Position numbers and translations under genes: made by a program
NCBI GenBank assembly: GCA_937981985.1
Contig: CALJNB010000005.1
Span: forward strand, 186,001 to 250,000
Reading direction: 5' to 3'
DNA: 64,000 bases
From: an uncultured bacterium
Lineage (GTDB): Bacteria; Myxococcota_A; Bradymonadia; Bradymonadales; Bradymonadaceae
Notes under the pieces: generated by a model
Told to the model about the DNA's origin: nothing
The model's database searches: none
Seen by the model: the letters and a program-made list of their open reading frames with translations, nothing else
Shown: in pieces, positions 1-64,000 of the stretch
How positions within the stretch are numbered: the stretch's first letter is position 1
Layout: each line of letters opens with the position of its first letter

Positions 1-45
1 GATCGTGGCGCACATTTTAGCTTAGAGCATTTCAACGATGGATAA
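1..45 (+). CDS. Possible C-terminal end of an upstream gene (partial)
   Basis: Frame 1 is open from the window edge to a TAA at 43-45, encoding only 14 residues. If real, this gene overlaps the tsaB start by 8 bases, which would fit the tight packing elsewhere in the window. Frame 2 instead closes at a TAG at 23-25, so the frame is not settled. Too little sequence is present to name a product. Confidence 0.25.
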   Translation, partial: DRGAHFSLEHFNDG

Positions 46-748
46 TCCCCTCATTCTAGCAATCGATACCGTGACTCGAGCACAAAATATTGCGCTTCTA
101 CACGGAGATAAAGTTTTGGCAAGAAGAACCCATTATGCGGTTTCCAATCACGCCGATTCCTTATTAAAAAACGTCGAGGATATCCTCAACCAACAAGGTA
201 TCGACCGGCTAAGTTTAGACCTGGTTGGGGTTGGTATTGGTCCGGGGTCCTTCACCGGCGCGCGCGTTGGCTTAGCGGTCGCTAAAGCAATTGCACTCGC
301 GGCCGAGGCTCCGATTGTCGGCGTTTCTAGTTTACGTTCTAGCGCCCGTCCGCTTTTTGCGCTTAATAATAATCCCGTCGCCGCCGTTTTTGATGCCCGT
401 CGTTCAGAAGTCTATTTTGAGATCTACGGGAAAGACAAAGACGGAAGTATTATTGTCGAGCTTGAAGCCCAAAGTGGTTCACCTGAGAAATTTTTGGAGC
501 TCAGTAAGGATTTCCGGGATCTTCGCGTTGTTGGGAATGCTACTCATAGTGGGCCTACCTTAAAGCCAAAATTAGAAGCGCGAGGCAATATTGTTTTCCC
601 ACAACCGTGGGACGGTCCGTCTTCGGTTTCAATTGCGCTTTTAGCTTGGGATTTGTTTGAAGAACGCGGCCCCGATGCGCTCGCTGATCTCGAACCAAAT
701 TATATTCGGCTTAGTGATGCAGAACTCAATTACGGAAAAAAGAAGTGA
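38..748 (+). CDS. tsaB: tRNA threonylcarbamoyladenosine biosynthesis protein TsaB
   Basis: TsaB is the non-catalytic partner of TsaD in making the t6A modification at position 37 of ANN-decoding tRNAs in the cytoplasm. The 236-residue product has the ASKHA-fold N-terminus with an AIDT motif near residue 8 and the diagnostic GPGSFTGARVGL stretch near residues 68-79. Length matches the family (about 220-240). TsaB keeps the fold of TsaD but lacks its metal-binding histidines, and none are seen here. The stop overlaps the GTG start of the next gene by four bases, suggesting translational coupling to an unrelated lipoprotein. Confidence 0.95.
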   Translation: MDNPLILAIDTVTRAQNIALLHGDKVLARRTHYAVSNHADSLLKNVEDILNQQGIDRLSLDLVGVGIGPGSFTGARVGLAVAKAIALAAEAPIVGVSSLRSSARPLFALNNNPVAAVFDARRSEVYFEIYGKDKDGSIIVELEAQSGSPEKFLELSKDFRDLRVVGNATHSGPTLKPKLEARGNIVFPQPWDGPSSVSIALLAWDLFEERGPDALADLEPNYIRLSDAELNYGKKK

Positions 749-1944
749 AATATGCGCTCCTTCTTTCTCTTTTTATTTTTGGATGTTCTAAAACAACTCC
801 GGAAATAAATCGCAGCTTAACGCGTTCGAACTCAACTCAACAAAAAAATCTTGGAGAAATATCGAAAAATAACGTTGAAAAACCCAAACGTCTTTGGAAC
901 GACGTGCATACACACTTAAGTCCTTATACGATGAAAACCTTTGTGGATGTGATGGATGCCAACGGAGTTTATCGGACCGTAAATATGAGCGGCGGCTCTA
1001 CCCCAAAACGGAGAGTTTCAACCCTTCAAGCAAGCTCCAAATTTTATGGACGAATTGCCAATTTTGCTAATGTGGATTGGTCGGATATCGACGAACCTAC
1101 TTTCGGTTTACGAGCTGCGAAAAGTCTTCGTGAAGCGGTCAACGACGGCTTCACCGGTTTGAAGATTTCAAAAGCATTGGGCCTGGGAGTTAAACTAAAA
1201 GATGGAAGCTATTTAAAGATAGATGATCCGCGTTTAGACCCGCTTTGGTCTGAAGCTGGCAAACTAGGTGTTGTTGTCGCAATTCATACCGCCGATCCTA
1301 AAGCATTTTTTGAGCCTATTTCTGAAAACAACGAACGATACGCCGAACTGTCAATCGCACCAAGTTGGAGTTTTCATGGAGACGAGTTCCCCTCCCGGAA
1401 GCAATTATTGGATGCTCGAAATCGAGTTGTTAAAAAACATCCAAAAACCACGTTCATGTTGCTGCACTTTGCGAACAATCCCGAAGATATCGATGAAGTG
1501 AGATCCATTCTTGAGTCTTATCCAAACGTTATTCTTGATGTCGCGGCTCGCCTGGCAGAGATTGGGCGTCACGATCCCAAAAAGGTCCGCAAGTTATTCA
1601 ACGATTTTCAAAATAGAATTTTATTCGCAACCGATCTTCAGGTGGGTGTCCAGGTTTATCGTGACGAACTTTACCTTAGAGTCACTTTGGGAAGTGTATC
1701 AAAGACGCCGCCGACATTAGATGACGTCAGTCATTTTTATGATTTACACGCTCAATTTTTCGAAGCTAAGGATAGGGTGATGGAACATCCTATTCCCATT
1801 CAGGGGGATTGGAAGGTGCGTAGCTTAGGACTATCTGATTCGGTGAAAGCTAAGCTCTACTACAAAAATAGTGAGCGCTATATTTTCGCACCTTGGCTGG
1901 GACGAAGTGTCGCACAAAAGTTGATTCGAAAAATCACGGACTAA
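745..1944 (+). CDS. Amidohydrolase-family lipoprotein
   Basis: The 399-residue product starts at a GTG overlapping the tsaB stop. It opens with a lipoprotein signal ending in a cysteine at residue 14 and a Ser/Asn-rich linker, so it is probably tethered in the periplasm. The rest resembles amidohydrolase-related (amidohydrolase 2) TIM barrels: HxH at 55 and 57 within DVHTHL, a Lys at 140 in GLKIS, His 181 in AIHT, His 241 in LLHF and Asp 297 in FATD, in the right order for a metal-dependent hydrolase or decarboxylase site. The substrate cannot be told from sequence. No partner gene is evident. Confidence 0.75.
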   Translation: MKYALLLSLFIFGCSKTTPEINRSLTRSNSTQQKNLGEISKNNVEKPKRLWNDVHTHLSPYTMKTFVDVMDANGVYRTVNMSGGSTPKRRVSTLQASSKFYGRIANFANVDWSDIDEPTFGLRAAKSLREAVNDGFTGLKISKALGLGVKLKDGSYLKIDDPRLDPLWSEAGKLGVVVAIHTADPKAFFEPISENNERYAELSIAPSWSFHGDEFPSRKQLLDARNRVVKKHPKTTFMLLHFANNPEDIDEVRSILESYPNVILDVAARLAEIGRHDPKKVRKLFNDFQNRILFATDLQVGVQVYRDELYLRVTLGSVSKTPPTLDDVSHFYDLHAQFFEAKDRVMEHPIPIQGDWKVRSLGLSDSVKAKLYYKNSERYIFAPWLGRSVAQKLIRKITD

Positions 1945-1972
1945 TACCCAGTCCACCATTTAGGACGTGAAG

Positions 1973-2416
1973 ATGAATAGGAAGGGATCTAAACAAGATA
2001 AAAGTTGGTTTTCGAAAAATAAGTTATGGGTCATACCTGTGTCGTTTGTTGGTGCGGTTGCCTTTGTTGCTTTGATTCTGACTCTAGGTTCGAGTTTATT
2101 CGACGGGATAACTTCGAGAATGAAAGAAAGTCCCTCGTATCAGGAGTCGCTGGTACGCGCGAAGAGCAATAAAAGCGTCATCAGTTTAATAGGTGAACCT
2201 ATTGAGCCGTACGGACTCATACTCGGCAAGGTGAGAACGATGAATGGTGTTAAGTCGGTGAACTTAACGATTCCTATAAAAGGTCCACGAGGCGAAGCAA
2301 AAATATTGGTTATCGGAGGGGAGAGCGATAATAGCGAGCAGTGGACTTACACAAAGATGGAAGTAGTTGTATTCGAAGGAAGTAAAGTTGTTAGTTTGAT
2401 CGTTCCCGACGTCTGA
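1973..2416 (+). CDS. Coa1-like (cytochrome c oxidase assembly factor) membrane protein
   Basis: A 147-residue protein with one N-terminal membrane segment (about residues 18-42) followed by a soluble domain. The domain pattern (Ser-Tyr-x2-Ala-like helix, a GEPI turn, then an IPIKGPRGEAK strand and a final W-x-Y-T-K strand) resembles the Coa1/Tim21 family, proteins linked to cytochrome oxidase assembly in mitochondria and of unproven function in bacteria. The ATG at 1973 is preferred over a GTG at 1967 because AGGA at 1962-1965 lies seven bases before it. It faces the TonB receptor gene, and an 8-bp inverted repeat spans the two 3' ends. Confidence 0.6.
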   Translation: MNRKGSKQDKSWFSKNKLWVIPVSFVGAVAFVALILTLGSSLFDGITSRMKESPSYQESLVRAKSNKSVISLIGEPIEPYGLILGKVRTMNGVKSVNLTIPIKGPRGEAKILVIGGESDNSEQWTYTKMEVVVFEGSKVVSLIVPDV

Positions 2417-2441
2417 ATAGGTTCATTAAAGCGTCAGACGT
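2409..2441. repeat. 8-bp inverted repeat spanning a convergent gene junction
   Basis: ACGTCTGA at 2409-2416 is exactly complementary to TCAGACGT at 2434-2441, with a 17-base loop. The left arm ends on the stop codon of the Coa1-like gene and the right arm lies inside the end of the opposing receptor gene. There is no T tract, so it is not a classical terminator, but a hairpin would form in both transcripts. Confidence 0.4.
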
Positions 2442-4351
2442 AGCGCGCCGTAGACTTGGCGTCCCGGAAGAGGTCGTTGTAGAAAATCGCTTTGCGTTCG
2501 ATCGTCTAGTATGTTTTTGACACCTAGAGTTATATCGATCTTTCTAGGCATATTGACGTCCAGTCGTATGCTCAATCCCGCGTTAATTCTCAGAGATGCT
2601 TCGTTTCTTAGGCTTCCAAACAAATCCAAGTTTATCGCAGACCGCGCATTCGCATTCGCAAAGACACGAGCGGATTTAATATATGCATTTTGGATTTCGG
2701 TATGGAGTTGGGTTTTAAGCGTTCCTTTGTGAACCGGTTGATGGGGGGATTGAAAACCAGAGGGTTGAGATAGGGTCAACGTGTAGGAACCTTCTACTTC
2801 AAGATGTTTTAGATTTAGGTTCGCGCTGCTTTCCATTCCAAAACTAGGAAATTCGCCGATGTTTTTCGCTTCGATTAGGAAAGAAGAAACGGGTAAAAAC
2901 AAAATAGTATTGTCTATGATGGACCCAAAAAAAGTGGACTCGAGGCTGATGATATCGTTCTGGTAATAGACAGAAAGATCGGTTGTCCAAGCCGATTCGA
3001 TTCGTAGATCAGGGTTCCCTCGTACACTCTCTGTTTCTAGATAGAGTTCATCGAAATCCGGAGCTCTTGACGATCGCGCTCCGTTGAAACTCAGTGTGAG
3101 TCCGTCTAGAAGTTCGATCGATGTGCCAATATTGAAGGTCGGTAAAAGTTGATTCCCAACATGGTCGACAGCAGCGTTGAGAAAGGTCAGCCAAGACGCG
3201 TTCCAGTACCATTCGGACGCGACTTTTAGTGAGAGTTCGGAACGCTCATGATTTGCCAGTGGCGATTGGATGCTATTTTTAGTGGTCTGAGACTCGTATT
3301 TTTCAAAGCTTGCATCGAGTCTCATTGTTGTAAGTGAACGCGTTGAAAAGAAGCGAAAACTCGCTGCCGACGATACGCGTCGATGTTTGGCGACCGATTC
3401 GAATTCGGTACTACCTAAAAGTGAGGTTGGGTTACGATAAGAGTAATCCGATCCCGAAACGCCGATCATGAACTTTGCTTCTGATTCGTCTGCCAAAACA
3501 CTATCCAACTTTTGGCCTTTGTATTCGTTGGAAATATGTACTTGGGATACTTGGTTTCTGGCGTCCAAAAATAAATCTTGAAATTCAGACGGACCCGGTG
3601 AACCTCTGTCTAGTTGCGAATATAGGATGGCCAATTTATTCGTCCATTTTTCGGATATTTTTCGACCCAAAATGCTCGCGACTTGAACCCTTTCACTGTC
3701 GTTGCCAACTCGTATATGAGGCGTTCCTTGTCTGTCGATAAAGGGAAAATCGCCTGTGCTACGTCGTATTCCACCCGAAAAGAGCAGGAAGTTTTTTCCG
3801 TCGCTGACTCCAATTCTTCGCGCCGAGTTATAAGTGCCGAAGCTGCCATAGCTTCTATTAGAATCGCGGAGTTTTCCTTTAAAGAAGACATCTGAATTGA
3901 GTTCAATTGCGCCAGTCAGTGAACCACTTCCTTTGGTAGCTGAAGAGCCGGCACGCACGACGGTTAGGGAATCAAAGGAAACAGAATCTAGAGTTGAAAA
4001 ATCAAAGCCGGGACCAAAGGGAAGCGATAGTTTAAGACCATTCCAAAATACCCGGTTTTGTCTTGGATTGCCGCCTCGAATTGCCGCGTAGGCAGGCTGA
4101 CCCATTCCGCTTTGTTGCGTACTTAAGCCAGGTACATTGGCAAGCTCGTCAACAATCTCGTTATATTTTTGTTTGGTTTCGAGAAAGGAAACCTTCGTTT
4201 GGGTTTGATTCGGAGCGTCATCGTCGATCGAATTCGCGTTGGTGTTTACTGAATCCAAGTTGTCTTCTGCGACGAGGGTTTCTGGGGAGCAAAAGAAAAT
4301 AGCTAGTAAACACGTCACCTGAGGATAGTAAAAAATTCGCTGCAACTTCAT
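2426..4351 (-). CDS. TonB-dependent outer-membrane receptor
   Basis: Predicted 641-residue outer-membrane transporter. It has a signal peptide (residues 1 to about 28), an acidic linker, a plug domain at about 58-155 with the IRGG and VVRAG-SS-TKGSGSLTGAIEL signatures, and a long beta-barrel. The start at 4351 is chosen because the ATG overlaps the stop of the upstream antiporter gene (ATGA) and is followed at once by a signal peptide; the longer frame to 4426 would add an unlikely Cys-rich leader. I see no obvious TonB box. Coupling to an Na+/H+ antiporter-like gene is unusual. The ligand is unknown. Confidence 0.85.
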   Translation of the reverse strand: MKLQRIFYYPQVTCLLAIFFCSPETLVAEDNLDSVNTNANSIDDDAPNQTQTKVSFLETKQKYNEIVDELANVPGLSTQQSGMGQPAYAAIRGGNPRQNRVFWNGLKLSLPFGPGFDFSTLDSVSFDSLTVVRAGSSATKGSGSLTGAIELNSDVFFKGKLRDSNRSYGSFGTYNSARRIGVSDGKNFLLFSGGIRRSTGDFPFIDRQGTPHIRVGNDSERVQVASILGRKISEKWTNKLAILYSQLDRGSPGPSEFQDLFLDARNQVSQVHISNEYKGQKLDSVLADESEAKFMIGVSGSDYSYRNPTSLLGSTEFESVAKHRRVSSAASFRFFSTRSLTTMRLDASFEKYESQTTKNSIQSPLANHERSELSLKVASEWYWNASWLTFLNAAVDHVGNQLLPTFNIGTSIELLDGLTLSFNGARSSRAPDFDELYLETESVRGNPDLRIESAWTTDLSVYYQNDIISLESTFFGSIIDNTILFLPVSSFLIEAKNIGEFPSFGMESSANLNLKHLEVEGSYTLTLSQPSGFQSPHQPVHKGTLKTQLHTEIQNAYIKSARVFANANARSAINLDLFGSLRNEASLRINAGLSIRLDVNMPRKIDITLGVKNILDDRTQSDFLQRPLPGRQVYGALRLTL

Positions 4352-6402
4352 GGAATCGTGGGTACGTTTCGACCTAGGAGAAAAAATACACCGGTCATCG
4401 AAAAGAGTGCAAAAACATACGCCCACAACACTGGCAGCCCAAACGCGACGCCTACATATCCAAATACCGCCGCGAATGTCATCGTGGTGAATGCGTAAGG
4501 AAGCTGTGTTTTGACGTGGTCCATGTGGTCACATGAACTTGAGATCGAACTCATAACGGTAGTATCGGAAATGGGGCTACAGTGGTCTCCAAATATTGCA
4601 CCATCTAAAACAGCAGCGAAACACAATAATAAAATCTGTTCGCCGTTGGGCATATCTCTTGTCATGTAAAAAGCGACGGGAATCATGGATGGGATTAGAA
4701 TTCCCATTGTTCCCCAAGACGTTCCCGTGGATAGCGCAACTACGGCCGCAAGTAAAAAAGTGGCTAGCGGGAGCATCACCGGTGTTAGATATTCTTGAAC
4801 AGATGAAACGAGATAGACCGAAGTTCCGATATCTTCGCAAACCGTTCTTATGGACCATGCCAGGATAAGAATGACAACGGCCAGACGCATCGCAGGAATC
4901 GCACCTAGATACGTGGTTATGGTTTCTTTGGGGGTTAGTAGTTTTTGGGATAGGGCCATCACAGCGGCGATACCGCTTGCAAACATCGCGGACCAAAATA
5001 GTACTTTTGCTCCATCAGCGTTTGAGAAGGCATCTCGCCAGGTTTCCCACGAACCCAGAGTGGGTAGAGCAACCGTCCACGCTGCAGAAAAACCTGTGCC
5101 TTCGCCGAGTGCTGGGATACTAATATCGTTTTGACTCCAACCTGACCAGATCATTCCTATCATCACGGCAATAATGACCGAGCCGATGGGTATAAATGCG
5201 TTTCGCGCGCGAAGCGGAATTCCTTTTTTGGGTTCGATTTTAGAGAGTCCGGACGAGGTCAGAGGCTTCGCGCCATCTTTCATTAATTTGCCTTTGGAGG
5301 CGCGTCGTTCGGCTTTGAGCATCGGGCCAAAATCGCGTCCACTAACGACATTCAAAAATACGAACACGATTGTGAATAAGCAGTAAAACCGAAAGGCTAG
5401 CGCGCCAAAAAAGATATCATATCCGCCGCGTTCAAGACCGAGTTGAAGGGCCAGGTCGCCGAAAAGTCCTACTTCGTATCCAATCCATGTTGAGATTATC
5501 GCGATGCCTGCAATGGGTGCGCTGGTCGAATCGACGAGATAGGCCAGTTTTTCTCGACTGATCTTATGCTTATCGGTGATGGGGCGCAATGAGGTTCCAA
5601 CGACTACCGTATTAGCGTAGTCGTCAAAAAAGATTCCGAAGCCAAGAAGGAATGTTGTTATTTGGGTAGACCGTTTGGATTCTGCAAGACCTTTGAAGCG
5701 TTCTAATATTCCGCCCACACCACCCATACGGGTAATGAGCTGAACCATTCCCACCAGACCGATAGTGAAGGCCAAAATATAAAGGTTAAACGAACTAGCG
5801 ATGCTTCCCCAGATGTACTTGGTAAAAGCATACCCGATTGCAGATAAAGGATTACCTGTTACCAGCGTGGCACCCGCCCAAACCGCCGCAAATAGTGCGA
5901 TAACTAATCGTCTAAAAAAAAGGGCGACGAGAATAGCTAGAAAAGGAGGTAAAAGAGCTTCAAATCCGGCCCTGAGTGTTTTCTTTTTAAGAGTAATGGT
6001 CTCTTCATCGGATCGTCTAATGGTCATTGAGACCGTGACATCCTTTGGGGTTGTTGTGCTGCTGATAGTTGCTAGCGGTAGGGGCTTGTCGAGATCCGTT
6101 TTTTTGGAGTTAGCGTCTATCCACTCGATGTTGTCCATCTTGATTGCCGTTTCGATTTGCGTTTGAATGTTTTTTTCGCCGCTGTATTGATAGGCAATTG
6201 CGCCAATTTTTTCTTTTTTTACGAGGCTTCTCAAATTTTTTGCAACGTCGTTTGTTGCGATGGTAGCGGCGGTGGCAAGCGTTTTTTCGTCATCAGATTG
6301 GAGAGAATGAAGTACGAACATCCCCATGAGCAAAGCGATAGAAAAAAACGAGATTCTCTTGGGAGAAAAATCCGAGAGCCAGTTTTTTTCTTCGAAAGCC
6401 AT
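4348..6402 (-). CDS. NhaC-family Na+/H+ antiporter-like protein with N-terminal extracytoplasmic domain
   Basis: A 684-residue inner-membrane protein. The antiporter body (about residues 147-684) carries typical NhaC-superfamily stretches: an FFDDYANT-VVGTSLRPITD segment, STSAPIAGIAIISTWIGYE, and a late GDHCSPISDTTVMSS segment. Ahead of it lie a signal-anchor-like helix at 16-34 and about 110 polar residues (36-145) that should face the periplasm; NhaC proper lacks this part. Its stop overlaps the start of the TonB receptor gene, implying one transcript. Transported ion is inferred from the family and could be an amino acid or dicarboxylate instead. Confidence 0.8.
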   Translation of the reverse strand: MAFEEKNWLSDFSPKRISFFSIALLMGMFVLHSLQSDDEKTLATAATIATNDVAKNLRSLVKKEKIGAIAYQYSGEKNIQTQIETAIKMDNIEWIDANSKKTDLDKPLPLATISSTTTPKDVTVSMTIRRSDEETITLKKKTLRAGFEALLPPFLAILVALFFRRLVIALFAAVWAGATLVTGNPLSAIGYAFTKYIWGSIASSFNLYILAFTIGLVGMVQLITRMGGVGGILERFKGLAESKRSTQITTFLLGFGIFFDDYANTVVVGTSLRPITDKHKISREKLAYLVDSTSAPIAGIAIISTWIGYEVGLFGDLALQLGLERGGYDIFFGALAFRFYCLFTIVFVFLNVVSGRDFGPMLKAERRASKGKLMKDGAKPLTSSGLSKIEPKKGIPLRARNAFIPIGSVIIAVMIGMIWSGWSQNDISIPALGEGTGFSAAWTVALPTLGSWETWRDAFSNADGAKVLFWSAMFASGIAAVMALSQKLLTPKETITTYLGAIPAMRLAVVILILAWSIRTVCEDIGTSVYLVSSVQEYLTPVMLPLATFLLAAVVALSTGTSWGTMGILIPSMIPVAFYMTRDMPNGEQILLLCFAAVLDGAIFGDHCSPISDTTVMSSISSSCDHMDHVKTQLPYAFTTMTFAAVFGYVGVAFGLPVLWAYVFALFSMTGVFFLLGRNVPTIP

Positions 6403-6618
6403 TTACAGAAATCCCAAAATTCAGAGTCGTCGGAAACCTATCTATCTTTGTCTTATCGCGCCAGATGCGATTATTAGTAGGGCAAACGCCTACAAAAGAG
6501 CAATTAACAGTTTGTAATTTCGCAAATTTTGAGCACAAGATCGTAAAATATTTAAATCTACTTGAAGCATTGGGATCTGAGGTCTAGGCTAAGAAGAACA
6601 CTAATGAGGTGACTTCAG

Positions 6619-6978
6619 TTGAGAAGGGATGGACCAAAACGCGGAGGGGCTCCAACGCAATTAAGCGTCGATCTTGATGGTCGAAAAAAAGCCACGGTAA
6701 ACGTTAATATAGGGGGAACACGACTTTCTATTAAGAGCGATCGAGACCCTCGATATGTTGCCGAGCTTGCCGAATATATAGACTCGAAATTAGATGCGCT
6801 CCAAAAAGCAGCACCGTCTGTAACACGCGAAAAACTAATGATGCTTATCAGCCTCAATGTTGCCGAGGAACTTTTTGATGCTCAAGGAGAGCTGCGTTCG
6901 TTAAAAGACAGCATTCAAGTTGCCGTTGGAAATTGTCTAAACATACTTGATTCTGCCGAAGATGATTCGAAAAGTTGA
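6619..6978 (+). CDS. zapA: Cell division protein ZapA
   Basis: ZapA binds FtsZ and stabilises the division ring in the cytoplasm. The 119-residue product has a V-N-V-x-I-x-G beta start (residues 27-33), a D-P-RYVAELAEYIDSKLDAL helix and the VTREKLMMLISLNVAEEL segment followed by a coiled coil, as in the family. The TTG at 6619 is the only usable start after the in-frame TGA at 6610, and GAGGTGA at 6605-6611 gives it a strong ribosome site seven bases away. Its stop overlaps the TTG start of the next gene. In enterobacteria 6S RNA lies between the two; there is no room here. Confidence 0.85.
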   Translation: MRRDGPKRGGAPTQLSVDLDGRKKATVNVNIGGTRLSIKSDRDPRYVAELAEYIDSKLDALQKAAPSVTREKLMMLISLNVAEELFDAQGELRSLKDSIQVAVGNCLNILDSAEDDSKS

Positions 6979-7523
6979 AAAGTAAAAGCGCTTTGAGAAA
7001 AGCGTTTCTAGATTTACGTAGTCGTTCTTTTTCAAATTCTGTTCAAACCGAAATTCAACGAAAACTCGTTGATTTTTTATTATCCAAAAAATACCAAAAT
7101 ATAGGCTTGTATCACCCGATCAGAGGTGAGGTCGACGTGTTCGCGATACTGGAAGCGTTACCACAGCGAAGCGTATATCTGCCTAGGGTGAAAGGCGAGA
7201 GACTTGAGTTCGTAAGCGTCGGTGAGGGCGATGAGCTGGTAGAGGGGGCGTTTGGGATTCTCGAACCTGAAGGACCTGTTGTGGACCCCCGGATTTTGGA
7301 TTTAGTCGTAGTACCTGGTATCGCATTTACCGAAGCTGGAAATCGTTTGGGTTACGGTGGCGGTTTTTATGATCGTTTTCTGGCATCATTGGATTGTACT
7401 TGTGTCGGGGTTTGTCAGGACCTGTTCTTGACAGACTATTTGCCGATGCAATCCCATGACCAGAGAATGGATTTTGTGATTACCGAAACCGATGTTTATA
7501 AAACTACAAACGATGTGAGCTAA
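6975..7523 (+). CDS. fau: 5-formyltetrahydrofolate cyclo-ligase
   Basis: This enzyme uses ATP to turn 5-formyl-THF into 5,10-methenyl-THF, salvaging folate in the cytoplasm. The 182-residue product shows the LGYGGGFYDRFL nucleotide/folate-binding motif in its C-terminal half and the preceding VVPGIAFTEAGNR strand, both diagnostic. Length is normal. Translation starts at a TTG that overlaps the zapA stop (TTGA), so it is probably coupled to zapA, a pairing common across proteobacteria. It converges on moaA. Confidence 0.92.
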   Translation: MKSKSALRKAFLDLRSRSFSNSVQTEIQRKLVDFLLSKKYQNIGLYHPIRGEVDVFAILEALPQRSVYLPRVKGERLEFVSVGEGDELVEGAFGILEPEGPVVDPRILDLVVVPGIAFTEAGNRLGYGGGFYDRFLASLDCTCVGVCQDLFLTDYLPMQSHDQRMDFVITETDVYKTTNDVS

Positions 7524-7558
7524 TAGGTTGCGAAGGGAATTTAGTGTTTACTATTAGC
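7519..7558. repeat. 8-bp inverted repeat bridging convergent stop codons
   Basis: GCTAATAG at 7519-7526 pairs exactly with CTATTAGC at 7551-7558 around a 24-base loop. The left arm contains the stop of the cyclo-ligase gene and the right arm the stop of moaA. No T tract follows on either strand. A role as a two-way 3'-end hairpin is possible but unproven. Confidence 0.35.
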
Positions 7559-8555
7559 CGCCGATCGCGTGCATCCGTTTTAATGTGTTCACTTCTTCAT
7601 CAAAAGTGAAGTCGTGGGAGGGCTTTTTTGCGGCCAGCGCTCGATGAACCGTTTCCTCGACGACACGTTTTTTATCAGCGTCGGTTTTTTCGGCTCTAAT
7701 GAGGGTTGCGAGATCTTCCTCGCGATCGTCTGCAAGACACGCGCGAAGTCCTCCAGTTGGGGTGATTCGAATACGATTACAGTCATCACAAAAGCAGGAA
7801 CTCAAAGCGGAGATAAAACCAATGGGTGTTGGTGAAATAGAGTTCGAACTGAAGGTCCAATATCGCGCTGGTCCCATACCCATTTTTTTCTTTTCAGGAA
7901 CAAGATTGCCTTGTTCTGATAGCTTTTGCCGAATTTCTCCCAGCGGTACGCTTGTATCCCCCCAAACCGTTCCTAACCCAATTGGCATGAATTCAATAAA
8001 GCGAAGTATATGCTTACGTTCCGCTGCAAAAGTAACCAGATTTAGTATTTCATGGTCATTGATTCCACGGATAATGACGCTATTCAATTTGATATTTTCA
8101 AAGCCAGCGTCTTGGGCTGATTGAAGGCCATCGAGAACACGATCTAACTTCTGGTTTCGAGATATTTTCTTAAAGGTATCGGGTTCTAGAGAGTCGAAGC
8201 TTACGTTTATGTGGGTTAAACCCGCTTTTTTTAACGCGTCAGCAAATTTTGGTAGTAAAAATGCGTTTGTTGTGAGTGCTATCTCGTCTATGCCTAAGTT
8301 TCGAAACCTGCGAATTAAATCGCATATTCCTTTTCTTAAGAGGGGTTCACCTCCGGTGAGACGAATGCGTTTTAGATTATGTTTGGCAAAAACAGAAACA
8401 ATGAGTTCCAGCTCTTCGAAGGTTAGAATTTCATCACGAGGAATCCATTCCATATTTTCGTCCGGCATGCAGTAAACGCATCGGAAATTACAACGGTCTG
8501 TTAGGGAAATGCGAAGGTAGGTAATTTCGCGGTCGGAGGCGTCACGAAAAGTCAT
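7554..8555 (-). CDS. moaA: GTP 3',8-cyclase MoaA
   Basis: MoaA is the radical-SAM enzyme that starts molybdenum cofactor synthesis by converting GTP to 3',8-cyclo-GTP. The 333-residue protein has the radical-SAM cluster cysteines C22, C26 and C29, the RLTGGEPL SAM-contact motif, a second [4Fe-4S] site (C256-x2-C259-x13-C273) and the essential C-terminal Gly-Gly. No other moa or moe gene is visible nearby. Its ATG overlaps the TAA of the upstream exported-protein gene by one base, so it is probably read with the CpaF/pseudokinase cluster. Confidence 0.96.
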   Translation of the reverse strand: MTFRDASDREITYLRISLTDRCNFRCVYCMPDENMEWIPRDEILTFEELELIVSVFAKHNLKRIRLTGGEPLLRKGICDLIRRFRNLGIDEIALTTNAFLLPKFADALKKAGLTHINVSFDSLEPDTFKKISRNQKLDRVLDGLQSAQDAGFENIKLNSVIIRGINDHEILNLVTFAAERKHILRFIEFMPIGLGTVWGDTSVPLGEIRQKLSEQGNLVPEKKKMGMGPARYWTFSSNSISPTPIGFISALSSCFCDDCNRIRITPTGGLRACLADDREEDLATLIRAEKTDADKKRVVEETVHRALAAKKPSHDFTFDEEVNTLKRMHAIGG

Positions 8556-9373
8556 TACCAGAGATCGATCCCGCCACCAGATTTTTTGGCTTTCTTTGTA
8601 GTTGTTTTCTTTTTAGTCGCTTTCTTTCTAGCCGCTTTCTTTTTAGCCGCTTTTTTGGCCGATTGTTTACCGCGAAAGGCGCGCTTTACTTTTTTCTTTG
8701 GTTTCACGTTTTTGAAGGTTTCAGTGATGTAATAGATGCCAGGTGTGAGCGCTGACTTAAACGCGTATTTGGGATTGTTTGGAGCGAATATTATTTCTTC
8801 GGTTGGTGCGGGTGTATCAATGAGGAGCTCTATTCGCGATCCTGGGACGGCACTTTTGATAAAATGGGCAATGCCAAATTCGTTTGTAGTCGCGATAACT
8901 TTACCTTCGGACTTGATTTCAATCCCAACACAAGAAACATCTGAGGAGCATTTGAGCTTAATCCAGATTAAATTTTCTTGGCTTACTTTTTTGTAGCGTA
9001 CTTTTAACCTTATTCGTTCCGGCTTGGGGTCTTGGCTTTTGGGGTCATCAACGAGTAAAGGAAAGTCAGTTTCGGTGACCTGTTCTGCTTCAAGACTATA
9101 TCCATCAACTTTTCCGACTCCGAGTTTTAGGGATGCTCTGTGTCTTTCAGTGAGTATAGCTTTAAACATGCCAGCAGCACCCGTGTGGCCGGCGAGCTTT
9201 TCGTCGAAAAAAACCGGGACATTGGCGACAGGCGATCCTGTGTTGTCTTTGGTAATTACTTCAACAGGAAACTCATAAGTTTTATGTTTGTCACCGAATT
9301 CTACCGAGGAAGCGATGTTGGGGTTCAGAAAAGCCGAAGAAAGCATAAAGAATGTGAATATCAGAGTACGCAT
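8555..9373 (-). CDS. Exported protein with Lys/Ala-rich histone-H1-like tail
   Basis: A 272-residue protein of unknown function. It has a signal peptide (1 to about 22), a first beta-rich domain (about 36-110) resembling carboxypeptidase-regulatory or Ig-like repeats, a second beta domain (about 115-215) with two cysteines (143, 148), and a tail (224-265) made almost only of Lys, Ala, Arg and Thr in KKAAKKKAARKKA-type repeats, ending GGGIDLW. The start at 9373 is set by the signal peptide and a strong AAGGAGGAG ribosome site; the upstream kinase stop is one base away. The basic tail could bind DNA, phosphorylated surface polymer or an acidic partner. The function remains unassigned. Confidence 0.75.
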   Translation of the reverse strand: MRTLIFTFFMLSSAFLNPNIASSVEFGDKHKTYEFPVEVITKDNTGSPVANVPVFFDEKLAGHTGAAGMFKAILTERHRASLKLGVGKVDGYSLEAEQVTETDFPLLVDDPKSQDPKPERIRLKVRYKKVSQENLIWIKLKCSSDVSCVGIEIKSEGKVIATTNEFGIAHFIKSAVPGSRIELLIDTPAPTEEIIFAPNNPKYAFKSALTPGIYYITETFKNVKPKKKVKRAFRGKQSAKKAAKKKAARKKATKKKTTTKKAKKSGGGIDLW

Positions 9374-9374
9374 T

Positions 9375-11102
9375 CTATTTCTCCTCCTTTTTCTGTTGTT
9401 CTGAGATTGAAACAAGTCGTTCGACTTTGGCCGTTTTATTTGTGTTGAAGAAGGCAAGACCCGGTGCTTCGGGTTCGATAGCTGCATAACTCGTGTAGTT
9501 GATCCGGGCACTTCCTGATTTTCCTTTTTCGAGTGAATCAGTAATTCGTGTAAAGTAGTCCTTTCTCATTTTTATAACGTCTTTTCTTTTGCGAAGCTCT
9601 TTAATGAAAACAGTGTCCTCTTTGGTTTCGCCTGATATCAGGATGGCGCGAGTAATAGTAGATAAGGATGTCGTGTATTTCGTTTTTCTTTGACCACTGG
9701 GGAGTTTTTCGACGCCCTTTAATTCTTCTCGTGCTTCGATTCTGGCCTGTTCGACTTTTCGCTTTTCGGCTTTATCGAGCAGGCGCGGTGCAAGCCGATT
9801 GAGTGGATCGTTTTTGAGATCGACGATGACCTTTATGCGAGGATCGGGGCCCTCTTCGGGTACTTCGAAAGGTGTCGGAGCGGCGTTGGCCAGTGCGGCG
9901 GCACGTTTTGCATTAGCGCTTTGTTGTTGTTGAAAATAGAGAAGTCCGACGACGCCTATCATTAGAATCCCGACTGCCATGATTAGAAATTTGAAGTTCA
10001 GATCGGGGAGGATTCCTTTTTTCTTTTCTAAATTCTGAAAAGGTTTTAAGAATTCGGCCGCGGTGCTAAAACGTTCTCGCGGGTTTGCCGAAAGCGCGCG
10101 TTGTAAGGCTTTTCCGACGATGGGATCGACTTCCCCTGCCTTGGCAAGATCGAGCGGTAGGCCTGTAAGTGCGGCAAAAGCGATATTGGCGAGACAAAAA
10201 GTATCAGTTGAAGATGTGAGTTCTCGTTGCTCTGGCGCGTAGGTCATTTCACGTGGGCCGTAAGGTGCGAGGTTACCGCGATCTTCAAACGCTAATAAAT
10301 CGAAGGGCTCAAGCATCACACCTCCGTCTGATTTAACCCAGATCGCGTCAGGTGTGAGTCCGGCATGAATATATCCGTTACGATGGATTTCGTCTAAAGC
10401 CTCTCCCACCCCAGTAAGCCATCCAAAAACCACAACGTTGGGTTGTGGACCGTTTTGGGTAAGCACATCGGTGAGGCGATAACCCGGAGGTCTTGTGAGT
10501 TCGAGCCAAACTCCTGTGGGGGTCGCTAACATTCCGTTTAGAGAAACAAGGTTAGGGTGACGCACAACGTCGACGGCCGAAATACGTTCTCGTAAATCAT
10601 CTGGAAACGCAGCAGGGTCACCGTTCCAAACACGTTTTAGAATCACAGATTGGCCGTCTGCTTTCTGAGCGAAGATCAGGGTCGACGCCAAATTTTGTAT
10701 GGATTCGGGACCGTATTGGTAGGTTTGGGTGAGAACGGAATCGGTCAGAATTTGATTCCCCATATCCATTTGTAAGTCATTTACATTAACAAAATCGGTG
10801 GCTTCGCCTCCAAAGTCTCCGTCGTCGCTACCAAAGTTTTGTGTATTGGGCAGCGCAGGTGGAAGTGCGGGCGGTCCATTTTGCATTGCCTGAACGTTTA
10901 CGAAAGCGGTGGCTTCTTCGCCAAAGCCTTCATCAAAATCGTCGCCAATAATCATTGAACCATTTTTAGGTCTTCCTGGTCTTCGATCTATGCCGATTGC
11001 AGATGTTGGCTGATCTTCCAAAGGTAGACCCGAACCTTGTTGGCGTTGTTTGTGCTTATCGCGGAGGTTTTTTCTCGCTTGTTTGAATCTATCATCAGAC
11101 AT
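9375..11102 (-). CDS. Membrane-anchored protein kinase-like protein (predicted pseudokinase)
   Basis: A 575-residue protein: a polar N-terminus with two near-copies of an FG-x-EAT-x-FVNV motif (residues 59-70 and 96-107), a kinase-like domain (about 130-355), a membrane helix (372-390) and a charged, helical extracytoplasmic C-terminus. The ATP-site Lys is kept (K156), and so is the APE-like YAPEQ. The catalytic loop HRDLKPxN has become HAGLTPDA (246-253) and DFG has become PFD (266-268), so phosphotransfer is not expected. It lies between a CpaF-type ATPase and an exported Lys-rich protein on one strand, which suggests a structural or scaffolding role. Confidence 0.8.
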   Translation of the reverse strand: MSDDRFKQARKNLRDKHKQRQQGSGLPLEDQPTSAIGIDRRPGRPKNGSMIIGDDFDEGFGEEATAFVNVQAMQNGPPALPPALPNTQNFGSDDGDFGGEATDFVNVNDLQMDMGNQILTDSVLTQTYQYGPESIQNLASTLIFAQKADGQSVILKRVWNGDPAAFPDDLRERISAVDVVRHPNLVSLNGMLATPTGVWLELTRPPGYRLTDVLTQNGPQPNVVVFGWLTGVGEALDEIHRNGYIHAGLTPDAIWVKSDGGVMLEPFDLLAFEDRGNLAPYGPREMTYAPEQRELTSSTDTFCLANIAFAALTGLPLDLAKAGEVDPIVGKALQRALSANPRERFSTAAEFLKPFQNLEKKKGILPDLNFKFLIMAVGILMIGVVGLLYFQQQQSANAKRAAALANAAPTPFEVPEEGPDPRIKVIVDLKNDPLNRLAPRLLDKAEKRKVEQARIEAREELKGVEKLPSGQRKTKYTTSLSTITRAILISGETKEDTVFIKELRKRKDVIKMRKDYFTRITDSLEKGKSGSARINYTSYAAIEPEAPGLAFFNTNKTAKVERLVSISEQQKKEEK

Positions 11103-11125
11103 ATTAAGTTCTTAAATATTTTTAG

Positions 11126-12229
11126 TTAAAGGGGGCGAAACCAACTTTCGTCGACATGAAGATTACGAGAACGAGCGTTGTCCAGAAAGGTAGGAAGGTT
11201 TCCGACTGCCTTTAGCTCTCCCATAACTTTTCCCGTTTTTGGATCCTGACCTTGGTGTTTAAACTCGAAAAGAGGATGGATAACATACTCACCGGCCTGA
11301 TCTAGACCTAAACATTCCACGATGTGGGTCAGTTTTCTACTTCCATCGTTAAAGCGTGCCGTCTGAATGATAATATTGATTGCCGATGCAACCTGACTTC
11401 GGAGTGCTGCGAGTGGCATTTTGACTTCTGACATCATCGCCATCGTTTCTAGTCGGCGGAGCGTATCATCGGGATAGGTGGCGTGCGTTGTGGACATCGA
11501 CCCACCGTGACCTGAGGTCATTGCCTGAATAAGGTCGAGTGCTTCTCCCCCGCGAATTTCTCCAATAACAATTCTATCTGGACGAAGACGCATAGCTGAC
11601 CTGAAGAGATCTCCGATTTCAACTTTTCCACGTCCCTTGGCATCCGGTCCGCGTGCTTCCAGCATAACGACATGGGGCTGTTGGAGCTGGAGCTCTGTTG
11701 AATCCTCAATGACGATGATGCGTTCTTTGGGATCGATAAGTGTAGAAACACAGTTGAGAAGTGAGGTCTTTCCTGAGCCTGTTCCGCCGGCAACGATAAC
11801 GTTTTGTTCCATGTGAACGCATAGGTTAATGAATTCAGCTGCTTGCGCAGTGATCGATCCGTAACCCATTAGCTTTTCCATTGTTAAGGAAAATTCGCCG
11901 AACCGTCGAATGGCGACTGAAACACCGTTTCGGGCGCATGGTGGAAGGACCACGTGTACACGCGAACCATCGGGTAGTCTTGCATCCATGCGTGGGTTTA
12001 AGTCATTTAACGTTTTTCCAACATATTGGGCGATATTTTTCACACCCCCCATTAAATCATCCGCGTTTTCGAATTTTGCGTTGGTTTGTTGGAGTTTCCC
12101 GGCAACTTCGATCCAAATATCATTCGGACCGTTTATCATGATCTCACTTACAGATTCATCGTCCATAAAGGGCGCGACGCACTTAAAATATCTTTTGATA
12201 GATTGTTCAAAGATAATCTTTGGTATCAT
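11126..12229 (-). CDS. cpaF: CpaF/TadA-type secretion ATPase
   Basis: A 367-residue hexameric secretion ATPase of the type II/IV superfamily, normally the motor of Tad pilus assembly at the inner membrane. It has the N-terminal SEIMINGPNDIW segment typical of CpaF, Walker A GGTGSGKTS at 148-156, the Asp box IVIEDSTELQL, a Walker B region ending in E224 (RIVIGEIRGGEAL), and the His box MSTTHA. No TadB/TadC platform, pilin or secretin gene is in view. It leads a same-strand run with the pseudokinase, which begins 23 bases downstream. Its catalytic motifs look intact. Confidence 0.92.
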   Translation of the reverse strand: MIPKIIFEQSIKRYFKCVAPFMDDESVSEIMINGPNDIWIEVAGKLQQTNAKFENADDLMGGVKNIAQYVGKTLNDLNPRMDARLPDGSRVHVVLPPCARNGVSVAIRRFGEFSLTMEKLMGYGSITAQAAEFINLCVHMEQNVIVAGGTGSGKTSLLNCVSTLIDPKERIIVIEDSTELQLQQPHVVMLEARGPDAKGRGKVEIGDLFRSAMRLRPDRIVIGEIRGGEALDLIQAMTSGHGGSMSTTHATYPDDTLRRLETMAMMSEVKMPLAALRSQVASAINIIIQTARFNDGSRKLTHIVECLGLDQAGEYVIHPLFEFKHQGQDPKTGKVMGELKAVGNLPTFLDNARSRNLHVDESWFRPL

Positions 12230-12354
12230 GAGGAATTCGTTTTTCAGTTAGTTTAAATTGTTTCTCACGAGAGTATAAACCGAACTCCGCTAAACTACAA
12301 CTTTCATGTTTTGAATCGCAAAAACGTCGAAACGATTGTCCAAGCCCCCTGGCC

Positions 12355-13089
12355 ATGATATCCAGTTCGAGAACTGACGACTTTCGAGGAATTTTGAAAA
12401 AAGTATCCCTTTTAACCCTAATCGCAATCGCAGCTGCTATCACATCAACCATAGCTATGGTTTTGGTGTTTTTTCACGCACCTGTAGAATTAACGATGGG
12501 CGTGGTTCAGAAAATCTTTTACGTCCACGTACCCGCTGCTATGCTTATGTATGCCGGATTTGTGATCTGCAGTGCCGCCAGCCTTTTTTACCTTCTTAAG
12601 CCTAAAAAGACTTGGGACACAATCGCCGTGATCGGGGTCGAGATAGGTCTTCTTTTTGGAATCTACGTTATGATCTCGGGCCCCTTATGGGGATATAAAG
12701 CCTGGGGTAAAGCGTGGGTATTTGATCCGCAATTAACGACTGCCCTTATCCTGTTCTTGATGTATGGGGGTTACGCGCTACTTAGGCTCTTTTCGGGTTC
12801 AAGTCGGAAAATCCGTCAAATTGCGGCCGTTTTTGCTGTGATTTCTTCGACTATGATTCCCGTCGTTCACTGGGCCGTTAAAGTTTGGGGTGGAATACAT
12901 CCAACCGTTGAGCGCGAAGGTGGGGACGGTATGCACCCTGATATCGCGCTTGCTTTTGGAATGTCGATGTTGGGATTTTTGATTCTTTCGATGGCAATTT
13001 TTTGGGCTCAAGTTGCAATAAAACGTGAATCCGAAAAATTAGAGTCCCTTTTTATTGATTTAGAAGATTATCTGAAGAGTAATGTATGA
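12355..13089 (+). CDS. ccmC: Cytochrome c biogenesis heme transporter CcmC
   Basis: CcmC loads heme onto CcmE at the periplasmic face in system I cytochrome c maturation. The 244-residue protein has six hydrophobic segments, a Trp-rich loop (WGYKAWGKAWVFDPQLT) corresponding to the WWD domain, and flanking histidines in FYVHVPAA and VHWAVKVWGGIHP. The ATG start at 12355 lacks a clear ribosome site; a TTG at 12394 is an alternative. Its stop overlaps the ccmD start (ATGA). ccmA, ccmB, ccmE and ccmF are not in this window; upstream lies the divergent cpaF gene. Confidence 0.92.
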   Translation: MISSSRTDDFRGILKKVSLLTLIAIAAAITSTIAMVLVFFHAPVELTMGVVQKIFYVHVPAAMLMYAGFVICSAASLFYLLKPKKTWDTIAVIGVEIGLLFGIYVMISGPLWGYKAWGKAWVFDPQLTTALILFLMYGGYALLRLFSGSSRKIRQIAAVFAVISSTMIPVVHWAVKVWGGIHPTVEREGGDGMHPDIALAFGMSMLGFLILSMAIFWAQVAIKRESEKLESLFIDLEDYLKSNV

Positions 13090-13334
13090 CACGATTTAAA
13101 CTACTTATTTTGTTGGGACTCCAATTGTTTGCCACTCAGGCTTGGGCTCAAGAATCGATTGCTGCTAGCGAGAAGACGATGACCGGAGGATCCCTGGCAC
13201 TTATCTCTTATATCGTTTTGTGGTTTATGTTGCTCGCCTATTTTGTTGTTCTGACCGTACGTTTAAATCAGGTCAAAACGGACAATCGTGTTCTCGCGAA
13301 GAGAATTGACGATCTTTTTAAAGAGATGACTTAA
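13086..13334 (+). CDS. ccmD: CcmD-family protein
   Basis: An 82-residue membrane protein overlapping the ccmC stop by four bases. It has a cleavable-looking signal (to AWAQ near residue 21), one membrane helix (about 38-58) and a cytoplasmic basic coiled tail, which is the form of CcmD-like proteins in delta-proteobacteria-type systems. CcmD stabilises the CcmABC-CcmE complex. The assignment rests mostly on position and topology because CcmD is poorly conserved. Confidence 0.75.
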   Translation: MTRFKLLILLGLQLFATQAWAQESIAASEKTMTGGSLALISYIVLWFMLLAYFVVLTVRLNQVKTDNRVLAKRIDDLFKEMT

Positions 13335-13338
13335 TAAA

Positions 13339-13488
13339 ATGATTTCAACAGCTCATATCTTTTATATCGTTGTTCTTATCCTCGTGGGGGTGTTCATCGG
13401 TTATTATTTGGGCCGCTACCATCAAGATCTTGACGCCCAAGAAAAACAAAAACGAAATGACCGCAAAAGTCGTGTTTCAAAATCCTAA
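13339..13488 (+). CDS. Small single-pass membrane protein (49 residues)
   Basis: A short gene four bases after the ccmD stop. The product starts MISTAHIFYIVVLILVGV, forms one membrane helix (about 6-24) ending in a GYYLGRY motif, then a strongly charged cytoplasmic tail rich in Lys, Arg, Asp and Gln. Its position argues for co-transcription with ccmC-ccmD. It may be a second assembly subunit or an unrelated small protein; I do not recognise a family. No strong ribosome site is visible, so expression may rely on coupling. Confidence 0.55.
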   Translation: MISTAHIFYIVVLILVGVFIGYYLGRYHQDLDAQEKQKRNDRKSRVSKS

Positions 13489-13534
13489 ACAGGACTTGCG
13501 ATTTTTATCCTGGATTTGTAGGTAAACAGTCACG

Positions 13535-15175
13535 ATGCCTAACGAGAAAAATATGACCGTCGAAAACGAAATTCTTCACCCCGATGATATCTACTATAAT
13601 AGTATTCAATCTGGGACTTATGTTAAAACCGAACTTGAGTTTCATTTATTCGACTTTGGGCATGAAAAGCTTGCCGCTGTCGAAACTGAAGAATTCAAAA
13701 CCGTGCCTAAAGGAAAGTTGGATCTCCTTATAGAGAGACCTTTGGGCAAACACTGGGTCGCATCGTTTATCAAAGGGGAACAACTTAAAGTTTGGAATAA
13801 TATTGATGCGCTGGTTAAATCGGGACAACCTGTAGAAGGACAGATTTTGTCTAAAAACAAAGGCGGTTTGTCCGTCGACATCGGGCTTCGGGCTTTTCTA
13901 CCATTAAGCCAGATCGCAATTCATAGAGTCGAAGACGTCGATTCTTTTTTAGGTATGAAATCACAATTCAAAATCACCAAATTCGATCATGACCGCGGTA
14001 ACATCGTAATAAGTAGGCGCGCACTTTTGGAGGCCGAACGTGATAGCGGCAAAGAAGAGCTTCTTGCAAATCTTAAAGTCGGGAACGAGTATAAAGGCGT
14101 GGTTCGTAATCTAACCAAGTATGGCGCATTCGTTGATATTGGAGGCGTCGAAGGGCTACTCCATGTCTCCAATATGAGTTGGGGTCGCATTGATAACCCG
14201 AGTGAACTTGTCAATCCAGGTGATGAAATCAAAGTCGTTCTTTTGGAACTTGACAAAGAAAAGATGCGCCTGAGTCTAGGGCGTAAACAACTCTTGGAAG
14301 ATCCGTGGGAGAAAATCGAAGATACGATTAAAATAGGCGACGAATTTGAGGGGCCAGTTGTAAGTCTAGCACCCTTTGGTGCTTTCGTTTCCCTCAAAGA
14401 GGGCTTGGAGGGTTTGGTTCATGTGAGTGAAATCGCCTGGTTAGAAAAAGTGAATCATCCCAAAGACATTCTCAAAATGGGACAGCGCGTCCGTGTAAAA
14501 GTCATGGGAGTAGATGGCGACGAACGTCGAATAAGCCTTAGCATTAAACAACTCGCCGATAACCCCTACGTTGTTCTTCGCGCTGATAATACCAATGGCA
14601 CCCATTTCAGTGGTACAATTTCAAGCGTTACCGAGTTTGGCTTATTCGTAAATATTGCTCCAAATATTGACGGTCTAGTCCACCAAAGTGATATTTCTTG
14701 GAAACATGAAAAAGGTGATCTTTCCGAAAGATTCAACGTCGGCGATGCTCAAGAAGTGATGTTGCTTGATATTGATGTTGAAGCGGGACGCGTTTCTTTG
14801 GGGATTAAACAACTTTCTGATGATCCATGGCAAGCAGCAGAAAGCGTTGTTGTGATAGGTAAGAAGATAGATGTCACGATTACGCGTATCGCAGATTTCG
14901 GTGCATTTGCCGAAGTGATGCCTGGTATAGAGGGCCTTATCCATGTCTCAGAGCTGAGTGAAGAACGGGTTGATTCGCCTTCTTCGGTCGTGAAAGTGGG
15001 GCAGCAAGTAAACGTGCTTGTGACGGCCTTCGATCGCGCAGCTGAACGTATCGGGCTATCTTTGAAGCGCGACGAATTGGAAGCTGAAAGTGTTTCTTCT
15101 TACTCTGATGTTGAGGGTTCTGCTTCGACTCTTGGTGATCTACTCCGAGATCGTCTAGGCGATTCTGAGGAATAG
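13535..15175 (+). CDS. rpsA: Ribosomal protein S1-like (multi-S1-domain RNA-binding protein)
   Basis: A 546-residue protein with a degenerate N-terminal ribosome-binding region (1-95) and five clear S1 OB-fold domains at about 98-165, 180-250, 267-337, 354-424 and 440-510, each with the GAFV-x-hydrophobic and EGL-x-HVSE signatures, followed by an acidic/serine tail. S1 binds mRNA on the 30S subunit and helps initiation on weak ribosome sites, in keeping with the many genes here that lack one. Translation may start at 13535 or at a second ATG at 13553. The neighbours upstream are cytochrome c maturation genes. Confidence 0.9.
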   Translation: MPNEKNMTVENEILHPDDIYYNSIQSGTYVKTELEFHLFDFGHEKLAAVETEEFKTVPKGKLDLLIERPLGKHWVASFIKGEQLKVWNNIDALVKSGQPVEGQILSKNKGGLSVDIGLRAFLPLSQIAIHRVEDVDSFLGMKSQFKITKFDHDRGNIVISRRALLEAERDSGKEELLANLKVGNEYKGVVRNLTKYGAFVDIGGVEGLLHVSNMSWGRIDNPSELVNPGDEIKVVLLELDKEKMRLSLGRKQLLEDPWEKIEDTIKIGDEFEGPVVSLAPFGAFVSLKEGLEGLVHVSEIAWLEKVNHPKDILKMGQRVRVKVMGVDGDERRISLSIKQLADNPYVVLRADNTNGTHFSGTISSVTEFGLFVNIAPNIDGLVHQSDISWKHEKGDLSERFNVGDAQEVMLLDIDVEAGRVSLGIKQLSDDPWQAAESVVVIGKKIDVTITRIADFGAFAEVMPGIEGLIHVSELSEERVDSPSSVVKVGQQVNVLVTAFDRAAERIGLSLKRDELEAESVSSYSDVEGSASTLGDLLRDRLGDSEE

Positions 15176-15262
15176 TTTTCCTGGTGTCGCGAACCGTTTA
15201 CCCTCCCTAAAATCGCGGTCCAAACCCTTCTTTCGAATTCTCAAAAAGTCTAAATTCATTGT

Positions 15263-15268
15263 TTGACA
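15263..15268 (+). promoter_or_regulatory. Possible -35 box (TTGACA) upstream of the Cys-rich lipoprotein gene
   Basis: A perfect TTGACA stands about 90 bases before the lipoprotein start. No good -10 hexamer lies 16-18 bases further on (TACGTT is the closest), so this is only a candidate. Confidence 0.25.
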
Positions 15269-15359
15269 TAAATTCGGCTTTTGATTACGTTCACCCAGTT
15301 TTATACAACTTTTTTATTTCGCCACCAGATAAGCGGGCGAACAACTTCTAGGAGCTTAA

Positions 15360-17315
15360 ATGCTAAAGAGATTTAATGTATGTGTGGCAATCGTTGCCGT
15401 TTTCGCATTCACATCATGTGGTGAAGACGATAAGGACAAAAATAACGCCTCAAATAACGCATCGAACAACGCATCGAACAATGATTCGAATAATACATCG
15501 AATAATACATCGAATAACAAGTCAAACAATGCGTCGAATAATAAGTCGAACAATGATTCGAATAACGGAACCACAACTCCAGTTGAGCAATGCGAAGCTG
15601 CAGGTGATACTTGTGACGTAAGCAAAACAACCAAAACGGGTTTCGTTTGTGTTCCTCCAGTTTTGGGAGACGAAGGCGAGGCAACATGCGCAATAGCTTG
15701 TACCGACCCGAATAGTGCTGAATTAGCAGCCGATGCACCGTACCCATGTTCGTCAGGTCAGATTTGCGTTGACAGCGGCGCAGGCTTTGCTTGTCTTCGT
15801 TCTGATTGCAGCGGCCCTCTTGATGACACCAGTTGTGCTGCTACTGAAACATGTATCACTATCAACGATGTTGTCGCTGATCCGGCTAATCCGGACGGTG
15901 CACCGCTTCGTCAGGGAAGTGCAAGCGTCTGCACGACGCCTGCTGCTGACGCAGTTGGATTGGGTGAAGATTGTACTACACTTAACGGGTGTACAGCTGG
16001 TCTCATTTGTACCGGTACGTGTACACAACCTTGTGGTGATGACGCTGCTTGTACAGCGGATGGCGAGGGATGTATTGGCGAAGAGACAGATACTCTTGGA
16101 GTAGGTGTTGGTTTTTGTGAGGCTAAATGTACGCCATTCGTTGCAGACTCGGGTTGTGCGACTGCCGAGCTTTGTGTTGCCGTGACGTCAACAGAAGGTA
16201 TTTGTCTTCCAACATTAGAAGGTACTCTACCAGCCTATGCCGGCTGTACTGCGCAAACGATGGAAGGTCAGGTTATTCCAGCTGCTGAGTCTTGTGGTCC
16301 GGGTTTACGTTGCATCGGAATTCAAGGAGATCCTAATCCCTTATCGATGTGTTTACCAACATGTGACCCAACACTTGCAACTCCAGATGCACAATCAGCT
16401 ACATGTGAAGGTGTTGCTGCACATTGTTTCGATCTTTCGGGTGGTGATGATACACGTCCAAACAGTGGCGTTTGTTTCGCTTCATGCGAAGCAGCGGATT
16501 ACGGAAGCAACACTTGCCCAGAAACCGGTAATGCCTGTACTCCTCTCAGCGGCGACCGTCACGCATGTTTCCCTGGTGTCGGCACAGCTGACCTTGGTGA
16601 AGCTTGTAATTCTGACGATCGTACTCTTGGATGTAAAGAAGGCCTTACCTGTGCAGTTGATTCAACCGGTACAGGAACATGTGTGAGTTTCTGTGAGCCT
16701 AACCCAATGAATAGTAACGTAGTATGTCAAGCTGACGAAGCATGCTCGGCTATTGGTTCAGTAACCTTTAACTTTGGTATTTGTGGAAAGGTTTGTTCTC
16801 CTACTAATTATGCAGACGCAAATTGTCCTGCCAATCTCCAAAATTGTACAACTGCAAAAGTTGGCGATACTGAAGGTTTATGTTCTGCTTCTGGAAATAT
16901 CGCACTTGGAGACTCGTGTCCGAGCATCCAAAACAACACCTGTGTTAACGGTGATACTTGTGTAAATGATTGGATGCGTGCTCTTGAAGGCGATTTCGAG
17001 TCAGCAGGTCAATGTACTAAGCAGTGTGATCTTTTCGCCGCCGATACTGGATGTGAGGGAACTGATGTTTGTGCTCCTAGCCTTGCAAATTTAAGCGAAA
17101 CTACTGGATATTGTATTGAAAGAGGTGCTGATGCTGCAGTTGGAATGGCGTGTGAAGCCAATAAAGCATGTGGACCTACTTCTACCTGTCTTGGATCAGC
17201 TCCAGGTCAGTGTATCCCATGGTGTCTCCTTTCAGACGGAACAGGTTGTGAGCAAGGCCAGAATTGTATGCCACTTTTCGGTTCTGCAGCAGTTCCTTTC
17301 GGATTCTGTCAGTAA
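15360..17315 (+). CDS. Large cysteine-rich lipoprotein with Asn-Asn-x-Ser linker
   Basis: A 651-residue exported lipoprotein: signal ending in FTSC (Cys 20), an acidic patch, then ten uninterrupted NNxS tetrapeptides encoded at 15441-15560 and a partial eleventh. The rest is a series of Cys-rich modules of roughly 50-60 residues, with repeated C-x-LGE-x-C, GLTC and CxPTC-type spacing that imply many disulfides. This type of Cys-rich repeat surface protein is frequent in Myxococcota; function is unknown. AGGAG lies seven bases before the ATG, and a strong terminator follows, so the gene is probably a stand-alone, well-expressed unit. Confidence 0.8.
   Translation: MLKRFNVCVAIVAVFAFTSCGEDDKDKNNASNNASNNASNNDSNNTSNNTSNNKSNNASNNKSNNDSNNGTTTPVEQCEAAGDTCDVSKTTKTGFVCVPPVLGDEGEATCAIACTDPNSAELAADAPYPCSSGQICVDSGAGFACLRSDCSGPLDDTSCAATETCITINDVVADPANPDGAPLRQGSASVCTTPAADAVGLGEDCTTLNGCTAGLICTGTCTQPCGDDAACTADGEGCIGEETDTLGVGVGFCEAKCTPFVADSGCATAELCVAVTSTEGICLPTLEGTLPAYAGCTAQTMEGQVIPAAESCGPGLRCIGIQGDPNPLSMCLPTCDPTLATPDAQSATCEGVAAHCFDLSGGDDTRPNSGVCFASCEAADYGSNTCPETGNACTPLSGDRHACFPGVGTADLGEACNSDDRTLGCKEGLTCAVDSTGTGTCVSFCEPNPMNSNVVCQADEACSAIGSVTFNFGICGKVCSPTNYADANCPANLQNCTTAKVGDTEGLCSASGNIALGDSCPSIQNNTCVNGDTCVNDWMRALEGDFESAGQCTKQCDLFAADTGCEGTDVCAPSLANLSETTGYCIERGADAAVGMACEANKACGPTSTCLGSAPGQCIPWCLLSDGTGCEQGQNCMPLFGSAAVPFGFCQ
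15441..15560 (+). repeat. Ten tandem 12-bp coding repeats (NNxS)
   Basis: Ten 12-base units of the form AAY-AAY-NNN-TCR, each encoding Asn-Asn-x-Ser with x = Ala, Asp, Thr or Lys. Third positions vary between units, so they are not identical copies, but two neighbouring units (15489-15512) are the same. Because units are multiples of three, changes in copy number would keep frame and alter linker length. Confidence 0.9.
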
Positions 17316-17360
17316 ATCTTAAACGCCTAACTTCTCAGGCGCTTTAACTAAGATCTTATA

Positions 17361-17389
17361 AAGCCGAGCCTACGCTCGGCTTTTTCTTT
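17361..17389 (+). terminator. Rho-independent terminator after the Cys-rich lipoprotein gene
   Basis: A nine-base-pair stem (AAGCCGAGC paired with GCTCGGCTT) closes a four-base loop and runs into TTTTTCTTT. A smaller hairpin (CGCCT/AGGCG, 17324-17341) precedes it without a T tract. It ends the plus-strand transcript before the opposing DUF1552 gene. Confidence 0.92.
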
Positions 17390-17501
17390 GAAACCTAGTG
17401 GGTTCTTTAGAACTTAGTTGGAATTTATGCCGACATGAGGATGCGCCATAAAATTTAAACTGGAAGATTTAGATATAGTAGTTTTGTTTACTAGAAATAG
17501 G

Positions 17502-18890
17502 CTAGGTAATATCGGTTAGTGCACCAGTAACGAAGCGAGGGTCTCCAAAGGTTTGGCTCTCAATCCCAAATGCATTTTGGAAGGATACAAGCATATCGTT
17601 ATGCGGACGATCTAAATAATCTACATACTGACCGGTTTGAAAATATCCCCCGCCGCTACCAGCCATGATGAAAGGCATGTTGGTATGGCTGTGTATCGGA
17701 CCTTCGGAAAGTTCATTGATCCAAACGATGACACAATTATCTAATAAGGTGGTGCCGTCATCACCTTCGACGATTGAATCGAGACGTTGTAATAAGTAGG
17801 CGAATTCGGATGCGAACCAATTATCGCGTTTGATCCATTCGGCTTTCGCCGACTCGCTTCGGGCCGAATGAGAAAGTTGGTGTCCATCACCGTTAGAATC
17901 TAGCCAAGGGAAACGGATGTGATTTTTTGAATTAGAATACTGAATACTTGCCACTCGGGTTTGATCACACGCAAGTGCGGCTACCATGAGGTCAATTTGG
18001 AGACGAGAGATTTCCGGCATTGTATCTTCGGAATCGATTTCTAATTCCGGAGGTGTGTCCGGTACATAGCAAGCCTCGCCTTGTACGTTCGGATTCGCCA
18101 AACGTTTTTCCAAGTCGCGAACCATCGCGCGGTGTGCCTCTAACCGAATTTGGTCTTCTTTCCCGGCTTTTTTCATTACAAAGTTGAATTGTTCTAAAGA
18201 CTGATCAAGCACACTACGACGAAGTCGAATCTTGGGATCCATGGCAGGGTCCATCGTAGGATCCCCTGTATTGGGCGTAAAATCACTAAAGATTTGACGG
18301 AAAACATCTGCGGGGTCATTTTGAGGCGGAATGGGTTGTCCGGGACCAGAATAACTGATTCTAGTACGTACTTCTGCCGTTGCGGCAGTAGTATCGGTTC
18401 GGACCCCTAAATGAAGTGATTTGTATGCGGTTCCGTCACCGATATGATCGGCAATCACTTGGTCGACGGTGATTCCGTCACCCCAACCGGCTAACGAACC
18501 GTCGCCGCCTACAAAAGTTCCACTTTGTAGTGGTCGTCCCGATAGAGCGGTCCCCATCCCACTTTGGTGTCGTTCACCGGGTGAAACATCTTTGGCAGCA
18601 CTTTTATAAGAGAGATTTTTAGGGACTATTATTTTTGATTTTAGTGGAGTTAAGGGTGAAAGTATTTCGCCAAATTCAAAATTCTTTTGGGTTCCCGTAG
18701 GCCACCAAGCGTCATGAATAGTTCCGTTCGGATGGAAGAAATAGATAAAACGTTTAGGTGCGCCTGAGGCGCTTCTTGCTCCCTCAGCGAGTACATCTTT
18801 GGGGTCCCAAAAAGAGGTACCTACCAGCGGCATTGTCAATGCAGTAGCGCCGATGGCCTTAATTAAATCACGTCTTGAAAATTTATTCAT
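17502..18890 (-). CDS. DUF1552 protein with Tat signal
   Basis: A 462-residue exported protein. The N-terminus has a twin-arginine signal (RRDLIK at 6-11, then a hydrophobic stretch), so it is exported folded, perhaps with a cofactor. The body matches DUF1552 proteins: FIYFFHPNG, a GERHQSGMGTALSGR segment, VDQVIADHIG, and late INELSEGPIHSHTNMPFIMAG. The fold is thought to be related to the alkaline-phosphatase-like/DUF1501 group, but activity is unknown. Its start overlaps the stop of the DUF1592 lipoprotein gene (ATGA), the usual pairing in Planctomycetes and Myxococcota. Confidence 0.88.
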   Translation of the reverse strand: MNKFSRRDLIKAIGATALTMPLVGTSFWDPKDVLAEGARSASGAPKRFIYFFHPNGTIHDAWWPTGTQKNFEFGEILSPLTPLKSKIIVPKNLSYKSAAKDVSPGERHQSGMGTALSGRPLQSGTFVGGDGSLAGWGDGITVDQVIADHIGDGTAYKSLHLGVRTDTTAATAEVRTRISYSGPGQPIPPQNDPADVFRQIFSDFTPNTGDPTMDPAMDPKIRLRRSVLDQSLEQFNFVMKKAGKEDQIRLEAHRAMVRDLEKRLANPNVQGEACYVPDTPPELEIDSEDTMPEISRLQIDLMVAALACDQTRVASIQYSNSKNHIRFPWLDSNGDGHQLSHSARSESAKAEWIKRDNWFASEFAYLLQRLDSIVEGDDGTTLLDNCVIVWINELSEGPIHSHTNMPFIMAGSGGGYFQTGQYVDYLDRPHNDMLVSFQNAFGIESQTFGDPRFVTGALTDIT

Positions 18891-20506
18891 TGGTTTCTCC
18901 CCTGTAAAACACGGTATCGAAAGGCATCGCTTGTTGCGATACTGGACATAAGCTCGTCGAACTTCGCGCCATCTTTACTAAACGTTTTGAGTAGTCTTTT
19001 GGTTTCACAGGTATCTTTTTGGGTTTGTTTACGACCATGTGCAAATTGAAACCAATTGGCTCCGATACATTCCTGGGCTTCTGTCGCCTTTGCTAATCGA
19101 CTAGCAAGTTCGATACCCCCCTCATAGTTCCCTGCCAGACTGGGGTCTTTCGTAAATGATAAGTCTCCGGAGTTATCAACGACTTCCCCGCCATCCATTG
19201 CGCGATAGGTTCCCATCGCATCGTAATTCTCAAATCCAAACCCAAGAGGATCGATGCGAACGTGACAAGACGTACAAAAAGAAGAAGCCGTTAGTTGCGT
19301 AAATCGTTCTCGTGTCGTCAAAGCGGGGTCGATTTCGGGTGGGCTAATATTTATATCCATCGGAGGTGCCGGAAGCGGCTGGCATAATACTTTTTCTCTT
19401 ACGAAAATTCCGCGATGAATAGGTGAGCTTTGATCTGGGTAGCTAAGTAGAGCCATGAGAGCCGGGGAGGTCAAAATACCTGCACGTTGCCCTGGTTTTG
19501 AAATCGGCATTGAAGGATCACCGACTTCTCCAAGAGCCGTGGCCAAGTCGGGAGTGAGGAACAGCTTATCGGAAGTGAGTAGACTTTCGACGTCGCCCCC
19601 ACCTTCGAAATGTATATATTTTACAAAGCGCATCGCTGATTCCAAATAATCTTGATTCAACGCGCTGTTGTAGGTTGGATAAAACTCTACATCCTTTCGC
19701 GTCGTTTTGAGGGCATTCAATCCCAGCCACTGACGGTAAAATTCCCCTACAAGGTCGGTTGCTTTCTCGTCTTTCAACATTCGCACAACTTGGGCGTTGA
19801 TGGCTTCTTCAGTTCCTAACGCGTCCGCTTCGGCAGCGTCTAAAAGGATATCATCGGGCATGGAACCCCAGAGAAAATACGATAATCGATTGGCGATTTT
19901 GTACCCATCATTGAGAATGAGTTCTCCTGCTACACCTTCATCCTCGAGATCGATTCTGTAGAGAAATTGCGGCGTGAGCAAGATCGCCATAATTAGAGCT
20001 TGTTTTGCCGTCGTTTCGTCCGACAGCGCTTTTTCTTCATCATAAAATTCTTGAAATTCATCGATCTCTTCTTGAGTGGCCGGACGCCGGAACGCTTTTC
20101 GAAGAAACGTTGCCATCGAGTCGAAAGAGAACTGGGTCGCGTGTTGCTCTCCAATTCGTTCCGATGCATCGAGAATTTTTCTCAATGAAAGATCGCTAAT
20201 CGTATTCTCCGGTGTATTCTCGAATCCTTGACTTGCGTTTTCAAGAGGGAAGGTTGAACGAGCGTAGTCTGCGTTGACCCCGAAAAGGTCTCTTACAGTA
20301 TTATCAAATTCGTATCGAGTTAGTAGGCGCATCGGAGCTATTTCAGCACTAACCTCGTCGCTTTCCGGACATGTTTCTTCGGTCAACAAGGTCGGGTTTT
20401 CACCTTTAACATCGTAGACGAAATCATTTTCGTTCCCCTCGTCACAAGAGAACACCATAATCAGCAATGTAAAATTGAAAATAATAAACAGACTTCTCAC
20501 GTTCAA
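18887..20506 (-). CDS. DUF1587/1595/1592/1588/1585 lipoprotein (PSD-type cytochrome-like)
   Basis: A 539-residue lipoprotein (lipobox VFSC, Cys 21). The domains run in the standard order: DUF1587 (LLTRYEFDNTVRDLFG), DUF1595, DUF1592 (RLSYFLWGSMPDD), DUF1588 (HRGIFVREKVLC) and DUF1585 (C-terminus). DUF1588 contains CTSCH at 411-415, a heme c binding signature, and DUF1585 keeps the FAHGR-Q motif. It is translated just before DUF1552 with a four-base overlap. Such pairs are thought to be periplasmic redox systems, but no substrate is established. Confidence 0.88.
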   Translation of the reverse strand: MNVRSLFIIFNFTLLIMVFSCDEGNENDFVYDVKGENPTLLTEETCPESDEVSAEIAPMRLLTRYEFDNTVRDLFGVNADYARSTFPLENASQGFENTPENTISDLSLRKILDASERIGEQHATQFSFDSMATFLRKAFRRPATQEEIDEFQEFYDEEKALSDETTAKQALIMAILLTPQFLYRIDLEDEGVAGELILNDGYKIANRLSYFLWGSMPDDILLDAAEADALGTEEAINAQVVRMLKDEKATDLVGEFYRQWLGLNALKTTRKDVEFYPTYNSALNQDYLESAMRFVKYIHFEGGGDVESLLTSDKLFLTPDLATALGEVGDPSMPISKPGQRAGILTSPALMALLSYPDQSSPIHRGIFVREKVLCQPLPAPPMDINISPPEIDPALTTRERFTQLTASSFCTSCHVRIDPLGFGFENYDAMGTYRAMDGGEVVDNSGDLSFTKDPSLAGNYEGGIELASRLAKATEAQECIGANWFQFAHGRKQTQKDTCETKRLLKTFSKDGAKFDELMSSIATSDAFRYRVLQGRNQ

Positions 20507-20579
20507 TCCAATTTAGAGTGGTTTAAAAAGTTACCAGAAAGATGAAAAGTAAGCGAATTTGTTCTCAACAATTGGGAGA

Positions 20580-20966
20580 TTAATTATCCAATAAGGTGCG
20601 TTTGGGTTTGGGCGGTGTATTGAACTTTTCGAAATCCTCTTGGCACTCAACGCAACGGGTCGCCGTGGGTTTTACTGTTAGCCGGCCTCGCGGAATGGTC
20701 TCCTCGCACTCCTCGCAAAGCTCGTACGTTCCTGCTTCGATTCTTGAAAGCGCGGATTCGACGGACCGCAGATCTTGATTTTCGCGCAGACGAAGATCGG
20801 ATGCTTCAGCTTGATCTACTTGAGCTTTCGATTTGTCGATACTATCACCGACATGTTGGTCGCGTTGATGCATATCGATCGGAAGGGCGTCCAAAGAAGC
20901 AAGAATTGATTTTTTTCTTTCGAGGAGAATACGTTTCGTTTCGTTGATAAATTTCATATGACTCAC
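20580..20966 (-). CDS. DksA/TraR-type C4 zinc-finger protein
   Basis: A 128-residue cytoplasmic protein with an N-terminal coiled coil and a C-terminal four-cysteine zinc finger (C84-x2-C87-x17-C105-x2-C108), the architecture of DksA/TraR proteins that bind the RNA polymerase secondary channel. The coiled-coil tip here lacks an obvious DxxDxA motif (the tip reads DSIDKSKAQVDQAEASD), so it may not behave like DksA. Translation is from a GTG overlapping the peptidase stop (GTGA), or from an ATG at 20957. Confidence 0.82.
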   Translation of the reverse strand: MSHMKFINETKRILLERKKSILASLDALPIDMHQRDQHVGDSIDKSKAQVDQAEASDLRLRENQDLRSVESALSRIEAGTYELCEECEETIPRGRLTVKPTATRCVECQEDFEKFNTPPKPKRTLLDN

Positions 20967-22513
20967 AGTTCTTGTCGTAACAATTTTCGAAGTGTTTCTC
21001 TTTGGGCTTCTGTTGCTTTCGGGATCGCGAATGGCGTTGAAGACAGAGCTCGCTCTCGTGTGTCTATGCTCAAGATTCGATTTCGTACCGCGGTGTAATC
21101 AGCGTCATTGAGATCTGTCAAAAAGGCGCTGTGTGAAGCATTTGCAACGTAAACTCGAGAGTTCTTGGCCGTATTTACGGTTATCTTTCCAGCCGACCAC
21201 GGATCAAATTTTCCATAAACCGCGATAATATCTTTAGCGTCTGACCGAAGCCACGCATCTACCTCTAACATGGGTTGGGGATCAAAGGTCGGGGAGCTCA
21301 CCCAGGGATAGTCGCCAAATAGATCGCTGTCTTGTTCGAGTTGGTTTTTTCTATAAGCGCTCAAATATCCTAAATCGACCATTCTTTGGAGATGCCCTGC
21401 CGGGTAGCTAAGAGGAAATCCAAGTTGCGTGTAAGCCTGATAATCATAGGCTACGTCTGGGTCATCCTGTCGATCGATAGGTCGCGGTTTGTGGTTAGGT
21501 GCATTCACCTCGGGCAAAATATTGTCTACGAAGAACCCCGCGAGATCTTTGGCACTTGCAGTACCCGGCGGAATGAACTGGCAATATGGATCGCCGTAAT
21601 TTTGCCAATAACTCCATGGGAAATCTATAATCAGTTCGCCGATATCATTTGCGTTTTGTAGACGTTCGGTTTCATTGGCGGGGTTATAGACGTCGGCAAG
21701 CTCGAGTTTTCTATTGAGAGCGCCTAACATCGACGCGTCCAATTTATCCCGACATTCTTTTGTACCTATTTCGGCCAAAAAGAGGGAGTAACGTTCATCA
21801 TTTCTGCCGAAACTAATAGGGGCCACCATAGGAACGGCGAGCTCCAAATCATCAGGATGAAAGTACTCTTGAAAAAGAATCGTCATTCCGCCTTTGCTCC
21901 AACCGGTACCCAGCCAACTTTTGGTAAGGAGGCTTCGCAATGACTTGAGAATTTCATGGGTATCTCCGGCCGACTGTTCGATATTTACGAAGGACCACTG
22001 TTGGTTCTCCGGAGCGGGGATTGCTCCGGGAAAAAAGCGGTGTCCGAGAACAAGTTGGTTGGCGTTCAAAATTTCAGTCGCCCCAACGGGAAGACTATCG
22101 AAGGCGTTGATGCCGGGTAATCCGTAACCTGTCGTTACTAAAACGGTTGGAGCTTCAAAATCTCGAAAATATAGAATAGCGCCCTGGATGAACGCCGGGC
22201 TTGTCTCGGCGAAGTGATCGAGAGGTTGACGGAATTCGATATAGAATTTGCGATACTCCTCGCTCGGTTCAACTTCGTCGACAGACTCTACGTTTGGAAG
22301 CTTTAGAAGTTGATCAGTAATATCAAGCTCGCTACTTGTATCATTCCCGGCATCCATGACTAGCAAGTCGTTATTGTCGGGCAAAGCGTAAGTTGCGGTC
22401 CGGTTATCGCGAATTTCGTCGCTGCCTGAAACATTATAAATTGGATCGAGAGGGGAGTTTGAACAGGCAAAACCCGTTAAAAGTATGAGTATTTGAAGTG
22501 AAAGTATTTTCAT
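20963..22513 (-). CDS. S37-family (PS-10) peptidase lipoprotein
   Basis: A 516-residue predicted secreted serine peptidase of the tripeptidyl-aminopeptidase family. The start at 22513 gives a clean lipoprotein signal (GFAC, Cys 17); the frame reaches 22570 but has no signal there. The alpha/beta-hydrolase triad is visible: Ser in GTGWSKGG (S206), Asp in YGKFDPWSAG, and His in ASHSAFL near the C-terminus. The FRQPLDHF opening is typical of the family. It likely works on peptides outside the inner membrane. It is coupled to the downstream zinc-finger gene by a four-base overlap. Confidence 0.85.
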   Translation of the reverse strand: MKILSLQILILLTGFACSNSPLDPIYNVSGSDEIRDNRTATYALPDNNDLLVMDAGNDTSSELDITDQLLKLPNVESVDEVEPSEEYRKFYIEFRQPLDHFAETSPAFIQGAILYFRDFEAPTVLVTTGYGLPGINAFDSLPVGATEILNANQLVLGHRFFPGAIPAPENQQWSFVNIEQSAGDTHEILKSLRSLLTKSWLGTGWSKGGMTILFQEYFHPDDLELAVPMVAPISFGRNDERYSLFLAEIGTKECRDKLDASMLGALNRKLELADVYNPANETERLQNANDIGELIIDFPWSYWQNYGDPYCQFIPPGTASAKDLAGFFVDNILPEVNAPNHKPRPIDRQDDPDVAYDYQAYTQLGFPLSYPAGHLQRMVDLGYLSAYRKNQLEQDSDLFGDYPWVSSPTFDPQPMLEVDAWLRSDAKDIIAVYGKFDPWSAGKITVNTAKNSRVYVANASHSAFLTDLNDADYTAVRNRILSIDTRERALSSTPFAIPKATEAQRETLRKLLRQEL

Positions 22514-22650
22514 GAAACTCTTGAAGAAATAATCGCAATGCAAAGTACGCAAAAAGCCGCTTTGGAACAAGGATTATGGATTCTCGTCGGAAATGCTTTC
22601 AAATTTGCGCGAAAGTCCTTATGTTGTGCTTTTCTGTTAAGGATTTTAAT

Positions 22651-23970
22651 ATGAAGAATATACTCCTGATCTCTTTTGTCTTCCTCGCGGCGTGTGGAAC
22701 TTATGAGTCTGATATTCAAAAAGAAGTATCAGAACGACCCGGCTACGGAAAAAAGTTTTTTTACTTGGAAGCGCCCTGCGAGATCAATGTCGAGGACATT
22801 GGCACGGTCAATATCGAGGATGAGTATATTGCCGGCGTGATTGCGTGTGAAAACCCACACGCACCTTTTGAAGCTTTGAAGGCGCAAGCGGTCGAAGCGC
22901 GTTCGTTCCTCTATTATAAGAAGTTCATCGAAGGTAAAGACACCGTAAAAAATTCACAAGCAGATCAAGTTTTTCGTTGTAGTCATGCGCCAAACGGTCC
23001 AAATGCCGATCATAAACGTGCTGCAACTGAAACCCGGGGGCAGTACTTAAGTTGGAAAAACGAAATTGTGGCTTCATTCTTCGTCGCTGGTTCAACGCCG
23101 GCCAACCCCGACTCCAACGACCCATTCAATTCATGCAAAGTATCCGGTGAAGATAGTAGTTCAGTCGGAACGCAAAAATGGGTGACTTATAACAAAGGGA
23201 AATCGGGTTGCGATGTTGAACTCACAAAATTAGGTTTGGTTCCAGACGATTGTAATGACAATCCACAAAACCGTGGTGCCGCATCTCAAAATGGTCATGC
23301 TTGTTTAGCGACAGCGGGTGTGAAATACGACGATCAATTTGCTATGTATTATGGCGAGGATATCAAACTTACAACGGCGACCGGTGTTTGTGGAAGTGAT
23401 GCGCCGACGGATAAGTACGACGCCTTTTGCGATACGAAACCAGACGACACCTATTGTTTCGATAATCTATCTACAATCGTGTGTTCTGAGAACCTATCTG
23501 AGAAAGTCGAAGAATGTGAAAATGGCTGTAGCGATGCAGAATGTATAGTTCCGGTCGTGGAGACCTTTTGTACCGGAAAGGCAAACGGAAACTACTGCGA
23601 TAACAATCAGAGTATTGTTTGCGCGAACGAAGTAATTTCCAGTACTACACCGTGTTCCGCCCAATGCACCGGAGGACTTTGTAAAACTGAAGACGGAAAA
23701 ACGGATCCGAACTTTTGCGTTAATCGTCCCTCAAGGGATTATTGCGATTCAGATACCTTAGTCAGTTGTTCCAACAGGATCGTCAGCGCGACTCAAGAGT
23801 GTAAATCTGGCTGCGACGATTCAAAGTGTAATGACCTCGTTAATGAGGACGACGGTGCACTTATTACGATCTCCAAAGGTATCGTTGGTGGTTGCTCCAC
23901 GTTGGAAGATCGTCCCAGCTTTTTCTTGTTCTTTTTAGTTGGATGTTTCCTTTTACGTAGAAAAAAATAA
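22651..23970 (+). CDS. SpoIID-domain Cys-rich lipoprotein with MYXO-CTERM-like anchor
   Basis: A 439-residue protein with a lipobox (LAAC, Cys 15), a SpoIID/LytB-type segment at about 57-90 (DEYIAGVIACE ... EALKAQAVEARSF), three Cys-rich repeats of about 40 residues (C-x-NG-x-YC ... C-x3-C pattern), and a C-terminal GGCS, hydrophobic helix and RRKK tail like MYXO-CTERM sorting signals. SpoIID enzymes cleave denuded peptidoglycan glycan; here the domain may act in cell-wall remodelling rather than sporulation. The ATG at 22651 follows AAGGA with good spacing; the frame extends back to 22576 without a signal. Anchoring at both ends is odd. Confidence 0.78.
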   Translation: MKNILLISFVFLAACGTYESDIQKEVSERPGYGKKFFYLEAPCEINVEDIGTVNIEDEYIAGVIACENPHAPFEALKAQAVEARSFLYYKKFIEGKDTVKNSQADQVFRCSHAPNGPNADHKRAATETRGQYLSWKNEIVASFFVAGSTPANPDSNDPFNSCKVSGEDSSSVGTQKWVTYNKGKSGCDVELTKLGLVPDDCNDNPQNRGAASQNGHACLATAGVKYDDQFAMYYGEDIKLTTATGVCGSDAPTDKYDAFCDTKPDDTYCFDNLSTIVCSENLSEKVEECENGCSDAECIVPVVETFCTGKANGNYCDNNQSIVCANEVISSTTPCSAQCTGGLCKTEDGKTDPNFCVNRPSRDYCDSDTLVSCSNRIVSATQECKSGCDDSKCNDLVNEDDGALITISKGIVGGCSTLEDRPSFFLFFLVGCFLLRRKK

Positions 23971-24096
23971 TCGAAAAGGTTATTTCGCGAGATGTTCGAA
24001 TAGAACCCAAAAACGGAACAGCATTGATAAATCTGGGTTGTTTTCTTTACGTACGTTCTTTTGTATCCACTATTGATAGAACAACAATGAGGTTCC

Positions 24097-25005
24097 ATGA
24101 CAGCATCCAATACAGGTTCAAGTAGGAGTCAATCCGGACCCAACCAGCGCGTGGTTATCGTTTCTGGAGTGAGTGGTTCGGGCAAATCGACGGCAATCAA
24201 AGCGTTAGAAGATTCGGGCTATTTTTGCATCGATAATCTTCCGATTCCCTTGCTTCCTAAAGTTCTAGAATTATCGGCGAATTCGCCTGTCCAGGATTTT
24301 GCTTTCGTTGTCGATACCCGCGAATTGCAATTTCTCGCCGATGCTGATGAAGTGATTTCTAAACTTCGTGCTGAAGGTGTAAATCTAATTATCGCATTTT
24401 TTGATGCCGATGATGATACGCTAATTAGACGTTATTCCGAGACCCGTCGCCCTCATCCTATGTCTGCGGGCGGAACTGTAAGAGATGGTATCTCGCGGGA
24501 ACGAGAATTACTGAATACGTTGCGTCATCATGCAGATCGTGTGATTGAAACTTCAGGTCATACGCCACACACTTTGAAGGCTTTTGTTAAACAAGAGTTC
24601 GCACAAAATAAGGAGTCGACTTTACAAATTACGGTTCTGTCGTTTGGCTATAAACACGGTCTCCCCTTAGAATGTGATCTTGTATTCGATGTTCGTTTCC
24701 TACCCAATCCCTATTTTGTCGAGGGTTTGAGAGAAAAGAACGGCCTTAATCCCGATGTTCGGGATTACGTGTTGGGCCAGAATGAGACTGGCGAATTCAT
24801 TCAGATTTTTCGCGCTGTGGCTGATTTTATGCTTCCGCACTATGTGCGCGAACAGAAAAGCTACCTTACGATAGGAATTGGTTGCACAGGCGGCCATCAT
24901 CGTTCTGTAGCGGTTTCGGAATCATTAGGGGTCCGGCTTCGAGGAAGGGCTGTTGATAGTCAGGCTTGGAAGGTTGAAGTCCGTCATCGTGATATTGAAA
25001 AATAG
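24097..25005 (+). CDS. rapZ: RNase adapter protein RapZ
   Basis: A 302-residue P-loop protein. Walker A is GVSGSGKST (24-32), followed by the conserved GYFCIDNLP segment, FDVRFLPNPYF and the C-terminal IGIGCTGGHHRSV motif, all hallmarks of RapZ/YvcJ. In E. coli it guides RNase E to GlmZ and senses amino-sugar precursors; in other bacteria its role is broader. GAGG lies four bases before the ATG. No PTS genes, its frequent neighbours, are adjacent; murJ follows, so both neighbours touch envelope precursor supply. Confidence 0.95.
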   Translation: MTASNTGSSRSQSGPNQRVVIVSGVSGSGKSTAIKALEDSGYFCIDNLPIPLLPKVLELSANSPVQDFAFVVDTRELQFLADADEVISKLRAEGVNLIIAFFDADDDTLIRRYSETRRPHPMSAGGTVRDGISRERELLNTLRHHADRVIETSGHTPHTLKAFVKQEFAQNKESTLQITVLSFGYKHGLPLECDLVFDVRFLPNPYFVEGLREKNGLNPDVRDYVLGQNETGEFIQIFRAVADFMLPHYVREQKSYLTIGIGCTGGHHRSVAVSESLGVRLRGRAVDSQAWKVEVRHRDIEK

Positions 25006-25054
25006 ACGCGGATAGATCTGGCGGAATAAGCGGTTCCTTTTAGATTATAACCCT

Positions 25055-26608
25055 ATGACAAAAACAACCTCACAACGAATGGGAATCGCGGCCATGTTAC
25101 TGGCGAGTGGTGTCTTTTTGAGCCGCATTCTAGGTTTCCTTCGGGAAGCTATTATCGCGCATTTACACGGCGCATCTATCTATACAGATGCCTACATCGC
25201 AGCTTTTCAGATTCCCGATCTTCTCTCCTACTTCCTTGCCGGTGGTACACTCTCGATCGCTTTTATCCCCTTATTCACGGGCCATATTACGAAGGGTGAC
25301 GAAGCCGGGGGGTGGAGATTATTTTCGATTGTCGCTACCACTCTGGGAGGCATTTTAGCGGTCTGTCTTTTTGTCGCTGGTCTCTTAGCACCTCAAATCG
25401 TTCCTCTCCTCAGTCCAGGCTTCAAAGATCCCGAACAGATTCGGCTCGCTGTATTGATGACCCGGATTATTCTGCCCGGAGCATTATTCTTCTATTTCGG
25501 AGGACTCCTTCAAGCGACGCTTTTCGTTAAAGAGAAATTTTGGCCCGCAGCAATCTCCCCTCTAATTTATAATATAAGTATCATCATCGGCGGAGTCCTT
25601 TTAAATGAGGTAATGGGAATTGCCGGTTTTGCTGTTGGTGCCCTCGTCGGTTCTTTTTTGGGACCCTTCGGTTTAACGTTTTTGGTGGCTCGAAAAGATT
25701 TAAAATTTAAGTTTTCATTCAGACTGAAAGATCCCGCCTTTTTGGAATTCATGCGATTGGGGCTTCCTGTAATGTTGGGAGTTGGCTTAGTTACTGTAGA
25801 CCAATGGTTTTTGAATTATCACGGAAGCGTGCAGGGCGAAGGTGCCATGTCCTGGCTTATGAACGGCCGCAAGTTGATGATGGTTGCTTTTGCTCTTATC
25901 GGTCAGGCAGCCGGACAAGCTGCACTTCCGTTTCTGACGCGTCTTTTTCAAGAGAATAAATTTAAGGAAATGGGGGGATTGATGACCTTATCCCTTCGAC
26001 GGATCGTGTTCCTTGCAGCAATTGCAGCGATTGGATTGGCCGTTCTCTCTAAGCCCATCGTTCATACTATCTTTCAACACGGGGAGTTTACGGTTGCGGA
26101 CGCCAACACAACCGCTGACTTGTTATCTTTTTTCGCTTTGGGATTGGTCGCGTGGTGTGTACAAAGTTTTTCTGTTCGCGGTTTTTACGCACGAATGGAT
26201 ACGATCACGCCGATGGCCATATCCACGATAACCGTCGGATGCGCATTCCCTATTTACTACCTTCTACAGATTGCCTTTGGCGTGCACGGTCTGGCCATAT
26301 CATCTTCGGTCGCGATTACTTTAAACGCCTGTGCGACTATTATTGTCTATCAAAAGAAAAATGGTGGTCTAGATTTAAAGGCAATTTTTAAAAGTATCTT
26401 TTCAGGATTCTTCCACGGACTCCCGGCCGGTGCTGCTGCTTATTTTATAACGCTTTTGTTTAACCCACTAACGACTCTAGAAAGTATTCTTCAACTAGGT
26501 TGCGCGAGTGCTGGCTTTGGTGCGGTAATTCTGATTATTTCAACATTTACAAAAGCCGAAGAACTAGACTTTCTCATTTCAAAGATTCGGCGTAGACTAA
26601 AGAGATAA
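25055..26608 (+). CDS. murJ: Lipid II flippase MurJ
   Basis: A 517-residue polytopic inner-membrane protein with about 14 hydrophobic segments. The N-terminal GVFLSRILGFLREAIIA and DAYIAAFQIPDLL motifs and the FGGLLQATLFVKEKFWPAAISPLIYNI stretch are typical of MurJ/MviN, which moves lipid II outward for peptidoglycan synthesis. Conserved arginines in the first helix are present. It lies 49 bases after rapZ and may be co-transcribed with it. Confidence 0.95.
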   Translation: MTKTTSQRMGIAAMLLASGVFLSRILGFLREAIIAHLHGASIYTDAYIAAFQIPDLLSYFLAGGTLSIAFIPLFTGHITKGDEAGGWRLFSIVATTLGGILAVCLFVAGLLAPQIVPLLSPGFKDPEQIRLAVLMTRIILPGALFFYFGGLLQATLFVKEKFWPAAISPLIYNISIIIGGVLLNEVMGIAGFAVGALVGSFLGPFGLTFLVARKDLKFKFSFRLKDPAFLEFMRLGLPVMLGVGLVTVDQWFLNYHGSVQGEGAMSWLMNGRKLMMVAFALIGQAAGQAALPFLTRLFQENKFKEMGGLMTLSLRRIVFLAAIAAIGLAVLSKPIVHTIFQHGEFTVADANTTADLLSFFALGLVAWCVQSFSVRGFYARMDTITPMAISTITVGCAFPIYYLLQIAFGVHGLAISSSVAITLNACATIIVYQKKNGGLDLKAIFKSIFSGFFHGLPAGAAAYFITLLFNPLTTLESILQLGCASAGFGAVILIISTFTKAEELDFLISKIRRRLKR

Positions 26609-26705
26609 TTATCGTTCCGTTCGATGTGGACGACGACCAGGATACAACAACCTAGGAAAAATTATTCAGACCATCACAAAAGTTAATATTCTTCGCGCTG
26701 TATTT

Positions 26706-27059
26706 TTGTGTGCTTGGGCCGATGGGCAAATTCATGAACGCGAACGTGTTATCCTTTCCCAGATCATTGCTCGCATAGACCTTGCTGACGAAATCCATTC
26801 GGTCGTCCATAATTGGATGAATGAACCGCCAAGTGAAAGCGAGGGGTTTTGGGAAAGTTTGAGATCCAATCCCGAGACAGCCAAAACTGCTCTTTACCAA
26901 GTCGTTAACATGGCTGCAGCCGATCATGTTTTTCAGTTTAGAGAACTTTCGATGATGGCCCATTTTCGCGGGAAGCTAAATGTCTCTTTGGAAGATTTTA
27001 ACGAGATCATCACGACGATTGAGAAATTAATCGAGACTTCCGAAGCGGCATTAAATTAA
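26706..27059 (+). CDS. TerB-like domain protein (start uncertain)
   Basis: A small helical protein resembling the TerB/DjlA-N fold, with ADGQIHERERVIL matching the acidic metal-binding motif and a second AAADHVFQFRELSMM repeat. The TTG at 26706 is the first canonical start after the in-frame TAA at 26598, but the frame upstream (26661-26705) reads as the missing first TerB helix (ILRAVFLCAWADG). AGGA at 26654-26657 sits six bases before an ATT at 26664, so a rare AUU start is likely. Function is unknown; TerB domains often act with membrane or stress systems. Confidence 0.65.
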   Translation: MCAWADGQIHERERVILSQIIARIDLADEIHSVVHNWMNEPPSESEGFWESLRSNPETAKTALYQVVNMAAADHVFQFRELSMMAHFRGKLNVSLEDFNEIITTIEKLIETSEAALN

Positions 27060-27063
27060 GTAA

Positions 27064-28041
27064 TTGGAACATCTGACAACATATCAACTCCGTAGCCGAG
27101 CTAGCGAGCACTTTTCTGCGGTGCAAGAGACTGATGGCATAGACCATTTTTGTTCTTCTTTGGATTGGATACTTCCGGCACACGCGGCATTTATAGCCGA
27201 TCAACGAATGCATTTACTGAAGGGAGAACACGGTTATGTTATGCTTGCCAGCGGGTTTAGTCCTCAGGTCGGTCGTTACCTGCAACCCTTAGAAGCGGTT
27301 TGGCGTCTCGCCTCGCCTTTTGTTGGGAGTGATATAGAAGGGTTGGTTGCTGAGTTTAATGATCACCTAAGAAACAGTAATTTTGTGGATTGGAACTTAT
27401 TGTGTCTTTCCGGAATTCCGGTTGAGAGTCGGCTTTCGGAAGTTATCGTTGAGACCTTTCGTTCTCAATATCGAATAGGTCTTGGCGACGATATGCGTCG
27501 TTTCATTGCCGATATTTCAGGTGGGAGCGCCGTTTGGCTCGCCAATCGATCTGCGAAGTTTAGAGCTAATATACGTCGAGTTTTGAAGCGCGCTAGTGAG
27601 GCGTCCTTAGAAGTGGAGTACTTAAGACCGACCGAAAAAGACGTCGATGAACTTTACCAGCGTATTCTTTCAATCGAAGCAAAGAGTTGGAAAGGGATGT
27701 CAGACACGGGTATCCTAGATGGCGCGATGAAGAAGTTCTATGAAAAGATGCTCCCTCGTTTGGCGAGACGTGATGGTGCGCGAGTAATAATAGTAAAAAA
27801 AGATACTAAAGACATTGCCTTCGTTTTTGGCGGTATTCTCGGAAATACTTATCGTGGTTTGCAAATGAGTTACGACAACGATTTCAGGAAATTTTCTTTG
27901 GGAAATTTGGTACAATTCAAGATGATTGATTGGTTAAGTCGTGAGGGTATAGAGAATTACGACCTAGGGAGCGAGCTTGAATATAAAACAAGATGGTCGG
28001 ATAAATCGCTCACAACAACGACGTTTTGGATCTGGCGCTAA
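27064..28041 (+). CDS. BioF2/FemAB-like GNAT acyltransferase
   Basis: A 325-residue cytoplasmic protein from a TTG start four bases after the TerB-like gene. The C-terminal half (about 165-300) resembles the BioF2-like/FemAB acetyltransferase fold: an R-x-NIRR-x-LKRA segment, IEAKSWKG, and YDLGSELEYKTRW at the end. Such enzymes transfer acyl or aminoacyl groups to lipids, sugars or peptides, often for cell-envelope polymers. The substrate is not inferable. It almost abuts the convergent gene at 28045. Confidence 0.72.
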   Translation: MEHLTTYQLRSRASEHFSAVQETDGIDHFCSSLDWILPAHAAFIADQRMHLLKGEHGYVMLASGFSPQVGRYLQPLEAVWRLASPFVGSDIEGLVAEFNDHLRNSNFVDWNLLCLSGIPVESRLSEVIVETFRSQYRIGLGDDMRRFIADISGGSAVWLANRSAKFRANIRRVLKRASEASLEVEYLRPTEKDVDELYQRILSIEAKSWKGMSDTGILDGAMKKFYEKMLPRLARRDGARVIIVKKDTKDIAFVFGGILGNTYRGLQMSYDNDFRKFSLGNLVQFKMIDWLSREGIENYDLGSELEYKTRWSDKSLTTTTFWIWR

Positions 28042-28044
28042 TCT

Positions 28045-29517
28045 CTAAATAAGAGGGATCGAAAGCGCTCTGCAAAGGGTCCGAAATTCGGATTTTGTTA
28101 GACGCCATCCATCTCTATCTCTTGATACAATTTCGCAATGACCACTTTGCCATCGGGTGAGATTGGTTTCCATCCCAACGATTACGAATTCGTTGATGGT
28201 AAGTTGCCAACCAAAATGAGCCGATTCTTCGTCGGACCAGCGTTTAAGGTTAGATTCGGGTACATCGAGTTGGACGTTATCGATCGCGACTTGTCCTGTT
28301 ATTTCTATTTTTATAGTTTCGACATCTTGAATTCGTCGCTTGGGTGAGGGCGTAAAGTTCCACTTTCTCATCATCGGAAAGAGGATTAAAAACGCCAATA
28401 TGACGCCCGCAATTATGGGAAGATAAGGAACACTTAGTTCGTCGATTATGTCTGGATTTACTACAAAACCCGTCGCGAATCCTATGAGTGTGATGAGCGG
28501 GATTGCCCAGATAAGCACTTCGAAGAACGGAACCGGAGTGGGGATTAGGATCTTTCTTGAGCCCCAAAATTCATCGGCAATTTCTGATATTTCGGAAAGT
28601 TCGGAAAGTCCGCCCATCTCGATTTTCGGGAGAAGATTGACGCTATCTTTTTCAACGCTTTCATTGTGTCGATCGATCTCGATGGTTTCCCGGGCACTCG
28701 GTTCGCGAATTTCCATCGTCTTTGGACTTGGTTCGCGCGGAATTTCAAAGGTCGCACGTGGCTCTATTCGGATGGGAATATCAATGACTTCGTAATCGGG
28801 AGAAAGCTCAGGATTGATTAAAGTTAATGCGGTGTCACTCTGGCGCATGATCCATCGTATGTCTTCAATCCCAGCTATGACCATGTCCATGCCCTTAAAA
28901 ACGAGCGATTCTAATTCTTCCCAAACCGAATTAAGACTCTCCGCATGGCTTCGATAACGTTCCCATAGATCGGCAATCTCTACTCGTGCTGATTTGCCTC
29001 GTTCGATACTGCCATCGACCAGAAGTTCCTTTAACGCGTTTTCGTCGTGTTCACGTTCCTGGTCTAATCGATGCATGATAGAATCTAAATCTTCCCCCAG
29101 CTTTTGGGTTGCTTCAGAAGTTACTCTCCGGGCGTTGTGCGTTAGTTCTAGTAGGTTTGATTCAACTTCGGCGCAGCTTTTTCGGTACTCCTCAACTTCT
29201 TCTTTGCTAAGCTTTTCAGTCACGATTTCGTCGGGCTCACCTAGCCAATCTTCGATATGATCATTTATCGATTGCGCAATGATAGCGACCGACCGAGGAC
29301 CCAAAATAGCGCCTTCAATCTCCGGAATTTCGAATAGGGAATAGACATCTGGTTCTTTAATTTCTGTCCAGACGGGAATATGTCCGATGGCGTCTTTGAG
29401 ATTCTTTTCGTAGCTTTTTAGCGCAGCAATGAGAGCATCGCGAAGGTCGTCTAAATCGTCGTAAATCTCGTTTACCAAGTCGTTAATATTTGGCTCAATG
29501 TGCGAAGCATCATTCAT
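28045..29517 (-). CDS. Unrecognised coiled-coil protein with a membrane hairpin
   Basis: A 490-residue protein I do not recognise. The N-terminal 230 residues are acidic and mostly helical with coiled-coil character (about 5-45, 100-225); a Pro/Glu-rich linker (about 235-300) carries repeated IEPRATFEIPREP and MEIREPSARETIEI segments; two membrane helices (331-353 and 364-384) form a hairpin, so both ends are cytoplasmic; and a compact C-terminal domain (about 395-490) contains two W-x-L-T-[IK]-[NS]-EF repeats (GWQLTINEF and GWRLTKSEF). AGGAG lies 12 bases before the ATG. It stands alone on its strand. Confidence 0.7.
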   Translation of the reverse strand: MNDASHIEPNINDLVNEIYDDLDDLRDALIAALKSYEKNLKDAIGHIPVWTEIKEPDVYSLFEIPEIEGAILGPRSVAIIAQSINDHIEDWLGEPDEIVTEKLSKEEVEEYRKSCAEVESNLLELTHNARRVTSEATQKLGEDLDSIMHRLDQEREHDENALKELLVDGSIERGKSARVEIADLWERYRSHAESLNSVWEELESLVFKGMDMVIAGIEDIRWIMRQSDTALTLINPELSPDYEVIDIPIRIEPRATFEIPREPSPKTMEIREPSARETIEIDRHNESVEKDSVNLLPKIEMGGLSELSEISEIADEFWGSRKILIPTPVPFFEVLIWAIPLITLIGFATGFVVNPDIIDELSVPYLPIIAGVILAFLILFPMMRKWNFTPSPKRRIQDVETIKIEITGQVAIDNVQLDVPESNLKRWSDEESAHFGWQLTINEFVIVGMETNLTRWQSGHCEIVSRDRDGWRLTKSEFRTLCRALSIPLI

Positions 29518-29608
29518 AGAGGTTACATTCTCCTAAAGTTGAAGAAATACAAGAATTAACCGAATTAAACATACCTAATTCGATCTAAAATCCTCGCAAT
29601 TTTCGTTT

Positions 29609-30337
29609 TCATAGAAAGGCTGTTCTTTCTTCAAAAACACCTTCTTCACCAAATGCAACAAAGCGCATTGTCGTAAACTCGTCATGAAAGGGCTCTTCTG
29701 AACGCGCTTGCATCGCTTTTTGATGGTTCATATCTTTTTCATTTGGTTCGGTATGTGATGCGTTGCGGCCGCGAACCATGTTCAACATGTCCTTTTCACT
29801 TTCCCAAATACTAAATGTTGAAAATTTTTGTAGAGGTCTCATTGAGACCACCGCAAGTTTTTTTCCTTTCTGTCGAGCCACCTGGCTTTCAACAGGCTTT
29901 CCCCATTTGGTGAAACGTCGTACCTGTGAAAGCTTTAGACTGGCAACGGTGAGACCCACAACGGTTCCGATTGGATTTTTCAGTTCCTTGAAAAGATGGG
30001 CCGAATCAAGACCCTTTAGACTTCCCCATCGTCGATAAGGGCGCATTCTTATGTACCAAGTGGAGCTGTTTTTGGTGTACTTCTGCGTAACGAGGAACTG
30101 ATCTAATGCCTCTTCATTGTCCCACCAAGCAAGTAGGGCCAAGGTATTAAATTTGTATCTTGAAAAAGAAAAGACACTACGCCCAAGACCCATCGTGAAA
30201 AGACAAAGTGAATACTTTAAACCTGGAATGCGTTTGGATTTAGGCGGAAATAAAAGCATCTTTAGTGCGCTAAAAAAAGGTAACTTTATGAGGTGGTAGC
30301 TAAATATTTCAGTGTTTTTGGTGTTTGCATCATTCAT
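29609..30337 (-). CDS. CrtA-like (spheroidene monooxygenase-related) protein
   Basis: A 242-residue soluble protein resembling the spheroidene monooxygenase (CrtA) family: an F-x-RYKFNTLALLAWWDNEEALDQF segment (about 59-82), a central VVSMRPLQKFSTFSIWESEKDML strand-helix, and a late HQKAMQARSEEPFHDEF helix. True CrtA adds keto groups to carotenoids and binds heme; many relatives in non-phototrophs have no known job. No other carotenoid gene is seen here. The start at 30337 lacks a ribosome site, and a later one is possible. The gene is divergent from the YndJ-like gene. Confidence 0.55.
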   Translation of the reverse strand: MNDANTKNTEIFSYHLIKLPFFSALKMLLFPPKSKRIPGLKYSLCLFTMGLGRSVFSFSRYKFNTLALLAWWDNEEALDQFLVTQKYTKNSSTWYIRMRPYRRWGSLKGLDSAHLFKELKNPIGTVVGLTVASLKLSQVRRFTKWGKPVESQVARQKGKKLAVVSMRPLQKFSTFSIWESEKDMLNMVRGRNASHTEPNEKDMNHQKAMQARSEEPFHDEFTTMRFVAFGEEGVFEERTAFL

Positions 30338-30393
30338 CGGGCAACGTTATCAAGCTTAAAGTGCCAGATCAACGGACAGCGGTAGGACCCATT

Positions 30394-31218
30394 TTGAGCC
30401 ATATTTTGTTTCGTGAACTAACCCTTCTAAATATTCTGCTTTTTTTAGCGTTCATTCTGGGACCAAAAATGGTTCAGAAATTTTTCTTAAAAGAAAATGA
30501 AATCTATAAATTTACCCATATCGTTGTCTTGATTGTTTTGGTCATCAGCTTCTTTTTCAAAAGATATGAATTCTATCTGGTTTGGCCCCTCTTTTGTTTT
30601 TTCGGATTCTTTTCTTATTTGAGAGATAGTTTTAAAAACTTATGGAGCCTGGAGATTCTTGCGGGAGGGATCCCCTTTGTATTCAGTATCATTGGCGCTG
30701 TTTGGCTTTTCGCAGGTGCTAACGATTTAGGTTTATTAGGTTATAATCGGGAATGGAGTTATTACGCAGCCCTTCACGGGAACTACTTGGGTTGGCTTTT
30801 GGTCGGGGCCGTGGTTGTCATATCACGCGTTTTTGCAACTCCGATGAGAATATGTGTCCTCGGTTCATCGTTCCTGTTTTTCTTTTTGCTCATCGCCTTT
30901 GGTATTGATGGGGTTCCCTTCATCAAGCGCTTTGGTGCAGTCGGTATGATTTTGATTACGCCGATTTTAGTCGGTTTGTATTTTCATTCTCTTTTGAAGG
31001 AAAAAGGCGTCTCACGTTATTTATCGGGTGTAAGTTTAATCAGTATTCTTTTTACGCTATTTTTGGCCGCCTCTAATGAGTTTGGATATTTATCTGTACG
31101 AACCATCATGAACGTTCCGAGTATGGTACTGTTACACGGGCTTGTGAATGGACTCGTTGCTTTACCTTGCTTATGTTTAGCTTTGTTCTTCGATCGGCGG
31201 CTTGATGAATCAGTATGA
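30394..31218 (+). CDS. YndJ-like membrane protein
   Basis: A 274-residue polytopic membrane protein with eight or so hydrophobic segments. It resembles the YndJ family: a GGIPFVFSIIGAVWLFAGA stretch, a helix with ALHGNYLGW where YndJ has a conserved His motif, and a C-terminal MVLLHGLVNGL matching the THGLLNA-like end of that family. Function is unknown. I chose the TTG at 30394 because GGTAGGA ends six bases before it and the first membrane helix follows; the frame reaches 30325, but that would overlap the divergent gene. It overlaps the downstream DCC gene. Confidence 0.6.
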   Translation: MSHILFRELTLLNILLFLAFILGPKMVQKFFLKENEIYKFTHIVVLIVLVISFFFKRYEFYLVWPLFCFFGFFSYLRDSFKNLWSLEILAGGIPFVFSIIGAVWLFAGANDLGLLGYNREWSYYAALHGNYLGWLLVGAVVVISRVFATPMRICVLGSSFLFFFLLIAFGIDGVPFIKRFGAVGMILITPILVGLYFHSLLKEKGVSRYLSGVSLISILFTLFLAASNEFGYLSVRTIMNVPSMVLLHGLVNGLVALPCLCLALFFDRRLDESV

Positions 31219-31606
31219 TAATATCGTCTTCTTTGATGGCGTTTGCAATATGTGCAATCAATCGGTCAATCTTTTGATGAAACTTGATCGTCGGTCGGTC
31301 ATCAAATATTCGTCTCTTCAGGGAGAATTAGCAAAAGACATTCTACAGCCAGAACAAGTTCAGATTATGAGTAGTCTCATTTACTACTCCAACGGAATCG
31401 TTCTGACCCAATCCCAAGCAGTCGTAGGTATTCTTAAACAATTAGGCGGGATTTACGGATTTATTGGGGTTGTTTTTTCTCTTTTTCCCAATCGTTTTCT
31501 CAATCTATTCTACGATCTTGTCGCCAAGAACCGATATCGATTGTTTGGTAAAAGTAATCAATGCCGAATCCCCTCGGAAGAAGAAGCAGCTCTTTTTCTC
31601 GATTAG
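31205..31606 (+). CDS. DCC-family (DUF393) thiol-disulfide oxidoreductase-like protein
   Basis: A 133-residue protein with the family's FDGVCNMC motif (Cys 14 and Cys 17) at the N-terminus, a central SLQGELAK segment and the late LV-x-NRYRLFGK motif. DCC proteins have a thioredoxin-like fold and a CxxC pair; their redox partners are mostly unknown. It overlaps the YndJ-like gene by 14 bases, so the two are probably translated together. The ATG at 31205 is preferred over an adjoining TTG. A terminator-like hairpin follows at 31635. Confidence 0.85.
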   Translation: MNQYDNIVFFDGVCNMCNQSVNLLMKLDRRSVIKYSSLQGELAKDILQPEQVQIMSSLIYYSNGIVLTQSQAVVGILKQLGGIYGFIGVVFSLFPNRFLNLFYDLVAKNRYRLFGKSNQCRIPSEEEAALFLD

Positions 31607-31634
31607 GCATCAAGTTGACGTTACGCCGTTCAAC

Positions 31635-31665
31635 AGAACCGATAACTTGGGTTCTTTTCGTTTTT
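31635..31665 (+). terminator. Likely rho-independent terminator after the YndJ-DCC pair
   Basis: AGAACC (31635-31640) pairs with GGTTCT (31650-31655) around a nine-base loop, followed by TTTCGTTTTT. The stem is only six base pairs, so efficiency may be modest. Confidence 0.55.
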
Positions 31666-31784
31666 GGAATAGATTTTTGATTTTAGACACGAAGCAATCG
31701 GTCGTTCAGACCATTTAAAGCCAATAACGACCACTGACCGTTTCGACTCTTGTGCGCTACCAAATGAAGATTAGATTGGCGGTT

Positions 31785-33086
31785 ATGAATGAAAAAACTT
31801 CCAGAATACCGCGTTTCTACGAGAAAACTTTGCAGCAACGCCTCGGCCTCCTCGAAAAGGGAGGATTTATATCGGCTGAAGAACATAAATTCTTGCTGGC
31901 CCGTCAGGGCGGACTTCCCTTTAATGTCGCGAACGAGATGGTAGAGAACGCCATCGGCGTCCTTGAGCTTCCATTGGGAACTGCGCTTAACTTTCTCATC
32001 AACGAAAAAGAATACGTCATTCCGATGGCGATAGAAGAGCCGAGTGTCATCGCGGCGGTGAGTCATATCGCGAAAATTGTTCGACAATATGATGGGTTTA
32101 AAGCGCAAAGTTCTGATCCGATTATGATTGGTCAGATTCAAGTTGTTGGAGTTCCTAATTCGTCCCAAGCGATTCAGAACATAGAGAATGCAAAGGAAGA
32201 ACTTCTTACGATGGCCAATGCGTGCGATCCTAAACTTATTTCTCTGGGTGGCGGAGCGCGAGCAATAGAAACGCGTTGGTTGGAAGGGGACGATCATCGA
32301 CCGATGTTAATTCTGCATTTATTAGTTGATTGTCGTGACGCAATGGGGGCCAATCTTATCAATACAATGACTGAGAAATTAGCCCAAAGAGTTGAAGACC
32401 TCACCGGAGGTTCGGTTTATTTACGTATTCTTTCTAATCTCGCCGACCGTCGTCTCGCAAAAGCAACGTGTCGTATTCCTTTCGAAGGTTTGGGTTGGAG
32501 ATCTTTTTCAGGGAAGGAAGTGGCTGAGGGGGTACAAATTGCGAGTGAATTTGCGACCGCAGATCCTTACCGCGCTGCAACTCACAATAAAGGGATCATG
32601 AACGGAATCAGTGCAGTCTGCATTGCGGTAGGAAACGACTGGCGCGCAATTGAAGCGGGTGCACATTCGTACGCCGCGCGGTCCGGGAAATACGGCCCTT
32701 TGGCAACTTGGCATGTCGAGGGCGATTATCTGATTGGAGAAATTGAACTGCCGATGGCGGTCGGAATCGTCGGGGGGACTCTACGCGTTCACCCAACGGT
32801 ACAAACTAATATCAATATCCTCAATATCTCGTCGGCTGATGAACTTGGCGAAGTGATGGCTACTGTCGGACTCGCTCAAAATTTGGCTGCACTCAAAGCA
32901 TTGTCGACCGAGGGCATTCAACGCGGTCATATGTCACTTCACGCTCGAAGCGTCGCCTTATCGGCTGGTGCTTCGGAAGTCGAGATTGATGAAGTTGTTG
33001 ATGCGATGATCGATTGCGGAGAGGTCCGTGCCGACAGAGCGGAAACGATATTACTTAGTTTACGTTCTGATAAGAATGAAAAATAA
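31785..33086 (+). CDS. mvaA: Class II (degradative-type) hydroxymethylglutaryl-CoA reductase
   Basis: This enzyme interconverts HMG-CoA and mevalonate with NAD(P)H. The 433-residue product matches class II enzymes: an SRIPRFYEKTLQQRL start, the ENAIGVLELPLG motif, EEPSVIAA (catalytic Glu near 84), DAMGANLIN cofactor motif, DPYRAATHNKGIMNG (catalytic Lys), NDWRA (Asp) and GHMSLHAR (His). The ATG at 31785 gives the usual family length and N-terminus; the frame extends back to 31752. No other mevalonate-pathway gene is near, so direction (isoprenoid synthesis or mevalonate use) cannot be read from context. Confidence 0.93.
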   Translation: MNEKTSRIPRFYEKTLQQRLGLLEKGGFISAEEHKFLLARQGGLPFNVANEMVENAIGVLELPLGTALNFLINEKEYVIPMAIEEPSVIAAVSHIAKIVRQYDGFKAQSSDPIMIGQIQVVGVPNSSQAIQNIENAKEELLTMANACDPKLISLGGGARAIETRWLEGDDHRPMLILHLLVDCRDAMGANLINTMTEKLAQRVEDLTGGSVYLRILSNLADRRLAKATCRIPFEGLGWRSFSGKEVAEGVQIASEFATADPYRAATHNKGIMNGISAVCIAVGNDWRAIEAGAHSYAARSGKYGPLATWHVEGDYLIGEIELPMAVGIVGGTLRVHPTVQTNINILNISSADELGEVMATVGLAQNLAALKALSTEGIQRGHMSLHARSVALSAGASEVEIDEVVDAMIDCGEVRADRAETILLSLRSDKNEK

Positions 33087-33090
33087 CGGG

Positions 33091-33108
33091 AATCTGCACA
33101 GATTTTAT
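33091..33108 (+). terminator. Weak hairpin between convergent HMG-CoA reductase and kinase genes
   Basis: AATCT and AGATT form a five-base-pair stem with a four-base loop, followed by TTATTT. It lies in the 18-base gap between convergent stops. The stem is short and the call is tentative. Confidence 0.3.
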
Positions 33109-34682
33109 TTCTCTGCGTGAAGGTAAATTTTTCGATTTTTACCAGCGGTTATTTTTACCCGTTTCTTTGCCTTTGAGACGCCATTTTGTTTAAGTAAAAA
33201 AGTGTGGGTTCCTTCAGAAAGCTTGATGGTGTAACGGGTTTTTGAACTACGTTTTCTGCCATTCACATAGATATCGCCCCAGGGTTTGGTGTAAATTTTT
33301 ACAACGGCCTTATCCTCTTTCGGAGGCTCTGGTTCGGGTTCTTGTTCAGTTTCTTGTTCAGTTTCCGCGATTGGGATGGTACCTCCGACAACTACGGTAG
33401 GTTCTTCTTTTTCGTTCGTTGGGGTGGTTTGGGGTTTTGACGCGGAATCAATCTGTTCGTTGTTCTCAACCGCAGGCAGATTTTCCGTGGGATGGATGGT
33501 TTCAGCTTGCGAAGTATTATTGTATGCAAGCTTACTGTTTTCTTTGCTCTTGTATCCCAATAAGAAAATCCCCATCACAATGACGAAAATCATGAAAAGC
33601 GCCAACGCGAAAAATATTTTTGAATTGCTTTGGGATTTTTTAATTGCAGATAAGCTCGCGGACGTATTTTGCTTCACTCCTTTTTGGGGCCCGTGATCTT
33701 CTACCGATTCGATTGAACCCACCTCGGTTCTAGCAACTGCTTTTTTCATCGCAGCGGTGGATAATCTTGGGTTCTTTACTCGTGCCGATAGTATTGGGTG
33801 GGAAGCGCTATCAGGATTTTTTTCTGGCCGGTGTTCTCTCAATGCTTGGATGAACTCTGCGCATGTATCAAAACGACTATGGGGGTCCTTAGAGAGGGCT
33901 CTTAGGAGAGAAGTGTCAAATTTTTCGGAGTTGAGGAAGCGATCCGTGACCGTAGAAATTTTCGGTGGAATTTCACTGGCGTGGGCTACAGCGACTTGTA
34001 TCGCGGTGTCATAATTGAAAACAGTTTGGCCAGTTAAGAGAAAGTAAGCGGTGACGGCTAAGGCATATTGGTCCGACTTTCCCGTCAATTCCTGGTTCAG
34101 AACTTGTTCGGTCGACATATATCTCGGGGTCCCAATAATGGCATCGGTCTGGGTTAGATCTAGACCGGTATCGCGCGTTTTCGCGATTCCAAAATCGATA
34201 ACCTTCACGCAAAGATCGTCTGCACCTCGTTTGACGATCATAATATTGTGAGGCTTGATATCGCGATGCACAAGATCGTAGGAGTGTGCATCGTCCAAAC
34301 TAGCTGCGATCTGTTCAAGGATATACAACGATTCTTCAATCGATAGAGAGCGAGAATTCGCGAGCTGTGTTAAAGATTGTCCATCTAAATACTCCATAGC
34401 GATAAAGAACATACCCAGTTCTTCGTCTCTACCATATTCGTATACAACAATGGTGTTGGGATGCTTTAGCTGACAAGTAACTCTGGCTTCGAGTTCGAAG
34501 CGGGCAATTTGTTTGGGATCGTCTGTTTGAATGGACAGTACTTTCACAGCACATCGACGTTGCATTGAAGTTTGTACGGCTTCAAAGACAGCGCCGTAGC
34601 CTCCCTGCCCAATAAGTTTTTTCAGCTCAAATCGGTTGTCTAGACTTTTGCCGATCAGAGCATCGAGATCCACGTTTTCCAT
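33105..34682 (-). CDS. Ser/Thr protein kinase with membrane anchor and PEGA-like C-terminus
   Basis: A 525-residue Hanks-type kinase. The catalytic domain (about 18-285) is complete: glycine loop GQGGYGAV (25-32), Lys 47, HRDIKPHN with Asp 141, DFG at 163-165 and the GTPRYMSTEQ activation segment. A polar linker leads to one membrane helix (355-377), then an extracytoplasmic acidic Pro/Glu-rich spacer and a PEGA-like domain (about 455-525; IYVNGRKRS then a beta strand rich in Lys). The PEGA-like part probably binds an envelope component. The ATG at 34682 is used; a GTG lies two codons earlier. It follows an exported protein gene on the same strand. Confidence 0.93.
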   Translation of the reverse strand: MENVDLDALIGKSLDNRFELKKLIGQGGYGAVFEAVQTSMQRRCAVKVLSIQTDDPKQIARFELEARVTCQLKHPNTIVVYEYGRDEELGMFFIAMEYLDGQSLTQLANSRSLSIEESLYILEQIAASLDDAHSYDLVHRDIKPHNIMIVKRGADDLCVKVIDFGIAKTRDTGLDLTQTDAIIGTPRYMSTEQVLNQELTGKSDQYALAVTAYFLLTGQTVFNYDTAIQVAVAHASEIPPKISTVTDRFLNSEKFDTSLLRALSKDPHSRFDTCAEFIQALREHRPEKNPDSASHPILSARVKNPRLSTAAMKKAVARTEVGSIESVEDHGPQKGVKQNTSASLSAIKKSQSNSKIFFALALFMIFVIVMGIFLLGYKSKENSKLAYNNTSQAETIHPTENLPAVENNEQIDSASKPQTTPTNEKEEPTVVVGGTIPIAETEQETEQEPEPEPPKEDKAVVKIYTKPWGDIYVNGRKRSSKTRYTIKLSEGTHTFLLKQNGVSKAKKRVKITAGKNRKIYLHAEK

Positions 34683-34750
34683 TTGCACGCAAGTACACAG
34701 TTATTGAAAGTATAACAAGCCTGACCCCATGAGCAAATTGAACTTTAGGT

Positions 34751-36145
34751 CTAAAAATGGGCGTGTACTTGAAGACCTGTGCTATTCGGTGAGAAAGTGG
34801 GGGAAAAGGATATCTCCTCTTTTGGTTGGTGGGTGATGACGCGAAACAGACCATATCCCACTAGAGCTCCACCGATGCCGTAGAGAACGTAGGAACCTAA
34901 AATTCGGGTGTCGATTGCATCTTGGTCTGCCTTGAAGTCTGAACTATCGGGATCTCGAATTTCGATTCCATCGCAGTCGGACCGATTGCCGTATCCACAC
35001 TCTAATTCTTTTTGTTTGTCTAAGGTGGTTGCCCATAAGACTGCGCCGCCACCTGCCGTAGCAAGCCCAGTTCCGATAAAGGTCCATCCGAGCCAATCGG
35101 TAGATCTTTTGGGGCTTACTAAATCCAACTCCGGAAAAACGCTCATTAATGCGTTATCCATACCGCGTTTATCTGAGCTTTGCGACCATTTTGGTTTTTC
35201 ACCGCTCTGGATTCGAACCACCTGAACCTTCGGGGTTATTTTTAAATTTTCGCTCACACCAACGATCTGGTCAAGGTTTGCCCAAAACATGATCGCTTTT
35301 AGAGCCGTTTCAGCCTTTTGACGCGCGTTTGAATCGTTTGAAGAGATTCCGATGTTGAATGGGTCTCCAGCAGTTAGGGGTACTGACAAGGTGGTATTAG
35401 GCTTTTCTAAACGGGTTTGCCATACCGTTGGGTTTTGTAGTCCGCAATCCAAACGTACATGGTAGTCGGTGTCGATCTTCACGAAAATTGCTTCGTTTAA
35501 AGGGGCTACAAAGCCGTTAAGATAAGCGACACATTGATCCGCAATTTCGTTATTGACGAGAGTAAGTGTTGTTTTTGATCTTACCAAATTTTGGCGAGCA
35601 TCCTCTAAACGCTTTATAACTTTGGGCGGGATGACCGATGCAGTAAAGGTTTGTGTGGGAAAGTGTTCAACAATAGCTTGTACAATTGCCTCAGCTTTTT
35701 CTTTTTGTTTTCGAACTTCATACGCACGGATGAGAAGAATTCCTGCTTGGAATATTTGGTCGGCATAATCGGCGCGACGGGCCAAGACTGAAATGTTGTT
35801 CATTCCCAGTTCAAAGACCGGTTGGAGTTTGGCGATTGATTTTTTTTCACTGTCGTAAAAGAATTTTTCAACTCCTTCAGAAATCTGAACCGACATTTTC
35901 GCGAACTCACCGGCAATTTCTTTGGTGGGAATAGGTGATTTTGCGCTTTCTAAACGTTCGGCTAAATCTTGCGAAGAAATGGTATTTACGTCCGCATTCG
36001 AAAGGGTTTTAAGAACGGTTTGTTCGGCATTTCGATTGACGGGGAGGTCCAGCGAAACGACAGCCACATTAGGAAGTTGTGTCTGTGCCGAAAGGTTGAA
36101 GCTGCCGAGCATTAAAGCGGATGCAATGAGTAATACGTTTTTCAT
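34751..36145 (-). CDS. Exported protein of unknown function upstream of the Ser/Thr kinase
   Basis: A 464-residue protein with a signal peptide (cleavage near residue 20), an alpha/beta N-terminus, a helical central part (about 85-165, possibly TPR-like), a beta domain with two cysteines (205, 234), and near the end two hydrophobic Gly-rich segments (351-373 and 415-437) separated by a charged loop containing a Cys pair. GGGAGGTAG gives a strong ribosome site. I do not recognise a family; proteins of this layout occur beside PEGA kinases in Myxococcota. It is probably co-transcribed with the kinase 68 bases downstream. Confidence 0.7.
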   Translation of the reverse strand: MKNVLLIASALMLGSFNLSAQTQLPNVAVVSLDLPVNRNAEQTVLKTLSNADVNTISSQDLAERLESAKSPIPTKEIAGEFAKMSVQISEGVEKFFYDSEKKSIAKLQPVFELGMNNISVLARRADYADQIFQAGILLIRAYEVRKQKEKAEAIVQAIVEHFPTQTFTASVIPPKVIKRLEDARQNLVRSKTTLTLVNNEIADQCVAYLNGFVAPLNEAIFVKIDTDYHVRLDCGLQNPTVWQTRLEKPNTTLSVPLTAGDPFNIGISSNDSNARQKAETALKAIMFWANLDQIVGVSENLKITPKVQVVRIQSGEKPKWSQSSDKRGMDNALMSVFPELDLVSPKRSTDWLGWTFIGTGLATAGGGAVLWATTLDKQKELECGYGNRSDCDGIEIRDPDSSDFKADQDAIDTRILGSYVLYGIGGALVGYGLFRVITHQPKEEISFSPTFSPNSTGLQVHAHF

Positions 36146-36234
36146 TTATCTACCTCCCAAATATTCAATGTGGGTTACCGAGTAGTTAGCACAAATCGAC
36201 TTTAGAAGCCAAGCACTGGAGCCGATCTGTCGTT

Positions 36235-37113
36235 TTAGTTACAATATCCTGTGTTTGGTAGGCCTACACAGGAAGTTACGCATTGGGATGACCTGCTGCA
36301 CTCGTAACTACATTTCCAAACTCCCGCTGAGAACTGTTCACACGTAGAGCCGGCAGAATCACATTTCGACGAATCCCCGAGGTTCGCAGTGCTGACTTTG
36401 CAATCGATGTCTTTAAAACTTACAAGAACGGCGTCGCAGGTAGTAAGCGCTTCGTTAACCCCGCAATATTCTTTTTCGTTTGTTCCTCCTAAACTTTTTC
36501 GAGAAATGGCAGTTTGAAAAGGTTTTGTGCATGGCGTAGCTGTGCTGGATTTTTGAAGACAATAATAGCCATGATTTTCACTTCCAAAGTTCATTTGAAC
36601 GCATTCCCCACGCCCATCGCATTCACTAGTAGACTTACACGGTTGACACTGAGCTTGGTTTTTCAGACCCATTTGGCAGGTGTTCTTCGTATCGCCTTCC
36701 CTTAGGTCACAAACTTCATCATCTTTACAATGGGAGTCCGTTTCGCATTCAATTTTACACTCGCCCAAATCGCAACGTGGTAGTCCTACAATATGGGTGC
36801 AATCGGAATCATCCACGCATTGTCCGCAAGTGTTTTGATCCGTACATTTCGCGTCGGTGGCAAGATCACATTTTGTATTATCGATACATTCTACGCAGGT
36901 GTTTTCTTTGCAGACCGTATCTGATGAACAACCGGTATCGTTAATACATTCAAAAGATGCGTCGTTTGTTAGGTCGTTTTTTTGTTCCAAGTCTTGACCG
37001 ACGTCCTTTTTCACGACCGTCCCTTCTCGAGGATAGGGGAGGTATTCTGGATCGCTTATACATGAGGTCAAGAGGACGCTTAGACACATCAAAATCGTAT
37101 TTCTTTTCAACAT
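36235..37113 (-). CDS. Cysteine-rich lipoprotein
   Basis: A 292-residue lipoprotein (LTSC lipobox, Cys 18) with an acidic linker and then repeated Cys-rich units of the type C-x4-DC-x5-C-x4-C, for example CVDDSDC and CETDSHC, about 20 Cys before a less regular C-terminus. Such repeats are common in predicted surface proteins of Myxococcota, with no assigned function. It resembles the larger Cys-rich protein at 15360 in style but lacks the NNxS linker. AAGG precedes the ATG. It stands alone between two differently organised genes. Confidence 0.75.
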   Translation of the reverse strand: MLKRNTILMCLSVLLTSCISDPEYLPYPREGTVVKKDVGQDLEQKNDLTNDASFECINDTGCSSDTVCKENTCVECIDNTKCDLATDAKCTDQNTCGQCVDDSDCTHIVGLPRCDLGECKIECETDSHCKDDEVCDLREGDTKNTCQMGLKNQAQCQPCKSTSECDGRGECVQMNFGSENHGYYCLQKSSTATPCTKPFQTAISRKSLGGTNEKEYCGVNEALTTCDAVLVSFKDIDCKVSTANLGDSSKCDSAGSTCEQFSAGVWKCSYECSRSSQCVTSCVGLPNTGYCN

Positions 37114-37213
37114 ATTCGCCTTCTATACTTTTGGGTAAGCTACCATACTTGTGAATTTTTCAAAAAAGAGTTTTAAGATTCATCTTGAAAATTCGCTTCC
37201 TTTATCCTTGCCT

Positions 37214-37219
37214 TATAAT
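37214..37219 (+). promoter_or_regulatory. Possible -10 box (TATAAT) for trpS
   Basis: A perfect TATAAT lies 47 bases before the trpS start. TTGAAA occurs upstream but with a spacer of 23 bases, too long for a standard sigma-70 promoter, so only the -10 element is proposed. Confidence 0.35.
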
Positions 37220-37266
37220 CGCAATCGAGGTTTATTTTCAGGCTGGCAATTCAAACAGGAATACGA

Positions 37267-38247
37267 ATGAAACGCAGTCTCTCAGGAATCAAAAGCACAG
37301 GCATCCCTCACGTTGGTAATTACCTTGGAATGATCCGACCTGCGATTGAACTCCAAAACGATCATGAAGCGTTCTACTTTATCGCCGACTATCATGCCTT
37401 GACCACCGAAAAAGATGGGAAAGCGATATACGATTCAACCTTATCGGTTGCAGCCTATTTTTTGGCATTTGGTCTTGATCCCAGCAAAGCCGCGCTTTTC
37501 AGGCAATCTGATGTTCCTGAAGTCACCGAAATGGCTTGGTTATTGAGCTCGGTCTATAATATGGGGAGCTTAGAACGTGCCCACAGTTATAAAGCGGCGA
37601 AAGATTTAGGCAAAGCCAACGAACTCAATCATGCAACCTTCATGTATCCGGTCCTCATGGCCGCCGATATTCTGATCTATAATTCCGACGTTGTCCCTGT
37701 TGGTGCAGATCAGCTTCAACATTTGGAGATGACGCGCGACATGGCGTCCCGATTTAATGCGGTTTACGGCGAGCTTTTAAAACTCCCAGAAGCAATTGTG
37801 AATGAGAACGTCGCTACCGTCCCGGGGACCGATGGTCGAAAGATGTCTAAATCCTATGACAACACGATTGAACCGCTGACAACATCAAAGAAATTGAAGA
37901 AACAGATTATGTCGGTCGTGACGGACGTGAAGACCTTAGAAGAACCCAAAGATCCTACACATTGTAATGTATTCGCGCTGTACAAGCTATTTGCAACCCA
38001 TGATGAAATCGAAACAATGAAAGGAAATTATTTAGCTGGAAATTATGGATACGGACACGCCAAGCTTGCTCTGTTTGAAAAGATGGACGCCTACTTCACT
38101 CCCTTTCGCGAAAATTATACTCGACTGATTGAAAACCCTCAGGAGATTGAGGACGCCTTAACTTTGGGAACCGAACGTGTGCGACCCGTTGTGGAAGAAA
38201 CGATGGAAAAATTACGTTATGCCGTTGGGGTCGGGCGACGGAAGTAG
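37267..38247 (+). CDS. trpS: Tryptophan--tRNA ligase
   Basis: TrpRS charges tRNA-Trp with tryptophan in the cytoplasm. The 326-residue class I synthetase has the HIGH-type motif as PHVGN (14-18) within SGIKSTGIPHVGNYLG, the DQLQHLEMTRD segment and the KMSKS loop, plus a C-terminal helical anticodon domain of normal size. AGGAA stands before the ATG at good distance. I see no leader peptide or T-box in the 150-base upstream region. Confidence 0.96.
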   Translation: MKRSLSGIKSTGIPHVGNYLGMIRPAIELQNDHEAFYFIADYHALTTEKDGKAIYDSTLSVAAYFLAFGLDPSKAALFRQSDVPEVTEMAWLLSSVYNMGSLERAHSYKAAKDLGKANELNHATFMYPVLMAADILIYNSDVVPVGADQLQHLEMTRDMASRFNAVYGELLKLPEAIVNENVATVPGTDGRKMSKSYDNTIEPLTTSKKLKKQIMSVVTDVKTLEEPKDPTHCNVFALYKLFATHDEIETMKGNYLAGNYGYGHAKLALFEKMDAYFTPFRENYTRLIENPQEIEDALTLGTERVRPVVEETMEKLRYAVGVGRRK

Positions 38248-38259
38248 CTTCACAGAATC

Positions 38260-38274
38260 GGATAAAGCTTATCC
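38260..38274. repeat. Perfect short hairpin after trpS
   Basis: GGATAA and TTATCC flank AGC, giving a six-base-pair hairpin 12 bases after the trpS stop. There is no T tract, so it could be an mRNA 3'-end stabiliser, an operator, or chance. Confidence 0.3.
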
Positions 38275-38331
38275 TATTGAACTGATTTTAATGTTGCGTA
38301 TATTAGACGCGAAATCGATTTGAAGGCTGAA

Positions 38332-38796
38332 ATGTTCAAAATACTACCCAACTTGGTTTTGCTTGTTCTTTGCTACTCGTTTTTCTTGGCGTGCGGTGAT
38401 TTGAATAACGGATTTGGTGGCGGCGGCGTTTCGGGGACGGTCTTCGATCAATATTTTAGCGATTCGGTGGGTACCGCCGAAAAGGTGGCTTCAACTTATA
38501 CCCTTACTATGGCAAATACACCCGAGTTTTCGTGTAACTCCATCACACCAGCTCCCTCTAGCTACCTTCTTATCGACATTCCAGACATCGTCGATCAGCC
38601 CGGGGAACAAACTTTTTCAGCCGCAGGACGGGTCTTTTTCAATAAGCTCGAAGATGATTTTGCTGATAGTTCCGGGGCTACGAGCGGAAGCGTTACAATC
38701 GAATCCATTGATGCGTTCAACGTTAATGGGATCATCTCGGCATCGGGTCCAGATGGCGACATTTCCGGCAGTTTTTCGGTGGAAATCTGTAATTAA
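38332..38796 (+). CDS. Small lipoprotein of unknown function
   Basis: A 154-residue predicted lipoprotein (signal with FLACGD lipobox near residue 21) followed by a Gly-rich spacer and a beta-rich domain with two cysteines (in FSCNS and at the C-terminal EICN), likely disulfide-linked. I recognise no family. The ATG at 38332 is preferred to an upstream TTG because GAAGG ends five bases before it. Expression may continue from trpS, 85 bases away, or from its own promoter. Confidence 0.7.
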   Translation: MFKILPNLVLLVLCYSFFLACGDLNNGFGGGGVSGTVFDQYFSDSVGTAEKVASTYTLTMANTPEFSCNSITPAPSSYLLIDIPDIVDQPGEQTFSAAGRVFFNKLEDDFADSSGATSGSVTIESIDAFNVNGIISASGPDGDISGSFSVEICN

Positions 38797-38847
38797 CTCA
38801 ATGATTTGAAGAAAGGGCGAGGGTTTGTTGCCGGATCTTAAAAATTA

Positions 38848-38861
38848 GGTTAATTAACCTT
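38848..38861. promoter_or_regulatory. 14-bp perfect palindrome upstream of the RNase G gene
   Basis: AGGTTAATTAACCT is self-complementary over all 14 bases and lies about 210 bases before the RNase G start, in an AT-rich 274-base intergenic stretch. The form fits a homodimeric regulator site. No protein is assigned. Confidence 0.35.
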
Positions 38862-39070
38862 TACAAATACACTGGCTGGCCGCGTGATTCTACATCGCGA
38901 CAACGCCCCCGGGATATTTAAAATAAAAATTATTACGGTCTTTATCTTCAATATATAAGTCAGATTTTCTGGCGTTAGATTTACGAAAACGATTAATCGG
39001 AGCAACAACGCGTCGCTAAAAATATAAAAGTACAATCAAGAAGATGACAGGCCTCTAAAACGAGGATCCT

Positions 39071-40570
39071 ATGTCTAACTTACTCATTATTAATTCGACA
39101 CGCTCTGAAACCAGAGTTGCTCTTGTCGAAGATGGCCTCATGGCCGAGCTACATATCGAACGAACACGCGAACGCGGTATCGTTGGAAACATTTACAAAG
39201 GAAAAATACTACGCGTGCTTCCAGGAATGCAGGCCGCGTTTGTCGATATTTCCGCCGAAAAAGCGGGATTCCTGCATGCTAACGATGTTTATTCTTTTGC
39301 AGAGGATGTCGCCGTATATGATGATGGTGGTGGTATATCGAAAGGCCGAGGTAAGGCTCGAAAAACGATTCAAGATAGTCTTAAGCCCTCCCAAGAAATC
39401 TTAATCCAAGTAGCCAAAGAACCCATCAGTACTAAAGGGGCGAGACTGACAAGTCACATTAGTCTTCCGGGTCGTTACGTCGTGTTTATGCCAACTGTTT
39501 CTCATATAGGAATTTCCAAAAGGATCGGTTCAGAGAAAGAGCGACGGCGTTTGAAAAAAGTTGTTGAGAAAGCAAGACCGGAGGGAACCGGCTTTATCGT
39601 TCGTACTGTAAGTGCCGGAATTTCGGAGGATAAGCTTACCAATGATATGGAAATGCTGATTAAGCTGTGGGGTGAAGTGCTTGAAAAGCATAAGCGGGTT
39701 AAAGCGCCATACCTGCTTTACGAGGAGCCAGATCTGGTGGTTCGATCTGTGCGTGATCTAGTGTCGGCCGACATTGAAAAGATTATCATTGATTCAAAAG
39801 CAGGCTTCGACGAGGTTAATGCATTTATCGAGAAGTATTTACCTGCTTTTGAAGGGGAGGTTGAACTTTATGATTCCGAAGAGCCGATTTTTGATGCCTA
39901 TGGCGTCGAACCGGAAATTGAACGTTCGCTTGATCGAGAAGTGGATTTATCCTCAGGTGGATCGATTGTAATCGATCGCAGCGAAGCGCTGACCGCTATT
40001 GACGTGAATACTGGTGGCAATATTGGGCGCGGTAATTCATCGGTGCGTGAGACAATTCTACAAACCAATTTAGAAGCCGCTGATGAAGTCGCCTACCAAG
40101 TCCGATTGAGAAATATTGGAGGCCTTATTATTGTTGATTTCATTGATATGGAAAACCCGCGTCACCGAGAAAAGGTTCTAAAACGTTTAAGAGAGGCTTT
40201 TGATTCAGACCGCGTACCCTCCAATATCGCATCTATTTCTGAATTCGGACTTGTAGAGATGACACGTAAGAGAACACGCGAATCTTTGCAGCAGTTTTTA
40301 TGTGAACCATGCCCAACCTGCGAAACGATTGGTTATGTGAAGACTAAAGAAACGGTTGCCTACGAAATAATGAGAAAGCTAAAACGCGAAGTAGCTTTCG
40401 GCTCCAAGAAGAATCTCCATGTTAAAGCGAGACCCGACGTGGTTGACTTTATCCGAACCACTGAGAAAAAGGCGCTTAAGTCGATTGAATCCAATCAGAA
40501 AAAAGTTCATTTTAAACCTGGAAAGAATCTCCAAATCACTGATTTTGAAGTCGTCGCTAAGGCCAAATGA
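39071..40570 (+). CDS. rng: Ribonuclease G/E family endoribonuclease
   Basis: A 499-residue RNase G-type enzyme: a split S1 domain at about 35-130, interrupted by an acidic/Gly-rich insertion, the catalytic DNase I-like core with AIDVNTGG and VDFIDME (metal-binding Asp residues), and the zinc-link CPTC. RNase G/E cleaves single-stranded RNA for rRNA processing and mRNA decay. It lacks the long degradosome scaffold of RNase E. CGAGGA lies four bases before the ATG. The 274-base upstream space includes a 14-bp palindrome. Confidence 0.95.
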   Translation: MSNLLIINSTRSETRVALVEDGLMAELHIERTRERGIVGNIYKGKILRVLPGMQAAFVDISAEKAGFLHANDVYSFAEDVAVYDDGGGISKGRGKARKTIQDSLKPSQEILIQVAKEPISTKGARLTSHISLPGRYVVFMPTVSHIGISKRIGSEKERRRLKKVVEKARPEGTGFIVRTVSAGISEDKLTNDMEMLIKLWGEVLEKHKRVKAPYLLYEEPDLVVRSVRDLVSADIEKIIIDSKAGFDEVNAFIEKYLPAFEGEVELYDSEEPIFDAYGVEPEIERSLDREVDLSSGGSIVIDRSEALTAIDVNTGGNIGRGNSSVRETILQTNLEAADEVAYQVRLRNIGGLIIVDFIDMENPRHREKVLKRLREAFDSDRVPSNIASISEFGLVEMTRKRTRESLQQFLCEPCPTCETIGYVKTKETVAYEIMRKLKREVAFGSKKNLHVKARPDVVDFIRTTEKKALKSIESNQKKVHFKPGKNLQITDFEVVAKAK

Positions 40571-40588
40571 CCGCGCTCGCGATCTTTT

Positions 40589-41200
40589 CTATCCTTGATT
40601 GGGTTCCCACAGCGTCTCATCGCTTCCCGTTTTCACGCAAGCAAAACGGCTCCAAACGAAAAATGCGTCGCTTAATCGGTTAAGATAAGCCAAGCAAAAC
40701 GCGTCAATTTCTTCCACTTCCGCTAAAGCAACACACAGTCGTTCAGCGCGTCGGCAGATGGTCCGGCACATGTGTAGCTCGGCATCGATTGCGGTTGCGC
40801 CTGGTAGAACAAAAGAACGTAAAGGCGGTAGCTCTTCGTTACAAAGATCAATAGAAGCTTCGAGTGCATCGATTTCTTTTTGGCGTACACGCGGCATTTG
40901 TGGAACTTGATCTTCGGTCAGCGTTGCCAAGATCGATCCCAAATTAAAGAGTTCATGTTGGATTCGTAATAGAGTCATACCCAAAGTCGAAAGGACGTCC
41001 GAATGGCTTAATTCGATCGTATTTCTAGCTTTTCCGACAAACGAGTTAAGTTCATCCACGGTACCATAGGTCTCGATTCGCAGAGTCGTTTTTGACACAC
41101 TCTGCCCACCGACTAGACGAGTTGCACCCTTGTCTCCGGTTCGGGTGTAGACGCGATTGATGGCGATTTTGGGTTCGTTGAAGTCTTTAGAATCAGTCAT
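40589..41200 (-). CDS. pduO: Cob(I)yrinic acid a,c-diamide adenosyltransferase, PduO type
   Basis: This enzyme transfers adenosine from ATP to cob(I)alamin to make adenosylcobalamin. The 203-residue product has the N-terminal ATP motif YTRTGDKGATRL (about 18-29), the GTVDELNSFVG segment and the C-terminal RRAERLCVAL helix typical of the PduO family. Its ATG overlaps the stop of the propeller lipoprotein (ATGA). A cobalamin enzyme is not in view, and its place at the end of the pyrimidine-catabolism run is not explained by function. Confidence 0.93.
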   Translation of the reverse strand: MTDSKDFNEPKIAINRVYTRTGDKGATRLVGGQSVSKTTLRIETYGTVDELNSFVGKARNTIELSHSDVLSTLGMTLLRIQHELFNLGSILATLTEDQVPQMPRVRQKEIDALEASIDLCNEELPPLRSFVLPGATAIDAELHMCRTICRRAERLCVALAEVEEIDAFCLAYLNRLSDAFFVWSRFACVKTGSDETLWEPNQG

Positions 41201-42366
41201 TTTATATACTCGATCGTAAATGGTTTTACTAAATTAGCTAGGCTAAGAATAAGGTTTCCCTGCCCAGCACTCGATACCGTAATATCGTGCGGTCCTGCAA
41301 GGTAGTCGACGTTGTCATCCAGCGATATAGCCGCGGACACTTTTTCACATTCTGGGTCGAATAGATACATTGCATCTTCGTTGAAAGCAGTGATCAAGAT
41401 CAATCCCTCCCAAAGTGTTGAAAAATGAAGAGCGTCAGGAAGTGGCGAACGTAGACGTATGGGGTTCTCCACGCCTCGAATCCATTCTTTTTCCGATAAA
41501 CTATATTCGAAAAGAACCGGTTCGGTCGCGCTTGTGAAAAATACAGCCTCGTCGATCTGGATAGGGCGACCCGGTGATCCGATCTTCCTATCAATGTCTA
41601 GCGGAAGTAGTGTGGTGATGGACGCAGCCGATAAATGTTCTAATTCACTCATTTCCCAGAGGTCAAATGAGGCGGCACTTCCTAACGTCGTCCCCTTTTT
41701 CGTGAATTCGAAACTTCCAGCATTCACGACACCGAGATATCTGACACCCTGATGGGAAAGGATGGATAAGAACAAAGGATTCAGCGCCGAACTTTCCAAC
41801 GTGCGAACTAAGGCTTTCGAGCCTCGGTCGTAAACATTTGTAAATCCCATTTGGAAAGCTGTGCCGTCGAACGCAACGTTTGAAACGTAAACATAATCGT
41901 CGTCACCTATGATGCTGCTCGGCGAGGAAAACCCCTCTGTCCATTCTTCGATAAAGTTTCCATTTCCATCGAAAACTGAAATAGAATCGGAAGCATAATT
42001 GGTAACGTAGAATGCGTTTTCATCGCCCCAGACGGACCAGGGGCTACGATTTTCGCCGACATCAAGAAAGGGCAGAAGCGTTCCATTTGCGAGCTTCGAA
42101 ACCGTATTCTCTCCACTTTCAACAACTAAGGTCGACTTTTCATCTAAAGGGAAAAGACGATTCGCGTTCGACCCTATGGGGATTGAAGTTCCCAACTCAA
42201 TCGAGACCTTGTTCCCATCACAGCGTTCAAATACTATGGAACGGTTGTCGCCCGAGTCTGGATCCGAGCACGAAACGAGACCGATAATAAATAAAAAAGA
42301 CAGCAAGAGCCGTCTTTTTTGAAACGCGAAATGGGTTGAGAAATCAGAATTCAACGAGATTGTCAT
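41197..42366 (-). CDS. Beta-propeller lipoprotein (SMP-30/NHL-like)
   Basis: A 389-residue predicted lipoprotein. The signal (basic RR-LLL-SFLFIIGLVSC, Cys 33) supports the ATG at 42366, which makes the start overlap the upstream amidohydrolase gene by 23 bases. The body has repeated blades such as FYVTNYASDSISVFDGNGN and YVSNVAFDGTAF, typical of NHL or SMP-30-like propellers. Ligand and role are unknown. It lies between pyrimidine-degradation genes and pduO and is coupled to both by overlaps. Confidence 0.68.
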   Translation of the reverse strand: MTISLNSDFSTHFAFQKRRLLLSFLFIIGLVSCSDPDSGDNRSIVFERCDGNKVSIELGTSIPIGSNANRLFPLDEKSTLVVESGENTVSKLANGTLLPFLDVGENRSPWSVWGDENAFYVTNYASDSISVFDGNGNFIEEWTEGFSSPSSIIGDDDYVYVSNVAFDGTAFQMGFTNVYDRGSKALVRTLESSALNPLFLSILSHQGVRYLGVVNAGSFEFTKKGTTLGSAASFDLWEMSELEHLSAASITTLLPLDIDRKIGSPGRPIQIDEAVFFTSATEPVLFEYSLSEKEWIRGVENPIRLRSPLPDALHFSTLWEGLILITAFNEDAMYLFDPECEKVSAAISLDDNVDYLAGPHDITVSSAGQGNLILSLANLVKPFTIEYIK

Positions 42367-43213
42367 ATGCTTCCGGGCGACGGTCGCGAAAGAACTGCCA
42401 AACATTTCGTACTTCGTCAATTTGATCTAAATCTAAATCAGCAATTACCAGCTCGCTATTATCTTCAGAACCTTCTGCGAGAAACTCGCCTTTGGGCGAA
42501 GCGAAATAGCTTGTTCCGTAGAACTTACCGATATTCCAGGGCGCCTCGGTACCTACACGATTAATGGCTCCGATGAAGTAGCCGTTTGCAACCGCGTGTG
42601 CGGGTTGTTCAAGCTTCCAAAGATATTGACTTAAGCCTGCAACTGTCGCACTTGGATTAAATACGATTTCCGCTCCATTGAGACCCAACGCACGCGCCCC
42701 TTCTGGGAAATGACGGTCGTAGCAAATATAGACGCCCACTTTAGCGTATTTGGTTTCAAAAACCGGGAATCCGCCATCACCAGGTTTGAAGTAGAATTTT
42801 TCGTAGAATCCAGGTCCACATTGCGGGATGTGATGCTTTCTGTATTTACCCAAGTAAGTTCCGTCAGCGTCGATCACAGCGGCAGTATTGTAGTAAACGC
42901 CACGCATATCTTTTTCGTAGACGGGGACGACGATGACCATATTATATTTTTTGGCATAACCACTCATGAGATCGGTCATTGGACCAGGGACCGACTCAGC
43001 GGCCTCGTACCAACGTACGTCCTGGCTTGGGCAAAAATAGGGTCCGTGAAAAATTTCTTGCAAGCATAGAATTTGCACACCTTTCTCACCGGCTTCTTCG
43101 ATGAAGGGTATATGAGCTTCCAAGCCCGCTTTCAAAATATCGGCGACAGGCACGGATTCGTCGTTAATTGGGTTTGCGCACTGTATGAGTCCGCACTTTA
43201 CTAGGTTTGTCAT
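42344..43213 (-). CDS. Beta-ureidopropionase (nitrilase superfamily)
   Basis: A 289-residue carbon-nitrogen hydrolase. The catalytic triad is Glu 53 (LQEIFHGPYF), Lys 126 (KYRKHHIP) and Cys 164 (YICYDRHFPEGAR), and the sequence around them matches beta-ureidopropionases (N-carbamoyl-beta-alanine amidohydrolase), the last step of reductive pyrimidine degradation giving beta-alanine, CO2 and ammonia. AAGGA precedes the ATG by six bases. It follows preT-preA, which supports this reading. A related N-carbamoylputrescine amidase role cannot be fully excluded. No dihydropyrimidinase gene is adjacent. Confidence 0.85.
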   Translation of the reverse strand: MTNLVKCGLIQCANPINDESVPVADILKAGLEAHIPFIEEAGEKGVQILCLQEIFHGPYFCPSQDVRWYEAAESVPGPMTDLMSGYAKKYNMVIVVPVYEKDMRGVYYNTAAVIDADGTYLGKYRKHHIPQCGPGFYEKFYFKPGDGGFPVFETKYAKVGVYICYDRHFPEGARALGLNGAEIVFNPSATVAGLSQYLWKLEQPAHAVANGYFIGAINRVGTEAPWNIGKFYGTSYFASPKGEFLAEGSEDNSELVIADLDLDQIDEVRNVWQFFRDRRPEAYDNLVEF

Positions 43214-43259
43214 TGTTTTTCCTTAATAAGAATCGAATATTAAATGGTAAGTATTGTTA

Positions 43260-44573
43260 CTATATATCACTCTTGGGTGGACCGACAATCGGGCGCCACT
43301 CGTGTTCGGCACGAGGCGCAAGTTTTCCGTTACGAGTCGTATAGTCATCCCAACTGCAGGCATCGAACTCGTTTGGGATTTCAACCATGGTGATGCAATC
43401 TTCAACTGGACACACTAAACTACAAAGGTTGCAACCCACACATGCGGCTTCGTTGATTTCGACGTGCGTTCGACCGTTGTCCATCGGATTTGCAAAGATC
43501 GCTTGGTGGGCGCCGTCTTCGCAAGCGATGTAACAGATCCCACAACCAATGCATTTTTCCTGATCGATGCTCGCGTTGATAACGTAGTTGAGATCGAGTT
43601 CTTGCCAATTTTTTATACGCTCAACGCTTTGTCCGCGCAATTGGTCCAAGGTCATTGCTTTTTCGTCGAGGTAATTTGAAAGACCGTCGATCATGTCCTC
43701 AACAATACGGAAGCCGTAATGCATTACCGCGGTACAGACTTGTACCGAATGCGCACCCAGAAGAATAAACTCTGCCGCATCTTGCCAATTCGAAACACCG
43801 CCAATCCCGCTAATTGGAATCTGAGCAGTTTGTGGGTCCGATGTAATCTGAGAAAGCATGTTGAGCGCGATGGGTTTCACGGCTGGACCACAGTAACCGC
43901 CGTGTGATGATAAACCATCAACATTAGGATTGGGTGCAAAGGTGTCCAAGTTAACCGACATCAAGCTATTTATCGTATTAATAAGAGCGATACCATCAGC
44001 ACCGCCAGCTTGAGCGGCTCGGGCGGGGTAACGAATATCGGTAACGTTAGGCGTGAGTTTAACGAGGACGGGAATGTTTGAAACTTCCTTTACCCATTCG
44101 GTCATCTGTTGAACGTATTCCGGGACTTGGCCGACTGCCGCGCCAAGACCGCGTTCGGACATACCATGAGGACATCCAAAATTCAGTTCCAGCCCGTCCG
44201 CACCCGCATCTTCAGAACGCTTTACAAGTTCGTGAAATTCTTCACGACTTCCAACCATCAAACTGACGATAACTGCGTTGTTGGGATAGTGCTTTTTAAC
44301 TTCGTAGATCTCTTTAAAATTAACGTCTAAGGATCGGTCGGTGATGAGTTCTATATTGTTGAGTCCCATCATCTTCACGCCGTTGATATCCATTGAAGCG
44401 TAACGCGACCAAACGTTTACAATCGGTTGACCGAGCGTTTTCCAAACCGCGCCGCCCCATCCCGCATCAAATGCGCGCGCGACTTGGTCGCCCGTATTTG
44501 TAGGCGGTGCTGACGCAAGCCAGAAGGGGTTAGGTGAAACAATACCGGCGGTATTCGTTGTTAAATCTGCCAT
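43260..44573 (-). CDS. preA: NAD-dependent dihydropyrimidine dehydrogenase subunit PreA
   Basis: A 437-residue FMN enzyme that reduces uracil or thymine to the dihydro form with PreT. The N-terminal TIM barrel shows NPFWLASAPPT, LNFGCPHGMSERGLG with the active-site region, and GIGGVSNWQDA for FMN; the C-terminus carries two [4Fe-4S] motifs (CIGCGIC and CVGCNLC). The start at 44573 (ATG, after GGAGGT spaced by seven) is preferred over a GTG at 44588 that would overlap preT. It sits one base after the preT stop. Confidence 0.95.
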   Translation of the reverse strand: MADLTTNTAGIVSPNPFWLASAPPTNTGDQVARAFDAGWGGAVWKTLGQPIVNVWSRYASMDINGVKMMGLNNIELITDRSLDVNFKEIYEVKKHYPNNAVIVSLMVGSREEFHELVKRSEDAGADGLELNFGCPHGMSERGLGAAVGQVPEYVQQMTEWVKEVSNIPVLVKLTPNVTDIRYPARAAQAGGADGIALINTINSLMSVNLDTFAPNPNVDGLSSHGGYCGPAVKPIALNMLSQITSDPQTAQIPISGIGGVSNWQDAAEFILLGAHSVQVCTAVMHYGFRIVEDMIDGLSNYLDEKAMTLDQLRGQSVERIKNWQELDLNYVINASIDQEKCIGCGICYIACEDGAHQAIFANPMDNGRTHVEINEAACVGCNLCSLVCPVEDCITMVEIPNEFDACSWDDYTTRNGKLAPRAEHEWRPIVGPPKSDI

Positions 44574-44574
44574 C

Positions 44575-45894
44575 TTACTGACCTCCACTTAGGGTTGAAT
44601 GGATACTTTTTGCGGCAAGTTTTCCTTCTGCCACCGCATTGACGACTTCTTGGCCGCCACTTACACAATCGCCGCCCGACCAAATCTTTTCATGAGACGT
44701 GCGTTGATTCCCATCGACTACCGGCGTGTTCCATTTGGTGAGTTCGATACCTACGCTTTCCAAAAAGCTTGTATGTTTAGCCTGTCCGGTTGCGCGTAAG
44801 ACGAGGTCGACTTTTAGCGACGATAATTCGTCCGTTATGATGAGTTTCCCATTTTCTGATTTCGTTTTTGCGCAAATTAACTCAGAAACTTTCCCTTCAC
44901 CTTTTATTTCTACGGGCTGTTTTTCGAGAACGAAAACCCCACCATCCTTGAGTGCTAATTCTTGTTCATGTTCGTATGCGCCCATTTTCGAGCGTGTTCT
45001 ACGATAAACAAGATAGACGTTGTCCGCTTCCAAACGACATGCTTGGGTAACAGCGTCGATCGCGGTATTACCACCACCTAAAACGGCAACACTTTTACCT
45101 TTTAGTGAAAGGTCTTCTTTGGGGTGGGTTTTTAGATCGCGAATGAAATCTAAACAGTCCATAACGCCGTCCAGTTCTTCGCCCGGTATACCTATTGGGC
45201 CGACACCACCGAGTCCGATACCGAGGAATACTGCATCGTAATCGGTTAGCAAGGTTTCCATGCTGACATCTTTCCCGACGGTTGTGTTCGTTTTAATTTC
45301 TATCCCTAACTGGTCGATCCATTCAAGTTCTTTCAGCGCAGTCTCATAACTGAGTTTATAATCGGCGATGGCATAGGTATTGAGACCGCCCGCTTTTTCA
45401 TTCTTGTCAAAACAGACACATTCGTAACCCATTTTCGCAAGGTCTGCAGCGCATCCTAAACTAGCCGGACCAGAACCCACGAGTGCTATTTTCTTCCCGT
45501 TGGAAGGTGCTTTTTGAAAAAGCAATTTGCTGGTATTTTCGATGACGACGCTTTCTGTTGCGTAACGCTGAAGGCTACCAATTTTTATGGGTGTCTCATG
45601 TAGATCGTTTAAAACACAAGCGCCTTCGCAGAGTTCTTCTGTTGGACAAATTCTCGCGCAACTGGCGCCGAGGATATTAGCATCCAGAATCGTTTTAGCA
45701 GATCCTCTTAGATTTCCGCTCGAAATTTTCTTAATAAATTTCGGCACATCAATATCAGTTGGGCAGGCAATAGTGCAGGGCGCGTCGTAGCAAAAAAGAC
45801 AACGATTCGCTTCCACAAGCGCGGATGCATTCGTGAATAAGGGCTTATAATCAGAGAAATTATCATCGATCGAACTAGGATTATTTTCGGACAT
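44575..45894 (-). CDS. preT: NAD-dependent dihydropyrimidine dehydrogenase subunit PreT
   Basis: A 439-residue flavoprotein that oxidises NAD(P)H and passes electrons to PreA. It has the N-terminal Cys-rich region (CLFCYDAPC, CARICPTE-LC) for two Fe-S clusters, a first dinucleotide fold (VGSGPASLGCA), a second (VLGGGNTAID) and the final GGDCVSGGQEVVNAVAEG FAD motif. Glutamate synthase small subunit and NfnB are relatives, but the partner preA directly downstream settles the call. A 442-base intergenic region lies upstream. Confidence 0.95.
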   Translation of the reverse strand: MSENNPSSIDDNFSDYKPLFTNASALVEANRCLFCYDAPCTIACPTDIDVPKFIKKISSGNLRGSAKTILDANILGASCARICPTEELCEGACVLNDLHETPIKIGSLQRYATESVVIENTSKLLFQKAPSNGKKIALVGSGPASLGCAADLAKMGYECVCFDKNEKAGGLNTYAIADYKLSYETALKELEWIDQLGIEIKTNTTVGKDVSMETLLTDYDAVFLGIGLGGVGPIGIPGEELDGVMDCLDFIRDLKTHPKEDLSLKGKSVAVLGGGNTAIDAVTQACRLEADNVYLVYRRTRSKMGAYEHEQELALKDGGVFVLEKQPVEIKGEGKVSELICAKTKSENGKLIITDELSSLKVDLVLRATGQAKHTSFLESVGIELTKWNTPVVDGNQRTSHEKIWSGGDCVSGGQEVVNAVAEGKLAAKSIHSTLSGGQ

Positions 45895-46339
45895 ATTTGG
45901 CCAGAATAAGAGTTGAACCGCGGACTATAAAGATCTGCTGAAAGATTGGCAACGCCTTATATTATAAGCTTATTTTATCCAAAAATTTCGCTGAAACGAT
46001 TAATCTCAGACTCGGTTGAATTTTGTAAGAGAGGTGATTAGTAAGTGCGACGTTACTAACTTCCTCAGATTTAGGTGGGCGAAAATTCCCCTGGCTTTCA
46101 GTTAGAATTCGGGTCGATGGGTAATAGCTTTGCACTCGAGCGCTACCCCAATTTAGATCGAATCGAAAAAATAATCGTGCTCGAAGACTAGGGGCACTGA
46201 TGTTTTTTCTTTTATATTTTCGCGCACGAATAAGCAGCGTTTTGAACATTGTTTCAAAATGTTTCGTATACCGCTTTGCGTTCGACTCGATCCAAAATCC
46301 TGGTATGTTCTATTTCAATAATTTACTTCTAGGAAGATG
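45895..46339. other. 445-base intergenic region between preT and the YHYH gene
   Basis: The only gap over 300 bases in the window. It separates divergent genes and so should hold both promoters. It contains an AT-rich interrupted palindrome (45956-45968). The 95-residue minus-strand frame at 45962-46249 has no recognisable domain and I do not call it a gene. No tRNA-like or riboswitch-like fold was seen by eye. Confidence 0.5.
45956..45968. promoter_or_regulatory. Interrupted palindrome upstream of preT
   Basis: CTTATA and TATAAG flank a central T, 62 bases upstream of the preT start. It could be an operator for the pyrimidine-catabolism genes or part of an AT-rich promoter; it resembles no specific known site. 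Confidence 0.25.
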
Positions 46340-47425
46340 ATGAAACCCTCTATAATTTTGATGTTCTTTAGCTGTTGTCTCATGGTTGCTTGCGACGACA
46401 ATGTATATGATACGCCCGATCTCGACGCGGGTGTGGATAGTTCTCAGATCGAGGATCAAGGGACCGATAAAACTGATACCGACCTGCTTCCGGACACTGA
46501 TAATGATATGTCTGTGTCTGGAACCAAATCTACTGCTAATATTTTGTGTGATTTAAGCGCAAGCGGTAATCAACAATTCGTTTATAAATCGGGGCGTCCA
46601 GGAACGGCCCTAAGCGATATTGACGAAACATTAGAATATAATTTCGCATGGGCTTGCGGGAATGGCGAGAGAACGTTGACTGGAAACGGGGTTCCAAATC
46701 ACGGTGTTGCAGGCGGGGAGTTCGCCTCAAAACTCAGCGCCCAAACCGTTTCGTTTACCTTCACGACAACGCCCGCAGATACAGGCAAGATTACGGAAGT
46801 AAAAGAGCCGGGATTTGCGTTGAACGGTGTTAAGTTTGATCCGGGTACTGCCGGGACGTGTCCGGACGCCGCAACAGTTGATACTGACTGCAACTACGCG
46901 ATGGGAAGCGATAGTTGGAGAATGGTCGCCACGCCGGGAAACGTCAGCCCTTGGAAGTTCGGCTTTGGTGTTGATGAAAATGATGCCCACGTTCAACCGA
47001 CTGGCGCATATCACTACCACGGAAATCCAGTAGGATTGGTTTCTCAACTCAATAATAACGCAGCATCTTCGATGACCCTGGTAGGGTGGGCGACTGACGG
47101 CTTTCCGATTTACTCGGTTTACGGTCATAGCGATGTGACTGACCTCTCGTCATCTGTTGTAGAGATGAAGAGTAGTTATAAGACCGTTGATTCACCCGGT
47201 GCTGGAAGACCAGACGTTGCAGATTTCCCGCTTGGCCACTTCATTCAGGATTGGCAGTACGCTGACGGCAGCGGAGATCTGGATGAGTGCAATGGGCGGT
47301 TCGCAGTTACCCCAGAATTTCCAAATGGTATTTATCATTACTATATAACTAACACTTATCCTTTCGTACAACGATGCGTGAAAGGCGAAAGCGCCGGAGG
47401 TGGTGGACCGGGACCTCGTCCATAA
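46340..47425 (+). CDS. YHYH-domain lipoprotein
   Basis: A 361-residue predicted lipoprotein (MVACDD lipobox, Cys about 18) with an acidic linker and a YHYH domain. The domain motifs are GAYHYHGNP, GWATDGFPIYSVYG, LDECNGRF and GIYHYYITNTYPF-x-RC. His-rich YHYH proteins may bind metal, but this is not established for the family. The ATG at 46340 fits AGGA spacing better than the one three bases before. The gene ends inside the start of the HupE-like gene, pointing to a joint function. Confidence 0.88.
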   Translation: MKPSIILMFFSCCLMVACDDNVYDTPDLDAGVDSSQIEDQGTDKTDTDLLPDTDNDMSVSGTKSTANILCDLSASGNQQFVYKSGRPGTALSDIDETLEYNFAWACGNGERTLTGNGVPNHGVAGGEFASKLSAQTVSFTFTTTPADTGKITEVKEPGFALNGVKFDPGTAGTCPDAATVDTDCNYAMGSDSWRMVATPGNVSPWKFGFGVDENDAHVQPTGAYHYHGNPVGLVSQLNNNAASSMTLVGWATDGFPIYSVYGHSDVTDLSSSVVEMKSSYKTVDSPGAGRPDVADFPLGHFIQDWQYADGSGDLDECNGRFAVTPEFPNGIYHYYITNTYPFVQRCVKGESAGGGGPGPRP

Positions 47426-48491
47426 ACCTGTGTTGAAAAGTCCTTTCCTAAGTCATACGGTATTAGCTTTTGGGGCATGGCTCTTATTGTCGTTTTCGCC
47501 AGTAACTGCATTCGCGCACTTGATGCCGACCGGTCACGGCACGATCAATATAACGGGCAAAAAAGCCTACATCATCATTTCTGTTTCTGCGGCTTCCTTT
47601 GACTTAAAGGAGACACGTGGAGCCGGCTTATTGAACGCCGATGAATTAAAGATAAACGGGGATCAGATTCGAGAGCAAATCCGAGAAGGACTGTTCATTG
47701 GGACTCAAAAAAGTCGAGCTACCTTCGAAAAGATTCTTCTTAATTTGCCCGAAAGTGGTCAAATTGAAACTGAAATCCACGGTCATAATCGACAAACGAA
47801 CACAGATTTAACGATCATGATTGTTGCCCAATTCGAGGCTCCTCCAGATTCTCTTTTTCTACGTTCGAAAATATGGGCGAGTGCTAAGGATTCGATAAAA
47901 TTTAAAACGACAGTTAGCGAGGGCGAGAAGATTCTGCGCTCCGAGTTGGGTACAATCTCGATGTCTCGTCCTGAATACGTCTTTTTCGCAGATTCAAAAT
48001 ATGTTGCTCTAAGTTCTTTTAGCAGTGGTTTTGAACACTTTATTCTCGGATGGGACCATCTTCTCTTTTTTGTACTTCTGCTCATCGCATCGATCACTTT
48101 TAAACGTTGGGCCATTGTGGGGTTATGCTTTACATGTGCTTATGCAGGCGCTTTTTCGGCGATAAGTTTGGGCTGGCTCTCTTTTCCTTTGTGGTCGGTC
48201 GTATCGGAGTTTATCGTAGAATCGGTTATTTTATTATCTTTGTTGGTCGTCTCAATTCCGAATTTAATTCGAGTCCGTCCCTCCCTGTTTTGTGAAGGTA
48301 TTGTGGTTGGTGTTTTGGGGATTGTTCATGGCTTAGGTTTTGCCTCGGCGATGTCCGGGGCGCAGAGTTTTGACCATTTGGTTGAATTAAAAATTTTTGG
48401 TTTTGTTGGAGGCGTATTTGTAGCTCAATTTTTGGTTGCATTCGGGTTGTGGGCTGTAAGTAGAATCGTTACTGCGATGCAAAATTCATAA
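47400..48491 (+). CDS. HupE/UreJ-family membrane protein
   Basis: A 363-residue protein: signal peptide, an extracytoplasmic beta-rich domain (about 40-200) and six or so membrane helices. The GFEHFILGWDHLLFF motif (about 210-224) and the later GIVHGLGFAS motif are typical of HupE/UreJ proteins, some of which import nickel. Their His/Asp residues could bind metal. The GTG at 47400 lies within the YHYH gene, and GTG 47403 or TTG 47433 are alternatives. No urease or hydrogenase gene is nearby, so the metal is open. Confidence 0.8.
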   Translation: MVDRDLVHKPVLKSPFLSHTVLAFGAWLLLSFSPVTAFAHLMPTGHGTINITGKKAYIIISVSAASFDLKETRGAGLLNADELKINGDQIREQIREGLFIGTQKSRATFEKILLNLPESGQIETEIHGHNRQTNTDLTIMIVAQFEAPPDSLFLRSKIWASAKDSIKFKTTVSEGEKILRSELGTISMSRPEYVFFADSKYVALSSFSSGFEHFILGWDHLLFFVLLLIASITFKRWAIVGLCFTCAYAGAFSAISLGWLSFPLWSVVSEFIVESVILLSLLVVSIPNLIRVRPSLFCEGIVVGVLGIVHGLGFASAMSGAQSFDHLVELKIFGFVGGVFVAQFLVAFGLWAVSRIVTAMQNS

Positions 48492-48550
48492 AATCGCGTT
48501 CAAAATACCGAATGGGATGTGGTTGCGGAGCGAAAACCGTTAGCCATTTT

Positions 48551-50302
48551 TTAATCGATTGCCATCGCTTTTCCAAATTTTCGCTTGTCGCTGACACCGG
48601 CCCAGTTATCTGCGTCACGTGCGATAAATTGAACGGCGTTAAAGAACGTGGGACGCTTACGGAGTTTGTGCCCTTTTTTCTCTAAGCGTTTTTCCCACGC
48701 CTCTCCGAATTCTCCTTCCAAAGATAAAACTTCTGGAATCCATTGGTGGTGAAAACGCGGTGCGAAAACAGCTTTTACCGGTGACCACCCGAAGTCGATC
48801 GATCGATGCAGAGTAAGCAAAGTCCCGGTAATTATCCAAGGACCTCCACTTGCGCCAACAACGGCCATCGTGTGGGTGCAATTCTCATTCTTGTCCGGAA
48901 CTGTTTCACTTAAATTTTTTACCGAACAAGGCGCCGTTATCAACGTAGGTGACATTGAGCTAAGTGGTCGTTTACCAGGCGCAATCGCATTTTGTGCCGT
49001 ACCCATTAATCCATAATTGTTGGCAACACCAGGCTGTGCCGTAAAATCTCCCATCTCGTTGTTCAAAATGATGCCGTACTTTTGGACGTAGACCAAAGAT
49101 CCGAAACTTGTGTTAATTGTGGACGTACACGCCAAGGCAGAATCTTTCGCAGCGATTGACACGTGCGACGTTCCCTCATCGTCAGGTAAGGGCGCGGTTT
49201 GACCGTACGCTTCGAGTTCTAAAACTTTCCATGGAGACAATTTTTTCGTCTTAGCATAAGATTTTTTTATCAGTGATTGAGTAGGTACGTTCACGAAGTC
49301 TGTGTCGCCTAGCCAATGCGCTCGATCAGCAAAAGCGTGTTTTAAGGATTCCACTGTTCGATGCATCGTTTCAGGATTATCGCCCATTGTTCGATAGTCC
49401 ATACTTTCCATAAGGTTTAACGTTTCGAGAAGTGTGGTTCCACCCGAAGATGGAGGCGGCATCGTGTGAACTTTAAAACCCCGATAGCTTCCTTCCAATG
49501 GCTGCCGCCAGGTCGTTTTGTAGTTTGCCAAGTCCGCTTCGCTAATGATTCCAGCTTGTTTTTTAACTTCGGTGGATATGGCTTTGGCGACGTCGCCCTC
49601 ATAAAACGCGGATGGCCCCTCTTTTGCAATTTTTTTCAAAAGCTTGCCTAGAGCAGGACGTTTAAAGCGATCACCTTTCTTAACCCATCGTTTTCCTTTT
49701 TTGAAATGCTTGGCAAGTGACCGCCCGTTCAATTTTTTTTCTTTGCGCTTTAGTCGCTTTGGTAAAAGCTCACCCACCGTAAAGCCTTGTGACGCTAGTT
49801 TTTGCGCTGGAGCTACAACTTCGGCCCATTTTAATGCTCCGTATTTTTTGTGGAGTTCGAAAAGCCCTGCGACTTCACCGGGGACTGCGACGCTGAGTCC
49901 ACCATATGTTGTTAAATCTATTTCTGCTTTTCCGTTTACGATATACATATCGGACGTCGCTGCTGATGGTGCTCGTTCTCGAAAATCTAGCACTTTCACG
50001 TCTTCATTCTTATTTTTGACGAGGCAAAATCCGCCCCCGCCGATTCCTGATGCGAATGGATTTAGGACACCCAGTGCAAATAATGTTGCCACCCCTGCAT
50101 CGATCGCATTTCCACCTTTTTTAAGAATCTCTACGCCTATTTTGGACGCGATTGGATGATCGGCCGCGACGACGGATTTACCGACCGCAGCTTCACCATC
50201 TTCTATTTCCTGACCGGAAAGCGTGCCCGTTAGTGCGAAGAGATTTAGAAGAATTGCAATTATGACAATTGTGTGACGATTTGATTCGTTTTTGATGATC
50301 AT
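48551..50302 (-). CDS. ggt: Gamma-glutamyltransferase
   Basis: A 583-residue exported Ntn-hydrolase that cleaves glutathione and other gamma-glutamyl compounds in the periplasm. It has a signal segment (11-30), the NPFASGIGGGGF and LDFRERAPSAA motifs, and the autoprocessing Thr 378 in DEGTSHVSI, giving large and small subunits of about 377 and 206 residues. PLSSMSPT is the oxyanion and substrate loop. A Lys-rich insert (180-225) is more basic than usual. It stands alone, facing away from the DUF47 gene. Confidence 0.93.
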   Translation of the reverse strand: MIIKNESNRHTIVIIAILLNLFALTGTLSGQEIEDGEAAVGKSVVAADHPIASKIGVEILKKGGNAIDAGVATLFALGVLNPFASGIGGGGFCLVKNKNEDVKVLDFRERAPSAATSDMYIVNGKAEIDLTTYGGLSVAVPGEVAGLFELHKKYGALKWAEVVAPAQKLASQGFTVGELLPKRLKRKEKKLNGRSLAKHFKKGKRWVKKGDRFKRPALGKLLKKIAKEGPSAFYEGDVAKAISTEVKKQAGIISEADLANYKTTWRQPLEGSYRGFKVHTMPPPSSGGTTLLETLNLMESMDYRTMGDNPETMHRTVESLKHAFADRAHWLGDTDFVNVPTQSLIKKSYAKTKKLSPWKVLELEAYGQTAPLPDDEGTSHVSIAAKDSALACTSTINTSFGSLVYVQKYGIILNNEMGDFTAQPGVANNYGLMGTAQNAIAPGKRPLSSMSPTLITAPCSVKNLSETVPDKNENCTHTMAVVGASGGPWIITGTLLTLHRSIDFGWSPVKAVFAPRFHHQWIPEVLSLEGEFGEAWEKRLEKKGHKLRKRPTFFNAVQFIARDADNWAGVSDKRKFGKAMAID

Positions 50303-50376
50303 TGGGTTCAGCCATTGAAATTTTGAAGAGTCGAGATAGGTTCGCCGCGTTTAAAGATTATTTCAATGGAAGATTT

Positions 50377-51054
50377 ATGATAGGTAGATCCATACTGGGA
50401 CTTTTTGCCGAAAGTCCTTTTGCAGCTATGAAAGAATTAGCAGACCGAGTAAAAGTTTGCACCGACGAGGTACCGATTCTTTTCGAAGCGTTTTTTGACG
50501 ATGATTACGATCTTGTGATCGAGCTTGCCGAAAAAATTAGCCATTTGGAACATGAAGCTGATGTCGTAAAAACACGTGTTCGAGATGGATTACCAAAATC
50601 TCTTTTCCTACCGGTGGATCGACGCGATTTATTGGACGTCCTCTCCTCCTTAGATGCCATAGCCGATTGTGCAGAGGATGTCGGAATTCTTTTCACCCTT
50701 CGAAAAATGGAACCCCACGAAGACCTCATCGGTCCGTTGAAGAGTCTCGTTCGTCGCGTGACTGCGACTGTTGAAAAAGCGGTCGAAATCGTCCATGCGA
50801 TGGATATTGCAGCAAAATCTGGTTTTGCGGGTAAAGAAGCCGACAAGATTATTCATATGATCGACGAATTAGGCCGTTTAGAGCACGAGGCAGATATTGT
50901 GCAGGACGACCTCGCGAGAAAGTTGTTTGCAATGGAAGATGACATCAAGTTTGGCAGTCTTTTCATCTGGAATAAAATTTTTAATAAAGTTGGCGATATG
51001 GCTAATCATGCAGAGAGAATGGGTAATCGCTTACGTCTCTTTTTCGCATCGTAG
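50377..51054 (+). CDS. DUF47 (TIGR00153) PhoU-like phosphate transport regulator
   Basis: A 225-residue helical protein of the PhoU-like DUF47 family, usually partner or regulator of the low-affinity PiT transporter. It shows the ILGLFAESPFAAM start, DRRDLLDVLSSLDAIADCAED and LEHEADIVQ-D motifs of the family. The ATG at 50377 (GGAAGA before it) gives the usual length and N-terminus; the frame reaches back to 50302 and would touch ggt. The PiT gene begins nine bases after its stop. Confidence 0.88.
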   Translation: MIGRSILGLFAESPFAAMKELADRVKVCTDEVPILFEAFFDDDYDLVIELAEKISHLEHEADVVKTRVRDGLPKSLFLPVDRRDLLDVLSSLDAIADCAEDVGILFTLRKMEPHEDLIGPLKSLVRRVTATVEKAVEIVHAMDIAAKSGFAGKEADKIIHMIDELGRLEHEADIVQDDLARKLFAMEDDIKFGSLFIWNKIFNKVGDMANHAERMGNRLRLFFAS

Positions 51055-51063
51055 GAGTTTTCG

Positions 51064-52344
51064 ATGGAAATAGCATTATATATCGCGCTTGCTTTCGGCT
51101 TTTATATGGCCTGGAGTATTGGCGCAAATGACGCGGCAAATGCGTTAGGTACAAGCGTTGGGTCCGGAGCCGTTACGTTTAAAGAAGCGGTTATCATCGC
51201 TGCGGTATTCGAATTTGGTGGGGCACTCATTGCCGGCGCTGATGTAACGAACACCATGCGAAAGGGGATTATTGATCCCGCATTATTTTCTGATCTATCG
51301 TTATTCCCCGCGGGAAACGGCGCCGATTATTTTGTTTGCGGAATGATAGCGGCTCTCATCGCCGCAGCACTTTGGATACATATCGCTGCCTATTTGGGAT
51401 GGCCGGTTTCAACAACACACTCAATCGTGGGTTCTATTACCGGATTTGGATGCGTATCGGTAGGTGTGAATAATGTTGAATGGGTCAAGTTAGCAAAAAT
51501 CGTCGCGAGCTGGGGAACAAGCCCAATCATCGGAGCCATTATTTCCTTCTTTGTTTTTACCGCGGTTCGAAGGTTTATTATGGAAGCCAAAAATCCCAAT
51601 CGCGGAATTCGAATTTGGGCTCCGATATTTTCCTTTCCCGTCTTTGCTATTTTGGCAGGTTTGTTATTCACAAAAGGATTGAAGCACTCCAAAGAGCTCT
51701 TGGCCCAGTATGGAGTCGGCTCGACAGAAATGGTAATCATCGCCGCAATTTTTGGCATATTGTGTTCATTGGTGGTCGCCGTTTTGGTTCGACGCGTAAC
51801 GATTTTGGACAACGATGATAGTTCCGAAAAAAGTCGAAAAATAGAAAAAGTCTTCCGTTACCTCCAGATTATTACAGCGTGCTTTGTCGCCTTCGCACAC
51901 GGTTCAAACGACGTCGCAAACTCAATTGGACCGTTGGCAGCGGTAGTCAACACGCTTGAACACGGAGTTATTTCGGCCAAAGTTCCCGTACCCTTTTGGG
52001 TTCTATTGCTGGGCGGGGTGGGAATTGTCGTAGGGCTTGCGACCTATGGCTATAAGGTTATTGAGACCATTGGAACCAAGATTACCGAGATTACTCCCAG
52101 TCGCGGTTTTGCAGCCGAATTCGGCGCCGCGACTACAATTCTAATCGGAACCAAGATGGGAATTCCCCTTTCGACAACGCATACGATTGTTGGTGCTGTT
52201 ATTGGTGTTGGATTTGCGCGGGGTATTAACGCGCTCAATCTTGGTATTATATGGACTATCGCCAAATCGTGGATTTATACCATTCCCTTCACGGCTGGAT
52301 TGACCATTATTTTGTACTATATTCTTTCAGCGATTCTGGTCTAG
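51064..52344 (+). CDS. pit: PiT-family inorganic phosphate transporter
   Basis: A 426-residue inner-membrane phosphate:cation symporter with about 10-12 helices. The inverted repeats carry [19 protein letters not shown] and [16 protein letters not shown], the substrate-binding signatures, and both STTH motifs ([18 protein letters not shown]). TAGGAG is six bases before the ATG. With the DUF47 gene it forms a standard phosphate uptake module. Its last 18 bases overlap the opposing aspartate kinase gene. Confidence 0.94.
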
Positions 52345-53502
52345 ACCGGAATTTTTTACGAAAAAATCATGTAAACATTGCGTCGAGGATTTTACCTCGG
52401 CGCTTTTTATTACCCACGACAATCGATTTGTTCCGGCAAAAAAGGATAGGACTGACGTCTCTATTTTGTCTGTACCGAGTCGAATCCACTTAGGAGATTT
52501 TCCGATATTTTGGCCGACGACACTCACCAAGCCGGACCGTTCAAAATGAACCCCGGCTGAAGTGAGTCGGGCCTCAAGTTCGGCTCGATCGTGAACGTCC
52601 TCAAGGCTTAAAAACGCTTCCGATTCTTTTGGGTTGTAGGTGAGAAATGCGAGCGCCATATCGTCTAAAATGTCAGTGAAGGCCCCACGGATAAAGAACC
52701 CCTCTGAAATATGAGATACACCGGCTACTTTGCACCCTTCCTCTATGGCTCGAACACGGTCTTGGGCACCATCGGGGCGAATAATCGTTCCGACACTATC
52801 TAAAAGATTCGTTTTTTTCGCGTAGAGTGCGATGCCTTTTTTTTGGGCAAATGCAACTGCGTGTTCATTCAACACACGAGCGCCCGATTTTGAAAGTTCC
52901 AGCATTTCCTCGTAGGAAACCGATTCTAGACGTTCGGCGTCGACAATGATTCGAGGATCTGCAGAGTAAATACCGTCTACATCCGAATAAATTTCGCAAG
53001 CTTGAGCGCCCAAAGCAGCAGCTAGTGCAACAGCTGTTGTATCACTCCCACCGCGTCCGAGAGTGGTCACCTCTCGTCGATACGATGTGCCTTGGTATCC
53101 AGCGACTATAACGATTTTGCCTTTTTCGAGTTCGTCTTGGACGCGAAAGGGACGAACATCGACGACGCGGGCATTGGAGTGGCTGTCGGTTGTGATGATT
53201 CCGCATTGGGATCCGGTGAGGCTAATGGCTTGGAATCCCGCCTCCGATATTGCCATTGACAGTAGCGCCATCGAAATCCGTTCGCCGACCGAAAGGAGCA
53301 TATCTAATTCCCGTCGCGGTGGGGAATCGCTCATTTGATTGGCCATGTCTAAAAGAGTGTCCGTCGTATCGCCCATGGCCGAAACTACGATGACAAGGTC
53401 TTTTCCGCCTGCTTTTTCTTTTACGATCCGCTCTGCGACACGACGAATCTTGTCAATATCGCTGAGTGAAGACCCTCCATACTTATGGACGAAAAGAGCC
53501 AC
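52327..53502 (-). CDS. lysC: Aspartate kinase
   Basis: Aspartokinase makes aspartyl-4-phosphate, the first step toward Lys, Thr and Met. The 391-residue monofunctional enzyme has VHKYGGSSL (6-14), [16 protein letters not shown], the [13 protein letters not shown] motif and C-terminal ACT-type regulatory sequence. The first-strand motif normally reads KFGGTS; here it is KYGGSS. The start is a GTG directly after the TAA of the zinc-ribbon gene, without a clear ribosome site, so it may be read through coupling. It converges with pit. Confidence 0.93.
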
Positions 53503-55020
53503 TTAAATTAACGAAGCGATTTTTGGAAATAGTGCCGAGAGAAGTAATAGTCCTCCAGCAAAAAGGAAGAGTAACGCTAATGGGGTACCCAAAACAGCCC
53601 CGACCCCACCAATTATGAAGAGGACAAGCGCTGAGATACTCCAAACGGCTCCCTTTAGAACGTTGTCCTTCGAAGTAAATAGTACGTACAAGGAACCCAA
53701 GGCAATGAGTGCCGACAAAGCGATTGAGGCAATCTGAATGGCTGAAGTTTGACTCTTGGCGAAAAATCCTAACATCGTGAAAAGGACGATTACGGAACAT
53801 CCAATTACAAAGATCGTTTGAATTCTGTTGACTGAAGCGCTGTAGGTCTCCTCTGCAGGCGGGTCCAACTCGGACGGCGCCGGGAGTTGAGCGACAGCTT
53901 CTTCGGGGGGAGCGGTTTTGATTGGAGGCTGCTTCTCAGGTTCGCTCGTCGGTGGAGGTTCTAGCGGTTCAACCTTCGTGGGTTGTTGTTGTTGTTGTTG
54001 TTGGGCGTCCGGCTTCGTTTTAGCTACCTTGGAAACGGGTTGAGCTTTCGATTCCGGTTGAACCGGGGTTTGAGCTTTCTTCTCATTGATTTTTGGAGCT
54101 TCGTCGGAACTTACTTCTTCTTTTCCGTATGCGTATGCGCCAGCGACACTGGATTTTCGTTTTAAATCGCGTTTCGAGGCGTTGGATTTGGATTTACGTA
54201 TGATTCCAGACGTTCCAGATTTCTCGTTTCTAGAGAATTGATTCTCGACATCGGCTGTTTTAGCTTCGATAGCTGGTTCGGCCGCAGGTTTAGCCACCTC
54301 GACGCTCTTTTCTTTCTCTTTCGGTGTAACTTTGGGAAGTAGGGAGCCAAGTGAGACTTTAGGTTCAGCCTTTTCTACGATAGCTTTAGCCAACCCTCCC
54401 GCTGGCGTATCTGTTTTTGGAGATGGGGACTCGATTTTAGCCGGCGCTTTGCGGCTGTTTTCAGGGTTTGCAGCCGAGTCTTCTTCGCTAGCGGGAAATG
54501 AGAATAGAGTCTGCGGCTCGACGGATTCTGCTGCAGGATTTTTCGCGGACTTCGTGTCGGCTGCCGTAGGAATAGCATCGGGGGTCGTTCCAAATTTGGC
54601 AGCTCGTTGAGCAGTTAATTCCGGTGGACCTGTGACGGGTTCATCGTCATCAAAAAGTGAAGAAATATTAAGTCCTCCACCAAAGCTCTTTTGGGGGCTA
54701 AGTAACTCTACACTTTTTGGATCATCGTCCTCATCGTCGTGGATCTTAACGCGTTGCGGCGGCGCGGCCTTCTCATCCGAGTCGCCAAATAATCCAGCGA
54801 CGTTAAATCCGGCCATGGTCTTCTTCGATTCATCAATTGGATTTTGACCCGGAGTTCTTAAACTCTCTAATTTTTTGGCTGGGATTCCAAAAAGAGTTTG
54901 TTTAGCTGCGTTTTGTTCGACTCTTAAGTCTTTTTTGGCTTCTTCAAAAGAAGAACCGCAATGTACGCATTTGACGGCATCATCTTTACTGCGAGCGTTA
55001 CAATTTTGACATGCTTTCAA
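53503..55020 (-). CDS. Zinc-ribbon protein with disordered linker and C-terminal membrane helices
   Basis: A 505-residue protein: an N-terminal four-Cys zinc ribbon (C4, C7, C18, C21), a long Ala/Pro/Lys/Glu-rich disordered region (30-395) with short motifs KQTLFGIP, KKTMAGFN and QTLFSFP, a run of seven Gln, then four hydrophobic helices (about 400-505). The TLFGIP-like motif is found in other Myxococcota proteins carrying regulatory domains and may be a phospho-Thr docking site; this is inference. I do not know its function. It precedes aspartate kinase with no gap. Confidence 0.7.
   Translation of the reverse strand: MKACQNCNARSKDDAVKCVHCGSSFEEAKKDLRVEQNAAKQTLFGIPAKKLESLRTPGQNPIDESKKTMAGFNVAGLFGDSDEKAAPPQRVKIHDDEDDDPKSVELLSPQKSFGGGLNISSLFDDDEPVTGPPELTAQRAAKFGTTPDAIPTAADTKSAKNPAAESVEPQTLFSFPASEEDSAANPENSRKAPAKIESPSPKTDTPAGGLAKAIVEKAEPKVSLGSLLPKVTPKEKEKSVEVAKPAAEPAIEAKTADVENQFSRNEKSGTSGIIRKSKSNASKRDLKRKSSVAGAYAYGKEEVSSDEAPKINEKKAQTPVQPESKAQPVSKVAKTKPDAQQQQQQQPTKVEPLEPPPTSEPEKQPPIKTAPPEEAVAQLPAPSELDPPAEETYSASVNRIQTIFVIGCSVIVLFTMLGFFAKSQTSAIQIASIALSALIALGSLYVLFTSKDNVLKGAVWSISALVLFIIGGVGAVLGTPLALLFLFAGGLLLLSALFPKIASLI
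53983..54003 (-). repeat. Seven-unit CAA trinucleotide repeat (poly-Gln)
   Basis: Seven perfect TTG units on the plus strand, read as CAA on the coding strand, encode seven glutamines in the linker of the zinc-ribbon protein. Perfect trinucleotide runs are prone to in-frame slippage. Confidence 0.9.
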
Positions 55021-55097
55021 TGTTTAAGTCCGGAATCAATTGTGTTCGATAAAATCTAACCACAGAGTATAGGGACTGGACGTGACGTCAACCTTCT

Positions 55098-57458
55098 CTA
55101 TTGAGATTCCAGTTCCAGGATTCTACTTTTAAAAAGTTGGAATTTTGAAGTGCTACCGGCTTGTTCAGCGATAAGTGCCGCTTTTTTTAGCCATTCCAGT
55201 CGGTGTTCAGGTGCCAAAATAGGTTCGATCGTGAGCTTTTCCAATGTATCAATCGCGGGTTCCCATTTAGCCGCTTTGATTTGCAGCAAGGCTAACCCCT
55301 CTAAAAGCTTTGCCTTTCGGGTGCTTTTAGCCTCGGTCAGTGCAAGCCCTGCTTGATAATGTGAAATAGCATCTTCGGGTAATTCGAATTGATTCAAGGC
55401 AATTTGGGCGAGACTCAAATAAATCTTTTCCTGTTTTTCGATATCTTTAACGTTAGCAACAAGGTTTTTTAAAAGCGGATAACCCTCTACGAGTCGATCG
55501 TTTTTTCCCATCGCAGCAATCAAACCTTCAATAGCCCAAGAGTCGGGATCGAGTTTTGCCCACTCATAATAACGTTCTAAAGCATTTTTATCGGAAAGGT
55601 CTTCGGCTATGAACTGTTCAAGCTCTACGGCTGCCCGAATGCGATCTTGTCCCTTTAGGTGTTTATATCGTTTAGAGGCAAGGTGTATGAGGTCTGGCCA
55701 GTTTCCCTCTTCTTGGTAGATGTGGCTGATCGCAAGATAGGATTCTTCGTCGTTCGGATTTTTATCGAGGGTAACTCTCAAATATTTTACGGCTAACATG
55801 GGATCGCGAGCCGTGTAAAAGAGACCTGCACGTTTTGCGATCAGCGAGCGGGTGCTTGAGTAGTCTAAGCTCTCGTTTTCAAAATCTAAAATATCGGTGT
55901 AAAAAGATTCCAGTTCTGAATCTTCGATTTTCTCAGCAAATTTTTCCAAATTTTTCAACGAGTGTTCATCGACGTTTTTTTCCGGGTCTCGGGTCAAATA
56001 GGCTGCATAACTTAAAAATGCGCGATGCGGTTTCCCGCACTCACGTAAAAAATTCGAATTGGAAAGTTGAAGGTGTGGCATTTCAAAATCGTTAACGTTG
56101 TTGTTTGAACGCGCTTGCAACCAAGCAGAACAAAACGCTTTCAAATCTGGACGCGATCCGACCCGTTGCATTCCTTCATACGCTTTCTGGAGACCCGCCT
56201 GTGTACCGTTTTCTATGCAGAGCTGAAAAAAGGTGACCGCACGGCGAGGATTTTTTAGCTTTAATTCATGAAGAGTAGCCAATGTTAAGAGCACTTCTTG
56301 CCGTTCGGCTGCCCCTTCAAATAGGTCGATTTTTTCTTCATATAAATCGGCTAAACCCAGCCAATCTTGGTTTGCGATCAGACCTTCGCGTTTTGCGTTG
56401 AGTGACTGAATCTGTTTTTCTATATCTTTTTGATTTTCGGTGCTTGTAAGTTTTAAACGATTAATCAGTGCATTCGTTTTTTCGTTGTGAATAAAGGGGT
56501 TCTCTTCGTCCGATCTAGAACTAATATCGACCGAAGACTCTTCTATCCCGACGGCTTTTGCTTTTGAATCTTCGACCATATCCGTCAGAATCATTTCCGC
56601 AGATTCGTCTACCGAAATCGGATAGTCGAGCGAGACTGGAATGGTGGTATCTCCGTCTATTGCGTCAGGGCCTTCCACTACAAGAGACTTAGGTATCGTG
56701 TTCTCTGGTGCTTCGAGAACTTTCTCTTGTTCTTCTAGAACTTCTGTCGGCTCTTTAACCTCAATTTCGGTGGGCGGTTCGAGGGTAGCTTGTATCATCG
56801 TTGGAGCCGGAGTATCAAAAACCAATGCCGGTGCGTCTTCTGTTGTTCGCTTTTCAACGATAGGCGGCAAAGTGTCGTGGTCCGGTCCAGACGTATCATC
56901 ATCATCGGGTGGCAAAGTGTCGCGTTCAGGTGCTAAGGTATCTTGTTCGGCTGCTGTGAAAGTGAACGGTGCATCCGTTTGGTTTGTATTTGCTTCGAGC
57001 TCCGAAAGTAAGAGGCTAAGTTCGCAGCTTAAGCGTCCAGAATTTTTAAAACGGTACAAGGTTTCCGAATCCAACATATTAATGACAGATGTGATCGGCC
57101 CAAAAGGGTCGATCTTGTCCAAGAATAAACGACATGATTGAGCAACTTCGTGATTTCGATTTTCGTTTGGTATATTCGGGTCTAGTAGCGAAATTTCACT
57201 GTTTAATCGTTTCACGTCTTGGAGTGTGGTCTCCGAATTACGCACCGACCACGGGTGCCGATGTACTGTTATGGCGTCGAAATAAACGGTGAGAAGGAAT
57301 AAATGCGGACGTCCAAAAACGCCTCCACTCCAAGCTGAGATAAGTTTGCGTTTAGATAGGGCTTCGATGTCCTCGGACGAAATATCAAAACCACATATCG
57401 ATGAGATTTCCAAAAACTCGGTTTCATTCCAGTTGCTAGTCATAGCGTTACTCACCAT
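55098..57458 (-). CDS. Large TPR-type protein with Thr-Pro motif linker
   Basis: A 786-residue cytoplasmic-looking protein with no signal peptide. The N-terminal 155 residues form a globular part of unknown type (WSGGVFGRPHLFLLTVYF). Residues 165-345 are acidic and disordered with repeated DT-x-x-P motifs (173, 181, 188, 195, 216). The C-terminal half (about 345-786) is built of helical pairs resembling tetratricopeptide repeats, for example NPNDEESYLAISHIYQEEGNW. Two starts are possible, 57458 or 57443; the latter follows GGTGAG well. It is translated with truD and may be a scaffold for other proteins. Confidence 0.7.
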   Translation of the reverse strand: MVSNAMTSNWNETEFLEISSICGFDISSEDIEALSKRKLISAWSGGVFGRPHLFLLTVYFDAITVHRHPWSVRNSETTLQDVKRLNSEISLLDPNIPNENRNHEVAQSCRLFLDKIDPFGPITSVINMLDSETLYRFKNSGRLSCELSLLLSELEANTNQTDAPFTFTAAEQDTLAPERDTLPPDDDDTSGPDHDTLPPIVEKRTTEDAPALVFDTPAPTMIQATLEPPTEIEVKEPTEVLEEQEKVLEAPENTIPKSLVVEGPDAIDGDTTIPVSLDYPISVDESAEMILTDMVEDSKAKAVGIEESSVDISSRSDEENPFIHNEKTNALINRLKLTSTENQKDIEKQIQSLNAKREGLIANQDWLGLADLYEEKIDLFEGAAERQEVLLTLATLHELKLKNPRRAVTFFQLCIENGTQAGLQKAYEGMQRVGSRPDLKAFCSAWLQARSNNNVNDFEMPHLQLSNSNFLRECGKPHRAFLSYAAYLTRDPEKNVDEHSLKNLEKFAEKIEDSELESFYTDILDFENESLDYSSTRSLIAKRAGLFYTARDPMLAVKYLRVTLDKNPNDEESYLAISHIYQEEGNWPDLIHLASKRYKHLKGQDRIRAAVELEQFIAEDLSDKNALERYYEWAKLDPDSWAIEGLIAAMGKNDRLVEGYPLLKNLVANVKDIEKQEKIYLSLAQIALNQFELPEDAISHYQAGLALTEAKSTRKAKLLEGLALLQIKAAKWEPAIDTLEKLTIEPILAPEHRLEWLKKAALIAEQAGSTSKFQLFKSRILELESQ

Positions 57459-58494
57459 CTCTTAAATCGATTAGTTGTCTCAAGGCTACCGTAGCGTAGC
57501 TACCCGAGGGAAGGGAAAAAACGAATTGAAACCCCTCACTGACTTTATTTACAGAGATGGGCGATAATGGACGACAAACCAATGGACGCCGTGTACCTCG
57601 TGCTATTTTTTCTAGTCCTAAAAAGTCATCCCACCGTAGTCCAAATTTTTCGAGTGCGGCATCTTCCATCGCGCCGACATCTCCCGTTGCGCGAGTCATC
57701 TTCACCCCTGGCATTGGACCGGTGGGTACGCACATTTTGCTTTTGACTCGCCGAATACTCTCTTCGAGATTCTCGACGCTACACCGTTTGGGGCCGTCGT
57801 CTTCTACTTGAGCGAAAATATCACCCACAAGCGCTTCTCCCAATGAGTTTTGTTCCATTCGCTTTTGAAGCACCGCGTTAAAAATTGCGCTCTGGACCGC
57901 ACTTAATGCGAATCGTCTCAGCCGTTTTTCCTTAATGTATTCCTCGCGAAGTATGAAACGGCGACCCATTTCAAGTGTCTGATTATCGATTCCAAATCGC
58001 TGTAGACCGTAAAAATTTGGAATTCCCGTCGCGTTTAGTAGGTCTACTCTCTTTGCAGTATCCGAGAATCCAGCCGTGGGTTCGCGGACGAGAATCGTAA
58101 ACCTATTCCCTTTTAAGTGTCCGGTTTTAATTTTGTTGGTATGCCTTTTCTGCGCGAGTATTTTGATGTTTTCGTCTAAATCCCCACATATGTCTTCATC
58201 AAAATCCACGTTCTTACTGGCCGGTATGCTTATCCATTGTCGGGTAATCGCTTGACGGTCTTTCATTCCTGCCATTCCGATTTGATTTCGATTGACGCCA
58301 AGTATTCGCGCTACCCTGCGGACCAATTCAAGAGCCGAAACGTCTCGCTTTTCTATCCATAAATAGAGGTGTTCGCCTACGCCAGAAGGGAGGTAGGTCG
58401 GGATTTCCTCAACTAAGAAATCTTCAGGCTTTTGTTTGAGAATACCGGAACCGATATCGACATTCGAATTTAGACGCGGTAATTTCATTATCAT
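57448..58494 (-). CDS. truD: tRNA pseudouridine synthase D
   Basis: TruD isomerises U13 of tRNA-Glu to pseudouridine. The 348-residue product has the family's catalytic Asp 79 in GMAGMKDRQAITRQ, the upstream KPEDFLVEEIP motif, and the later IPNFYGLQRFG and LKGNRFTI sequences. The ATG at 58494 (or 58488) is chosen; the frame continues to a TTG at 58521 that coincides with the opposite start of glnD. The divergent starts are only 26 bases apart. Its stop lies inside the start region of the TPR gene. Confidence 0.93.
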   Translation of the reverse strand: MIMKLPRLNSNVDIGSGILKQKPEDFLVEEIPTYLPSGVGEHLYLWIEKRDVSALELVRRVARILGVNRNQIGMAGMKDRQAITRQWISIPASKNVDFDEDICGDLDENIKILAQKRHTNKIKTGHLKGNRFTILVREPTAGFSDTAKRVDLLNATGIPNFYGLQRFGIDNQTLEMGRRFILREEYIKEKRLRRFALSAVQSAIFNAVLQKRMEQNSLGEALVGDIFAQVEDDGPKRCSVENLEESIRRVKSKMCVPTGPMPGVKMTRATGDVGAMEDAALEKFGLRWDDFLGLEKIARGTRRPLVCRPLSPISVNKVSEGFQFVFSLPSGSYATVALRQLIDLRDGE

Positions 58495-58520
58495 TTCTTG
58501 CCAGGTTAAACAGTCTAACA

Positions 58521-61067
58521 ATGTACCAAAAATGGATCGAAAAGTTTACCCAAATGCGTGCGAATTTTTTCAAAATTCCGATCGCTGATTTTCACGTCCA
58601 TCGACTCGCTGAATTTAGTAAACTAACAGACGAACACCTACTCCAACTTTGGGAGCTTGTTAACGGTAATGCCGGCGAAACGCGCCTGATAGCTGTAGGT
58701 GGTTACGGAAGAAAAGAGCTCTTCCCCTATTCGGATATCGATATCGTTTTTCACACCCCTTATCCCGAAGAAAGTGAACGAAGTATTTCTCAATTTTTGA
58801 TGGTCTTGCGAGACTCCCGGATGAAGGTGGGTCACGCAGTTCGAACCCCCGCACAAGTTCGCAAGACGATAAACGAAGAGTTTGAAGTCGCAGTGTCGTA
58901 TTTGGACAGTCGTGAGCTGTCGTCAAATGCGTTGGTTTCGATTCCGGAGCAACAAGTTGCAATAGATGAGCTACGTGCCAAAGACCATGGCGTCGCTTTT
59001 ATTAAAGAGCTGATCAAACGTTTCGAAGACCGCAGAGATCGGGCCGGACGTTCGATTTACTTATTGGAGCCCGATGTTAAACGAGGCCCCGGAGGATTAC
59101 GAGATCTGCAATCATTGCGGTGGGCATCTGCTGTGCGATTTGGCAAAGACCCGCTGTGTGATTTTGAGGAGGCACATTTCGAACATTTGCGAGATGCTTA
59201 CGCGAAAGCCGCAGAGCTTCGTTGGGCGCTACATCTGGAAGGAAAGCGTGATCGATTACGTTTCGACCTCCAAGAAAAAGTTGCCGAGATCTTGGGATAT
59301 GCTTCACCCAAAGAACTTATGAAGCGCCATTACACGTGCGCGCGAACGATTCGCAAGTATACCGAACGATCCTTTAGGGCCTGGTCAGATGGTACGCATC
59401 AAGCTTTACAACAACCCTATTTAGTAGACGTAGAAAGAGATAAATATCGAGAAGAGGAAGCAGCGCTGATCCCATTATCTGAAGGTTTGACCGATATGGG
59501 TATCTTCGATCTTTTGGAGGAAGCTTCGTCCAATAACGCGTTATTGTCTCCTCTCCTAGAACACCAAATTGAGTTTTTCACGAAAGATTGGGATGAGAAA
59601 GACCGCGCGAAAAACGCGCGTTTTTCGCGCTTGATTTTCGACCCGACTACCTCTTGGCGGACATCTCGGCGACTATTAGAAATGGGGTTATTGATGCGTC
59701 TGATTCCCGAGTTAAAACCCTTGTATTGTCATGTGCATCATGACGTTTATCATGTCTATACGACCGACGCGCATTCGATTCGTTGTCTTGAGTTTGCGCG
59801 CGCTTTTTTGGTCGATAATGTTCCGGCTCACGTTCATCCTTGGATTAAAAAAATTGCTGCGAAGGTCACTCAGAAACGTCTACTTCTAATCGCTGCGTTA
59901 ACACACGATATTGGTAAAAATAGACCGTCTGAAGATGGTCTTGGGCATTCTGCTAAAGGCGCAATTCTGGCCGATGAATTCGGACCCCGTCTAGGATTTA
60001 GCGTCGAAGAAACCGAACTTCTTCGTTTTCTCATTCTTGAACATCTTACGCTTAGTCACGCGGCTCGTCGTTTGGATATCAACGATCCACGCGTACTGCG
60101 AGACATCGTGTCGTGTGTGCGCAGTACCGAAAACTTGGACCTTCTCATCGTTCTCACTTATTGTGACATCTCTACCGTAAACCCGGATGCGATGACCGAT
60201 TGGACTGCGCGCTTATTAGAACGTTTATATTCCAATGTTCATCAAGTGCTTACTCACGGTTATCAAAAACGCTGGGAGATTCTTAAAGAAATGATTCACG
60301 AAAAAACCAGTGCACTCACCGAAGAATTGGGGAATCGTAACGAGGTGAATCGTTTCGTGCGTTCGTTACCAATAGCTCATATTCGCTATTCTAAAATTGA
60401 ATCTTTGACCTTACAATTTAAAGCACTCAACGAACTCCAAAAAAAACGAGAACCTCAATTCATCGTTCATGTCGACTCGGAATCCCAAACCACCGAACTC
60501 GTTGTTATTTGCAAAAATACGCCGGGGACACTTTCGAAAATAGCCGGCGCATTAACGGCGTCGGGCGTAAATATATTCTCGGCGAACATCGTCTCCACGA
60601 CTCGCAATGTCGCCATAGATAGTTTTAGAATCGGTAGTAAGATAAGCGCCACGCAGTACGGGCCTGTGACAGATTCACGTTTGCAAAAATCAATAGAGAA
60701 TCTTGGCTCTGTACTTACAGGGGCGTCCGATGTTCAAGTACTTTTACAGCAACGCCAGCGTTCTTCTAAAAGTGACGGCGCTAAATCACCTGAAGTTCCT
60801 GTTCAGGCAACATGGTCCAATGATCTGAGTGACGAATTTAGCGTCTTCGAAATTCGGGCACCCGATGAGGCCGGGCTCCTTCATCTTATAACGACCTGTT
60901 TTTTTGAGGCTCAAATTGATATCGTAAGTTCAAAAATTGATAGCGAAGGCAAGCAGGCTATCGACACGTTCTTCGTTCAAAGCGCGTTGGGCGGCAAATT
61001 ATCGATTCCGATCGGAAATGAACTATTGGAGACGCTCTTGAGTCGAATCGAAACTGCAGTTTCCTAG
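58521..61067 (+). CDS. glnD: [Protein-PII] uridylyltransferase / uridylyl-removing enzyme GlnD
   Basis: GlnD senses glutamine and adds or removes UMP on PII. The 848-residue product has the nucleotidyltransferase motif GGYGRKELFPYSDIDIV (60-76), an HD domain (THDIGKNRPSEDGLGHS, about 460-480) for deuridylylation, and two ACT domains (about 660-730 and 775-848) that bind glutamine. The order is standard. No glnB, glnA or amt gene is in the window. It is transcribed away from truD with almost no space for a separate promoter. Confidence 0.95.
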   Translation: MYQKWIEKFTQMRANFFKIPIADFHVHRLAEFSKLTDEHLLQLWELVNGNAGETRLIAVGGYGRKELFPYSDIDIVFHTPYPEESERSISQFLMVLRDSRMKVGHAVRTPAQVRKTINEEFEVAVSYLDSRELSSNALVSIPEQQVAIDELRAKDHGVAFIKELIKRFEDRRDRAGRSIYLLEPDVKRGPGGLRDLQSLRWASAVRFGKDPLCDFEEAHFEHLRDAYAKAAELRWALHLEGKRDRLRFDLQEKVAEILGYASPKELMKRHYTCARTIRKYTERSFRAWSDGTHQALQQPYLVDVERDKYREEEAALIPLSEGLTDMGIFDLLEEASSNNALLSPLLEHQIEFFTKDWDEKDRAKNARFSRLIFDPTTSWRTSRRLLEMGLLMRLIPELKPLYCHVHHDVYHVYTTDAHSIRCLEFARAFLVDNVPAHVHPWIKKIAAKVTQKRLLLIAALTHDIGKNRPSEDGLGHSAKGAILADEFGPRLGFSVEETELLRFLILEHLTLSHAARRLDINDPRVLRDIVSCVRSTENLDLLIVLTYCDISTVNPDAMTDWTARLLERLYSNVHQVLTHGYQKRWEILKEMIHEKTSALTEELGNRNEVNRFVRSLPIAHIRYSKIESLTLQFKALNELQKKREPQFIVHVDSESQTTELVVICKNTPGTLSKIAGALTASGVNIFSANIVSTTRNVAIDSFRIGSKISATQYGPVTDSRLQKSIENLGSVLTGASDVQVLLQQRQRSSKSDGAKSPEVPVQATWSNDLSDEFSVFEIRAPDEAGLLHLITTCFFEAQIDIVSSKIDSEGKQAIDTFFVQSALGGKLSIPIGNELLETLLSRIETAVS

Positions 61068-61163
61068 AACAATTCGGGGTTTAGAGTGCAAATCTGCGTG
61101 CGCGTCTTGACCCCCGCTTACTAACATTTGTAGGGTCCCATTTTCTGTACACCGGACTATTCC

Positions 61164-62747
61164 ATGACAACGATTCTAAGTAAGCATGAACTCACTGTTG
61201 AGACAGTTCTCCGTAACGCATCGGTCGCAAAGCTCTACGAAGAGGCGATTCTTCACGAACCAGGAGCCGGAATTACTTCCACAGGAGCCTTGGTCGCGCG
61301 TTCGGGGGCCAAAACGGGTCGTACACCTAAAGATAAGCGCGTGGTCGACCATCCCGATTCCACCGATGATATCTGGTGGGGGCCGATAAATATGAAGCTT
61401 AGCGAAAGCGTTTTCATGCGCAATCGTCAACGTGCCATTGATTACCTCAATCTCAAAGAACGCCTTTATGTTTTTGATGGTTATGCCGGATGGGACCCTA
61501 AATACAGAATTAAGGTTCGCATCATATCTGATCGTGCTTATCATGTCCTTTTTATGAACAATATGCTCATTCGTCCAACCGCCGATGAGCTTAAAGATTT
61601 TGGCGACCCTGATTTCACGATTTATAATGCAGGTAAGTTTTCGGCGAATCCCTATACAGAGGGTATGACATCGTCATCATCGGTCGCCTTAAGTTTCGAA
61701 CGCGCCGAGATGGTTATTTTGGGTACCGAATATGCCGGTGAGATGAAGAAAGGAATCTTTACTCTCATGCATTATATGATGCCCAAAAAAGATGTTCTTT
61801 CGATGCATTGTTCTGCGAACGAAGGCGATGATGGCAAAGTATCTATCTTTTTCGGTTTATCAGGAACAGGAAAGACCACGCTTTCAGCCGATCCTAAACG
61901 TCATCTCATCGGTGATGATGAACATTGTTGGTCAGCCGATGGGGTATTTAATATCGAAGGAGGATGTTACGCGAAGGCAATCAATCTTTCGGCTGAAGAC
62001 GAACCCGATATTTTTAACGCGATAAAATTTGGGTCGGTTTTAGAGAACGTAGTTTATGACGAAAATACGCGTATTGTAGATTATACCGACGTTTCGATTA
62101 CCCAAAACACGCGTACATCGTATCCGATTAATTATATCGAAAACGCCAAAATTCCATGCATGGGTGGGCATCCTAAAAACATTATTTTTCTTACCTGTGA
62201 TGCGTTCGGCGTTCTTCCCCCGGTAAGTCAACTTTCCCCGGATCAGGCGATGTACCACTTTATAAGTGGGTACACCGCGAAGGTTGCAGGGACCGAAATG
62301 GGCGTTACTGAACCAGAAGCGACATTCTCAGCTTGCTTTGGTGCCGCATTTTTAGTTTGGCCTCCTACCAAGTACGCGGAAATGTTGGCCGAAAAAATGA
62401 AAGAGCACGGAGCGAAAGCTTGGCTCGTTAACACAGGTTGGACCGGTGGTGCTTATGGCACCGGGTCACGTATTAGTCTCAAATATACCCGCGCGATTAT
62501 CGATGCGATCAATGACGGAACTTTGGCAGGAATCGATACTGTTGAAGATACCAACTTTGGTATTCGCGTTCCGATTTCATGTCCGGGCGTTCCCTCTGAG
62601 CTTCTTCAACCCAAAGGAACTTGGAACAACGACGCATCTTACGATGAAACGGCGAAAAAATTAGTAGGTCTTTTCACTGACCACTTTAGCCAGTACGCCG
62701 ACTATGCAAGCGATTCGTTGAAGAATGCAGGACCGAAGAGCGTGTAG
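61164..62747 (+). CDS. pckA: Phosphoenolpyruvate carboxykinase (ATP)
   Basis: This enzyme converts oxaloacetate and ATP to PEP, ADP and CO2 at the start of gluconeogenesis. The 527-residue ATP-type product has the P-loop GLSGTGKTT (231-239), the DDEHCWS metal-binding segment (251-257), the [14 protein letters not shown] substrate motif near 46-59 and [17 protein letters not shown]. Length is normal. A perfect terminator follows 30 bases after the stop, so it is probably a single-gene unit. Confidence 0.97.
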
Positions 62748-62776
62748 TCGCCCAACAAAATAGCTATAAATTTCTT

Positions 62777-62806
62777 ATCCTATGTTCCGCATAGGATTTT
62801 TTTTTA
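62777..62806 (+). terminator. Rho-independent terminator after pckA
   Basis: A perfect eight-base-pair stem (ATCCTATG paired with CATAGGAT), a five-base loop TTCCG, and a run of about eight T residues. It ends pckA and insulates the next gene. Confidence 0.93.
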
Positions 62807-62881
62807 TGATAGAATGGTGAAATGTGAAAAAAATTATTGATTCGACCTTGCGCTTGATTCCCTTTTTTTATCGGACAAATA

Positions 62882-64000
62882 ATGAAATTTATCTTGATTT
62901 TCATCGTCAGTCTTTTTCCCTTTCAAGTGTTCGCTGATGAACTTAATGCACCTTTTGAACAGACCGATCATCGTGTTTTTTTGAAGTTGAAAAACACGTT
63001 AGCGAAGGTCCGCGTTGAACGATCATTTCAAAATAACTCGAGAAAGAAGCAACAACTCGAATTGCTTTTTTCCCTGCCTACGACTGCTGTGATCACCAAT
63101 TTGAAAAGTTTTGAAGGTGGTGTTTGGAGAAAAGCGAAAACAATACAATCCGAAGAAGCGTCCAATATTTATGGGGTTCCAAATAAGAAGGGAAAATCCC
63201 GCGGAAAAACATCTGTGCTACTCACAAAAATTTCGTTGAACGGAACTTATTCACTGATTGCTTCCCCGATCGTTGGTAAAACATCTTTTCGAATCACTTA
63301 CGATGTTGAAATTCCTTTCGATTACAAATCAGGTCTGTACCATTTTTCCGCTAAGTCCTTGTTCGGTAACTTGCCCGGTACGAAGCCAATCATTTTGAAA
63401 ACTAAAGACCGTTTTATGTTTCGAAACGTTCTACGCGAACCCGGCGTGACTTATAGCATTTTCCAAAACGAGTGCGAAAAAATGGGTGCGCCCTCTCATT
63501 GCGAAATTAGAGAAATAGAAATTCCTTTTTTGAAGAAACCTATATTCTCGGCGCAGTATGAATCAAAAAAACAGTCGTTGAGTTATCTTCTCGTTCCACC
63601 CGGTTCCTTGCGGGCTGGCAACCCTTCTCGTTTAAAACGATCGTGGAAAAGTAAGCCAACCAAAACTGTAATCGAAGAAAGGTTATCAAGCGAAGTGGGT
63701 AAATGGCGTTTTGTCGTTTGGAGTGACGGAAAGGGGACGGGCACTTTGAAAGAAATCAAAATTGTTGACGATAAAGACGTTTACTTACCAACAACGCCAA
63801 ATGGAATCGAACTTCCAGAACATGCCGTCAAGGATTCCTCGAACATTATCGTGCTCAATGCAAAAGATAAAAAAACGAAAATAGGTCTCGGGAAGATGCG
63901 TTTTGATGGCCGCGAATATGTATCTATAAATATAGATGCGGCGCGACGTCTTTCCGAAATTCCTGATTCGCCTTCTTTAATTTTTGTTATCGATACTTCG
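62882..64000 (+). CDS. VIT domain / vWA domain exported protein (partial, runs off the window)
   Basis: The frame is open from the ATG at 62882 to the window end (373 codons). The product has a signal peptide (1 to about 18, FAD), then a region like the vault/inter-alpha-trypsin (VIT) domain (V-x-L-K-L-NTLAKVRVERSFQNNS, about 32-150), a beta-rich middle with two cysteines, and at the end IFVIDTS, the start of a von Willebrand A MIDAS motif. VIT-vWA proteins in Gram-negatives are cell-surface or periplasmic, often adhesive or linked to membrane metal binding. The C-terminus is not visible. It should be read as partial. Confidence 0.8.
   Translation, partial: MKFILIFIVSLFPFQVFADELNAPFEQTDHRVFLKLKNTLAKVRVERSFQNNSRKKQQLELLFSLPTTAVITNLKSFEGGVWRKAKTIQSEEASNIYGVPNKKGKSRGKTSVLLTKISLNGTYSLIASPIVGKTSFRITYDVEIPFDYKSGLYHFSAKSLFGNLPGTKPIILKTKDRFMFRNVLREPGVTYSIFQNECEKMGAPSHCEIREIEIPFLKKPIFSAQYESKKQSLSYLLVPPGSLRAGNPSRLKRSWKSKPTKTVIEERLSSEVGKWRFVVWSDGKGTGTLKEIKIVDDKDVYLPTTPNGIELPEHAVKDSSNIIVLNAKDKKTKIGLGKMRFDGREYVSINIDAARRLSEIPDSPSLIFVIDTS

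Follow-up and report, generated by a model that had tools for sequence, protein, structure and literature searches.

Three adjacent genes on the reverse strand of the window, by which we mean the whole 64,000-nucleotide stretch analysed here, encode a CpaF-type ATPase (CpaF2), a bitopic pseudokinase and an exported protein (Table 1), and we refer to them together as the block. The first-pass annotation had read a motor ATPase, a membrane pseudokinase and a secreted Lys-tailed protein as following one another on the same strand, which is confirmed, and the three share an operon. The start of moaA, the next gene, overlaps the stop of the exported-protein gene by one base (TAATG), so that cpaF, pseudokinase, exported protein and moaA are probably one transcription unit; moaA also adjoins the block in four relatives (G001, G004, G008 and G011). 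The exported protein had been given as 318 aa from a GTG start (8555–9511), a frame that overlaps the kinase gene. The ATG at 9373, directly past the kinase stop codon and preceded by AAAGGAGGAGAAATAGA, a good ribosome-binding site, is the real start and gives a protein of 272 aa. No TadB/TadC-type match occurs anywhere in the window, in keeping with the first reading, and the lack of a pilin or secretin there also holds, as judged by reading the ORFs rather than by HMM.

Table 1. The block and its immediate neighbours in the window.
Feature	Position	Strand	Description
CpaF2	11126..12229	(-)	367 aa; plain CpaF/TadA-type motor ATPase; FHA domain absent; Walker A intact
Bitopic pseudokinase	9375..11102	(-)	575 aa; kinase-like membrane protein
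Exported protein	8555..9373	(-)	272 aa; signal peptide, two Ig/CnaB-like domains, Lys-rich tail ending IDLW
moaA	7554..8555	(-)	Fourth operon gene; Pfam Radical_SAM and Mob_synth_C; outside the Tad module
ccmC	12355..13089	(+)	Pfam Cytochrom_C_asm; divergent neighbour of cpaF

Products of the three genes

That the motor is complete is borne out by a Pfam T2SSE match (E=2.6e-52) and a Walker A motif that reads GGTGSGKT in the alignment. The best NCBIfam family is the TadA-family model TIGR03819, at a score below its strict cut-off, and the protein is nearer CpaF than PilB or GspE, all of which places it among the CpaF/TadA motors.

The second protein has a disordered N-terminal tail, a pseudokinase domain (about 115–355), a transmembrane helix (about 366–390) and a C-terminal helical domain (about 444–542). 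Its Pkinase match scores 30.1 bits, just below the cut-off of 31.7, and its AlphaFold2 model contains a kinase fold, a long low-confidence (TM) helix and the C-terminal helical domain, with PknA, PknB and Stk1 as Foldseek matches. In all 19–20 family orthologues that span the sites, the HRD Asp is lost (HAGL/YANL) and EPFD stands in place of DFG; the strand-3 Lys is retained across the family, with Arg in three. With a kinase fold from which the catalytic Asp residues are gone, the protein is a Hanks-type pseudokinase. Its N-terminal tail carries the Thr motifs EATAFVNV and EATDFVNV, and across 20 pseudokinase tails the pattern T-[QARM]-hydrophobic-hydrophobic-[DNES], defined after inspection of the tails, occurs 60 times against 0.24 expected from shuffles, an enrichment of about 250-fold. 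An acidic residue before the Thr and hydrophobic residues after it resemble known sites of bacterial Ser/Thr kinases and FHA domains.

The same position downstream of CpaF2 is occupied differently elsewhere. In G032, which belongs to a different family, CpaF2 is followed by a kinase gene (L074:3111-4688) whose product keeps HRD and DFD and is possibly active, and the pseudokinase of the Bradymonadales family may thus have evolved from a working kinase. At this place several other Myxococcota encode a membrane protein of a different kind, with comparable Thr motifs, in which Pfam detected no FHA domain; a C-terminal domain common to this protein and the pseudokinase was considered and dropped, as hhalign returned only 34 columns at 7.5% probability.

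In the AlphaFold2 model of the exported protein, two Ig/CnaB-like domains are joined to a disordered tail, and Foldseek gives weak matches, at the level of individual domains, to surface proteins and pilins. Most relatives carry a lipobox Cys in the ortholog alignment, and the protein is thus a lipoprotein there. Their tails are rich in Arg, Pro and Gln, the Lys version being only one form of linker, and for this reason a histone-like or nucleic-acid-binding role was rejected. Beyond the variable low-complexity linker, a short hydrophobic C-terminal end (IDLW, INLW, IPLF) is conserved in the Bradymonadales.

The block and the Tad loci of its relatives

Bradymonadales are contact-dependent predators (PMC11509652), and the family of the window genome includes Lujinxingia vulgaris (L068), from whose established placement the order is assigned. 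Of the 21 family genomes compared, which are mostly MAGs, 20 carry the block, the exception being G003; the pseudokinase was found in every family genome searched but that one. The order CpaF, pseudokinase, exported protein is held wherever family contigs allow, with ccmC divergent upstream and adjoining the block CpaF in nearly all genomes whose contig extends there. The block CpaFs are 66–90% identical to that of the window across the family, and identity of the pseudokinase and the exported protein drops to 25–40% outside the genus. As part of a conserved three-gene unit, the pseudokinase is a plausible regulator, as had been suggested.

Nineteen of the 20 block carriers also hold a Tad locus of the type described for Kil, the Tad-like contact-dependent killing apparatus of Myxococcus xanthus (PMC8460266, PMC12075869), and the lone exception is the MAG of the window itself. 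These loci encode CpaB, a secretin, an FHA-fused CpaF, TadB, TadC, an FHA protein and a TPR lipoprotein, with Pfam matches to RcpC, Secretin, FHA+T2SSE, two T2SSF, FHA and TPR; a Flp-like pilin (in most loci read), a glycosyltransferase-like membrane protein and then ccmB and ccmA complete them. The pilin was placed by position, with a weak Flp_Fap match below cut-off in one of two loci tested, that of a same-genus sister. The FHA-CpaF, in which FHA and T2SSE are joined in one protein of about 620 aa, is encoded separately from the block and beside the two T2SSF proteins, is 53% identical to the FHA-CpaF of M. xanthus (KilF) and retains the GR...SRRH signature of FHA domains. Block and FHA-CpaF share a contig in at least seven genomes (G004, G005, G009, G011, G012, G013 and G016), with ccm genes in the intervening stretch wherever this was read; in the complete genome G008 the block and Tad lie 2.8 Mb apart. 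In G003, where the order is obgE, ccmD, ccmC, moaA, ccmF, ccmH-like, ccmA, ccmB, both block and Tad are gone and the flanking HD-domain and NmrA-like genes are kept. Its congener G015 retains both, and G003 is a paired loss of block and Tad in which the ccm genes were spared.

The genome of the window (G000, in which the window is C5:186001-250000) is a 4.09-Mb MAG of 146 contigs, 84.8% complete, in which we found no FHA-CpaF, TadB or TadC, nor ccmB or ccmF, though ccmC lies in the window. In the sister genome G001 the Tad locus, ccmB, ccmA and ccmF sit on one contig (C325), and the N-terminal half of the FHA-CpaF ends the neighbouring contig C324. Because the genes that neighbour Tad in G001 are missing as well, a missing contig is likelier than loss of Tad, and one unbinned region would explain all of these absences. 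For the glycosyltransferase gene beside Tad in G001, G000 yields only a 27% match in an unrelated neighbourhood; the flanking gene L157:3465-3803 has no match in G000, an uninformative result. The finding named at first pass as refuting an independent system, a CpaF that works for a Tad locus at another site, holds for the relatives; the window's own incomplete MAG yields no TadB or TadC. G000 also encodes, on contig C28, a third CpaF-like protein (L063:11462-13372), in which FHA is fused to a T2SSE domain whose Walker A is degraded (GPKNSGRT); the next gene encodes a membrane protein with two FHA domains (L063:10709-11461). Relatives of the CpaF-like protein in the family and the class keep or lose the Walker Lys and have an altered Walker B; it is possibly a pseudo-ATPase regulator.

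CpaF2 beyond the family

Scanning the named genomes yielded 80 relatives of CpaF. In 15 named Myxococcota loci, one of them truncated ahead of CpaB and the secretin, CpaF2 is encoded in the same direction as, and downstream of, CpaB, secretin, FHA-CpaF, TadB and TadC, mostly directly after the TPR gene. Sampling of the phylum gave 34 genomes outside the family that have CpaF2; every one of them has a second CpaF, which in 28 is on the same contig at a gap of 2.95–5.2 kb. For the presence counts, plain CpaF2 and KilF were split at bit-score thresholds of about 337–345 and 440, picked after the score gap had been seen. Among 113 genomes, 28 have both KilF and CpaF2, five KilF only, one CpaF2 only (the window's) and 79 neither; G012, whose contig breaks off within the block, was scored as a carrier. 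The Fisher p of about 2e-20 for this co-occurrence ignores relatedness and is descriptive only. Since five KilF-type genomes lack CpaF2 at the thresholds chosen, CpaF2 is not obligatory for such systems.

In a CpaF tree, a quick one with some long branches, the plain CpaF2s form a clade (SH-aLRT 100) separate from the FHA-CpaF group. Within it the Bradymonadales block CpaFs (support 100) are sister to the CpaF2s of Tad operons (support 80), and the unlinked CpaFs of Myxococcus, Archangium and Bdellovibrio relatives fall elsewhere. KilF and a plain CpaF2 occur together in ten of ten named genomes, including M. xanthus, which has exactly one of each at the threshold used. The plain CpaF of M. 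xanthus AM003 (L099:9989-11446) is unlinked to its FHA-CpaF and 52% identical to that of the window. Downstream of the plain CpaF, related myxobacteria encode a secreted protein, a lipoprotein and a Ser/Thr kinase.

The relatives' loci share with Kil of M. xanthus the FHA-fused CpaF, secretin, CpaB, TadB/C-type platform and many FHA proteins, and the Kil authors themselves report the system in Bradymonadales and Bdellovibrionales (PMC8460266, PMC12075869). Kil as published, however, has a single ATPase alongside its many FHA proteins (PMC8460266), whereas here a plain CpaF, a pseudokinase and an Ig-domain envelope protein are conserved companions, and the named genomes and the family alike carry two CpaF paralogues. 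Tad pili in general are regarded as single-motor (PMC12019362); the Caulobacter Tad pilus (PMC12019362, PMC11300603) has the same motor ATPase family and a TadB/TadC platform but one bifunctional CpaF, in place of the two paralogues, one of them FHA-fused, found here. The literature we searched contained no two-CpaF Tad system.

Proposed role of the block

The block very probably belongs to the Tad/Kil system. It is likely, in our view, that it serves a Kil-type Tad (type IVc) pilus as an accessory module encoded apart from the main locus, with CpaF2 as a second motor and the pseudokinase as a scaffold. CpaF2 would then form a second hexameric motor and share the TadB/TadC platform with KilF, one motor extending the pilus and the other retracting or resetting it. 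We would favour retraction as the task of CpaF2, whether dedicated or auxiliary; that it retracts the pilus is a guess, and one somewhat less likely to be right than wrong. The pseudokinase would serve as a membrane scaffold: after a separate kinase has phosphorylated the Thr motifs of its cytoplasmic tail, the tail could dock the FHA domains of KilF and of the FHA protein encoded nearby. Engagement of the motor would in this way follow contact sensed in the envelope, where the Ig-domain (lipo)protein may be the partner. The window genome would have, or have had, a Tad core.

For this phospho-docking scaffold the nearest working analogue is EssB/YukC of type VIIb secretion (PMC9600267), which likewise has a cytoplasmic pseudokinase, one TM and an extracytoplasmic domain, and whose partner ATPase carries FHA domains that YukC binds. 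It belongs to another machine, the Thr-motif tail is a feature of the block pseudokinase, and the likeness is one of architecture and kinase fold only. PilT/PilU of type IVa pili offer a possible parallel for a second motor beside the assembly motor, albeit from other ATPase families.

Several observations weigh against CpaF2 as second motor: its absence from five KilF-type genomes at the chosen thresholds, the distance between block and Tad in G008, the single bifunctional CpaF on which Caulobacter Tad pili run (PMC12019362) and the abolition of M. xanthus pili by kilF deletion alone (PMC12075869). The Thr motif, moreover, was defined post hoc, and a Tad core was not found in the window's own genome. 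The last point, together with the intact reading frames of the block, would suit a true loss of the Tad core in that genome, the block being a relic or repurposed. We think this unlikely, as the MAG is incomplete and also lacks ccmB and ccmF, and the sole confirmed loss of Tad, in G003, removed the block too. Alternatively CpaF2 might power a different platform, such as type IVa pili, or have a solo role, and be only co-located with Tad, as its unlinked position in M. xanthus and Bdellovibrio relatives and the further T2SSF platforms in the genome would allow; given the linkage in 28 of 34 non-family genomes, the paired loss and the affiliation of CpaF2 with CpaF and not with the PilB, PilT or GspE families, this is distinctly improbable.

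The first-pass annotation had suggested a free-standing mini-system for secretion or assembly with the Lys-rich protein as client, a reading in accord with the single operon and conserved gene order. The block has no platform protein, however, relatives have a complete Kil-type Tad locus and 19 of 20 carriers a Tad locus, CpaF2 lies inside Tad operons elsewhere, and the supposed client has its own Sec or lipoprotein signal and an unconserved Lys tail; its role as client is unsupported, and such a system now seems very unlikely. A role in cytochrome c maturation, suggested by the position of the block between ccmC and ccmF/ccmAB and by the conservation of these neighbours across the family, is scarcely credible when ccm is retained without the block in G003 and CpaF2 stands within Tad operons outside the family.

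The second-motor reading can be extended, more doubtfully, to two-motor Tad pili across predatory Myxococcota and Bdellovibrionota, in which KilF would extend, an often unlinked CpaF2 would retract and a phosphothreonine/FHA switch would pick the motor at prey contact. If this were true, M. xanthus would have an overlooked second Kil motor outside the kil clusters, and the switch would be carried by the dead kinase or, in other lineages, by a different membrane protein. The locus also carries a caution: where an assembly is incomplete, an 'orphan' CpaF can turn out to be one half of a Tad system that has been displaced from the other. The analysis names candidate genes for deletion in tractable predators, and the conserved second CpaF, dead kinase and Thr motifs together are a concrete candidate for the means by which contact may switch a killing pilus on and off.
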